Positions 1-64,000 of a stretch of DNA of 64,000 bases are shown here, one piece after another. Position 1 is the stretch's first letter. Every line of letters starts with the position of its first letter. The DNA is from Paragorgia papillata. Lineage: Eukaryota; Cnidaria; Anthozoa; Scleralcyonacea; Coralliidae. The notes below the pieces were generated by a model. It did not search any database and was not told the origin of the DNA. It was given only the letters and a program-made list of their open reading frames with translations. Location of the stretch: positions 477,001-541,000 of the forward strand of contig JAWNZC010000353.1 in the NCBI GenBank assembly GCA_035771165.1, given 5' to 3'. Position numbers and translations under genes: made by a program.

Positions 1-1192
1 AAAACCAATATGATATTAAATATTTTCCAGAATCATGGGTTGATGTAAATGATAACAAAGTGCTGATGTTATTGCTGTTATCCCAACTACCTGCTTTGTG
101 GTTTGTTTTTCCACTATCTTTTTTGTACTTTATTACCTGCGAAAAAGTTCCAGCTGGTCCTGTGGTTCCTGTAACTCCTCTTAGACCTCTAAGTCCTCTT
201 AACCCAGTTGATCCTTTTCCTCCTGGTAACCCTCGGATTCCTTGGTCTCCTTGGTCTCCTTTGTCTCCTTGGGATCCTTTATCTCCTTTGGTTCCTTGGG
301 GTCCTTGGGGTCCTTGCGAACCTGTGTTACCAGTGGTACCTTTAGCTCCTTGAGGTCCTTGGGTTCCTTGTGGACCTTGGGCTCCTTGTGGACCTTGTGG
401 TCCTGTTGCCCCAGTGTTTCCTTTGTTTCCTTTTGCTCCATCATCACCAGGATCTCCTTTGTCTCCTTTTTGAGCTGCTGTACCTGCTATACCTTTGTCT
501 CCCTTATCCCCTTTGTCTCCTTTGGATCCTTTGGAGCCTTGGGTTCCATGGTCTCCTTTATCTCCTTTGGTTCCTGCTGCTCCTGTTGCACCTGCTAAAC
601 CCCTGTCTCCTCTGTCTCCTTTAAGTCCTTGGGGTCCTCTAATACCAGTATCTCCTTTGTCTCCTTTGGAACCTGTTAGTCCTTTATCTCCTTTGTCTCC
701 TTTATCCCCTTTATCTCCTTTATCTCCTTTATCTCCTTTTTGGTGGGCTGCTGCACCTGCTGCACCTGATGCACCTGTTAAACCCCTGTCTCCTTTGTCT
801 CCTTTGGAACCTGTTAAACCTCGAGGTCCTTGAGATCCTTGGGGTCCTGTGTTACCAGTATCTCCTTTGTCTCCTTTGGAACCTGTTGAACCCTGGGGTC
901 CTGTGTTTCCTTTGTCTCCTTTGTCTCCCTTGTCTCCTTTGGATCCTTTAAAACCTGCTAAACCCTGAATTCCTTGGGTTCCTCTGTCTCCTTGGGAACC
1001 GCGAAGCCCTTCAGAACCTTTGTTTCCTTTATCTCCTTTGTCTCCTTTATCTCCTTTTGGACCTGCTGAACCTTGAGGTCCTTGCGGTCCTGTATCACCT
1101 TGAGGTCCTATATCTCCTTGTGGACCCTGTTCTCCTTCCTTTCCATAACTGGGTAAATCTAGATCTTCGTAATATCCATAGTAGTAGCTCAT
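1..1192 (-). CDS. Collagen-like fibre protein, 3' end outside window
   Basis: An uninterrupted reading frame begins at ATG 1192-1190 and is still open at the window edge (397 codons visible). The protein starts with MSYYYGYYEDLDLP, then runs in Gly-X-Y triplets (mostly GDK, GPQ, GSK, GLT) from about residue 19 to 348, and then enters a non-collagen C-terminal region beginning near GPAGTFSQ, of which about 49 residues are visible. This is the architecture of a trimeric fibre: short tail, collagen shaft, C-terminal head. There is no signal peptide and no intron, unlike host fibrillar collagens. The next gene starts only 6 bp after this start codon and shares the N-terminal tail. I infer a virion fibre or surface protein of a Polinton/adintovirus-like element. 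A bacterial-type or host collagen-like protein is the alternative. The frame is certain, the assignment is not. Confidence 0.8.
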   Translation of the reverse strand, partial: MSYYYGYYEDLDLPSYGKEGEQGPQGDIGPQGDTGPQGPQGSAGPKGDKGDKGDKGNKGSEGLRGSQGDRGTQGIQGLAGFKGSKGDKGDKGDKGNTGPQGSTGSKGDKGDTGNTGPQGSQGPRGLTGSKGDKGDRGLTGASGAAGAAAHQKGDKGDKGDKGDKGDKGDKGLTGSKGDKGDTGIRGPQGLKGDRGDRGLAGATGAAGTKGDKGDHGTQGSKGSKGDKGDKGDKGIAGTAAQKGDKGDPGDDGAKGNKGNTGATGPQGPQGAQGPQGTQGPQGAKGTTGNTGSQGPQGPQGTKGDKGSQGDKGDQGDQGIRGLPGGKGSTGLRGLRGLRGVTGTTGPAGTFSQVIKYKKDSGKTNHKAGSWDNSNNISTLLSFTSTHDSGKYLISYWF

Positions 1193-1198
1193 GTTTAT

Positions 1199-1945
1199 TT
1201 ATGTAAAGTTTCCATATTCTTTCATCATATCCTTATTAATTTTTACAATCTCAGCTGGGAGTAATGGTCCATGAATAATTTTAATCCCATATATTTTTCC
1301 TTTCAGTTGGTAATTGGCTGAAGGGGGACCACTCAAACAAAAAATACCATTTAGATATATCATTCCTCCAGTTCCCAACCAATGGCATGATATAATGTGT
1401 TTGCTAAGAATGCTGTGGGAGACATTCATATCTATAGTTTTTTCAGTGCTTTCTCTTATAGCACCAACTATTAATTTGGAGTAAGAGTAGGATTTAAAGC
1501 TAAGAAATTTATCATAATTACCATTATCATTCCCAATAAGATAACACCAAGGCCCAGAAACCGATGTGTCGACTACCGTGCAAACAACAAAAACAGAAAC
1601 ATCATTAAACTGCATTTCAGTGTTGCAAAAACACATGTAGTTGCCTCCCTTGTTCTCAATGTAATCTTTGCCTGGACCAATGGCATCTGAACCAAATGTT
1701 GGGGCCTTGGTTTTATCATCCTGCCATAAAACAGAATTTCCGCTCCGTGCTTGGGTTAACCTTTTTTCAGAGTTAACAGTCTCAAAGGTTTTATCAGCAG
1801 TTGTCAAGTTAATATCAAAAACAGTTTTGTAGTTTCCTTGGATGCCCAAATTTTTTATTTTCTTCTCAATGTCTTTAATTCTCTTTTCTGTATCATCATG
1901 TTGTACAATATGCTGGCGTCTGCCATAGCCATAGAAGTAACTCAT
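1199..1945 (-). CDS. Fibre-like protein with coiled coil and LamG/lectin-like head
   Basis: Intact 248-residue intronless frame. The N-terminus MSYFYGYGRRQ repeats the tail of the collagen-like gene downstream (MSYYYGYYED). Residues about 17-33 (DDTEKRIKDIEKKIKNL) have a short heptad pattern suited to trimerisation. Residues about 45-245 look like a beta-sandwich of the concanavalin/LamG type (conserved pieces GNYMCFCNTEMQF, GPWCYLIGND, HWLGTGGMIYLNG, and a C-terminal IYGIKIIHGPLLPAEIVKIN). LamG-like heads often bind glycans. Together with the neighbour this reads as a pair of alternative fibres sharing one anchoring tail. There is no signal peptide. Function is inferred from architecture and context only. 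Confidence 0.75.
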   Translation of the reverse strand: MSYFYGYGRRQHIVQHDDTEKRIKDIEKKIKNLGIQGNYKTVFDINLTTADKTFETVNSEKRLTQARSGNSVLWQDDKTKAPTFGSDAIGPGKDYIENKGGNYMCFCNTEMQFNDVSVFVVCTVVDTSVSGPWCYLIGNDNGNYDKFLSFKSYSYSKLIVGAIRESTEKTIDMNVSHSILSKHIISCHWLGTGGMIYLNGIFCLSGPPSANYQLKGKIYGIKIIHGPLLPAEIVKINKDMMKEYGNFT

Positions 1946-2005
1946 TGTTTATTTTAGGGTTTAAATTCCTATTCAAAAAGAATAGGAAATTGCAAAGCAA
2001 AAATT

Positions 2006-2272
2006 TTAGAAATTTTTTAATCTTTTTCCATGAATTTTTTTAAAATGGGAAAGTAGTTCCTTTTCTGTTTTAAAGGATTTTAAGCATTCTCCACATTTTA
2101 TTTTACAATTCTTCATTTCTAAAGTTTTTCCATGGACAGCCTTTTTATGAAGTCTTAGTGTTGTTTCTAAACTTGTTTCAAATTTACACTCTCCACAAAT
2201 ATGTTTTAAACTAATTGGTTTCCTGGCAATAAATTTACCTTTTTGTATCATAGTGGACATTCTTCTATTCAT
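2006..2272 (-). CDS. Small protein with two C2H2 zinc fingers
   Basis: Intact 88-residue frame with two clear C2H2 fingers: CGECKFETSLETTLRLHKKAVH (residues about 26-47) and CGECLKSFKTEKELLSHFKKIH (about 61-82), both spaced C-x2-C-x12-H-x4-H. The rest is short and basic. It lies 60 bp upstream of the fibre-like gene and 43 bp downstream of the unknown gene, all on one strand, like a compact viral transcription unit. Small zinc-finger proteins are common accessory genes of large DNA viruses and Polintons. The role (DNA binding, host or viral regulation) is inferred. Confidence 0.75.
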   Translation of the reverse strand: MNRRMSTMIQKGKFIARKPISLKHICGECKFETSLETTLRLHKKAVHGKTLEMKNCKIKCGECLKSFKTEKELLSHFKKIHGKRLKNF

Positions 2273-2315
2273 TCTCTTTTATTTTTATTTTTGGTTTTAA
2301 AACCAAATGTCGTTT

Positions 2316-2843
2316 TTACAAAAGATTTCTACATATGTAGCGAACCACATCCTCGGGTGTGGTATCTCTACCATATATTTTAAATAAATTTTTATATGCT
2401 ATTTTTATCATTTCCGTTGGTATTACTCCTTGAAAATTTTGTCTTTTTTTGTAAGGAATAACAACAAGGTTATTCCTTGAAAGCAGTTTCCTTCTCCTAA
2501 ATTTTACAGAAATCATTCTATTGTCAACAAAATAGTATTTGTCAAATTTTTCGTGGTAAACAAGTTTACAAGTTTCAAACAACTCTGTTATCAACATTTC
2601 AAACATGGATGTTAATGCATGCAAAAGAGCTGCTTTTTGTGGATGTTTCTCTATTGCTTTTAAAAATTCATAAATTTTTTTAGTAGTAGTTTTAAATTTT
2701 TTGTTGTTAAATAGTAGCGTTTTTCGGACGTAAAAAATATGGAGATCATAGAAAACAAGCCTAAAGGTTTTAAATGGTGGAATGTTGTTTACTGCAATAT
2801 TTTGAATTTTATATATAGTTTTTGTTATTTCTTTACAAACCAT
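2316..2843 (-). CDS. Unrecognised 175-residue basic protein of virus-like cluster
   Basis: Intact intronless frame starting MVCKEITKTIYK and ending VVRYICRNLL. It is rich in Lys/Phe/Tyr, has a predicted helical middle (KIYEFLKAIEKHPQKAALLHAL) and a basic patch VKFRRRKLLSRN. No signal peptide or membrane segment is evident, and I do not recognise a family. It is the most upstream gene of the minus-strand cluster. Just upstream the sequence turns into a C-rich repeat, which may be the terminal repeat of the element. An alternative start is possible because upstream in-frame sequence is low complexity. The long frame in AT-rich DNA and the tight spacing argue that it is a real gene. Confidence 0.6.
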   Translation of the reverse strand: MVCKEITKTIYKIQNIAVNNIPPFKTFRLVFYDLHIFYVRKTLLFNNKKFKTTTKKIYEFLKAIEKHPQKAALLHALTSMFEMLITELFETCKLVYHEKFDKYYFVDNRMISVKFRRRKLLSRNNLVVIPYKKRQNFQGVIPTEMIKIAYKNLFKIYGRDTTPEDVVRYICRNLL

Positions 2844-2861
2844 TTTATTATACCCTTCCTT

Positions 2862-3120
2862 TTATTTATTCTCCCCCAAACCCCTTCTAAAATCTCCCCC
2901 AAATTCTCCCCAAAATCTTCCCAAAATCCTCCCCAAAATCCTTTTAAAAAATCTCCCCCAAAACCCCCCTGAAAAATCTTCTAAAACCCTTTTTAAAATT
3001 CTCCCCAAAACCCTTCGGACCCCTTCAAAAAAAATCTTCGGAAAATTCTTCGGATCCCTTCGGACCCCTTCGGAAACCATTCGGAAAAATCTTTGCCTTT
3101 GCCTGGATCCCCTGCCCCTC
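2862..3120. repeat. C-rich low-complexity repeat, possible terminal repeat
   Basis: Degenerate tandem units of the type CTCCCCAAAAT and CCTTCGGACCCCTTCGG. It abuts the upstream end of the virus-like gene cluster. Frames through it are low-complexity shadows. Confidence 0.7.
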
Positions 3121-3675
3121 CCCCCTCAGTTGGTAAAAATGTTTTATAAATTCTTTGCATTCCTTTGGCAGCGCGAGCGAAGCGAGGCCGACCGAGCGAA
3201 GCGAGGAAGGCCTTGCTTGGCCAACACCCCCCTGGTTTTACTGGCCGCCATCTTGGATTTCAAAACTGTCCCAGAACCCGCCTTTTTACCTACTATCGTG
3301 AAACACTTTGAAAAATCGCAGAAGTGTATTCGTTTATGTTGGCTCAATTAACCCCGTATTTAACAAAAATAACCATAGAAGACCACTGTAAATATAACTA
3401 AAAGAACATTTACTAACCTTGCGAACAATGATGTCTTTCAATAAAGCGATGATTACGAAGGATTCGAAATGAAAGTTCAGGCTGGAACAAAGCAACTCAA
3501 CGACAACAGAGCGGGAAGGGAAGTAATGTCAGATTCAAACAAAGTCACTATGCTCGCGATGCCAACTGGGAACGAGACACTACGCATGCGCACTGCTACT
3601 AGTACCCAGGCCTCTGACCGATGGCAACTGTCCATTTATCAATTTATCAGCGTTTCAGAGTCTAACCACTGTGGT
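3121..3675. other. No gene seen; GC-rich patch
   Basis: Contains a short repetitive patch around 3169-3208 built from GCGAGCGAAGCGAGG-like units. No frame here has coding character. Confidence 0.5.
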
Positions 3676-3757
3676 CTAACATAACATAACATAACTAACA
3701 TAACATAACATAACATAACATAACATAACATAACATAACATAACATAACATAACATA
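3676..3757. repeat. (ATAAC)n pentanucleotide microsatellite
   Basis: About sixteen near-perfect ATAAC units with one short interruption. Confidence 0.95.
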
Positions 3758-3937
3758 AGAGAGAAACTACCAATAGACGGTCTAGACATGATCGAAAGCA
3801 CTTTAATATTTTACTATATTCCTGATTCATGATGGTATTTTTTGTTTGAAATCATTTGGCAATTTTTTAATATGAGTTAGCGTACCAGTACTGCTTTCTT
3901 CAACTACAGTAGTTCATCGGGGTCCGGGATGAGAAGA

Positions 3938-4012
3938 GGGATTTAGACACAAAAACATGCCACGATATGCGGGTATTTAGCATTGTTTAGTTGTTTGTTG
4001 TGTCTAAATCCC
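3938..4012. repeat. Short foldback with 15 bp arms
   Basis: GGGATTTAGACACAA at 3938-3952 is the exact reverse complement of 3998-4012. Weaker complementarity continues outward (CCGGG near both ends). It is probably a small MITE or its remnant. Confidence 0.75.
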
Positions 4013-4138
4013 GGTCTTCCCCGGGTCTGGGCGTGCGGGGATTCCACTGACTTGTGCATTAATCAACGTCTAATATTTCAAATCAATCTTGCAATAACCG
4101 ATCGAGTTCTGTATTGGAATATCGATCGGCGGTTAGAG

Positions 4139-4173
4139 AGGCCCTTCGTCAGAGAGAAACTGACGAAGGGCCT
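4139..4173. repeat. Perfect 14 bp hairpin
   Basis: AGGCCCTTCGTCAG (4139-4152) and its exact reverse complement (4160-4173) are separated by a 7 nt loop. Confidence 0.85.
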
Positions 4174-5361
4174 TCGCTCGAGACGTTAGACTCCTATACG
4201 TTCTCTGTTTCGGCAGTATATCTAATCTTACTATATTTCGATTGCGCGCTGTTTAACAAACGTTGTATGACGTTGCAGAATGAAACGTACGGCAAACGTT
4301 GCCTGCGCGTTGCGGCCAACCCTTTTACAAACATGCTTTCAGAAGATTGTCGAGAGCATTAGTCTAAGGTTCGGCAGTGAAGTTTCACAACAAAGGCTGT
4401 CTCATACCGAAAATGTCTCTCTAAGAGTTAATTTGAAAAGTTTTTCTTTCCATTTAGAACGTTAGAAGACGTTACGTCAACGTAGTGATACAACGTAAAA
4501 TGACAACATTACCACAACGTTTGTGTAACGTTCACCCACCTTACCTGTAACTCGATCCTCCGGCACTGAGAAAAACAATGTTGTGGTAAAGTTGTGGCAA
4601 AGTTAGGTCGGACCTAACCAAACCACAACCTAATTACAACGTTAGACTTACGTAGTGTGCTAGCTGGGCCGTGCCTAATCGGCTTTTTTCTTCGTGCTCA
4701 CTCACGTGTACACGTGTACTTGTGTACTTTTTTGGCCTTTATTTTTTTTTCCGAATCTAGATGTACATCTCACCATAAATGTCGTCGTACACCATCTCGA
4801 GGACAAAAATCTCGGTCGGACGAACCGGATAACCGAGGTCAACGACACGATGGACACAAGCGAAGGCGGGAAAATTACCTTGACTCTAACTTAACGAGGA
4901 CACTTTGACTAAAATTCTCAAGGGTGTCAATGTTATGAAGAAACAGTTTGTGGCCTCATGGACAACTCGTGTAACCGACATTGAGTCCAAAATAAATGAA
5001 ATCTCTGGCACAACGTCCCACTATTCTGGCGAATTCGACTATGATCAACCCGAACTCGCCGAAGGAATTCTATAATTTTTCTATCAACAATCCTGCCATT
5101 GAGACACCTTTAGCTGGCTCTTTCTATCTTTAGACGGCGTTGAGCCGACAAATATGAACAAAAACGCTAACACGAGCATTGCTTAACAAGGAACTTCCTG
5201 TTAGTTCTTTGATCTTAACGCTGGGTAATAGAACGAATTGAGTCGTGCTATTAATGCCAAATCATACTCGTGATTAACAAATCAACCTTCCGCATCGCAG
5301 TCGGTCGATTTTGTAATCACTCATATGACTTTGGATTACTAGCACTCCTCGTCGTTCTATT
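4174..5361. other. Repeat-like DNA rich in AACGTT, plus weak coding relic
   Basis: 4260-4650 contains many ACAACGTT/AACGTT palindromes typical of a MITE family, without clear ends. In 4893-5073 one plus frame reads NEDTLTKILKGVNVMKKQF and on to SGEFDYDQPEL, resembling a decayed retroelement ORF. It is too short to assign. Confidence 0.35.
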
Positions 5362-5669
5362 CATAGTTAATAGAAAATATACATGGTTTGGAAACCCGGC
5401 AAACTTCAAAGCGGTCAACAATCAAGCTACAATTCATGTTGAAAGGTACATGAAGGTGCCAAATCCTTTGTTTTAGGTTTATTAATATTTAAACAGTACG
5501 GTTGAGTAATTGAACCCAAACGTTGCTATTGGATGATTGCTTCATTAAACAGAAAACACAATATGTTCAGTAACCGTGAAAGTGAAAAAATTTCCATAAA
5601 CCTGAACAAAAACACAAAATAATGACTTTTGTTTAGCTTCCAAACCATGTATATTTTCTATTAACTATG
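5362..5669. mobile_element. MITE, 308 bp, 31 bp perfect terminal inverted repeats
   Basis: 5362-5392 (beginning CATAGTTAATAGAAAATATA) is the reverse complement of 5639-5669. The interior has no convincing coding frame. A hairpin (ATTAATTGCACTCT with its near-perfect complement, 5682-5713) lies just outside the right end. Confidence 0.8.
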
Positions 5670-5915
5670 TTCTATTACGCCATTAATTGCACTCTGGAGA
5701 GTGCAAATTAATATTACCATGGTAACAGAGGTAAAATTCAAAATGACGGTATATTTTGAATTATAGCATAGATGTAATACAACGGCGTTTCTGATTGGCT
5801 ACCGTGCGTGCTCCATAACTCGATGGAGCACGGCAATTTCAAGCGCGGGAAAACGTTTTCAAACCAAAATTTTCAAGAAAATTTTTTTTTAATTATTAAA
5901 ACTACTTCTTAAAAA
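5670..5915 (+). promoter_or_regulatory. Upstream region of the 5916 gene
   Basis: Contains a reverse CCAAT box (TGATTGGCTA near 5790), a GC-rich palindromic stretch with GTGCTCC / GGAGCAC, and an AT-rich leader directly before the start codon. Promoter role is inferred from position. Confidence 0.3.
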
Positions 5916-6540
5916 ATGGAAAACGATAACACGAGACAAGACTACGAGTGGGAAACAGATTTTGAACCTTCGTTCCTGCTGAACTTTGGTGAGGAAGAAT
6001 ATGTAAGCTTAGTTGACAACGAAAATAACGAAACCGCTCGGCAGCCGAAACGCTTCGCTACATTGTCCAACGAAGAGATGGATAGAATTTTAGAAGAAAA
6101 GCACTTGGTCAAAACAAAACGAACAACAAATTGGTCCGTGGCAACATTTAAAGGTAGGTAGAGCCCATTGAATATATTTAAGATATTATAAAGAAATTAT
6201 ACACAGACTTAAAAAAACAACAAAAAATGACCGGGAAGAACTCGGAAGAACTTTCCCTGGCATTTAATTTATTTAAAGCTTTACTGTAATATATCGACCA
6301 AATATATGAAAACACTGCATGTAGAAAGAATATTAACAATGTAATAAATACCTATACATTCTCTCAAACTGTCTGTTACCTTTTCTTTCTTAAAAAAACT
6401 CAGCTTGGGCCAAAGAAAAACACATCACTACTCCCATGGAGAACATGACAATTGGGCAACTCGACGCCAATCTGAAGCGGTTCTACGCAGAGGCGAGGAC
6501 AAAAACTGGGGAAACTTACAGCAAGTCCACTCTTAAAGCG
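5916..6540 (+). pseudogene. ZMYM2/QRICH1-like (Crypton-recombinase-derived) gene, first two exons, truncated
   Basis: Exon 1 is 5916-6153 (ATG in AAAAATGG context) and ends AAAG|GTAGGT. The intron 6154-6403 ends in a pyrimidine tract and ACTCAG, and exon 2 begins at 6404. The joined frame has the pattern of the N-terminal core-binding region of ZMYM2/QRICH1/KIAA1958-type proteins, which descend from Crypton tyrosine recombinases: KRFATLSNEEMDRILEEKH in exon 1, then TIGQLDANLKRFYAEARTKTG and YSKSTLK in exon 2. The family normally continues with an arginine-rich helix and a C-terminal recombinase-like domain. Here the frame is lost at about 6540, where Penelope-like sequence begins. Family assignment rests on motif memory; the splice sites are well formed. 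Confidence 0.55.
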
Positions 6541-7191
6541 CCCGAGAAGCAGAAACATAATATGGTTCAACACGCCTTACAGCGCCAACGTTGCTACTAA
6601 CGTCGGTCACAGATTCCTGCAGACGATTGACGAATGCTTCCCGCAGAACCACCCTCTACGCCAAATATTCAACAAGAACACCCTGAAGTTAAGCTATAGC
6701 TGCATGACCAACATGCAAAATTTTATCTCAGCGCACAACAAGTCTTTGCTTCTTAAAGAAAACCAAAGCAAAAAAACTGCCCACTCTCTGGAATATGCCA
6801 AACAGAAGGGATCGTTTACAAAGCCACAGTCACAAGAGAAGACAACGGGGAAGAAAAAACCTATGTCGGACTCACTGAGGGCACATTCAAGACAAGATAC
6901 CTCAACCACACCAGCTCTTTCAGAAATCCGAAACGCAAGCATGCCACTGAACTTAGTAAATATGTGTGGAACTTAAAAGAGCCAGATGTCCGATACTCGA
7001 TCAAATGAAAAATAATAAAGCAATGTAGGCCCTATTCCAACAAAACCAAGAGATGTAATTTATGCCTGTATGAAAAATTCATTATAATTTACCATCCAGA
7101 ACTAAGCTCACTGAACACTAGGAACGAACTTATATCGACACGTAAACATAGGAAAATAATCAGAATCCAACATATCTATATAATCAGCTAA
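6541..7191 (+). mobile_element. 5'-truncated Penelope-like element with GIY-YIG endonuclease
   Basis: The first frame reads RNIIWFNTPYSANVATNVG from 6551 and IFNKNTLKLSYSCM, the segment between reverse transcriptase and endonuclease in Penelope-like elements. After a frameshift in the A-run at 6769-6776 it continues with NCPLSGIC, GIVYKATV (GIY, 6808-6819), TYVGLTEGTFKTRYLNH (YIG, 6862-6870) and ATELSKYVW, the GIY-YIG nuclease core. A TGA at about 7006 interrupts it, after which the same frame continues with CNLCLYEKF to a stop at 7189-7191. The RT domain is absent, so this is a dead 3' fragment inserted into the gene upstream. Confidence 0.8.
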
Positions 7192-7249
7192 TTATTCATA
7201 ACCCTGTAAATCTAAACCACATACATATTATTGTCATGACGTCACCCGG

Positions 7250-7590
7250 GTCAACTTATATTTAATACATATGATAACTCATTTCATACATAAAATTTAT
7301 TATTTCATAGCTCATTTCATATGTGAAAATATGTTACCTTTTTAAATGTGAAAGTTTCATATGTGATGACTCATTTCACATATGAAAGTTTCATATATGA
7401 AAATGTTCCAATTCCTAACATCCACTTCATATATGAAATTCCCATATGTGAAAATTTCATATATGGAAATTTCATATGTGAACATTTCATATATGGAAAT
7501 TTCATATGTGAAATCGTTCCAATTCCACACATACATTTCACATATGAAATTTTCATATATGAAATGTAATGTGAAATTTCCGTAAGGGTC
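7250..7590. repeat. Array of CATATG-centred palindromes
   Basis: At least twelve copies of TTTCATATGTGAAA or TTTCATATATGAAA lie mostly head to tail, and two are in a 60 bp direct repeat. The right end reads GAAATTTCCGTAAGGG (to 7587), matching the terminus of the 4.7 kb element at 40976-45696. It is probably one end of a related transposon. Confidence 0.75.
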
Positions 7591-8388
7591 ATCAGTAGAA
7601 GTTTTTCCTCAACTGAATTTTTTGCAAAGTGCAGACATGTAACAAAACACCAACTAAACTAATGACGTAACCAATGTAATATAATGTATAGTGGAACGTA
7701 AATCTGTCAGTTGCCCGAAGATCCGGTAAGCGTGAAACTCAGAGTAGCGACTCAGCATTAAACTCAATTATATTTCGCTCTGCCTATAATGGTAATGAGC
7801 GCTCTTGAACCTTACGCCAACTTAGTGACCTTTATGTTACACACTGTTTTTGGTATATATATATATATATGGTAATTATTGTTAGATAACCCTTTTAGTG
7901 AAATATAGTTTTATTCTATTCTAGATCTATAGTTTAGAAATCCGGTAAAGGTCGCGCTAACTGAAATCATAATTAAGAAATCAGATAATAAACGGCACAG
8001 ACAAAAGATAGTTTATTACCACATTTCTTAATTATACATTCAACATGAGCTATTGGCTACTAATATACACCATTATCTAATCTAACATGCACCAATATCA
8101 GCAAGTCCCTCACGAATTCTACTATAATAGACGATTGAGACTCTATTTCATAAACTCATGTATCGTGTTTTACCAGGCGTTACAAACACGTGAGAACAAC
8201 AAAATCAGTCGGCCTATTACTTCGTAATTTTCGACGTTCTCTCGTGTTTGGAAAACATTCTAAAACAATAAAAATCACTCTGCCGGCAGCCTCGTGATTG
8301 ACATTATTCCCTGATGTTATACAAATTCTCGAGAACAATGTTGTCCACTCGTGTTTGTAATTATAAGTAATATCATAAGAAGAGGTGT
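7591..8388. other. No gene seen; small hairpin and (TA)n
   Basis: Short (TA)n at about 7855-7870 and a 13 bp inverted repeat (ATAATTAAGAAAT, 7969-8036). Otherwise featureless AT-rich DNA. Confidence 0.5.
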
Positions 8389-8502
8389 ATTAGCTATTAA
8401 ACGTCCCGATCGATGAGGGTTATTTAGTAAAATTCCCGAGGGCCGTAGGCCCGAGTGATTTTACTAAATGACCCAAATCGAGCGGGACGTTTAATAGCTA
8501 AT
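8389..8502. mobile_element. Foldback MITE with CGAGGGCCGTAGGCCCGAG centre
   Basis: ATTAGCTATTAAACGTCCCG on the left is the reverse complement of the right end; the arms continue inward with mismatches to a GC-rich palindromic centre. The same centre motif occurs in the foldback at 30633-30739. Confidence 0.8.
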
Positions 8503-9128
8503 GCAATTCTTTTTATGCTATTCCGGGTATGATTAGTTCTAATCAGACCTTGTTTGACATCAACGGAGGTAGGATTAGTAAAAATGAATATAATGAGGTA
8601 TATTAGTTAATGGACCTGTGAGAACAAAAGAAATCCCGCAAACATGAACCTACTTGTTTATGAAACATTTCATGAAATTTGCATTGAGGCTTAATGTGAA
8701 AGTCACATTGACGAATGAGAAATTTATATATTCAGAATTCTATAGCATCCGCGCAAGTTATATTGCCCACCGTGCATTTCCTATACCACGTAGCATACTT
8801 GCAAGCTAGGATAAAAACAGCATCGTTTTCATCAGTTACGATTCTACAAACAGTACAACAGTAATGTTATTATTCCCAGACGCAATGTAACAATTTTCAA
8901 ATTAAAATTATAGCTTACTCGATTCGTTAGCACATTAAAGGGGGGGAGCACCCTAATAGCACACGCCAACCGTGCTCCACTTTATTAAAATATTCCTCAT
9001 AAAAATTAACTTTGTCGTATTATGTAAATAGTTAGCAGTTTTAATACGTATTAACTCATGTTCCTGTCCCTGGTTCTCCAGAGGTGATTAAAATCGTCTA
9101 GCGTTTGGCAGAATAAAATACTAAAGAG
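8503..9128. other. No gene seen
   Basis: AT-rich non-coding DNA with a G-rich start of a GTGCTCC-type repeat near 8940-8985 that resembles part of the 5670-5860 region. Confidence 0.4.
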
Positions 9129-9597
9129 CAGTGGCGGCGCCATGGGGTGGACTGGGGTGGACATGTCCACCCCAGTTCTTTTCCAGATCGATTTCTTATT
9201 TTTTCCAAATCCGACACTTTTTAAGATCCTGGCTATATTATTATTTGTCAGTGGCGCTCACGGCTGATAATCACTCCGGCGTTGGTAGGAGAATCGAGAA
9301 CGGTCAGCAGTACTATTGCGTTTCATGAAAGGTTACATAAAGTACGCTCGGTCGCATCCCCTCCGCTGATACGAAGTAGTTAGGGCTCGGGCGAAATTTC
9401 ATAATCGTCCTAAAATGTGTTTTCTTTTGTGCATTTTTTATGACGTTTTATAACCTTTAGAATTCTGTAAAATCACCGCTCAAAGTGCAGGAAATAGCGT
9501 TTCAGGGACTCTAGATTCCAAACTTTTCCGTGGGAGCATGCTCGGACCCCCCTAGAGGTTTGTCCACCCCAGTTGTATCACCCTGGCGCCGCCACTG
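9129..9597. mobile_element. hAT-like non-autonomous element (469 bp)
   Basis: Begins CAGTGGCGGCGCCATGGGG and ends GGCGCCGCCACTG, with a further inner pair (GTCCACCCCAG). Flanks read TAAAGAG before and CAAAGAG after, a 7-8 bp target duplication with one difference. CAG..CTG ends and an 8 bp duplication are hAT characteristics. It has no transposase frame. Its 3' portion (GGAAATAGCGTTTCAGG, GTGGGAGCATG) resembles DNA at 33975-34045. Confidence 0.75.
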
Positions 9598-9647
9598 CAA
9601 AGAGCAATTCTGACATGGGAAAGAGTTAATTTATTTTTATGTTATGT

Positions 9648-9709
9648 TAGCCTGCGTAGCAGGCCTTACTGGATGAGGGGACTGGGAGAGAGCTTAGGAG
9701 TAACGCCTT
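9648..9709 (+). repeat. Dispersed repeat, copy 1 (TAGCCTGCGTAGCAGGC)
   Basis: This 62 bp segment matches the reverse complement of 15829-15891, including TAGCCTGCGTAGCAGGC, GGATGAGGG and the closing AACGCCT. It is probably the end of a repeat family. Confidence 0.75.
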
Positions 9710-10091
9710 GGTTTTGAAAAATCCGTTCGCTGACGAACGGGATTTTAATGATTGATTACGCCGAATGTGATTCGCTTAGACCCCATAATCTGTCAGTCAA
9801 GAAGGTTTAGTAAGTAAAATTAATAATTTCAATTCTAATTTTAAAACAAAGCTGAAAGATTATCAAAGGAAATATCCAAACAGCATCTTGCAGTGCTTTT
9901 GCGACTTGATCAAATGAAAATGCTGAGTGTCAGCCTCCTCGACTCACATACCATTCAACTAAGTTTTATATTTAAAACCTCCATGCAAGAGTTTGGAATA
10001 TATCTTAATAAGAGGAAGTTCCTGAATTTGATTTTGAAAGCGAATACCGTGAGACGCTTTGCCACATGTCTCTGTCAGTCATAAAATTTCT
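9710..10091. other. No gene seen
   Basis: AT-rich non-coding DNA leading into the tandem repeat. Confidence 0.4.
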
Positions 10092-10560
10092 GAAAATATT
10101 TGCGAGCGAACACCGAGGCACGCCGCAGACATTCCGGTTCAATATAAATGGTATACCTTTGACTCAACTGTTTTATTTTGGTAAACACTCGCTGTCATCA
10201 CTGCTCTTTTCATGAATATACGTTGCCTTTGATAGAAACAGGGTTACTCTACCATTCACAACTAATTTTACAAATTTCCAGTCCACAGTTTGAGAAATAT
10301 TTGTGAGCAGACACCGTGGGACGCCGCAGACCGATTTCCGTTAAATAATCACTGCTATTTATATACCTTTCACAACTGTTTTATTTTGGTAAACACTCGC
10401 TGTCATACTGTTCTTTTCATGAATATTCGTTGCCATTGATAGAAACAGGATTACTCTACCATTCACACCTAATTTCATACATTTCCAGTCCACAGTTTTA
10501 GAAATATTTTTCAGCAGACACCGTCGGACACTGCAGACATATCCCTTAACATTAATATAT
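10092..10560. repeat. Tandem repeat, period about 201-208 bp, about 2.3 copies
   Basis: The block GAAATATTTGTGAGCAGACA with downstream ACGCCGCAGAC recurs at 10092, 10293 and 10501, together with TTTTATTTTGGTAAACACTC and TGATAGAAACAGG blocks. Copies differ at several positions, so the array is old. Confidence 0.8.
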
Positions 10561-10625
10561 CCCTTCAACAGATTTGCGACCAACTCTCGGTCTTTTAGCT
10601 CCCTTTGTTTTTTATACAAATATAA

Positions 10626-10662
10626 CTAGAAATACATTGAACGCAACAACCCCTCGCCTGCT
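10626..10662. repeat. Dispersed repeat with GCAACAACCCCTCGC
   Basis: ACTAGAAATAC followed by GCAACAACCCCTCGC recurs at about 17474-17505, and a reverse-oriented relative lies at about 22727-22752. It is probably the terminal motif of a MITE family. Confidence 0.55.
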
Positions 10663-10730
10663 TTTGCATGCTTTTTCGAAACATCCCCCCACCCACCCAC
10701 CCATCCTCTGATTAAGATAAGCACTCCTGA

Positions 10731-10899
10731 TATAGAGGGTTTTCACTCACGTGATCGGTGGCCCCATTGGGGTGGTGAAACAATACGAAATATTTGAATA
10801 AGAAGAGCTAATTCCCATACCGTACACCAATGTGGCCGCCATTTCATTGGTTTGGTACACCAATATGGCCGCCGTGACGTCAGATGAAAACGCTCTATA
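10731..10899. mobile_element. MITE with TATAGAG-GTTTTCA termini (169 bp)
   Basis: Left end TATAGAGGGTTTTCAC; right end is the near reverse complement (GAAAACGCTCTATA). The interior has two near-identical GTACACCAAT-TGGCCGCC blocks. Short TA-type duplication at the ends. Confidence 0.7.
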
Positions 10900-11808
10900 C
10901 AGCCAATATAAAAACAAACAGATATGAAAACAAATGATATTAAATCCTTGGGATAATTATAGAATTTATGGATAGGATGACAAAACGGATCTAAGTCATT
11001 TAATGAAAGTTGAACATATCAAAGCAAATTTTAGATTTCATTATTAAATTCTGGTTGTAAAAATTATATTGTCTTTAGGAGGTTTCAAAAGGGATTATTC
11101 TTAGCCAGCTTTAATGGCTTCCCTATATGGAAACATGTTTTGCAAAGGCAGAATTAATAAAAGTCAACAGCTCAAAAAGTACATTTATAATAGAGTCCGA
11201 GATAAAAAAACAATTCAGTAGAATCGGATTCTAGAAATAAGTATTAAACATACAACGTTTCAGTCGAAAATTTGGAAATACAACCAAAAGAATCGCCAAA
11301 GCCCATGAGTATTTTATGATAATATAAAGTGCATGCAATGCTAATGAAAAACATTACGTCTACATAAGCTTATAAAGGTAGTGTTTTAAGTTAGCTTTAG
11401 TTAATAAGCTGATTTATGGTTTGGACGAGCAAAGGGAAAGCACAAAAACGTGAAGCTGTATATTGTTTAGGTTAAGCGAAAACTTGAAAACAACAAGAAT
11501 CTTACCGTTAACTTTAAAATGATTTGACCACGGAGTGACTACAAACACTGGAATTCAGATCGAGTTTTGGTTTTACGGCGTTTGGTTTCTTCGTTTCTCT
11601 TCAAGATATATTAAACGGGTTGTTTGTATCCTTCTTTTCTTCGTGCTCCATTTCGTTTCGTTTAAATAAACGAAAGCAAAATACTATTTGTTTGAGAGTT
11701 TATACTTTACAGTTTTCTTCGTCGCTAGTCACCAGTATCCAACAATTCTTGAAAAGTTTATATAAAAAGTTTTTTATAAAAAGTTTCTATAAAAAGTTTA
11801 TATCGTGA
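10900..11808. other. No gene; probable 5' flank/UTR of the LINE
   Basis: AT-rich and non-coding. 11757-11805 carries three copies of TATAAAAAGTTT directly before the LINE start codon and is likely part of its 5' UTR. The exact 5' end of the LINE cannot be placed. Confidence 0.4.
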
Positions 11809-12120
11809 ATGGCGGCCGGTGTACAATTAGTGCTCTCAATAATTTTTGTTTATTTTGCTTTATTTTTACTCAATATCCATCCAAGATATGAAGGGAATGG
11901 TTTTAAGGGATTGTTCCAACGGGATATTGATGGATTGTTTGATGATGGTTATCCTTCTTGGAGTTATTTACAATTTATTCGGTTGCAAGTTAGCTACAAG
12001 CGAGAACTGCTTCCATCTAAATTCAGAACGTCGCTTCCCGTTTGTAAGAGTACCAAGCATGGCACCGTCTGTCTATCTTTACCTGCTAGTTTGTTTGTCA
12101 TGGATCTAACGATTTATGTT

Positions 12121-12144
12121 GACATATCCCGGAATCCTGGACCT
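12121..12144 (+). other. 2A-like ribosome-skipping motif in LINE ORF
   Basis: Encodes DISRNPGP, against the consensus D-x-E-x-N-P-G-P. The preceding residues (MDLTIYV) are hydrophobic, as in known 2A-like leaders of CR1/L2-type LINEs. Ser replaces the usual Glu, so activity may be reduced. Confidence 0.5.
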
Positions 12145-13212
12145 ACTGAAGAGTTTGTTCGTTGGCAAAATTCGCCTTCTTCTTCAAATTTACCCGGGAC
12201 ACGCTTCGATGCTCTTACTGCCAAACCGAAGCTAGATTATTCAAGAATGGAAACCTTGAGTTCGGGTTCAGTTTTGCGACGATCGTTTGCAAACAATGTT
12301 GTCTTGAATACGCCTAACAGTTCTGCTAACATTCCAGCCCACATCACTAACAGAGCGGGCGTTTGTAACTATCGACATGTAAAAGCTAGAAACTTGGTTA
12401 AAATTAACATCTCCACTGAGGTTGGTAGTGATAAAAACCGGAATATCAAGGAACTTCATCTCTCAGTACTCAATGCTAGGTCGATCAACAACAAGTCCTT
12501 ACTGATTAAAGATTATGTTGTGGAGAAGCAGATTGATATTTTAGCTATCACTGAAACGTGGTTAAAAGGTGGTGAGGTCAGTGATTATATTACTCGAGAT
12601 GTTTGTCCGAAAGGTTACAAATTTATTCATTGCCCAAGGGAGTATGATCGTGGTGGTGGTGTTGGTTTTCTTTTTAAGCAAAACCTAAAGATAAAAAAGT
12701 TGCAGAGAAGATCACACCAGTCGTTCGAATTGATGGAATTATTATTAAATGCAAACTCATCTACTTTTAGATTTGTTGTTATTTACCGTCCTCTTCCATC
12801 ATCGATGAATAAACTTACATATCCCTTATTTCTTGAAGAATTTACAACATTACTGGAGCACTTTTCACTGGCTACTGGAAAGCTTATAACGGTAGGGGAT
12901 TTTAATTGTCACGTCGACGAAGGAGACTCTAATGCTTGCAAGTTTTTAGAGCTTCTGCAGATTTTCAATCTTGAACAGCATGTGGATGTGCCAACGCGCA
13001 ATAACAGTCATACACTTGACCTCATTATTACTAGGAAAGATGAAGCTGTGGTTAACAACTTAAAAGTGTTGGATGCTGGAATTTCTGATCACTTTGTGTT
13101 GCACTGTAATGTGGATATGACTAAGCCTCCTAACCTGAAGTCAGATATTTCGTATCGTAGGCTTGGAAATATTGATATGCTTAACTTTCGTCAGGACATT
13201 CTCAGTTCTAAG

Positions 13213-13231
13213 TTATATATATATATATATA
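13213..13231. repeat. (AT)n microsatellite within the LINE coding region
   Basis: A pure AT run interrupts the frame between the endonuclease and RT linker. Confidence 0.9.
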
Positions 13232-15332
13232 TCACCTGCTTCTATCCTTGCAGAGCGCTGTGACCAAAATTATTTAGTATTATCCACTTTATTGGAGAGC
13301 CACGCCCCACTTCGTAAAAAGACCATAACGATTCGACCTATGGCACCGTGGTATAATGAAGATATTAAAGATCAGAAAGTAATACGGCGGAGGAAGGAAC
13401 GGAGATGGCGTAACAGTGGCCTACAGTTTGATAGACAGGGATACGTTAACCAGTATACTCATATCAAGAACCTGATCTGTAAAGCAAAGATGGAATATTA
13501 TTCATCACTTGTTCAGGATGCTGGTACTGATAGTAGACGGCTTTTTCAGATTGTTAACCGTTTTTTTCATAGAAAACCCGAGAAGCTATATCCTGCGTGT
13601 GATTCTTCCACAAGGTTAGCGAACCAGTTTGCAGATTTCTTCAATGATAAAATCCTCAAGATTAGGCAAGGATTACATATTTCATCGTCAAGTAATACTC
13701 TGTTTTTCTCTCAGTTGGATAATCCAGAGTTGACCTGCTCTTTAGATGCATTTACTCCTACCACTGTCGAGGAGCTATCTGATATTCTGAAAAAGACTAA
13801 ATTAAAGTCTTGTGTGCTAGATCCTATTCCAGCGAAGGTACTCTCTGCTTAAATAGATGTGATTCTGCCGGCTATTGCTGATATTGTTAACTCATCTCTG
13901 GAAACTAGTTATGTTCCATCATCCTTTAAGAAAGCTGCTTTACACCCGACTCTCAAAAAGTCTGCTACGGACTACGAGGAATTTTCCAGCTTTCGTCCAG
14001 TTTCTAACTTAAAGTTCATTTCGAAGATGACTGAAAAAGTGGTAGCTTTGCGTTTATTGCATTATCTTCATAGCAATGGCCTTGAGGAATTGTATCAATC
14101 TGCCTATAAGGAATTTCACAGCTGTGACACAGCACTGATTCGTGTACAGAATGATATTCTTCGTGAAATAGATGGAAACTCGAGGGTCGTATTGCTGCTA
14201 TTGGATTTATCAGCTCATATTCGACACGATAGATCATACAATCTTGCTTCGTAGAATGTCTTCTAAATTTAGAATCAAAGGTGATGCATTAAACTGGTTC
14301 AAGTCCTATCTGTCTGATCGCACCCAGGCTGTATATGTTAATGGGGTTACTTCAGACAGCTGTGACGTAGTTTGTGGTGTTCCTCAAGGATCAGTACCGG
14401 GACCTATATTATATTTGATATACACGTCACCGATAGGAGACATCTTCAGATCTCATGGCTTGAAATTTCATCTATATGCTGATGACACTCAAATTTAGGT
14501 TTCTTCTAACTACAAGGACCAGAATGACCTCGAGCAAGTCAAGTCGCGCGTGGAAGCCTGTCTAGTAGACATTATAAATTGTATGCCAGAGAATAAATTA
14601 ATGCTCAAGACTGATAAGACGGAACTTCTCATTTTGAGTTCAAAATTCCGGCCTAAACCTGTATTCCCTGTGTTGACTGTGGGCTCCGACAAAATTACTC
14701 CAGTACCCCATGCTCGGAACATTGCTGTTACACTAGATAAATTTCTTACAATGTCTATACATATCAATAGTATATGTAAGTCAGCATTTTACCACTTAAG
14801 GAATATTGCTCGTGCTAGAAGATATTTGTCGTTTCATACATCTGAAACGCTTATTCATGCTTTTGTGACTGTCAAACTTGATAATGCAAATGCACTGTTG
14901 TATGGTCTTCCTAAGGATCAGATTAGAAAGTTACAGCGTGTTCTTAATTCTGCAGCACGATTGTTAAACGGAGCTCATAAGTATGATCGTATTACACCTA
15001 TTTTATTGCAGTTGCATTGGCTTCCAGTTGAGCAACTTATTATTTATAAGATTATTTTAATGACATTTAAAGCACTCTATGGACTTTCTCCGCAATATAT
15101 TGCAAATCTGATCAGTCATTATGAGCCTTCTAGAAGTCTTAGATCTTCCAAAGCTAACTTACTTAATGAACCTAGATTCAATGTAAATAGTTACGGTGGT
15201 AGAGCTTTTTATGCTAGCAGTCCTAGGTTATGGAATAAACTACCTACCTCTATTAGAGCATGCACAGATCTCTTGGAACTCAAGAGTAAGCTTAAGACTC
15301 GCATGTTTAAAATAGCCTATAATGTAGCTTAG
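13232..15332 (+). pseudogene. LINE reverse transcriptase and C-terminal domain
   Basis: After the microsatellite the coding sense resumes in another frame (about 13232-13850: linker, then DPIPAKVLS), passes through an in-frame TAA, continues 13859 onward (YVPSSFKKAALHP, SSFRPVSNL), shifts frame near 14215 within the catalytic FDTIDH block, and continues with GVPQGSVPGPILYLIY and the YADD box at 14475-14486. A TAG at 14496 follows, after which the same frame runs to 15332 with the characteristic CR1/L2 C-terminus (LHWLPVEQLI, NEPRF, WNKLPTSIR, FKIAYNVA). Four disabling lesions make this a relic. Confidence 0.85.
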
Positions 15333-15477
15333 TGTTATTTACTATTTGGTGATTTAGATCTTGTGAGATGTATTCTTTGTAATGTTAGACTTTTTTAACT
15401 TTATCATCATATGTATTTTTAGACCAATCAATGTAAAGCGCTTAGATCTATATGTTTTCAACGCTATATAAGCTTTT

Positions 15478-15545
15478 AATATTATTATTATTATTATTAC
15501 CGCGTGACACCATACGACGCATATATATATAATTATATATATATA
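15478..15545. repeat. (ATT)n tail and (AT)n microsatellite
   Basis: (ATT)n at about 15478-15500 is the LINE tail. A palindromic ATATATATAATTATATATATAT lies at about 15520-15545. Confidence 0.9.
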
Positions 15546-15582
15546 AACTATTTCCAGATTTTCGTCTCCCTTGCTTTTTCTA

Positions 15583-15668
15583 CACGCGTGTAAAATGCCT
15601 CCACGCGTGTCGAGATTGGCACCGTCACCGGGCTCCGAGCCTTCGGCCCTATGCCCGGGCTCGGGGAA
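15583..15668. repeat. Inverted repeat copy A (pairs with 21641-21727)
   Basis: Contains ACACGCGTGTAAAATGCC, GTGTCGAGATTGGCACCG and GCCCGGGCTCGGGGAA. Its reverse complement matches 21641-21727 at most positions. Confidence 0.8.
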
Positions 15669-15828
15669 TTATTGAAATAATAATTTACGCGAACTTTTAC
15701 TGAATTAAATGCCATGGATTTTGAAACATTACAATTAATACAAACAGTTAATTTAATAGCTTCAGACATTGGCCGCTCGAGATCATATTTCATTTGGGGG
15801 AGTTTGACAAAACCAAAGAGCTCCACTG

Positions 15829-15891
15829 CAGGCGTTGCTTCTAGGCCCTCTCCCCAGCCCCCTCATCCAGCAACGCCTGCTACGCAGGCTA
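15829..15891 (-). repeat. Dispersed repeat, copy 2 (reverse orientation)
   Basis: Reverse complement of the 9648-9709 repeat; ends GCCTGCTACGCAGGCTA. Confidence 0.75.
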
Positions 15892-15996
15892 TTGTTATGT
15901 ATATACACGGCTCTTTGTAAACCAGCTGGTGTTGAATAGGCTACCGTGTCACAATAGCTTTAGTAAAAAATTGAAGATTGAAGGAAAATAGCTTAC

Positions 15997-16320
15997 CCGA
16001 TTCGTTACTACATATGACACCGGCATCGTCTTGGTGAATGCAATTGTGTATTTCCCATCCTTTATGATTACAACTGGCTAAGTACTGTTCACTTCCTGCA
16101 CATTTAACGTCATCTAGCCATATTGTTCCATTACCATCCGGAACATCATGTCCTCGAAGTGCTGCTCTAGCCCCTGAAAAGCCAATTTGACGACAAACCA
16201 CGTACGCATCGAACAAGTCCCAGTTGTTATCACAAATCGTTCCCCATTTTTCATGATAAAATATTTCGACACGTCCAATACCCGATCTATTAAATGGGCC
16301 TTGTAATCGGATGAAAGAAC
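15997..16320 (-). CDS. SRCR-domain exon
   Basis: A 324 bp exon bounded by an acceptor (TTTCATAG, minus strand) and a donor (GTAAGC). It is symmetric phase 1-1 and encodes a complete group A/B-like SRCR domain: IRLQGPFNRSGIGRVEIFY, WGTICDNNWD, VVCRQIGFSGA, GTIWLDDVKCAGSE, CNHKGWEIHNC and DDAGVIC. The six cysteines visible match the group A pattern. SRCR domains are extracellular binding modules, often repeated and carried on single symmetric exons in invertebrate receptors. No neighbouring exon, signal peptide or transmembrane segment could be identified within the window, so the parent gene is either large with repeat-filled introns or a fragment. Confidence 0.8.
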
Positions 16321-16409
16321 CTATGAAAGATATTAATAATATTATAATGTTTATATTAAAGATTGGATTACTCGAAACACTATTGATCGGTCGAGCGTTT
16401 GCTCAGTCA

Positions 16410-16650
16410 GTTGGTCAGTCTATCGGTCGGTTGGTTGGTCGGTTGGTTGGTCGGTTGGTTGGTCGGTTGGTTGGTCGGTTGGTTGGTCGGTTGGTTGGTC
16501 GGTTGGTTGGTCGGTTGGTTGGTCGGTTGGTTGGTCGGTTGGTTGGTCGGTTAGTCGGTTGGCTGGCCTGATAGTCGGTCGTTCAGTAGATCGGTCTGTT
16601 GGTCGGCCAGTCAGTCGGTCGGTTACTTGGTTAGTCGTTCGGTCATTCGA
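16410..16650. repeat. 12 bp minisatellite (GGTTGGTTGGTC)n
   Basis: About twelve near-perfect 12 bp units at 16420-16565, decaying into GGTC/GGTT-rich sequence to about 16650 and then TCGTCGATCCGTCGG-like units to about 16790. The GRLV-repeat reading is an artefact of the repeat. Confidence 0.9.
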
Positions 16651-16799
16651 ATGGCTGGCTGGGTGACCGTCGAACCGACGATTCGTCGATCCGTCGGTTC
16701 GTCGATGCGTCTATCCGACGAACCAGCGGACGAGCGGACTAGCGGACAAGCGTAGGAGGGGACAAGCAGACGAACGGACAAGCGGATAAACGGACGAAC

Positions 16800-17060
16800 T
16801 CCACAAGAATTCTTAAAAATCCATAAAATCCTTTGAAAAATCAATAAAATCATTGGAAAATCCATAAAATTCCTGGAAAATCCACAAAATCCTTTGAAAT
16901 TTCATAATTATTTTCAGAAGAAATGGGCAAAAATCCGAAAAAAATTCCTAAAAATCCGGAAATCGAGTGCAAAAATCCAAGGATTTTTAAAAGTTCAAAG
17001 ATCTCGTACACTTTTAAGGGAGTGACTTGCCCCTCGACTTGTGAGGTTTCCTCAACGAAA
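16800..17060. repeat. A-rich degenerate tandem repeat
   Basis: Units resembling AATCCATAAAATCCTTTGAA with period of about 24 bp, strongly diverged. Confidence 0.5.
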
Positions 17061-17144
17061 ATACTGAAAAATTAAGACTTGGTAACAATTAATAAGAGTA
17101 TTAAAATTGGTGAAACTACCATGACATTCTATAACAAACGTACT

Positions 17145-17276
17145 GGCAGGGATGTGCGTCCGGGATTGACGCACCGACGGGGTGGGGGGGGGGGGGGCAG
17201 GTCCCCGAATCCACCTCGCGTAACAGGGACCTGCCAGCCCCCCTCGGTGCGTCAATCCCGGACGCACCGAACCTGC
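17145..17276. repeat. GC-rich foldback with G-run loop
   Basis: TGCGTCCGGGATTGACGCAC near 17155 is the reverse complement of 17247-17266; an inner pair GCAGGTCCC/GGGACCTGC flanks a G14 run. It is likely a small foldback element. Confidence 0.75.
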
Positions 17277-17279
17277 AAG

Positions 17280-18022
17280 TGCGTTTGGTTTTTATCCCAT
17301 ACCACCTACAAGTTAAACTATGGCAACAAACGGCATTTTTATGAAAATGTTTCTTTGATATTAATTTCAAAACTTTCCGAATGCAGGTAAGTGCTGAAAA
17401 AAAATGCTTTTTGGTATTAAAACAATGTTAAATAGTTAGAGTGATTTTATTAAATATTATAATAAAGATCACATACTAGAAATACGTAAATGCAACAACC
17501 CCTCGCGCTCTTTAATATATATTAGGGCCTCGGAATAGCCACTGCTCTCCGACTCAAAATATAGTTTTAAATGAAGCAGAATATTTCAAATTGAAAACTG
17601 TTTATTTTAATATTTTAAAAAGGTACTGAAAAACAAAGGGAAAAAGCGACCGAAAAACTTTCGGATAACATTAGGCAAAAATAATTTCGATGAATGTCGC
17701 TGCCAGGATTTGAGTGGGATTAGAGCCAGACTGTCTTCGCGTGACAACCAGTGACGTTACCACCTGGCTACTGAAGAAGATATAAAAAGTTATGTACAAT
17801 TTCGTATTAAATCTGTACGTTTTCGTTTTCCATGTTTACAAAAACTGCATGCAGGAGGCTGAAATCAGTATACTTTTTTGCTGAAGTATTTCAAAAACAT
17901 TTGCAATTTTTACATGTATTAAAAACAACTCAAATCTCTGGCTGTTTGTCAGTTTTCAGAGATATAGTAAAAAAAATTCTCAAATGTTGTAACTGTTCTC
18001 AGCTTTTGTACATTTTACAGAC
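17280..18022. other. No gene seen; weak tRNA-like stretch
   Basis: On the minus strand 17700-17772 has an A-box-like TAGCCAGGTGGTAA and a B-box-like GGCTCTAATCC, possibly the head of an old tRNA-derived SINE. Acceptor and anticodon stems do not fold well. The rest is AT-rich non-coding DNA, with a 17474-17505 copy of the GCAACAACCCCTCGC repeat. Confidence 0.35.
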
Positions 18023-18103
18023 TGTAACAGGTCAGAGGTCTTGACCTGTGTATATATATCGACCATCTAGCGTTAATGTTGATGATCTCGAGAAGCTATG
18101 AAC
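18023..18103 (+). repeat. Left LTR-like direct repeat
   Basis: Identical to 20684-20764 except AGAGGT versus AGCGGT. It includes a TATATATATCG segment and ends GCTATGAAC. Confidence 0.8.
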
Positions 18104-18201
18104 AGGAGTGGGATTCGAGTTGTAGAATCCACCAATCGAGTTTTTTTATATAAAAGAAACGAATTTGTGATAATTTGTCGTTCGGAAATTAGCAGTTTGC
18201 T

Positions 18202-20217
18202 ATGGAGCAAATGAAGGCGCCCCAGCAGTTGAACTTCAATGTTAAGAACCTTCCACAAGTATGGAAAAGTTGGAGAGAGGAAATGAGCTTGTATTTGCAA
18301 CTAGCTATGGCCGAACAGGAAGAGGAGAAGCAAGTGAAAATGTTCAAATATCTCATTGGGGGCCAAGGAAGAGAGATATACGCAACGATGAAGTTTGTAA
18401 CCGAAGAAAAGGACCGAACTGTGAAAGAATTATTCGCCGTTTTTGACGAATATTGCCATCCGAAAAAGAATGAAACAGTAGAACGGTATAAGTTCTTCAC
18501 GAGAAATCAGGAACCTGAAGAGACATTTGAAAAATTCTTAACCGAATTAAAACTACTTGCTTCATCTTGCAAATTTGCTGGCCTTGAGGAATCGTTGCTT
18601 CGTGATCGTGTGGTATGTGGAATTCTTGATTCGAACTTGAGAGAAAGACTGCTGAGAGAGGGAAACCTAGATCTTGAGAAATGTTTACAAATTTGTAGAG
18701 CTGCAGAGTTGTCGAAATTGAGAGTTCGAGATCTTGAGCAGGCAGAGTCCGTCTATAAGCTGAGAGATGGGAAGAAGTATCATCGCAGTTCTCGTGAGGG
18801 GAAATATATACCTTCAAAGCAGTATCCACCTTCAAAGCAGTATCCACCTTCAAAGCAGTATCCACCTTCAAAGCAGTATTCAAAGTGTAAGTACTGTGGG
18901 CAGAAGCATGAATTAAAGAAAGAATGTTGCCCGGCATTTGGAAAGAGGTGTAGAAAATGCCAGAGATTCAATCATTTCGCAGTTCAGTGTCTTGGTGGAG
19001 GGAAACAACAACAGATTAACTCAGTCAGTGATGAGGAATCAGATAGTGAGGAGTATGAAGTTGTTAAGTCGTTGATTCTTACCCCAGATAAAGAGCACAT
19101 AAATTCTGTTTCAGAAAGTTCGTATTCGAAGCAGATGTTTGCAACGATGAAGATCAACGATAAATTGGTACAGTTCCAGCTTGATAGTGGTGCTACGTGT
19201 AATGTTATCACTACTGGTATTCTCGGTGACTTAGCAAATTATCAAGTGAGGACCACCGACCAAGTGTTGTCTATGTTTAACCAGACAACTGTGAAACCAC
19301 TGGGACGATGCAAGGTAAAGATGGTTAACCCAAAGAACAGCAAGCGGTATAAAGTGAACTTTGTGGTTGTCGACTCCAATTGTACACCTTTGTTAGGTAG
19401 TGCAGCCATCCAGCAGATGAAACTTGTAATGGTGCAACATGACAACATAATGAAGTTGGAGAATGAGAGTAACAACCAGCAACAACAAGTCAAGGTGCTT
19501 ACAAAAGAATTCCTGCTTAAAGAAACGCTGATGTCACATGATGTTCCAAGTCGTCCTTGGGCAAAGGTCGGAGTTGATCTGTTTGTATTTGAGGAACGTA
19601 GCTATCTATTTACTATTGATTATTTCTCGAATTTCTGGGAAATCGATTATTTGGAAGATACACGAGCTGAAGCTGTTGTTAGAAAATTGAAGATGCAGTT
19701 TGCTCGGTATGGAATCCCGGATACCTGTGTCTCTGATAATGGACCACAGTTTTCGTCTGAGAGGTTTTGTCAGTTCAGCAGAGAGTGGGACTTTGAACAT
19801 GTCACCTCGTCGCCACAATATCCCCAGAGTAACGGCAAAGCTGAAAGTGCTGTCAAAACTGCAAAGCGTCTTATGAAGAAAGCTAAGAAAGCAGGGAGAG
19901 ATCCATATTTGGCCATCCTAGATTTCAGGAATACTCCAACCCAAGGAATCGGAACGAGTCCTGCCCAACGGCTGATGAGTCGGCGAACAAAAACTTTGTT
20001 GCCCACAAGTAGCAGTTTGTTGCAGCCAAAAGTTGAAAGAAATGTGGCCGCTAAGATCAAGCAGAATCAAACCAGACAAGCATTTTACTACGACCAAACC
20101 GCTAGAGATCTTCCAGAGCTTAAAGAAGGAGCAACAGTCCGAGTGGCCCCTATCAAGAAACACAAAGACTGGGTGAAGGCCAAAGTGGTAAAAAAAGAAA
20201 GCTCCAAGATCGTTTGA
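18202..20217 (+). CDS. Gag-protease-integrase fusion polyprotein (RT deleted)
   Basis: A single 671-residue frame. Gag-like helical region 1-195; four tandem PSKQYP hexapeptides at about 204-226; two CCHC-type knuckles (CKYCGQKH..C, CRKCQRFNHFAVQC) at about 229-263; aspartic protease with LDSGATCNVI at about 326; then KVLTKEFLLKETLMSHDVP at about 434-452 passes straight into the integrase core, with its catalytic residues in GVDLF, VSDNGPQFSS and SNGKAESAVKTAKR. Ordinary Gypsy polyproteins have about 800 more residues (RT, RNase H, integrase zinc finger) at that junction. The fusion keeps frame and contains no stop, so it may be a translated non-autonomous derivative needing RT in trans, or simply a young deletion. 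The frame ends early through an indel in the A-run near 20190. Confidence 0.85.
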   Translation: MEQMKAPQQLNFNVKNLPQVWKSWREEMSLYLQLAMAEQEEEKQVKMFKYLIGGQGREIYATMKFVTEEKDRTVKELFAVFDEYCHPKKNETVERYKFFTRNQEPEETFEKFLTELKLLASSCKFAGLEESLLRDRVVCGILDSNLRERLLREGNLDLEKCLQICRAAELSKLRVRDLEQAESVYKLRDGKKYHRSSREGKYIPSKQYPPSKQYPPSKQYPPSKQYSKCKYCGQKHELKKECCPAFGKRCRKCQRFNHFAVQCLGGGKQQQINSVSDEESDSEEYEVVKSLILTPDKEHINSVSESSYSKQMFATMKINDKLVQFQLDSGATCNVITTGILGDLANYQVRTTDQVLSMFNQTTVKPLGRCKVKMVNPKNSKRYKVNFVVVDSNCTPLLGSAAIQQMKLVMVQHDNIMKLENESNNQQQQVKVLTKEFLLKETLMSHDVPSRPWAKVGVDLFVFEERSYLFTIDYFSNFWEIDYLEDTRAEAVVRKLKMQFARYGIPDTCVSDNGPQFSSERFCQFSREWDFEHVTSSPQYPQSNGKAESAVKTAKRLMKKAKKAGRDPYLAILDFRNTPTQGIGTSPAQRLMSRRTKTLLPTSSSLLQPKVERNVAAKIKQNQTRQAFYYDQTARDLPELKEGATVRVAPIKKHKDWVKAKVVKKESSKIV

Positions 20218-20491
20218 AGTTGTCACAGAGTCAGGACAAGTGCTGCGAAGAAATCGACGAGATCTTAGGAGTAGTCACCAAAGTAGTTACCAGAATGGTT
20301 ATTTGGACTTGGAAATTGAAGAAAACTCTACTAACGCCACTGGCTCGACATCCGAATATAGCCCACGAGAAGAAGACAGAGGAGCTATTCAGGAGTCAGA
20401 GGAGTCTCAGACGTCTACGAATCCTCAAACTAGCCGGTTTGGAAGAGTAATAAACGAACCCAAACGGTTTGGTGACTTTATTAGGTATTAG
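20218..20491 (+). pseudogene. Frameshifted C-terminal tail of the Gypsy-like integrase
   Basis: In the +1 frame the coding sense continues: RSFEVVTESGQVLRRNRRDL, an acidic Ser/Thr-rich linker, then SRFGRVINEPKRFGDFI and a stop at 20489-20491. This is the usual Gypsy C-terminal tail. The shift from the main frame lies in the AAAAAAAG run at about 20190-20197, so programmed frameshifting is possible but decay is simpler. Confidence 0.75.
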
Positions 20492-20683
20492 TTATATATT
20501 CGCTTAGTGATAAATAAGGCAGTAGACGCTTGGAGACTTTCATAATAATCTTTGGATAGAACAAACATTGCTTATAGGCCTGTATGTTAGAATTTGGTGA
20601 AAGTGCCAAATAGTTATGTTAATGTAATTCATAGTTAGGATAATCATTTTAGGCTTATTGTTAAAAATAGAAAAAAAAGAGGA

Positions 20684-20764
20684 TGTAACAGGTCAGCGGT
20701 CTTGACCTGTGTATATATATCGACCATCTAGCGTTAATGTTGATGATCTCGAGAAGCTATGAAC
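20684..20764 (+). repeat. Right LTR-like direct repeat
   Basis: Matches 18023-18103. The sequence preceding it (AAAAAAAAGAGGA) is purine-rich, as expected of a polypurine tract before a 3' LTR. Confidence 0.8.
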
Positions 20765-21029
20765 TTTTAGTTAGAGGTAGTTAAATCCTTATGAATCGGA
20801 CAGGAGAAGTAAATAAATATGAAGTAAAACACAGACCAAAAATTACTTCTCTTCCTATCTTTTATTTCAAATTATAAACGAACTATAAGCAAACACCATG
20901 CATGAATGGTTTACCATAAGAAAGTTATTTTATAAAACAACGTAAGACGACAACCAGCAGCTAAAAGCAAAGAATACAACGGGCAAGAAAAAACATCCAA
21001 CAATGGGAAATTATATTTCTGTATCTCAT

Positions 21030-21328
21030 TGTTTCTAGGGATCCTGTTATATTAAATCTGTCCTTTCTTAGTTCTTGCAGCAAACCAGAACTTCGCAAGG
21101 TGTTTGTCGAGCTTTTCTTCACTGAAGTCATAAAATCATCTCCTCCTTTAGGTACTCCTTAAAGGTCCGCTCTGCTTTCCTCTCATTCTCAATTGTGTTT
21201 TTATTTTGAAGACTGTTCTGCCTTTCCTTCAATTGCTCGTCTGAAATATCCTCAAAACGTCGCTTTCGCGAATTCATTTCGCTGTGCAGGCAGGAAAAAT
21301 TATATTTGTCTTTCTTCTCACAATTCAC
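21030..21328 (-). pseudogene. Second ZMYM2/QRICH1-like N-terminal fragment, frameshifted
   Basis: On the minus strand a frame reads RKRRFEDISDEQLKER, ERKAERTFKEYLKEEMIL, stops, and the sense resumes in another frame with DFSEEKLDKHLAKFWFAARTKKG, followed by TGSLETMRYR. The block order matches the core-binding region in the gene at 5916 (KRFATLSNEEMDR, TIGQLDANLKRFYAEARTKTG). At least one indel disrupts it. It is probably a relic of the same Crypton-derived gene or transposon family. Confidence 0.5.
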
Positions 21329-21445
21329 CGGCGAATCTCATTGGTTCAAAGGTGGTACGCTCGGACCGAATCGGAGGTGAGCTCGGAAAAAGCGCACCTC
21401 TTCGGAACCAATGGGAAAGCCGATTTTACCCCAGGTATGCGATAA

Positions 21446-21640
21446 AAAGCTTTAACCAGAAAGTAGAATTACAATTTACAAAGTAACAATGATAATCTCC
21501 CTTTCACTAAACCAAAAACAGATTTGCTAAAAAAAGCTTCTCTTATAGAGATCCAAAATCATGGAACGCTCTTCAGAGCGAACTGACTAATAACCTAAAG
21601 CAATCAATTTCACCCTTCAGGCAACAACTGAGATCCTATG
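21446..21640 (+). pseudogene. LINE C-terminal fragment
   Basis: One frame reads NYNLQSNNDNLPF, KPKTDLLKKSFSYRDPKSWN and SISPFRQQLRSYV, the conserved C-terminus found in jockey/L2-type LINE proteins (pattern KP.T..LK.SFSY.....WN.L). Upstream domains are absent. It runs directly into inverted repeat copy B. Confidence 0.65.
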
Positions 21641-21727
21641 TTCCCCGAGCCCGGGCGTAGGGCCGAAGGCCCGGAGTCCGGTGAGGGTGCTAATCTCGAC
21701 ACGCGAGGAGTCATTTTACACGCGTGG
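21641..21727. repeat. Inverted repeat copy B (pairs with 15583-15668)
   Basis: Reverse-complement match to copy A with about 9 differences and one small indel, including CCCCGAGCCCGGGC and CATTTTACACGCGTG. Confidence 0.8.
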
Positions 21728-30361
<8,634 letters not shown>

Positions 30362-30632
30362 AAGCAACACCACGGCCACTGTTGATATCAAAATTATCGT
30401 AGAAAGTGGTGTTTCAGGACCTATAATTATTGAGTTGAGCAGCTTTATTCTGCCCCAGCTATAGGCCGGGAGACATTGGGCAGGATTGAAAATTACCGGA
30501 AGCTCCAAAGCTAGATTGCGGGAAGGACCGGCGCGACATTGAAAATGGTAAATACAGTACTACAGACTACAAAACTCATCCATAATTTATAGAATGTTGC
30601 AAAATTTCAAAAAAAATTTTTTTGTAAGTATA

Positions 30633-30739
30633 GGTTAGTGACCGAAACCGATGTCACTACGCTGGTTATTAACCCCGAGGGCCGCAGGCCCGAGGGTAAT
30701 TACGTACCAGCGTAGTGACAGAGCTTAACGTCACTAACC
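30633..30739. mobile_element. Foldback MITE with CGAGGGCCGCAGGCCCGAG centre
   Basis: GGTTAGTGAC and GTCACTACGCTGG arms pair with CCAGCGTAGTGAC and GTCACTAACC on the right. The centre shares a 19 bp motif (one change) with the 8389-8502 foldback. Confidence 0.75.
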
Positions 30740-32257
30740 GACTTAGTTTATTCATGACACAGACGATATTTGTCGTTATTTAACAAAAAAATGCTATTCT
30801 AGACGTAGTTTTAAATCGATATAGTAGGTCATTTAATATGCCAGGTCAGTAACCTATTTATTAACCGCGGCACATCAAAGATAATTTATGCATGAATAAA
30901 CTAAGTCATAATAATGGTCAATGTGGCCCTGAGGAGGGTCAAATATATTTTACAATGAATGTCCATAATAAATATATTGGCTATAGATTCACCACGTAAC
31001 GTAAAGTCCACAGAAGAGTTGGTATGACCTCCAGAAGAAGTCACGAGATACATCTTTTGTTCACATCATAAACTGTTTCTTAGCAGAGAGGTATGCGGTG
31101 CTTTGAGAAAATTATGTTAGAGTTGAAAACCACGTTGGTTTCCATAACAAATAGCAAGTTTCCGGCAAAAGCTTATTTTACGCAGGAGTCCACTGATTAC
31201 TATGTGGGCTCAAATGTCCAAAATTTCTGGCCATGCACGATAAAAATATTTACTAGTTACATCAGCAATATTGCCTTTCTTAGAAAATAATATGTGTTGC
31301 TCTTCGACTAGCTTCGTACAATTATATGGCGACGAAATATTACAAACACGGTCGGATGAAAAATACTTGTTTCCATCGTTCAAACTCGTACGTTGACGGA
31401 TAAAAAAAAACGGAGCTTTCATTGTCCCGATTTAATTGTCGCGCGTTCGTTAGAGTTAAACAACAAGTTAATACACACACACACACACACACACACACGC
31501 ACGCAACACGATGGCAATATATCTGCTGCGCAGAGACAAAAATTAATCTATTTTTTTTGTTGATTTAAGGGTTAGCGTGATTAAATAAAGTTCACCTTTT
31601 CTTATATTACTTCATTGGCTGATAGATCGATTGAGAAATTGATCGTTTGATCAATTAACTAATTTGTTATTTGATCGATTTGTTGGTTGAACGATTAACT
31701 TGTTCGAATAGGCTAATACTAAAATTAGTTTGTATTACTTTTAAATATCTTGGTAAAGTTGCAATTTAAATAAGACCTGTTTTTCAAAAAAATTTCATAA
31801 ACTAATAGTTGGAAATAGGCCATTGCAGCGTGTCTGTCTTTCTTTTTTAATTCTGAAAAAACTTTTAATTTGTATTTAGAGATACACAATTTAGTTAGCC
31901 AAAAAAGCTTTTTAAAGCTGTTCTTTTGCTAGAAATAATTGCCGCGTTATATATTCAAGTTTTGCATTTAAATTGTAGTATTGCGCAGAGGACTCGACAT
32001 ATAATAAAACATCCCTTTTTCTATACGTTTATAACTTTTTCAGGATTGTAAACCTTTCAATTCTGTTTCAGAAATGTAGTGGTAACCACAACCTTAAACT
32101 TTTAAAAACTATTGAAAAACAGAATTTCTAATGAAAAAATTCGCAAGAAAAAATAATTATCGTATCGTTCTTCCCTCCGTCTCGAGATCGCCGAGATAAT
32201 CGACTAGGTGAGACTGCCGACCGGCATGTTAACCCGTGCCGCGCGGTTTACTTCGTT
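30740..32257. other. No gene seen; (CA)n microsatellite
   Basis: (CA)n at about 31471-31500. 31600-31700 has repeated GATCGATTTG/TTGATCGATT-like words. No convincing exon. Confidence 0.5.
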
Positions 32258-32500
32258 CTTTCTCGACGGATTTGAGCCTATTGTATCAGCCGCTGTGATT
32301 GGTTGACTTTATAAATTAGCCTTTATAGCGACCTGTGATTCGTTTGCCGAGTGTTTGCCGGATGTATTTGTCTTTCTCGACGGATTTAGACCCGTTGTAT
32401 CACCCTTTGTGATTGGCTTAATTTTTCAATAGCTCTTTATCAAGAGCACGGATTGATTTAGCCGTGTTTTACTTTTTAGTTCTCGACTGATTTGTGGACT
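32258..32500 (+). promoter_or_regulatory. Diverged 108-114 bp tandem repeats with CCAAT boxes
   Basis: CTTTCTCGACGGA recurs at 32258 and 32372, with TTCTCGACTGA at 32479. Units 1 and 2 each contain a reverse CCAAT box (GTGATTGGTT, GTGATTGGCT) and TGTATCA. They lie just upstream of a candidate exon, suggesting a duplicated promoter module. Confidence 0.45.
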
Positions 32501-32578
32501 GATCAGTGATCAATTCTGATTAACTTGCGCTAGGCAGGTCGTGTCACAGTCACTATAACCGGATTCTTTCGTTTCGAA

Positions 32579-32826
32579 CATGGCCAAATACAAACGTGAT
32601 AGATCTTGATGTATTCGCTTTGAAGGACAACGACGAGATTGTGTTGCGAGAGATTTATAAAACGGTAAGTTAAATACCGCCGTCGATTCAAGGGTCAACA
32701 AGCGAAGGATGCTTTTCGCAAAGGAGCCTTTTACCAAAATTGGCAACACGCTTCAAATTAATTTTGGCACTGAGATATACGTGGTAATATACGCCGACAA
32801 TGACAAGAAACCTCGTGCTGCTCTCA
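32579..32826 (+). pseudogene. Candidate broken first exon(s)
   Basis: From an ATG at 32580 the best coding sense is reached only after a one-base shift: NVIDLDVFALKDNDEIVLRE and IYKT, then, in a further frame, KRRMLFAKEPFTKIGNTLQ and EIYVVIYADNDKKPRAAL, ending at a good donor (CTCAG|GTAAGC, 32827). An alternative donor GGTAAGTT lies at about 32664. I do not recognise the protein. Two frame breaks suggest a relic; the coding look and donor suggest it was a real exon. Confidence 0.35.
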
Positions 32827-32829
32827 GGT

Positions 32830-34035
32830 AAGCAGATTTTTCTCCATTAATTATTTTCTAGCTTCTTTAAGTTCGTTCGACGTATAAAGACATATAAATT
32901 CTACACGGAATTTTAATAATATTTTTAATAACAACCTTCGCCACGATTAAGACCACATGGCATGTCTTCAAATGAAAGGTGACCTTTAATTTTGTTAGAA
33001 TCTTATTTATTAATATATTTCTAGCTGTCCTTTCTTTTCTACTCTTAATATCTACGTGTTTGTAGCGCAAGTAGCTCAAATTCAATCAGGGTTTTCCCTT
33101 CTTGTATTTATTTGTTAATGGTTTGAAAACTTAATTGAATATTAATATGATTTTGAGACTAGCATTGTAGCAAGAATTGAAATACTAGCTAAAGGATTTT
33201 GTCAAGATTGGATAATGTAGACTACTTCATAAATTCATAAAATAGATAGTGAGGTCTGGCAATCATAATCATGTTATTTAATGTGAGAGACCATAGTTAG
33301 GGCCTGTTTTCCAGGTAGGGTACCCCTACCCTGGGTCAAAGTTAGTGGATTAACTCTATTAGATGTGGTTACCAAGCACTAATGACAAGAAGCCTGGAAC
33401 AAGTAAAAAGTTGTCCTGGGTAGGCGAGTTTTCCCTACCAAATGCATTTACAAGGACAAAACGTAACCCAGCTACTGGGGTAACCCTATTGTGGTGATCT
33501 AGTGTCCCTGTAATTAAATACAAAACAAACAAACAGGAAATGTAACCCAGTGGCTAGGGTAATACCTCCTTGTAAGAAAGCCCTTAATATAGAGACTGAG
33601 TCAGGCCTACAACGTTTCTTAATTTGATATAGTATTTAAACGTTTTAGGTCTGAGGCATCTAGGAATTGCCTATACAGCTCTGTTTCGAGCTCCTGCATA
33701 GAGTGAAATGGTCTAATCTGCAGTATGGTTATCAGTTTCATATAAAATGAAGTCATGAATCTTATTAAATATTTGAAGTAGATGTATTGCATCTGTTGTT
33801 TATTTCTTGGTTAAAATAATTAAATATGCTATTTTAATTGCTGTAACATATAAATTGTAAAATGGTTTTTCAAATGAAATACAGGAATGAAACAATTTCC
33901 TTTTGGACAAAATAATTTTTGGAGATGATGGTACTTAAAAAATACAAGTTTAAATCTGAGATTTTCCTCACTGTAGTGCTCTCAGAATGCCGAAAATAGC
34001 ATTTCAGACGGAAAATTAAAAGTTTTTCTGGGGGA
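32830..34035. other. No gene; MITE-like and hAT-like debris
   Basis: 33301-33590 has GGGCCTGTTT..AAGAAAGCCC ends and three GTAACCCAG words, a probable old MITE. 33960-34045 resembles the 3' part of the hAT-like element at 9129-9597. Confidence 0.4.
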
Positions 34036-34047
34036 GCATTTCTAAAA

Positions 34048-37000
34048 GGGTCTGCTTTGGCTGCTTGAGGCGTGGTCATCAGCGACGCCAATGTACTAAG
34101 TCTTCTATGTGCGGAGTCGATTCCTGTAAGAAAGGTCATCATCAGTTGCTTCACGTCGCGCCTAAGGTTCCTCTTGTTGACGAGGTAACGTACGAAGGTA
34201 AGGTCCGCTGCGGTAAAGCGCAAAAACCGTTGTTGTCCCGTTTGTTAGTGACTCTGGGTAAGTGGTTATGGGGGCCGTACTCTTAGACTCCTGGAGCGAA
34301 ACGACGTTGATCCGAACAGGGTTGCATATCAACTAGGTATTCAGAGTCCAAAACAAAATCTCGCTATTGAGGCCGTTGGGGGGATTCGTACATCCGTTAA
34401 ATCACAGCGCGTGGTACTGCCTTCTGCGCCATCAGTAACGAAATAGAATGTACGCACATGGACTATTAGGAACATTTGCGCCCCTATGCAGGCTATTAAC
34501 TGGTCGGAGATTAAGCAACAGTATGAACATCTGCGTGACGTTTCAGTAGGTGAGATGACGGTGGATGTGTTGCTTGGTTTAGATGCCGGAGCCTTAATGG
34601 CACCGTTGGAGGTCAGACGTGGAGGACATACGGAGCCGTACGCTGAGTTAACGCCTTTGGGTTGGGTGATCGCTGGACCAATTCCAACTGTCAGTGGTCC
34701 AAGAGAGCGAAACCTACGCCAGCAGGTGTCAGGAGCTGACGAGGGTGCCAATCATCAGCTACGCAAGTTATGGGAAATAGACATCTTCGGAGTTCGTGGC
34801 GAGACAGCTCCATCGTATACACACAGCGAACAGAGAGCGGTCGATGACCTGAGTCAGACATGTCGCCAGGTAGAATCAGGTTACGAACTTGGGCTTCTGC
34901 GGAAATTAAAGCTGAAAGACCACCGTTACCAAACAACTACGAGACAGCCTTGAACCGTTTGCAGAACGATCCTAACCTAGGAAAGGGTTACTGCAAGGCT
35001 ACGAATGCATATTTAGAGAAGGGTTTTGTACGTAAACTGTCGCCAGAAGAACGTGCCATAGACGGGGAGCAATGCTTGCTACCACACCACCCTGGGATCA
35101 ACCCACACAAGCCGTTGCCGAGAGTTGTCTTCGATTCCGCTGCAAAGCATGGCGGTGTGTGTCTCAACGACAGCCGTGGGGGCCTAGTCTTCACAACGAT
35201 CTTCCAGGTATCTTGTTGCGGTTTCGCGGGAGACCCGTTGCACTCGTGGGTGGACTTTCTGACATGTTCTGTCACGTTCGTTTGAGACTGGAAGCCTACA
35301 GGTATCACCGGGATTTACGGCGTGATATAGACCCCACGAGACTGCCAGATGTACGTACGAGATGAACCGTTTGATGTTTGGAGACAAGTCATCACCGTGT
35401 ATGTGAAGCCACGTACGACGGAAGACAACAAGGAGCAGTGGCCAGAAGCAGCTGCAGTAGTAAAACGTGATATTTTCGTGGACGACCTTTACACTTCCTG
35501 TGCCAGTGCACCGGAAGCGGTGACTTTACGATAAGATGTTACAGACCTTATGGCCAAAGCAGGTTTTCCAATGCGCAAGTGGCTTTCCTCATCACCCGAA
35601 GCGTTATCGAAAATACCGGAAGCTGAACGAGCTGTTCCGAATGGAAACCTTGAGCTGGGAGTATTGCCGTCTGGAGCCATTGCCTTCTTGTTGTCAGATG
35701 AGATTGCGCAATCAGACACTCTTGGATTTGCATTTCCTCATATTGACCGTCCACCAGCACAACGCACGGAACATCCCACTTGGATGGTCGAGGACGTTCA
35801 CTGTGCGAGCAAAGATCATGCTGCAACGCACGTGGTCCCGAGGCCTAGACTGGGATACACCTTTGCCAGCCGACCTTGCAGCTGAATGGACAAAGTGGGA
35901 AGAGAAAATAGCTACCTTGAAGCCCTTTGCAGTTCCGCGATACATCTACAGTCCGCCCTCGAAGACGTGGACAAAGGAGCTTGTGATTTTCTGTGATGCC
36001 TCCGAAGACGCATGTGCAGCCGCCGCTTACATGCGCGCTACGTCGACTGACGGAGAGACATTGTGTCATATGGTTATGGCGAAGACACTTCTCATGCCTC
36101 TAAAGACGATATCAATCCCGCGAGGATAATTAATGGGTTGTCAAATGGCCGTACGCCTCGCGAAGAGGATCTGCGAGCAGCTAGATTTGAATATGCGTAA
36201 TGTTACGTACGTGTCAGATTCAACAACAGCGCTTTGGTGGATCCATGGAGAGACACGTAATTTCCGCCGGTTTGTCGCCAACAGGGTTGCCGAGGTGATA
36301 TCGGATAATGATCCTGTGCAATGGCATCACGTGCGGACGAAGTTGAATGTAGCAGACATCGCGACCAGGGGGGCTGCAATCAGCGATCTTCACTCAGAAT
36401 CGTGGTGGATCAAAGGGCCAGAGTTCTTGAAGTCCGACATGTTAGAATGGCCAGTTGACAATGTACCCTTGTCTGCACCTCCAACAGCGGAAGTTGAAGA
36501 AGAAAGTGTTGAGAGCGCAGGTTTCAGTGAGAGATCTTCTAGATCCCGCTGCCTACTCCAGTCGGAACAAACTTCTTCGTGTTACAGCTTGGATACCACG
36601 GTTTCGTCATAATCTACGAAACAAAGAGCAACGCGCAGGTCAGGAGCTTTGGCCGTTGAGGAATTGAAGGAAGCCGAGATGTATTGGATCAAGTGGGCGC
36701 AACAGGATTGTTTCCCAGTCGAGGTAGAATCGTTGTCCAAAGGACGTCCTGTTCCACGCACCAGCCGCACTGCTAGTCTCGACAAACAACTGATAGACGA
36801 AGTCCTGCGCGTTGGTGGAAGAATCGAGAAAGCCGAAGTGCCGTTGGAAGCCAAACACCCAATTATCCATCTTAGATCACAAACACGATATTATATGTCT
36901 TATTGTTATCGATTGTCATCGTAAGCTGATCCATGCCGGAGTCTAGCACGTTTTCAATCACATAAGAGAGAAGTTCTGGATCTTACATTGTCGTTCTGAG

Positions 37001-37821
37001 GTAAAGCATTGCACCATCAAATGCCCACTCTGTCACCGTCGTCGTGTTCAACCGGTGACTCCGAAGATGAGCGACTTGCCAGGAGCACGCCTTAGTGGTA
37101 TCTGTAAGATAATAGGTTACTCTGCCCTGTGTCTTCACATTACAGTATCAGTACGCCGTTCAAGCATGGAAGATTGGATTATACCGGGCCATTCTCAGTC
37201 CGCGTTGGTCGCAACAAAGTAGAAAAGCGATACATAGGTCTGTTCACATGTCTGCACATGCGTGCAGTACATCTTGATGTTGCCCACAGTTTGGACGCTG
37301 ATTCATTCATTATGGCACTCCAACGTTTTCAAGCTCGCCAGGGAAATCCAGTCCGCCTACTGAGTGACAATGGTACCAATTTTGTGGGGGCCGAACGTGA
37401 ATTGCGCGAAGCTTTGGCTGAACTGGACCAAGATCGGATTGTTTATGAGATCAGTGCACGCGAAGTCCAGTGGAATTTTAATCCACCTGCTGCGCCATGG
37501 TTTGGTGGAGCCTGGGGGTCTCTGATTAAATCAACCAAGCGAGCAATGAAGGTGATATTTGGGAATGTGCTTACGGTTGATGAAGTCTTTCTTACCGTGA
37601 TCGCCAAAGTCGATACTCTTCTGAATTCCCGTCCGCTCATGTATGCCTGGAGTAGTACTTCGCCGACCGATATCAATGCTCTCACTCCCAACTACTTTCT
37701 TCATGGAGGTGCCAGCGCAAACCTCACACCGGGAGAGTTTGTTGAACAAGATATGTGCCTACGTCGGCGATGGCGTCACAGTCAGTTTCTGGCGGAGCAG
37801 TTCTGGTGTCGCTGGAGGCAG
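34048..37821 (+). pseudogene. BEL/Pao polyprotein, decayed (gag knuckle to integrase)
   Basis: Blocks in order: knuckle CFGCLRRGHQRRQC and KKGHHQLLH (34053-34155); TVDVLLGLDAGALM and ELTPLGWVIAGP (34557-34685); RT with NNYETALNRL, LPHHPGINPHKPLPRVVFDS, LPGILLRFR and FVDDLYTS (34900-35510); GFPMRKWLSS; RNase H-like VIFCDASEDACAAAAYMR and YVSDSTTALWWI (35982-36240); HVRTKLNVADIATRG; integrase with LDYTGPF, LLSDNGTNFVGA and PWFGGAWGSLIKSTK (37155-37530). The last block normally has WE; Gly replaces that catalytic Glu here. At least eight frame breaks separate these pieces. Confidence 0.85.
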
Positions 37822-37875
37822 CAGGGGCGGATCCAGGAATTTTCATACGTTAGTCAAAATTTTAGTTGTCAACAC

Positions 37876-37955
37876 TCAGGGGGGGGGGATTTTTTTGGGG
37901 GTTGTATGATTCATCATAATAACGCCCCCCCCCCCCCCCCCCCCCAAAAAAAAAG
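37876..37955. repeat. G10-T7 and C22-A9 runs in inverted arrangement
   Basis: A G10ATTTTTTTG5 segment is followed 34 bp later by a C22A9 segment, able to fold back or form quadruplex-like structures. Run length is prone to sequencing error. Confidence 0.8.
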
Positions 37956-38120
37956 CGGCTGTTTCGCCCCATATCAGGGCTCATCAGCATGTCTAGGAAC
38001 ACATAGCTAATACCATAATATATGACAAACTCGTGATTCTGATCTATAAGAACAGACCAGGTATTCAGTATTAAATTAAAAATTAACTGGCTTAAAGCAG
38101 GAGTTTACAGTTTATTTCAC

Positions 38121-38468
38121 ATGATCGTATTACACCACACCATGCTGTCCGCTCAATTGATAGCCTAACATTAACAACAAAATAGACTATAAAATACAAT
38201 GCCACATATTTAGTTCGGTGAATAAATATATAGAATAATAGATAATATATATTTATGACACTAGTCAATGACTCAATATGCCCATCAGTTAAAGCATTTT
38301 CTCCTACAAAGCCAAAGGCAATTTTGGCAGCCTGGCAGGTTATGATCGTATTACACCAGACCATGCTGTCGGTCTATTGATAGCCTAACAAAATAGACTA
38401 AATACAAATATACAATGCCACTTATTTTGTTCGGTCACTTCGGTGAATAAATATATAGAATAATCGAT
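38121..38468. repeat. Tandem duplication, offset 221 bp
   Basis: TGATCGTATTACACCA..CCATGCTGTC, ATAGCCTAACA and GAATAAATATATAGAATAAT blocks at 38122-38243 recur at 38343-38468. Confidence 0.8.
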
Positions 38469-38681
38469 ACCTAAGTCGAAATCTTTAGCTGATATTAATT
38501 GATATAATGCTGCTTTTATAATGCATTTATATGATTTAGATATTAATAACCTTTTGACCGCAAAAATATGCTAATTTGGGTAAATTCCATCGAGATTATC
38601 ATATACAAGCCTAAATATTAAAATCGGCGCACAGCTTGTTCTGTTAATAGACATTCTAAAACAAGACAAAATATGTTTAAT

Positions 38682-38924
38682 TTACCTTATAGCAGTACAG
38701 GACTTGTTCTTTTGATCTCGAACACACTTCGGGATTAAACTCTCAGCACCAAAATTTCTACTGAGGCAGAAGTTCGTGCTGTTTATCGCACTCAAAAGCT
38801 CTTCAACAGAACTCTTCGGCGAAGCGTCGATTCGCTTCATCAGATCGGCATAAATTTCTTGTAGACATTTTTGATCGTTCCCCGCAAACGCAGACTGAAC
38901 AGTATCGTAAATACTACAAGACAT
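38682..38924 (-). CDS. Unrecognised candidate first exon inside the hAT-like insert
   Basis: From ATG at 38924 the minus strand encodes about 80 residues: MSCSIYDTVQSAFAGNDQK at the start, then helical, charged sequence (LQEIYADLMKRI, SSVEELLSAINS) and a Cys/Lys-rich end. It runs into a plausible donor (ATAAG|GTAAAT, about 38685). No downstream exon was identified in the insert. Upstream lie several CCAAT boxes and repeated GATCGGTCAAA motifs, as expected of a promoter. It is either a captured host exon or the residue of a transposon gene. I do not recognise the family. Confidence 0.4.
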   Translation of the reverse strand: MSCSIYDTVQSAFAGNDQKCLQEIYADLMKRIDASPKSSVEELLSAINSTNFCLSRNFGAESLIPKCVRDQKNKSCTAIR

Positions 38925-38989
38925 TGCTGTTTAAATTCTTTCTACTCGAATGGATTCGTCAGCCCTTGAGTGTATACAGCAAGATCATA

Positions 38990-39210
38990 TCCCACGCTGC
39001 GAATCGGTCAAGATCGGTCAAAAAATGTGACCAATAAGAATACGAATATTTTTTTAATTAGCCAATCAGATAGCTTGTATACGAGCCCCTGATTCCTAAA
39101 TCGGTCAGAACTCCCCACAGATCGGTCAAAATTGCTGATCTCCATGGAGATGAGCATATTGACCAATCAGATGGCTAGAATCTGACTCAGATCGGTCAAA
39201 ACTCACGCGT
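38990..39210 (-). promoter_or_regulatory. CCAAT and GATCGGTCAAA-rich putative promoter
   Basis: ATCGGTCA occurs at least five times and CCAAT (GACCAATAAG, GCCAATCAGA, GACCAATCAG) three times within 190 bp, 70-270 bp upstream of the ATG at 38924. Paired CCAAT boxes suggest NF-Y binding. Confidence 0.4.
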
Positions 39211-39432
39211 AAGTCCGCTGTTCGTTGACTTGATAGTATTACTTTACAGAAACTCAGCCGCAGCATGAAACTTGATAACTGGACTACAATGGTGCCGCTG
39301 CTTGAAATTTGAAAATAGATAACTCATCATAACTGGACTATCATTCGAATTTTAATTAATTAACTATTTAACTCCGCAATTTTTACGTTAGTCGCGTGAC
39401 TGGTTTGACGACCCCTAGATCCTGGGAGGCAG

Positions 39433-39720
39433 GAGTACGTCCTGCACCTGATTGAACGCATTAAGTGGCGCACGATACAGCGCAATATTCGCAGAGGAGA
39501 TCTCGTTTTGATTGTGGACAACAACGCGCCGAGGGGTCAGTTGCGACTTCGACGAGTTGTGGCACCGATACCCAGTGCGGATGGTCTTTTGAGATCTGCC
39601 GAAGTCGTGACCAACTCGGGAACTTTCACACGTCCGATTGGGAAGTTGGCCCTACTGGAAGCACACAATGAAGAAGAAGGACGTTGCCCCGGGTTCACGC
39701 CACGGGTGGGGGCGTTTTGA
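39433..39720 (+). pseudogene. BEL/Pao C-terminal DUF5641 region
   Basis: EYVLHLIERIKWR, NIRRGDLVLIVDNNAPRGQ, DGLLRSAEVVTNSG and RPIGKLALLE are hallmark blocks of the BEL C-terminal domain. The frame is continuous to a stop at 39718-39720 and joins the upstream integrase in frame once the hAT-like insert is removed. Confidence 0.85.
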
Positions 39721-39766
39721 ATGTGTTGACTATTGACATTTTACTGATTTTAGCTCTATTTTAGGC

Positions 39767-39825
39767 GCGCGAGGACTGAAGCCTAGGCCGCGCGAAGACT
39801 GAAGTCCAGACCGCGCGAAGGCTGG
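39767..39825. repeat. 23 bp tandem repeat, about 2.6 copies
   Basis: GCGCGAGGACTGAAG-type units start at 39767, 39790 and 39813, possibly within the BEL 3' LTR. Confidence 0.8.
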
Positions 39826-39829
39826 GACA

Positions 39830-40975
39830 CACTCGTGAACGAATGTATCAAAAACGGTTTTTGTTGTTTTTCTGTTTAAAAGACAATACTATCATCTGCC
39901 ATTGTTGATAGCTTCTACGCCTTTGTGAAGCGAGTAAAATCAAAATAAAGCTTAAAATACAGTCGTCTAGCCGTCATACCTTTAGCTATACATTATAATA
40001 CAGTATATATTACACAAACTATTAGAATTAAACTGATTGAGAGGCATATGTCACCTGTAATAATCATTAGTGACAAGCCCAGGCAGGTAACAATGAAACT
40101 ATACGCCATAATATTTGAAAGTTCTTGAAGCCAAAACATGAAACAAATACAGTACAAAGTACTGGCCATCAACCTCGTTCCCAGGGCCTTTTTAAATTGG
40201 TAGGGCAGGAAAAGGCCCGTGCATAGTTAGTGTATTTTTATTGCTTGATTGCTTTTCTTAAATATTTCTCGTGAAACATATTTATGCATAGTTTTGTGCC
40301 AGTTATTATCAAATAGCTTCAACGGACCTCCAACGCGAACAATGGGACCGCCATTACAATGATCTTCTCCCAAGGGAATGCCATTACTCAGAATGATTTT
40401 TTTATACTAAACAAAATTTCTAATTTATTACACCCAGTATTTCCGGGTGGTGTTACCAGCCGATCGATGCCAGGGCCTTTTCCCGCCCTCCCAATTTCAT
40501 GAAGGCCCTTTTTGAGGTTGACAGGCCATGAGACAAAATGAGGTGATACAGTAAATTACTAGGTATTTTCATAGAGATTCACAACGTGGCCCTGGAGTTA
40601 GCGTTTAAAAGAGTAGTTTTTTAGAGTCGTGATAGACTCGTCAATATAGCATTTCAAATTTTGGGGCGTTGAAATCTAATACTAAATTTACTATAATTTG
40701 TTGAAATCTTTGGAAAGCAGTATGACAATTTATAGACCAGACGAGTTCTATATTGGTGCTTACGATTTACTAAAGTAAAGATATCATCAAAAATATCTGG
40801 AAGTTCGCCTTGGTGATAACAATGCATAAATAGTGCTGTATGGAATACAATAATACTAGGACGATTTCGCTGTATAATATAGTTGCCGTGATCGATATGG
40901 ATGGATTTATAATCGGAAAAAGCTTTTTTGCAAACAGAACTTGGCGTCCTCAAAGTCGGGAAGAAGAAGGTCCTT
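39830..40975. other. No gene seen
   Basis: AT-rich non-coding DNA with AGGGCCTTTT-type words near 40185 and 40480 that may be repeat ends. Confidence 0.4.
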
Positions 40976-41447
40976 CCCTTACAAAAATTCCACATGCTTT
41001 CACACGTGTGATCACATGTGAAATTTTAACATGTGAAATAGATTCACATGTGATCACATGTGGAAGTTTAACATGTGAAATAGATTCACATGTGAAATTT
41101 TCACTTGTGCTCACATGATATACTTATTGTGATAACAAGTGAGTAAAGGTGTCACATGTGAACTGTAACATGTGAGTCAATATTTAATATGTGATCACTG
41201 ATGCTTCCACATTATCTGCCATAACCACACAAAAAACAGCTAAAATGATGAAATGAAATTACATGGAATTATACACTGGACACATCACATAATATTGTAA
41301 GTATTTGTTCAGTTATCTGGTTTTCATCCCTATGCTCAAGTGCAGTAAGCAAGATCTGACATGATAGTTATTTCCTCTAACAGCCATAACATAATTTTAT
41401 TCTGGCTAACGATCAGACAATTTTTTTCAGCAGAAAAAAAGGGACAG

Positions 41448-41700
41448 GTGGCCAGCCTCTGCAAGAATGGGTAACATAACTAACTAAATATCAAATAATT
41501 GCATTGCCTGAATAAAGCTGGGTTGTACAGGAATTTCAATACTGATCGATATTCAGTACACCAACAATATTGTACATCACCAGTACAGCATCTAAACAAC
41601 TAACCGGTTAAGGCCAGCCTCTGCAGCAATGGGTAACATAACTAACTATATAAACATCAAATAATTGCATTTTCTGAATAAAGCTGGTTGTACCACCACA
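41448..41700. repeat. Tandem duplication, offset about 163 bp
   Basis: GGCCAGCCTCTGC, ATGGGTAACATAACTAACTA and GAATAAAGCTGG blocks occur at 41450-41532 and again at 41612-41690. Confidence 0.8.
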
Positions 41701-42412
41701 ATCTACCATAATACTGTGCCAATTAAAGCTCATGGATTTAAAACAATTTTGATTCCAAGGTCTAAACACAATCTATTGCAAAACAGGTTACATTTAAAAC
41801 ACCAAAAATAGAAATCAATAAAATGAATGTATTACCTTGATAGAAAGATCTTGATTTGAAATATCAAAGTCATTGAAACATATTTGTTGAACATTTTATC
41901 TTTATTTTTACTTCAATTATGCTGCACCAACATTCAATTTAATATGATGCACCAACAAAGGTTACGTTTGTCTTGTATAGGATCCACACTTTCAGAGCAG
42001 TCAAACATCTGTCCGCCTGGACAAGATCTTTGAAAAAGGCTAGGGATTTCATAATCATGTGTTTGTTGATCCATCTCGTCTGTTCAATCGCTTGATGGAA
42101 TGTTGATGGTTTATTTGTGAGCCCGCGGTCTTTTCAGGTTCATAAGATGAGCATAACTTCCGTTTTGCACGACATCGGGTAGTGAGAATTCACGAGTAAT
42201 CGAACAAGCATTTATATTATTTGCTTAATCTACTCAAATATACTCAAGATTTTCTTGTTTTAAATATCTTAAGATTAAAAATTAAGTTTGTTTTGCTTAT
42301 TTTGGCCACGCAGCATTCCCAATAAAATAATTTTGACGTTGTTTTTTTACAAAGCATGACAATAGTTTCTCCCACGTGACTGGGTCCGCGGCAAACTTTG
42401 AGTCTGAGGCCC

Positions 42413-43071
42413 AGTGTGACCAGATTTGGTAATTTTAATTACTTTTGGTAATATTTCACTATTTTTCGGACTTTTTTGGTAATTGAAAATTTTTTGTAAT
42501 TTTTTTAGTAATTTCTCTTAAAGTTAGTTATATTTTGGTTATCAACCAAATACGCCATAATGACACAACCTGTTATTCAAAAACTTCAATGAGAACAGTT
42601 GCAGGTCCATGCCTGCAAAGCTGTACATCCCAATTGCAAGCTGCTGGTCCAAGCTTAGCCTGGCACCCTGACTGTATATTTAGTTTCAGGCACTTGGAGG
42701 GCTGATTTTAGAGAATAGTTATTTCACTAAAGGAAACTTGTTTTTGCTGTTAACATTTAAACATTTAAATTACGAAACATGTTATATTTATTCAATGAAA
42801 GACCGCTAAAAGTGAACAGTGGAACGGAAATCTTTGTAAACATTAATTATTCAGTTAATTGCATCGCAAAGGATTCTGGTTAAGAATATTTGTTGAGTCG
42901 AGAGTATAAATAATAAATTATACTATAGAGCTATTATTTAGCCATTCATCGCTGTTTTACTGATTTTCAGACAACTTTGGTTGACAGCAGAAATTTAGTA
43001 ATTTTTTCTACATTTTGGTAATTTTTTGCATGCTTATTTAGTAATTGCCTTGCAAAATATCCGGTCACACT
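42413..43071. mobile_element. MITE nested in the 4.7 kb element (AGTGTGACC ends)
   Basis: AGTGTGACCAGATTTGGTAA at the left and ATATCCGGTCACACT at the right are inverted relatives, with TTTGGTAATTTT words inside both ends. Flanks CTGAGGCC and CTGAGCAT share five bases. Confidence 0.65.
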
Positions 43072-43701
43072 CTGAGCATTAGCGTCATATTTTAGCGAAG
43101 GAATTATTCAGTTCATTGCTTTATACGTTTGCTAGGAGTTTATATTATCTTTCTAAAAAGTTATTCGAAGTAGGTTTGCTTGAAGCTTTATTATACGATG
43201 AAGTACGTACTCGTTTATTGGATGGCGACTATTAAACTCAGACAAGCGTCTTGACGCCCAGAGGAGTTTGTTCCTGACAATTCGCTATCAATGAGACAAT
43301 GACCCGAACAAGGAACTAAAGGAAGGTATGGTTTTGTTATGAAATCCAGAAGTTAAACGACCCAAAGTAGAATGGAAGGCTTATTTAAATCGTGTCAAGT
43401 ATGCCAACGGTAAGCACAGTGAATATTGTTAGTTATATATAGTTCAAATTTTTTTTTTTTTTTGAGTTAAAATTGTTCAGGATGTTGCCATGTGCTCAGC
43501 TTGATTAGGGTGGCTCACAGTAATCCCCAAATAGCAGGGGCACTTCATCAGAACAATATATTCTGGTTTAGGCATTAATAAAAGTGTATTGCTGTCATGA
43601 ATTCCAATTTATGTTCAAAAATCTACATGTATGAGAACCTTTTCACCCTTAAATAACAATTAAAAAATAAAACCAAGAATACAATTATAAAAGTTTCCCT
43701 A

Positions 43702-43824
43702 CAGGGCCTGGTTATACAAAGCCTGGATAGCTTATCCGGTGGATAGGTATAGTGTGCCATACATGCTTTGAACAAGTGAACTTAAATTTTATTCGCTATA
43801 CAGGCTTCGTACAACCAGACCCTG
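43702..43824. mobile_element. MITE nested in the 4.7 kb element (CAGGG ends, 123 bp)
   Basis: CAGGGCCTGGTTATACAAAG at the left pairs with CTTCGTACAACCAGACCCTG at the right with three mismatches. Confidence 0.8.
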
Positions 43825-45696
43825 CAGATCCTTATTACTGCCGACTACTTTTTGCATTTAATCTAGATTCTAAAAAGAAAATGACACGGTGATGAAAACA
43901 AATTTCACTAAATAAATTTGCTATGCTCTTTTGTAATTTAATATCCTTTTCACAACTCAAGTAGAATTCATATCTTTATGTCACTGTGTTATATTCTTTA
44001 TATATTTTGGTAAAAGGCCTTGCAATATTAACTTCTAGTAGTGTACTATTACTAGCAGTCACGAAAGTAATGAGTAGAGACGAGTGATTACAAAAATTGT
44101 CGATTACTGAAGCAGATTAATGGCTAATTTATTCAAGATAAATAGGCCAATTAATTGGCATATACAGTAGTGCTTATATATTGATATGTTGTTGGTTTCC
44201 AATCCCTGCACAGTTTTTATTTCAATGTGTCATGCATTGCAAGGAGCATACAACATTTTGGAAATATAACAGAAATCAAGGTTTTTGCTGGCAGAGTGAA
44301 AAGAGAATGGCTCATGGTGAATACTATACACATTCATTGCATATTTTTGGTTCATATTAGCTCCATGTGTGAAAGAGTTAATGTACTAAACTACTAATTA
44401 TTATACAATAATCGGCTGATTACCGATTATTGCAAATTGGCTGATTACATGTATATGGCTTTGCAGATTAGTTTTCGATTAAATAGCTCATCTCTTAAGT
44501 AATGAGCTGACAATAACAAGTGCAGTATAATTTATAATAATATAGTTTTTGGAGCAATATTAAAATATCAGTACAAAATATGTATTTAAGCCAAGAGGAT
44601 GTTGATTTTGATATCATATTTGTATCTCTTTTCTATTTAGCTGAAGTCCATAAAAGGTTCCCAAGTGGCACTGCAGCCTTGTTCAAAGTGTCAATGGTGC
44701 AAAAGTAAAGATGAGAGAAATGCCATGGAGGCAAGAAAAATATAATTGGAACAGATGTAGATATTTATGAGGTTAGACCCAACCTAGCATTTCAATTTTA
44801 TTGGGATGTTTTAGAAATGACTCTGCATTTAATTCCATCATGGAGGCAAGAAAGTATAATTTCCTTATTCACTAGGAAATCAATACTCTAAACTTATTTC
44901 ATTTTGTTACCTATTATGCCTGAATTAAATGCAACATTTAAGCACTTAAGCACTTAAGGCTTGTAGATTAATGTTGGTTAATGTAAGTTTGTGGTTTGTT
45001 AATCTTTTGAACTATAGTGTACCTTATTTTTTACTAAACACACTAAATGAAATACATGTATTATGCACATGTATTTATGCACCTATTTATATAGACTACA
45101 ATATTTTAATCTTTGTACTTAAGATAAGCTTTTTCAGAATTCACCATGTCTATATTTGCATTATTTCTGGGTTTTCACACTGTTTAGTTCAGGTCCACCA
45201 TCGGACAGTTTTTTAAAAAGAAATGCTGAATTAATGACACGAGCAAAATGGGCCAAAAGCTCAGATGAGTCAGATCGACTAAAATACATACTGTATACAT
45301 GGTGAATGCCACATATGTTTTAATTAGTTCAAATAGATTACTTCGCATCATGCAAAACTTAAAATATCATAGAAGTTATATGACTTTAGTAAAAAGAAAA
45401 TTATAGCAGCTTTATTTTATTGATTTGGAAAATTTTTGTATAATAAAATTTATTTAACTATATGCAGTTGTTTCTTTTTTATGCGGAGTGCTACCTACAT
45501 GCATGATGCATGTCGACATTCCCCATGTGATCACATGTGGATATTCCATTCGGAACGTGTTTTTGGAAGCATTGTTTTTGGAACGTGTGATCATATGTGA
45601 AATATTCACATGTGATTACATGTCAAATCTGTGATCACATGTGAAATCTTCATGTGGAATATCCACATGTGAAATCATGTGGAATTTTTGTAAGGG

Positions 45697-47029
45697 TTCG
45701 TTCCTCTTTGACTCCAACATCTGGTGGAGTGAACTTGACATTCGAGATCAGTAGAGCTGTCTTTTTGAAAAAAATAATATTCACAAACTCCGTATGCGTG
45801 TACTATTAGGCACTAAAGCTATTCAAATAGATTACTGTACCTCCAGAATATCGTAGCCGAGTTTTATCGCCAAGTTCGAGTTAATAAAGAGTCGGTAGTA
45901 GCGTACAAGGGCGGGCGTTTTGAGCACGACTTACTTCCTGAAATTGACTCCCACACTCAATTTGAGAGCTTAATTAAAATTAGTATATACAGTCAATTTG
46001 AGGAAGAGACCAGGTTGAAATCACACAGAAATCAGTGAGTACCACTATTGCGCCAAACTGGAAGAGGAAACTTTTGGGAGATGGTTAATTGTGGCGATGA
46101 CATAAAATGGGATGTTTGCACAAGCCGGGCTAGCAAGGTTAACCGTGCTCACGCCATTGATTAGCATCGTACTGTGGTTTGGAAACTTGCATAACCTAAA
46201 TTTACAAAAAAACAATTGGCTTACTTTTGATGTAAGCGAGTCTTAACATTAATTTAAATCATTTTTTCGACCCGAGATAAGAATTTCGTGACACGAGTCA
46301 GCACTGTTAGTTAACCCTCTTCGCTGTTTTAATATTTGCTAGCATGGCCGTACTGTGCCCGAGCCTGGTCACCAGACCCCATCCTGCTCGTAAAAGAAAA
46401 TATTTTCAACGGCTACAGAACCAGGTGAGTAATTTTGATTTGTTTTATTACTTGTTCCAACCTAATAACGAAGAACCTGCTTGACTTCGATCTGTGAATA
46501 AATTAAGCCTTATTATTTGATATTTACACCGCTTGACCCGTGATTTTGTTGTATTTCGCATTTTGTGATGTCGTATGTATTTAAAATTGAATCGTTAACA
46601 TTGATAAGTTATTACAACGAATATTTTTACGAAGTACAGAAGATATCGAAGGTGATGAGCTAATTAAACGTTAGGGGAACTGGTGTACTTCGAAGACGAA
46701 ATTTACTGACTTATCGGCCGGTTAATTAAAGCTTTTATTTTAGAATTTCTTAGTTGTTAAAACATGCATGTTTAAAAGTTACATATGGTTTACCATTCAT
46801 TTCCTATTGAGGTATGTCAACCGAAACAATTTGTGTTTTAACCTTGTCAAGTGTGTAAAATACTGCCATCTTGAAAATATCCTGAAATCTGCTAGGCGTT
46901 CTAGAGCACCTTGAGCGGCAACGTCAGACCTAGATACCAGTCTCATCAAATACGCCCGTGCTTTAGAACGATGGGACTAGGCTGATTTCCCTCTTGTCAT
47001 GTTATTACAAACTAATACAATGACATATC
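45697..47029. other. Mostly empty; one candidate short exon
   Basis: 46344-46424 (plus) encodes MAVLCPSLVTRP and ARKRKYFQRLQNQ and is followed by a strong donor (CAG|GTGAGT); no partner exon was found. Otherwise AT-rich non-coding DNA. Confidence 0.3.
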
Positions 47030-47151
47030 GGGAGATTAGTGATTAAATGCCCCCTCAGCCTCGGGAGGTTTGTGGAATTCTCTCGGGCTTCGCTCTCGGG
47101 ACTTCCACAAACCTCCCTCGGCTTTCGGGGACATTTAATCACTAATCTCCC
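47030..47151. mobile_element. Foldback MITE (122 bp)
   Basis: GGGAGATTAGTGATTAAATG at the left and its near-exact reverse complement at the right; the arms continue through GGAGGTTTGTGGAA/TTCCACAAACCTCC almost to the centre. Confidence 0.9.
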
Positions 47152-48830
47152 TCATGTGATGGTATTACTTATAATAATATATGTTTACATCGTCGGTAAT
47201 ACAAATACCGGGCATGAAATTACACATTCAGACTTATTTCATGTGGTGGCTCTAAACGGAAATTTTTTTTTACATAATTTACAAAGTCTCTCAATGGACA
47301 TTTAGGCAACTGCTTAGATAATTAAGACAAGCTACGGCATGAGAATTATTCCATGTAGTCATCTGATCCGTTGATTCAACATGAATATTGTCTTCGTCCC
47401 CAGATTTCTCGCTTTCTGGTTCGTCTTCCGTGACAGCGTTTTCGCTTTGTTCTTCGTGTGCAGCAATAGAGTTTTTACTATGTTACATCTACAGTCTTTC
47501 TTTTTTTTTGCGTGCTAGCAATGCAAGCACTTGAGCGTTTTCGATAAGATTCTTATTACTCGTGCTACCTGCGGTAGACCGACTCTAAGTTTTGGATCCC
47601 CTACTGTTTCTTCGGGGGTTTTTTTAGGATGCAGGGCGGGGGGGGGGGGGGGTTGTAAAACAATTGCAAAGTTGCGCAATACTTCCCATCAAGCTTTACG
47701 AACCACGAGGCCTGTTTTGCAGATCTTTCCTTCCTACACCTTTGATGTTTGCCTTTGATCGAGTTGGTTCAAGTTGTTTTCCGACGGTATTGATAGATTT
47801 TAAAAGTTAATACATCATTAGTTGATCAGTAAAGTTGCTGACAACTGTCTTGATCGTAAATATGCTCCCAATACTTTACTGCACGCGGCAGTCGATCGCG
47901 GTACACCTACGTTTAAAAGATGCATGACGAGCCATATCGAAACGGAAAACCGAAGTATATATGACTTCCAAATGTAACAACTATTGCAAAAAATTTCCAG
48001 AATGCATGAGAGAAACAAAAATGTTTGTCGATGAAGTCTTAATAGACAAGTTACAAATGCTGTATTGACAGCAGTACCTACAATCCCAGACAATAATGTT
48101 GGGACACTGAAGGCTTTCCCCCTCTCCCCCTATTCACTGTTGTTCACTAGTGTCTGTTTGTGTGTGTTTTGATATTTCTTTTTATTCTAGTTGATAAAAA
48201 TTGTTCAACATTAAATAGGGGATGGGGGTTGAAGATGAAAAATTTGAAGTGTTCCAACGATTAATGCCTACGGTTGTAGGAAGCTTGACTTGAAAACTAG
48301 AAACATCAGAAACATAAGCCACACTTGCACAGTACATCAAAGAACGTATTCATATATTGTTTACCGAGTATATAACGGCTTGCTGCTTGGTCTAACAACT
48401 ACAAAACGCAAGAAATAAGCACCGAATAATGTCAAAAATATGTTGAACTCTTTCCGTGTCTAGTCGTCTTGATATCATGTATGTGTCGCATTACTTTTGG
48501 AATTGGAAATTTGTGTTCCAAGATTTAAAAACATTGTATATGAAAATGATCGTTTGAATCGGCCGAATCCAACACTCTAGGCTTTTTCTACTAAAAGTAT
48601 TAAGATCTGTTTAATTATTTGGCTGCATTTAAGGAAACGAGCTACATGTCTGAAAAGCTATTTTCTTGATATTGTAAAAAATGCCGTTACAGCCAACTTA
48701 GGAGCATACTTTAAAGCCAAGAAAGCTAAAGCAATGTTACAGAAGACTAAATAAACTGTTTCTGTGCAAAATTCAGTAAGGAAATATGATATTCAATAGT
48801 CAAAATGGCCCCCTGTTGTGCGTCTGTTCA
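47152..48830. other. No gene seen; G-run and repeat debris
   Basis: A G-run lies at about 47635-47652. 48088-48250 (GTTGGGACACTGAAGG, CCCCCTATTCACTGTTG, TTAAATAGGGG) resembles the MITE at 50043-50298. Confidence 0.45.
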
Positions 48831-49289
48831 GTCCACGGTTCTCACAACGGTTCTCACTACGGTTCTCACCACGGTTCTCACCAGAAAAACATGTATTATA
48901 ACGAAGATTGTGGTTTAAAATGACATTTTCTGCACACCCGCCTTGTAATATATTAGTTTTCAATAAGAAAATAATGCATATTAACAATTCACGCTTTTCA
49001 AATGCGTTTTTTTATAACGATGCTCGCTATATTTATATAAATAACTTGATGCTATGCTATATCTTTATACTGCGGAAGTGAGAACAGTCGCCGCTTTACC
49101 TCTAAATTATTTTATTTTGTCGATGCAATACCGGTTAAAACTCATTAAATGTAAAGTATACCATGCAGATGATATTTGAAAACAGCAGCACTGACTATTT
49201 GTAAAGAAACAAGCGTAAATTAGCAAACTAACGTCCACGGTGTTCAGTGAGCACCGTGGTGAGAACCGTTGGTGAGAACCGTGGACGTG
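48831..49289. mobile_element. Element with clustered ACGGTTCTCAC terminal repeats (459 bp)
   Basis: The left end has four tandem copies of about 13 bp (CACGGTTCTCAC type, 48831-48882); the right end has inverted copies ending GTGAGAACCGTGGAC. Terminal 27-28 bp match with one indel. Confidence 0.8.
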
Positions 49290-50042
49290 ACATTTGTCAT
49301 GACAACCGTACAAGCGTTGTATTACGTTATATCTCTCCAATAATTTTCCGAAAATATTTCGCGTTTTACCTTAGTATGTATTAGTAATGTTGTACGTAAT
49401 ATTGTTGCTAATGAAAACCTAGAACAAGTTTCAATATGTTTTGTCCCTTTCGTGCCTTTAAGAGAAGTTGGTAGACGTTGAGAATTTCGGATTTTTAAAC
49501 TTAGTATCACTTCTCTAATATTTGTTTTTGTGCTGAAATTAAAGTACGCGTGCGTTCTACAGCAATTGTTAAAATAATAAAAGGTCCTTACCCCAAATAG
49601 CGTTATTGCTAATACCGGCGCAGAACCCGTTAAAGTTTGCGCAAATGGCTAAAATAAACACGTTTTAATTCTCGTTTAACGCGACGCCCGTTAGATGAAG
49701 AGTGATATTGCACAAGTTATACCCTACACATACATAAATAAATGCGCAATCGAGTGATTGTAAATATATTAAAACTTCGTTTAAGGTAAATCGAGCATTT
49801 TTAATTGCATTGCTGATAACGCACCTATTTTAGCCGAAATCGTTTTGCATAATACGTGCAAAGACGCTTTGAGCAGTAAACTGACTTTAAAACAACAAAA
49901 CTGCCTATTTAATAGCTTGAAAATGCCCATAACAATTTTGTTAACAACAAATTGTGAACATCTTTGTCAAGTATAACTATTTTTAGAAAAATAACTGACT
50001 AGGTAACTAGGTTTATTTTATGAACTAAAAATGTTTTCGCAG
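49290..50042. other. No gene seen
   Basis: AT-rich non-coding DNA with no repeat structure I can define. Confidence 0.4.
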
Positions 50043-50298
50043 ACAATCAGTGACAAAAGTGTTGGGACACTTCGGCTAAAGGACAATATCTTCCGCTCCA
50101 ATTATCCCCCGGCCCCCCTGTTCATTGTTGGTGACTCCTTAGGCGCTCGTTTCAACGCTCACTGAGTTCCTTACTTTAAATTCAACATTGAATAGGGAGG
50201 GGGAGGGAGGGATATAATTTACTATCAAAATAATTGAAAGAAATATTAGGTAAGTACCAACAATGCGAGATGTCTCAAGGTATTTTGTCACTGATTGT
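50043..50298. mobile_element. MITE with ACAATCAGTGACAAAA ends (256 bp)
   Basis: Perfect 16 bp terminal inverted repeats. Internal blocks GTTGGGACACT, CCCCTGTTCATTGTTG and GAATAGGG recall 48088-48250. Confidence 0.8.
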
Positions 50299-51430
50299 AG
50301 CTTGTTTACCTCGCAACAACTTTATAGACCAAAGTACTTCATATAAGACCATATATAGAAGACTTTGTTCGATTTGTCAATAATTTAATATGCTAGTCTT
50401 GAAAAAGTGCGTACTGTACAGCTGGAAGTCGTAATTTTAATACTCGATAATCGACAATTACGTCGAACAGTTTCAGTGCGTTTTTACATGTCTTAGTGAC
50501 TGCTTCTGAAAATGTTGTACTTTTTAACAAACACTTATGCGCGCGCTGTTCCGCTCGTTTTTTAGATATCACAGGCTACGCCAAGTTGCACAAATCCGTA
50601 GCCCGAGTGAAGGTCTGAGCAGGCGTCTTGTAATTTTAAGTGCCGCAAGCTCTTTTACAAGCTAGAATATCTAACTTCGGCATATCAGAGATTTGGGCAA
50701 CATAAGAAGATAATTATTAACAATATTCTAGAAAATCTACTATACTCGTATTAGCTATAGTTCCAAAGACCTCCATGCATGTTAAGGTGCCATGAGTTGT
50801 TAACAAATTGTTTAGACGCTTTAGTTTAATCGATTGGTCAAAATATGTCAGTAATTTCCTCACACGTTGATAAGCTAGAGACATTTCTTCTGTGCGGTTT
50901 ATGACTTTACATGATTACGCTACTGTGAGGCGATTTTTTTAATACAAGCTCTGCGATTTCCTGTAAAACTTGACCAAGTTACAGATTAAGAAATCCGGCG
51001 CCTCTCTGAAGCAAACTTGTTTTCTTTCTTTTATAACCTTTCCCGGGAGACCGCTAGGATAGATATATCATCTTTGTGAGGCGTGACTTTCTCCATGAGG
51101 TGCGTCGTAACGGTAAAATGCATTTGGTAAATATTAAATGCACAATAGCAGATACATTTTGCTTGTTCATACCCTGGTTACGGTAGTTTGCTCTCGTAAG
51201 CGTTCTCTCGCCGCTATGAAAATTACGGGAGTAAAAACTTCTGGGACCAGGGTAACTTGTTCAGGGCTTGCCGTCTGCAAAAGGTTGCGATGTTGTAACG
51301 ACGCAGATCTACATAAAACTGTAGAAAAGCAGTTGTTTTTCAAGCAACATTTTCTTTAGAGGACGTCGTTGAGAGAATAATGTAAATGCTAACAAAACAG
51401 GCATTTTTCATTATCTTTGCAAACTTTCCT
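50299..51430. other. No gene seen
   Basis: AT-rich non-coding DNA. Confidence 0.4.
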
Positions 51431-51438
51431 AACCCCCC

Positions 51439-51506
<68 letters not shown>

Positions 51507-51507
51507 A
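51431..51507. repeat. Compound microsatellite C(n)-(CA)n-(TA)n
   Basis: About 25 C, then about 17 CA, then about 8 TA units in series. Confidence 0.95.
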
Positions 51508-51596
51508 ATAGGCGGAAGTAATTAACATCCAGCATGGCGTAACACGTTGCTTAACAGCGTGACAAATTAACAGATCAGTGTGTCGAACGGAAGTGT

Positions 51597-52308
51597 TAGG
51601 CGACTTGCACTAAGACGTCACGTGATCGGAATTCTTTTAAAATAACTGGTATGGGATTATATTTCTATCAAACGGATAGTGGTGAATAGTTAAGTAAAAT
51701 TTCAAAATTTGCTTTTCAAAATTAAACTTTGTATTGTCTTAGAGAAAATATCCATATTGTAGTTGCTCACTAACTAAAATAAGAAATTCGTACATGTTCA
51801 AAATCTTCTTCAAAAGCAAATTTTACAGTCGAACCTCTAGAAACATGTAGAGAAACGGTTTGATATCCAGCATGCCAATTTTTAGCAGAAACAAATAACG
51901 TTTGGCATGATCAAAACACATTTTGTTTTTGGCCACTATGTTGGATGACACATGAATTTGCCATCCAACAAAGCGACCAAAAGCAAAATACACTTAGATA
52001 CTGTGAAATGTTATAACTCCTGCTAAAACTTGACATGAAGAACATCAAACCTACTCGTTACATGTTTCTTTTAACTGGAGTGCAAAATTTGCTTTTGAAG
52101 ATGATTTTGTACATACATGAAATTTTTATTTTAGTCAAGTAACCAGCTATAATATCATCGTTTTCTCTAAGACAATGGAAGTTTTGAAAATAAAAATTCA
52201 GAAATTTTACTTAAAACACCTTCCTATATCCGTTTTATAGAGTTATAATTCTATACCTGCTATTTTAAAAGGATTGAAACCACATGATCCCTTAGTGCTA
52301 GTCGCCTA
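51597..52308. mobile_element. Long-armed foldback MITE (712 bp)
   Basis: TAGGCGACTTGCACTAAG at the left pairs with CTTAGTGCTAGTCGCCTA at the right. Diverged complementarity extends about 150 bp inward (TTTTAAAATA, AAACGGATA, TTGTCTTAGAGAAAA). Confidence 0.75.
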
Positions 52309-52640
52309 TTGTGCGCGTGAAATAGGGTATATAAACTCGGTGATTTTATATAATTTTTAGTATGTTAACAGGTGGGAAATTGTCTGCGCTGGCCAAGAAA
52401 TTGCGGGAGTAAATCAATGGTTCTACCATTTTCTCTTTCAAAACAGTTAAAACGTATTTTGAATGACAAGCTTTCTTTATTTACACGTGAAGTGTACATG
52501 CTATCGAGCCATTTTTCTTTTCGAATGTAATTACAGTCTCTTTCTTTGGAAAAACTCTTTTTTACAATCGGGGGAAGGAAAGCAGTGGATTTGCGAAGAA
52601 AACTTGCAAGAAATTGTCTTTTTTTTCGTGTAAAATGGGC
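52309..52640. other. No gene seen
   Basis: Non-coding flank of the LINE fragment. Confidence 0.4.
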
Positions 52641-52932
52641 TAGTCTACATGAGAGCCGACTTATCAGTATATCGTAGAGAAACACTTGAACCTAAGGACA
52701 TCGAAGCAATCTGTTCGGCTGCGGGTGATAATAACAAAAAGCTTGTTCTGATTTGTGGCAGTTATAGATCACCAGGAAAAAGACTTTTTAGGCTCGTTAT
52801 CACTGGCTGCAGAGACTATGCTTCGACCAAGACAAGAGTTGCTCTTAATTGATGATATGAACATGTGTCTGTACGAAAACAAGGATGAGGGTCGAGTTCC
52901 TAACCGAAACTTAGTTGAATTTTGTGAGTAGT
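52641..52932 (+). pseudogene. LINE endonuclease fragment
   Basis: One frame gives ADLSVYRRETLEPKDIEAIC and KLVLICGSYRSPGK; after a shift the sense continues QELLLIDDMNM and NRNLVEFCE with a stop. This matches the central APE endonuclease order (Y.R..., YR.P, GD.N, L..FC). There is one frameshift and all other domains are missing. Confidence 0.6.
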
Positions 52933-53739
52933 TCTGCCTGGTAAACAAAATTTCAGAAGCAAGGCGCGTGACTGATAGAACAAAGTCATTAACCCTATCT
53001 AGACTAATTTAAAGCTTTGAAACTTTCTGAGCATTTGAAATAAATACACGATATTTTGTAACTTTTTATAACTAGTCATGCGGAACAGTTCTGTGTGTAA
53101 AAAGTTTTTACATTGATTAGCGTTGCCATAGCAACCACGTGTTTTATGACGTTTATAGAAAAAAAATTTCGAAATTCTGCTTTAGTTTAGTTTTTTTGAT
53201 GTTTTTTTAGTACTTGATTACCTTTAGTATTTTTAATATAATTTTATGAATTCCGTGTTATTTAAGTTTATCTAATGACGTCACAAATCCAATATTACGG
53301 AATCCAAGATGGTCGAACAATCACGTCATACCGTGACGTCATTAATTTAATATTTACGAAAAATTGCTTTTAAAGTTACGGATGATCATAGGATCTTTCA
53401 AATAATGTCTAAAGAGAGAAAATAGAACAATAAAGCTTGAATAATGAATATAACATTTATCTTCTTATCACAACAACTACCTCAACTACCATTAGTTGTG
53501 ACACCATCTCGTTATTCGGTGGGAGATAAAAAAGACGGCATTTAAATGCGACGGTCTTTGATGATGTCACAACGATATTCTGTATTTTACTTGCCACCCT
53601 TGATTCAATAAAGAACTGTCTGCATCATTTGAAACAACCTACGGCGTTGCCGTTTATCAACACACAAACATTAAAGTTCACATGAAATTTTTAGTAACTT
53701 TTTGCATTGGTCAGGTAAAATATCTAAACATTTATCAGA
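52933..53739. other. No gene seen
   Basis: Non-coding DNA with several TGACGTCA words (53276-53342). Confidence 0.4.
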
Positions 53740-53905
53740 ATAATAAAGGCTTATTAACCAAGTTCGAGGTCTGTACGGGAAAGTATTTGCCTGAGGTTTT
53801 CAGTACAGACCGAGTGACGATGGAGCGAGGTTTGTGCAAGAGAAATCGAGGGCAAATACTTTCCCGTACAAACAGAGAAAACGAGGTTAATAAGCCTTTT
53901 ATTAT
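53740..53905. mobile_element. Foldback MITE (166 bp)
   Basis: ATAATAAAGGCTTATTAACC at the left pairs with GGTTAATAAGCCTTTTATTAT (one bulge); inner arms TGTACGGGAAAGTATTTGCC pair with the right half. Confidence 0.85.
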
Positions 53906-54029
53906 ATGGCTTTTGGTTTGTTTTCTTATCTGTTTTTAGTTCTACGTTTGTCTAACCTGCAATCAGGCCAGTTGTAAACTATGGCCTGATACAAATGTCG
54001 TTAAAAGTTCGTGCAGTACTTCCAGATTT

Positions 54030-54167
54030 TGGAAGTAGTCCTGATTGGCTATTGCAACAAAGGACTCGATTTGATAAGGTTTAATTGGCTAGCGCGCAAA
54101 TCTCTACTTCCTGGTGAGGAACGTGGGCTGTGGGAACGAGATTCCTGTAGTCATTCCAATTAAAAAC
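54030..54167 (+). promoter_or_regulatory. Putative promoter of the RecQ-like gene
   Basis: Two reverse CCAAT boxes (CTGATTGGCTAT near 54042, TTAATTGGCTAG near 54082) lie 85-130 bp before the start codon. Confidence 0.35.
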
Positions 54168-56961
54168 ATGGCAGATCGCTTATCAATAGAGGTATTCGAA
54201 GACGTTCTTGAAAAGGTATTAAATATATTTCAAGTAAAATCTTTAAAACCGGATCAGAAAGAAAGCATTAGACTTTTAGCTGTTGAGCGGCGCGATGTTT
54301 TGGCTGTGTTACCGACTGGTTATGGGAAGAGTATAATTTACCAGGTGATGCCTAAGATTTACGAAGAAGGGTACAAGATGCTTCATGCCGGAGACGAAAA
54401 GAAGTTTTCTGTTATCGTTGTTAGTCCACTAGAGTATATACGGATTCAACAAGTAATCAAATTAAATAGCCTTGGGATTAAATCTGTCTGTCTGGAAGAG
54501 AGTGCAGAGTTGTATATGGCGATATTGAACGGACAATACGAAGTTATTTTCGGAAGTGCTGAACAGTGGTTGTCTTCGAAATGGAAGAAGGTCCTTCAGG
54601 AAGAAAGATTAACAAATATACAAGCCCTGGTTGTAGATGAAGTTCATACGGTTGAATTATGGTGGCGTATTATTAATATTTATGTATATTATAATTCAAC
54701 ATTGTGTGCCTATTTCCACTGAGCTCATTTGTTTGTGTACTATTAGCTGCTTTTGTATTGTATTTTATGTTTCACTGAGAATGATCTGCAGGTGCACAAC
54801 ATTGTTTAAAATTTTGTGATATTTCGCACATTTATTCAAATTTGGCCATAGACCTGTTACAGCCGCCATATTGAAGTGATGACAAGTTGAACCCTGGATT
54901 GGCCAGAGGTATACTTTTAATTTTAAAAAGAGAGATTAGCATCTAGACAGTTGGTCCAAACTTGTCCTCGTTTGTCATCACTCCGAAAAGGTCTAATCGT
55001 ATACGCCATCGCACCATAACTTAATATCTCTTTTTCGAGAATTTTTTTACTATATATTTTGTTGCAATAAATAAAACATTCTTGTTCAACTGTTTTCATC
55101 AATCTTCATTAATTTTGTGGTACAGCGTACCTCACAGTTGAACACATTGACCATCAATGTAGCATTGTTGACCTGTTATTTCTTGTTATAAATTACCGTT
55201 GATTGCATCTAAGGATGGACACTGTTGATAAAAAACATTACCTCAGCCAGCTTCAAACTTCAACGTTTCCCAGGAGCATTTGACAGGGTTTCTTTTAGCT
55301 CAACCAATCACGTTTAACCAGTCTCGAGGTGATTGGTTGAACTAAAAGAAACCTGTCAAATGCTCGTGGGAAACGTTGAAGTTTGATGCTGGTGGAGGTA
55401 ATGTTTTTTATCAACTGTGTCCATCCTTAGATGCAATCGACGGTATTTGGAATCATGCACTTCACCTTAAAGTTTATTTACTGTAAGTTAAGCAATTTCA
55501 TTTTTGTTGTAGGTATTCAAAAACAAATAATTAAATACCATTATTTTTAGCGTGGGTTCACCTCTGGTGTACTGTATACATGTATAAATGAAAGTTATTC
55601 AAAGCTTGTAAGCTATCTTTAAAAATATGGGGTTTTTTCTCATTCTTTCTTATTTATTGTTTTGTAGGGGAACTGGCAAGAAAGGAAGAGTTGCTTTCCG
55701 GGAAGCTTTTGGTCGAGTTGCTGAATTGAGGTCATATATTCCTAAAGGAACACCTGTCCAGGTCTCACTGCTACGGCTAGCAGGGAAATGAGACAAAGGC
55801 TAATTAAATTTCTTGGTATGCGAGAAGGAAGAACAATTACAGTTAGCCCAAACAAAAACAATATCAGATTTACTTTCCTTAAATCACGACCAAATCTAGA
55901 TTGTTTCAACTGGCTAGTAACATTAATTCTTCAGGAGAAAGAAAGAACACCATTCACAATAATTTTCTGCCAAACTGTGAATGACATTGTTGCTGTGTTA
56001 AGCTACCTTCTTGAGAAACTTGGAACATCTGGCATTTATGTCAATGGAGATACACCACCAAATGAGCGCTGTCTAATTGGAGTTTATTACTCACAAACAC
56101 CTAAAGATGACAAGGAGATAATTACCAAGTCTTTTGAAGGTAATGGAAATGTTCGAGTTGTCATTGCATCATCATCACTGAGTATGGGAGTAGACTTTCC
56201 TTGTGTAACTTATGTGATTCACTTTGGACCTTCCAGAAACCTAAGTGGACATTTGCAAGAGGCAGGTCGTGGTGGGAGAGATGGGTCACAGTCATACAAT
56301 GTGACTGTTTTTCTTCCAAAGCATCTAGTTCATTGTGACAAGCAAGTTAAATCTGCTGTTAGAAATGGGCTAAATTCTTGTGCCAGAATGGCTTTAATAA
56401 GTTCTTTTGATGAAAATATCAAGTCTGTTGAACCATTGCACAATTGTTGTAGCTTTTGCCATCGACAATGCAAATGCAGTGTCGATGACAATTGTACAGT
56501 ACCTGTACCTTTATTTGATAAACTACCTGAACCTCAAGAATCAGATGGTCGTCACTGCCGCACTGTGAATATGAATGACAGAACATGTGTTAGAGAGGCA
56601 TTGAGAGAGTTACAGGTGTCCTTATCATTCCAATCGAATCTGTCTGTACTGGGTTCATCTGGTGGAACATATGAACTCTCTAACAGCTGTATTGAGGAAA
56701 TCATGGAAAATGTGGAAAAAATTTGCACCATATCAGATGTGCTGATTTATTGCCCAACAGCAACATACAGTGATAATACTTGAAGTGTTGCATGAAATTT
56801 TTGGAGACATACACATTTCTGATGAAACTTATCATATTTCCACTATGTGTCCATTTGTTGGTACAGTTGAAGAGTCTCCTTCATGTGCTTATTTACAAAA
56901 TGACTCATTTTATGAAAACAACCCCCCATCTGACTATTCCAGTGATGAACTTCCAGAATAA
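54168..56961 (+). pseudogene. RecQ-like DNA helicase, two exons, two frameshifts
   Basis: Exon 1 is 54168-54661, exon 2 is 55668-56961; joining ATTATG with GGGAACTGG restores DEVHTVELWGTGKKGRVAF. The donor GTGGCG is weak; the acceptor TTTTGTAG is good. Motifs: LKPDQKESIRLL (Q-like), AVLPTGYGKSIIYQ (Walker A), VVSPL, LVVDEVHTV (Walker B, DEVH), TATASREMRQ, IIFCQTVNDI, GNVRVVIASSSLSMGVDFP, HFGPSR and LQEAGRGGRDG, then a Cys cluster CCSFCHRQCKC. These are RecQ motifs for a 3'-5' helicase. One base is lost near 55757-55766 within motif III, and another shift near 56770 separates the last 60 residues (VLHEIFGDIHISDET, stop 56959-56961). AATAAA follows at 57141. RQC and HRDC domains appear absent. 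The start is the Met in AACATGG; an upstream in-frame Met at 54114 is possible. Confidence 0.75.
55192..55449. mobile_element. Foldback MITE in the RecQ intron
   Basis: Left TTGATTGCATCTAAGGATGG pairs with CCATCCTTAGATGCAATCGA on the right; arms extend through GATAAAAAACATTACCTC and TTTGACAGG..CCTGTCAAA to a short centre. Confidence 0.9.
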
Positions 56962-57439
56962 TAACTCTGACAGACTGATTTGGTAAGACATTTTTGTTTT
57001 TAAAGATTTAAACTCTTAATCATCAAATAAGCTTTCATCAAACTCTATTTGTAATTACATTTTAACCTGTACCCCCCTCTCTCCAGGTGCAGATGTCTTC
57101 ATAGCTCTACATCCTAAGCATCCAGGATGAAAGCTCAGCAAATAAAACCAATAATTCATGGAAGTACCACAGAATTATAATATTATGTTAAACAAAATAG
57201 TAATAATTTGTAAAAGGTTCATAAAAATTGATGCAAGCAAACACTCATGTTACTCTGGTTAATGAAAGGCTTGTTAAATTAACTTTTACCATGTCATTAA
57301 GAATGTACATGTTGCAATATATGAATGTTAAATTACTAAATACATAATATTCCATATTTTCTGTATTGATCATCACGTACATTTCAGTAACTGTTAAAAA
57401 AAACACAGTTAGTACTGTATTGTCACAATCCTGAAATTC

Positions 57440-59509
57440 TCAATGTACTGGTGATTCATAAATGCCTTTCCATGTTTTGATTTTGTCTCTTGCCCAGAAG
57501 AAGAATGTTCTAAAGTCAACACTTATTGTATCAATTTCAAAGTCTTTAAACGAAACATATCCTTCTCTATTTGAGTTGTTTTTGAAAACATTGCCTTGAA
57601 TCAAATCATTAACAATAGTTTGAACTGTTGTTTCAGGAGTGTTAGTGCCATGATAGCCACTTCGTTTGTTCTTACCACAGTCAGAGTAAATTCCTTTCAT
57701 AATTTCTTCCATTGGATGAATTGATTGTGCACATCTTTGAAGAGTACTCTTAGTAATATTCCCCCCAGCTCCTTTTAGAATTCTTTTTAAAACCAGGTTG
57801 AGATGTTCCATGTGCAGGTCTAAAGGTATATTGTTCCCTAATCCACCTTTAGTGTTAATGAATCGGTTTGATACCAGTAAATATGCCTCTTTTTCTGACA
57901 AGATGGCTTGAATTTTGGCAAAGAAACATAAAATCATGTAGGCATATTTTGTATGTTTATGCTTGTATACCAGTAGGAGGGCAAACTTCATACAACGTAA
58001 GAAACGTTGACAGTCACCATGTTTAATTGCATCAGAGAGGTTGAAGAAAAAAAGACCAAGCTGCAGTCTGGAGCTGTGGTAGTTATAAATTGAGTCTTTC
58101 TTTGTTGTAACTGTATCATGGCCTGTCTCCTTTTGTGCACCACAAACGTGAGCAGGAATATCACTATGTGTCTTTGTGTGCCTGTTTCATAATATAAAAC
58201 ATATATACAACATTAGGCAAGAATTAAATTATCCAAAACTCCATCTTGTAATTTACAGTAATCAGGCTCATATGTAAACAATGGAAGAGAGATCTTGAGC
58301 AAAATAATTGATACTTCAAATACAGTTAATGTTCTAATATCATGTTGACTATCTTGCATTCATCATTTGATTATCATGCAAGTAATATCACTTTATGCAA
58401 TTCAGTCAAAATCTGATAATAACATGTTAACTGTCTGGCATATTCTAAATTCAGGATCTCAAGCAGATTATATTTAATCTATACCTGTTTCTTGTAGTAC
58501 TTGTTGTAAACACCAGACCACAGCCAAGAATGGGACATTTATAGTAGCCAAATGAATCTCTGTCTAAATCACCACCATAATTAATCAGTAGCCCATGTTT
58601 TGTTTTTTCATGCCTGTAAATATAATTATTAATAATGGTTACATTTTACGTATTAAAAGCATGACACAGAAACATTTGCATCAGTTTAATTATACTGGTA
58701 TTTTAATGGATGTCCCAGTTAACCTGTTGTACATTGGCAGTTAACATGTTGTTTTTAATTTTTTTTCTTTTCTGTAATGAGATCCTTTTAAATCACTTGA
58801 AACTTTTCAAATACATATAAATTGAAGGCAGGGCTCGAAATTCTTTTTTTTTTCCAAGGCCAAATGTGTCATTCGTTATGACAGGTTCTTATCTGCATTA
58901 AAATAAAGGAGTTGGGTTTTTTTTAAATCCAAGACCAAAATACATGAAAACACTATTGTAAATTATTGACAGGTAATTTAGTCATTATCAATAATGCATC
59001 ATCTGCCAAATATGGCTGGTGATGGTATGTTTTACGATGCAATTGAAAGACACACAGTGACTAAAATGAACAATATGTTGGTGATGGCTGCCATGAATTT
59101 CATGCATGGAAAGCATTCCAAAATCAGGTCGAAGTAACTAAATTAAAGTACATTGCAACAGTACCTAAACCATGCTATAAATTTATTTTTTCAGTACAGT
59201 TACATTAATTACTTCACTGAAAAAAATATTTGAACATTCCCTTTTCATTTAATATACCTTACTCTTGTTGAATGTAGGGGGAAAGTACTATTACATCCTT
59301 CATGCTGACAGACAAAACCTTTTCTGGTCTGCTCATCAAGTTGGACAATGCAATCAGGAATTTCTGACTTTTGGAATACTTCCTTTACAAAAGCTGTTGC
59401 CTGACTGTGAATCCATTCACCCTTATGTTTTGAATCCCAGTCTTTTGACTCATGAGGAACTGGAATTATGTTTGGTGTGTCTGTGAAAAAAAAAAATAAA
59501 AAAAAATAA

Positions 59510-59554
<45 letters not shown>

Positions 59555-60308
59555 ACGCTCACTACCCTTGTGGAAGTTTGAGCACTCTGGGCCCATGCGC
59601 ACTTCACGCTATCTGAATGTACTTCACCGAAGCTGTCCCACATGCGGTTGTCACCGACGATCGCATGTGTATAAGTAATTGATGAAATTCATTCAGATTG
59701 TTCCAAGCTACACTGATGAGCTGTTGTACAGCGAAACACCGTGTCTGTAGATTGAACTATGTACGCTCCTTCACTTCGGTGTTGTTGAGCACTCTGTGAA
59801 GTTGCCGTGGGTACTTATTAGCGATAATGCAACGCTCACTACCCTTGTGGAAGTTTGAGCACTCTGGGCCCATGCGCACTTCACGCTATCTGAATGTACT
59901 TCACCGAAGCTGTCCCACATGCGGTTGTCACCGACGATCGCATGTGTATAAGTAATTGATGAAATTCATTCAGATTGTTCCAAGCTACACTGATGAGCTG
60001 TTGTACAGCGAAACACCGTGTCTGTAGATTGAACTATGTACGCTCCTTCACTTCGGTGTTGTTGAGCACTCTGTGAAGTTGCCGTGGGTACTTATTAGCG
60101 ATAATGCAACGCTCACTACCCTTGTGGAAGTTTGAGCACTCTGGGCCCATGCGCACTTCACGCTATCTGAATGTACTTCACCGAAGCTGTCCCACATGCG
60201 GTTGTCACCGACGATCGCATGTGTATAAGTAATTGATGAAATTCATTCAGATTGTTCCAAGCTACACTGATGAGCTGTTGTACAGCGAAACACCGTGTCT
60301 GTAGATTG

Positions 60309-60376
<68 letters not shown>

Positions 60377-60440
60377 TTTTAATATTTTGGGATCTATAAT
60401 ATTTTCATGATATTGTTATGATTATATAAAGGGCAATTCC

Positions 60441-60477
<37 letters not shown>

Positions 60478-63400
60478 ATTATTATTATTTAAATTTATTT
60501 AAATAATAATAATTCCATGTAATGGACATTACTCCAAAAAACATAAATTTCCTCTCAATAACTGTGATTATCACAAAACACAAAATGTGAATCTAGATAT
60601 ATGTCATTCTAATAAACTACTACATTTTTGTGAACGTTCAAATGTTTTCATAATAAAGTCCCAATTTCTGCATAACAGACATATTTACACATCAGTGGTA
60701 ATGGACATTAGACTTTTGTCCCAAGCTGATTGCTTATTGTGGACCAGTCAGAAAATTATACAGTTTCAGTAAAGGGATAGAAAGGTATGTATTAATCTGT
60801 TACACTATTTCAAATATAGAATAACACAATTTCCCTGTCGTTTTTAAGTGGAGACTAATGAGAACTGGTAACCCCAACATAAAAGAATGTTGTTACAAAT
60901 TTGATGAGATACAAGCTATATTTCAGTAAAGATGAAGGGGTTGACCTATAATAACTTGCTTTAATACCAACCCTTTAACTGCCATGGTGGTATTTTATAA
61001 TTTTATTTTTAAGTTAACACCATGCGAGTTTAGATGTTCAAGGAAAACTTCTGGGAATTAATAGATATTTCCAGAAAATTTAGGTTTTAAGGATATAATT
61101 TTCTTATATTGTAAAGATAATAAAATACTTCATAAAATCAATGTGGATTGCACTTAAGCATGGAATTACCCTAAATTAATACCTGCATTGTAACAATATG
61201 TATGTCTGTCTCAGTCTGTCTGTATGCCTGTATCCAATGTATGTCTGTTTGTTTGTCTGTCTGTCTGCCTATCTGTAAATAACAATTTATGTTACAAAAT
61301 TATAAACCACAAGCACTATATACCAGTATTACCTTCAAGACTAGTCATTCCCGAAAATGCCATCCACCTTGCCAGAATATGAGCTTCAGTTTCCCTGTCC
61401 ATGAATTCTTTGAAGGCATTGTCGTCTTTATCGGGACCCTTTTTTGCATTGGATTTCCGTGTTCTATTCATGGATGCACACATAGTTCCTATTTGTGAAG
61501 CAGAATCCTCTTTGTAAAATAAATCATAGCAAATCTAAACATAAATAATAATGAGTTATGTACATTACATACAGTGATACATAAATGATTACATATTGCT
61601 CTGATTGGATTTGCCTCATTTTTCATCAGTACCAAGACACAAATGACAATGTCATCATTTTCATTTTGTATTAGAGTTATACGGATGATATCAAGAGATG
61701 AAGAGAATATGTTATGTGCATGTTATAATTACTTTCACCACACATCAGTGCTGATATAGAGTGTTATCATATATATTGTAAAATATATTTTACCTCATAT
61801 AAATTCTTTTTTAGGTGCCAGTCTCCAAACGAGGTCTCTAAACCATTCAGCCTATCAATCTCATTATCTGAAAGAACACTTGCATACTGGGTATTCCGGG
61901 CTCGTTCCTTTGTGAGTTGGTCACCATCAAACACAATCTTATCAGTTGCTTTCAACTTTCCATTCACTTCCTGTATAACTGGAACATATTTCTCTTGAAT
62001 GTTTTTCATTATTTGGGCCATGTCAGAAGCTTTGTTTGAGTTGTAGAATTCTAATCCTAAAGGGTACTAAAGAAAAATATAATTCAAACTATATTTGAAT
62101 TTTGCTAATACGTATAGTTGAATTAATTTATATAATAAAATACTGAATGCAGTAGCAATTAATAATTGATAATCATGATGATTATTACTGCTATTATTTA
62201 CAGTATTATCGATATGGAATTTAAATCATCAGAAAACAATCCAGTACTGAATTATATCAATATGATGTATATATAGCACTTGACACACACCAATTAATTA
62301 CATTGTCCCAAAACGGTGTTAGCGGTGTTATTAAATAATACAAAAATGTGAAGAAGGCCCAGTGTAAGATTATAGCTTTGCTAAACTGGGGTAAATCCTT
62401 CTTAACTTCTTTAAATAAAGTCTATTATTATTAGTAGTAAAATGTGTTAAATACTTAATTTAATATATTCACTCATAATGTAATTTTGCCTATTGAACGT
62501 TGTTATTTCATATTGACTCCTACAAAGTAACATTGTATGAGTTAATAATCATGTATTAAATTGAAACAGTTAGGGTATTAAGTATACTCTTTCACACTGG
62601 TCGCTGGGTCAGCTGTCCATGAAAATTGATCATTGGTTATAATTTTTTTTCAGAATTTATTCAATGCAAATCAAAATTTGCATGATAACATATTTTTTCA
62701 ATTTCGAAAAAATTGTATGTTTTTTGTTTTTCAAATTTAATGAATTTTGGCGGGAAAATGACATCACAAATTAACTGACAAAAACGTTTTTTATTTTATG
62801 AGAAAATTGATGAATGCATTTGGAATAACATGTTAAGGCAAATATAAAACTGAAAAGACAACTGAAATACTTTAAATCGTCCAAAAGATATTGAACTTTG
62901 AAATTTGAATATTCTGCCATTTTGTTACTATTTTTAGAAAATATGTAAATTTCAAAGTTCAATATCTTTTGAACGATTTAAATTATTCAAAAATCTTTTC
63001 AGTTTTAAAGTTGCCTTAACAAGTTTTTCCAAAAACAACTATCAATTTTTTCGAAAAACGAAAAAACAATTTTCTCCTTTAATTTGTGACGTTATTTTCC
63101 CGCCAAAATCCGTTAAATTGAAAAACAAAAACATACGATTTATGGAAATTGAAAAATATGTTATCATGCAAATTTTGCAATAAATTCTGAAAAAAGGTTA
63201 TACGGACAGCTGACCCGGCGTGATTTAGCATTTTCATTTATATCAAAATTGTCTGACATTGTTTAAAGCAGAGTACACTATCTGGCCGCTTTATCTAGCC
63301 TGTGAAAAACATAAATGGACCAGTCATAGATTAAATTTTAAATGTAAACATGAATTAAAATATAACCCAAGAATAGTGATTGTTCTCATTTGTTAAATAA

Positions 63401-63985
63401 TGTACGTAGAATGATCAACTAAATATTAAGTCATTGAAAGGACCATGATATATAATTTCAAATGCATATCATGGGAGATAAACAAAACAAACAAAATTCC
63501 ACTGGATTAAAATGATATGGAAAAAAATGTGAAAAATGAAGCCAAAATGCAAAAAGAAAAACAAATTCACGAAAATGTTCTTTATTCGATCTCCCTCTCT
63601 GAAGAGGTATATCTAAAATGTAATTAATTTACCTGTATCTAGTCAGAGGTTCTTTTCTCAAATTAGAGATGGCAGCAGACAGGTCACAGACACTGTACTG
63701 AAGGGTATCTGATTGCGGTAGAGTGGACTTGCACATGTTATAAACAGCTTCAGTGAAATTGGTATACCCTTCTGTAGTGTCCTTATGAAAGTCCACCGTA
63801 CTAACTTCCATGTGGTCATCACTGCTTTCATACCACTGTTTTTGCAAAACTTCTTCCAAGAGTGAAGTCTTTGCATGGTTTTGCTCCAATCCAGCTTTCC
63901 ATTCAACAACCGGTTTATCGAAATCCTTTCCCATGGCAGTTTGGAGGCATCGAAGAGTGTTTTTATGACTGCGCATACCAAGTTT
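57440..63985 (-). CDS. DUF6589-type protein with two C2H2 fingers, six exons, 5' end outside window
   Basis: Exons on the minus strand: 63633-63985, 61794-62066, 61333-61534, 59258-59480, 58485-58613, 57440-58181 (stop). All introns are GT-AG. The protein runs LGMRSHKNTLRCLQ, KPVVEWKAGLEQ, YPLGLEFYNSNKASDMAQIM, DGDQLTKERARN, DLFYKEDSASQIGTMCASM, two fingers (CQHEGC..HEKTKH and CPILGC..HTKTH) and a C-terminal block with LQLGLFFFNLSDAIKHGD and GGLGNNIPLDLHMEH. This last block and the exon 2 block are what I recall of DUF6589 proteins, common in cnidarians and fungi with unknown function. Phases agree at every junction except the first (exon 63633 ends phase 2, exon 62066 begins phase 0), implying one lost base or a mis-set splice site. 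Introns hold a foldback and the retrozyme array. It converges on the RecQ-like gene, 478 bp between stops. Confidence 0.75.
59513..59550. repeat. (AT)n microsatellite left of retrozyme
   Basis: Follows A-rich sequence and ends where the first 277 bp unit begins. Confidence 0.95.
59700..59757 (+). ncRNA. Type I hammerhead ribozyme 1
   Basis: Core CTGATGA 59713-59719; stem II GCTGT/ACAGC (59720-59732) with loop TGT; GAAA 59733-59736; stem III ACA/TGT closed by CCG; cleavage after the C of GTC at 59745. Stem I CTACA (59708-59712) pairs with TGTAG (59746-59750), and beyond an internal loop GTTC (59700-59703) pairs with GAAC (59754-59757). The very short stem III suggests cleavage may need a dimeric fold, as in other minimal animal hammerheads. 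Confidence 0.93.
59977..60034 (+). ncRNA. Type I hammerhead ribozyme 2
   Basis: Identical to ribozyme 1 at +277: core 59990-59996, predicted cleavage after 60022. Confidence 0.93.
60254..60311 (+). ncRNA. Type I hammerhead ribozyme 3
   Basis: Core CTGATGA 60267-60273, cleavage after 60299. The array ends within stem I: TGTAG is intact, but the outer helix strand is GAAA where the other two have GAAC, since the AT repeat starts there. Confidence 0.9.
60312..60500. repeat. (AT)n and (ATT)n microsatellites
   Basis: (AT)n at about 60311-60371 and (ATT)n at about 60440-60488. Confidence 0.95.
60501..61332. other. Intron, no other feature
   Basis: AT-rich; a degenerate TCTG/TGTC run lies at 61205-61275. 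Confidence 0.6.
62602..63220. mobile_element. Long-armed foldback MITE in the DUF6589-gene intron (619 bp)
   Basis: CGCTGGGTCAGCTGTCC at the left pairs with GGACAGCTGACCCGGCG at the right; complementarity continues through TTTTTCAGAATTTA, TGGCGGGAAAATGAC and AACTTTGAAATTT to the centre, so nearly the whole element folds back. Confidence 0.9.
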
Positions 63986-64000
63986 CTGAAAACAATCAAT

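Follow-up and report, generated by a model that had tools for sequence, protein, structure and literature searches.

A probable non-LTR retrozyme with a (TA)n-anchored 3' end in the anthozoan Paragorgia papillata

A short tandem array flanked by (TA)n runs, each unit of which ends in a predicted hammerhead ribozyme, lies within 64,000 nucleotides of the Paragorgia papillata genome, and this whole stretch is referred to here as the window. The locus raises the question of what kind of element the array represents and how its copies reached their sites. An earlier note had interpreted it as a retrozyme, i.e. type I hammerheads in 277-bp tandem units. That interpretation is supported: in its hammerhead type, tandem 277-bp units, dispersed copies and insertion signature, the element fits metazoan non-LTR retrozymes. 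The element is, with good probability, a non-autonomous metazoan non-LTR retrozyme with a (TA)n-anchored 3' end, moved by the mechanism proposed below.

The array and its ribozyme

The array occupies positions 59550-60310 and is composed of 196+277+277+11 bp of one 277-bp unit, as defined by an exact self-match at shift 277. It thus amounts to 2.75 units, with a (TA)n run on both sides. Unit positions are numbered from u1, the first base after the predicted hammerhead cut. The left (TA)n microsatellite, the presumed target site, spans 59506-59551 by tandem repeat call and sequence, and its last two bases (AT) are common to the unit. It is followed on the plus strand by a first unit that is 5'-truncated (u82-u277, 59550-59745) and ends at the first predicted cleavage site, a full unit (u1-u277, 59746-60022) corresponding to a predicted 277-nt RNA monomer or circle, a further full unit (60023-60299) and a 3' terminal stub of u1-u11 (60300-60310), the last recognized by the self-match and by comparison with other copies. 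Most other copies have u1-u12 (TGTAGATTGAAC) before (TA)n. The right (TA)n microsatellite, at the fixed 3' junction, covers 60311-60375 by the same two kinds of evidence as the left. There are zero mismatches across the entire self-overlap and the two full units are 100% identical, as the earlier note had stated; the array that it placed at 59551-60311 is real, with both ends shifted by one base. Its description of about 2.7 units bounded by hammerheads holds at the right end, where the third unit stops past its ribozyme, but not at the left end, which starts inside the unit at u82 and has no bounding hammerhead.

Three type I hammerhead ribozymes are found on the plus strand at the exact 277-bp spacing that had been claimed. 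They lie at 59700-59757 (descriptor and fold), 59977-60034 (core motif and descriptor) and 60254-60311 (core motif, descriptor and sequence), with predicted cleavage after 59745, 60022 and 60299, respectively. The core CTGATGA-stem II-GAAA-stem III-GTC occupies 59713-59745, 59990-60022 and 60267-60299. A descriptor comprising the hammerhead core with stems I (5 bp), II (5 bp) and III (3 bp) matches only these three places on both strands of the 64 kb and nothing in 300 dinucleotide shuffles of it, which rules out a chance hammerhead. Stem I consists of CUACA/UGUAG, an internal loop CAAG/AUU and then GUUC/GAAC, stem II of GCUGU/ACAGC with loop UGU, and stem III of ACA/UGU with loop CCG; the internal loop CAAG/AUU and the loop UGU are both present in the retrozyme hammerhead. 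Cleavage is expected after the GUC. A stem I with internal loop had been reported for all three ribozymes; it is complete in two, and the third lacks the distal pair, base 60311 being A instead of C. Stem I had also been called compensating, yet it is merely complementary, as two-sided compensatory pair changes are absent among 335 aligned units and part-units. Stem III is weak and nearly self-complementary, and two copies pair at -7.4 kcal/mol, which suggests by analogy that the ribozyme may act between neighbouring units. Such action between neighbouring units is described for amphibian retrozymes (PMC7229834).

The earlier note had held that the lack of a covariance-model hit would refute its interpretation. 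No Rfam hammerhead family matches at gathering score, and a permissive search of 1.9 kb lists no hammerhead at E<=5. With an 81-base slice, the best match is Hammerhead_HH9 (RF02275) at 18.3 of 52 bits (E 0.014), and RAGATH-1-hammerhead reaches 11.6 bits (E 8.5). This negative result remains evidence against the ribozyme; more weight is given to the core being intact, to the stems and to the low variation described below for the ribozyme region. The motif was not found in viral and prokaryote collections (one phage match, E 0.06), and the descriptor finds no other hammerhead families in the 292 kb scanned. The circular fold of the unit has a free energy of -87.4 kcal/mol vs a shuffle mean of -69.2 (sd 4.6), with 0/200 shuffles as low, and 67% of the bases of the folded circle are paired. 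Stem II forms in the folded circle and stem I is rare (pair probability about 0.007). Structures compatible with the ribozyme lie 4.3-5.4 kcal/mol above the circle minimum; the folding program does not draw stem III in them. Nearest-neighbour folding thus does not favour the ribozyme, and an isolated 76-mer folds no better than shuffles.

The unit has a GC content of 46.9% and its longest open runs on the circle are 51 and 64 codons on the two strands. An origin from tRNA or another Pol III gene was considered and rejected, as the window contains no tRNA and the best box B match deviates from the strict form at 4 positions and from a relaxed form at 2; box A matches with 1 mismatch do occur.

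Other repeats and genes are present in the window. Direct repeats of 1.6 kb at 24134-25726 and 28779-30361 are 99.1% identical, each with a short-unit minisatellite, and flank most of a reverse-transcriptase ORF (25690-28644); the arrangement resembles a pair of neighbouring copies of a single retroelement tail. At 54093-56783 and 57440-58186, ORFs with DEAD and Helicase_C domains accompany an opposite-strand DUF6589 ORF that has 35 relatives and is about 1.4 kb from the retrozyme array, and an SRCR domain is also among the array's neighbours. Palindromic segments at 51597-52308, 55191-55448 and 62638-63202 match their own reverse complement at 72-89% and resemble fold-back or MITE-type repeats.

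Copies in the genome and their ends

The genome comprises 618 Mb in 473 contigs, and the search for further 277-bp units proposed in the earlier note returned at least 106 matches, spread over 31 contigs; this is a minimum, as 39 of 49 candidates were scored. An assembly error, which had been named as a possible refutation, is unlikely because the unit recurs at many places with different flanks. The family was sampled in 35 stretches (20 + 15) around matches and with ten probes, five of which proved to be filled with the unit and five without it. It consists of short dispersed copies and long satellite arrays. Short arrays mostly have 1-4 units, with 13 in L021. Four 9.9-kb loci are at least 99% unit, as are the stretches from contigs C312 and C51, and the share in other long arrays is 95% (L010 of C88), 92% (L013 of C372) and 71% (L020 of C452). 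The C312 and C51 arrays contain inverted segments; identical head-to-head inversions in L023, L024 and L027 could be haplotypes or a duplicated assembly piece. The C88 array is interrupted in L010 by two inserts (3610-4088 and 5483-5543) with borders GCTTAAGC and about 6-9 unit bases (from u71) duplicated, probably a transposon inside the satellite.

The 58-nt hammerhead departs from the window unit at 0.57% of positions (100/17,641), compared with 3.16% elsewhere (2,082/65,791), counting gaps over 335 units and part-units that include satellites and are not independent. Among the 277 circular 58-nt windows, 11 are as low as the hammerhead, which starts at u232, and the five lowest start at u225-u235. 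Reference-free diversity among 30 dispersed representatives is 1.7% in the hammerhead vs 3.0%, with 29/277 windows as low and the lowest at u231. The low variation around the ribozyme suggests that cutting matters. The 13 catalytic positions are no less variable than the hammerhead overall (26/4,035, 0.64%), and the last A of CTGATGA departs in 11/313 units.

The 3' end is fixed in most of the copies examined, 12-15 nt past the hammerhead cleavage site and at (TA)n. Among 33 arrays with a match reaching u277, 28 continue exactly with TGTAGATTGAACTAT, followed by ATA and TA repeats. The five L039-L043 rows go back to a single insertion that was duplicated along with its host repeat, and L029 minus is a second copy of L025 minus, so that 28 independent events remain once copies are removed, of which 23 are exact at the 3' end. 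Only a short TA run follows in L035 minus, L038 plus and L038 minus. Inexact ends that still proceed to TA are those of the window (one change, C12 to A), L036 (one) and L019 (two); L037 has two irregular 3' ends. Outside the 33, L033 has the identical 3' end after a small difference, L015 minus and L025 plus end beside TA at u215 and u238, and L031 and L013 end without TA at u264 and u274 (then TGTAGA). The remaining satellite stretches are bounded by the extracted stretch or end inside other sequence. Annealing to (TA)n as the sole determinant of the 3' site was dropped, as u197-205 would pair better than u13-18.

The 5' ends are variable, ranging over 29 events from u3 to u217. This count leaves out the satellite loci (L010, L011, L013, L020, L023, L024, L026, L027), the copies L029 and L040-L043, L016 plus, which has more unit upstream, and L037 minus. 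The ends cluster, with 15/29 in one 36-nt arc, a concentration reached by 0/20,000 uniform draws. Only one of the 29 falls within u1-u5, the position expected from run-off at a cut end.

A single empty site, paralogous rather than allelic, is available for comparison. The host repeat of L039-L043 has a paralogous copy in L034, in which CCACTG(TA)n is uninterrupted. The empty site reads CCACCACACCACTG(TA)n; in the filled site CCACCACGCCA is joined to u90 (CTCACTACC) and the right side reads GAAC(TA)n. Only CT is shared at the 5' joint, possibly by chance. There is no target duplication at this one resolved insertion, and (TA)n hides duplications elsewhere. The (TA)n is present in L034 without the insert, and the TA run therefore belongs to the target. 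By its signature of a fixed 3' end, variable 5' ends and one paralogous empty site, the unit appears to have been retrotransposed. The same loci (L034 1240-1850 and L039-L043) contain a repeat with ends CAGTGGCGTGGTGGCA that itself sits in (TA)n runs, so that two mobile elements share a target; in L034, retrozymes landed at both ends of this repeat.

Template, enzyme and alternative explanations

If the copies are reverse-transcribed, a cut linear monomer is excluded as their template because, with a 3' end 12-15 nt past the cut, it would yield no more than 15 nt of cDNA. Since the anchored copies extend across the cut site, their template would be circular or uncut. Cut multimers are argued against by the scarcity of 5' ends at u1. 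Agreement between units was considered as proof of a circle. Units within short arrays agree at 212/226 vs a random expectation of 163.9; satellite neighbours agree as well (92-98%), so that this measure cannot tell a circle from an uncut transcript, and multi-lap copies fit a circle and an uncut multimer alike. A circular template is judged to be a balanced proposition. In the mechanism proposed, a transcript of tandem units would be cut by its own hammerheads, probably aided by stem III pairing between neighbouring units, and the 277-nt monomers would be ligated into circles. A reverse transcriptase, most likely from a Penelope-like element, would nick a (TA)n microsatellite, and the TA end would prime cDNA synthesis at an internal position of the circle, shortly after the hammerhead. 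The enzyme would run 0.4 to several laps of the circle and the 5' end would be joined last, resulting in arrays such as that of the window.

Penelope-like elements have been proposed as strong candidate movers of animal retrozymes on the grounds of co-occurrence, tandem copies and a common ribozyme type (PMC7229834). Their enzymes are described as cutting AT-rich DNA and as initiating at an internal site beyond their own hammerhead (PMC11167929), and rotifer Penelope elements have target duplications of 8-10 bp (PMC3846280). In the P. papillata genome, GIY-YIG matches number at least 104 (150/540 candidates scored), and not all of them need be Penelope-like. Six loci (L054-L059) were chosen for examination by score or long open frame. 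By Pfam, L054 has reverse transcriptase and GIY-YIG domains in one ORF, and in L055 and L056-L059 GIY-YIG is the sole domain identified. Four of the six loci (L054, L056, L057, L059) have, 3' of the ORF, a minimal hammerhead that lacks a true stem III; in L055 and L058 none was found there. The 21.2 kb of these loci contain 5 hammerheads, one being that of the retrozyme in L054, vs a shuffle mean of 0.007 and a largest value of 1. In L057, (TA)n begins at the 59th base past the hammerhead cut.

L054 is flanked by retrozyme sequence, u62-229 at 97.0% on one side and u217-277 at 98.4% on the other. Ten bases, TTCATTCAGA, were read by eye as identical on both sides of the Penelope-like element; the scripted check printed none. 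The locus is read here as a retrozyme copy into which a Penelope-like element, truncated at its 5' end, has inserted. The alternative that the element in L054 itself ends in the retrozyme ribozyme was considered and dropped in view of the left retrozyme piece and the duplicated bases. For the two families, these sequences show co-existence and a common ribozyme type, not mobilisation. That a Penelope-like element supplies the enzyme is about as probable as that it does not. Somewhat more tentative is the fuller proposal, in which a Penelope-like enzyme would start at one internal site 12-15 nt past the cut, on TA primers, and roll round the circle to produce tandem arrays that seed satellite DNA; the 3' end would then be a recognition site functionally shared by retrozymes and Penelope-like elements.

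The main competitor to a circular template is an uncut linear read-through RNA of the tandem array, with a 3' end or an internal start at u12-15 and a hammerhead without a role in insertion, as in the Anolis Penelope-like element. In that system, hammerhead mutants left insertion unaffected and reverse transcription began within the RNA, beyond the hammerhead cut (PMC11167929), and the equal agreement of satellite neighbours and short-array units speaks for the same alternative. The ribozyme region is nonetheless the least variable part of the unit, suggesting that cutting matters, and the published relatives are described to accumulate as circles (PMC7229834). An uncut template is a serious possibility, though rather doubtful on balance.

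The other alternatives are considerably weaker. The (TA)n could be a tail that arose together with the element, in the manner of some SINEs, and was copied from an RNA ending in (UA)n. TA repeats are indeed found on nearly all 33 tabulated 3' ends, and several 5' flanks are without them. However, many copies, including that of the window, have (TA)n on both sides, the empty site has it without an insert and the hammerhead cut would remove such a tail, so that this explanation is improbable. It is slightly less probable still that the unit is plain satellite DNA spread via unequal crossing-over and rolling-circle DNA, with the hammerhead as a passenger. Long arrays with inversions exist and the four 9.9-kb loci consist almost wholly of the unit; satellite growth accounts for these long arrays but not for the dispersed copies, whose fixed 3' end and variable 5' ends at unlinked sites are a signature of reverse transcription. 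A similarly slight chance is given to the unit being a pseudo-LTR of a Penelope-like element left without its coding part. In its favour, retrozyme sequence lies on both sides of the Penelope-like ORF in L054. The locus instead reads as an insertion into a retrozyme copy, with the same ten bases on both sides and its own, different minimal hammerhead, and a descriptor scan does not match the retrozyme ribozyme at the other five GIY-YIG loci. No Penelope-like copy flanked by the unit was seen beyond L054 in 6 of at least 104 places.

Relation to known retrozymes and Penelope-like elements

The non-LTR retrozyme of P. papillata resembles the published account of metazoan non-LTR retrozymes in its type I hammerhead with a full core, tandem units (about 170-400 bp in that account) in dimers to long multimers, GC content under 50%, absence of an ORF and highly self-paired predicted RNA (PMC7229834). 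It differs from them in its fixed 3' end and (TA)n target, which are absent from their description in the part of that account drawn on here (PMC7229834). Target duplications of metazoan retrozymes are given as >4 bp when present (PMC7229834), and as 15 bp for the Nematostella retrozyme (PMC4918200), whereas none occurs at the one resolved insertion here. Plant LTR retrozymes are likewise non-coding and contain hammerheads, and theirs have circular RNA intermediates; they differ in having type III hammerheads, LTRs, RNAs of 600-800 nt and 4-bp target duplications (PMC4918200). The hammerhead of the present unit is not of type III, its stem I being the open-ended stem. Penelope-like elements share with the unit a start of reverse transcription internally past the hammerhead cut, AT-rich targets and partial tandems (PMC11167929; PMC3846280). 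Unlike the unit, with open runs of at most 64 codons, they code for reverse transcriptase and GIY-YIG in these accounts (PMC11167929; PMC3846280). Their hammerhead is described as being without a real stem III, whereas in that of the unit stem III is present and stem I contains an internal loop.

A (TA)n-targeted or 3'-anchored retrozyme was not found in the literature searched, a scope that lies outside subscription journals, supplements and repeat databases. The 3' anchor at (TA)n is thus the new feature here, and the rule may be general but undocumented. The anchored copies crossing the cleavage site speak against a cut linear monomer as the template of such elements. Because the 3' end is fixed close to the ribozyme, the target is defined and an empty site is known, insertion of this retrozyme becomes testable in vitro with one RNA, one DNA primer and one enzyme.
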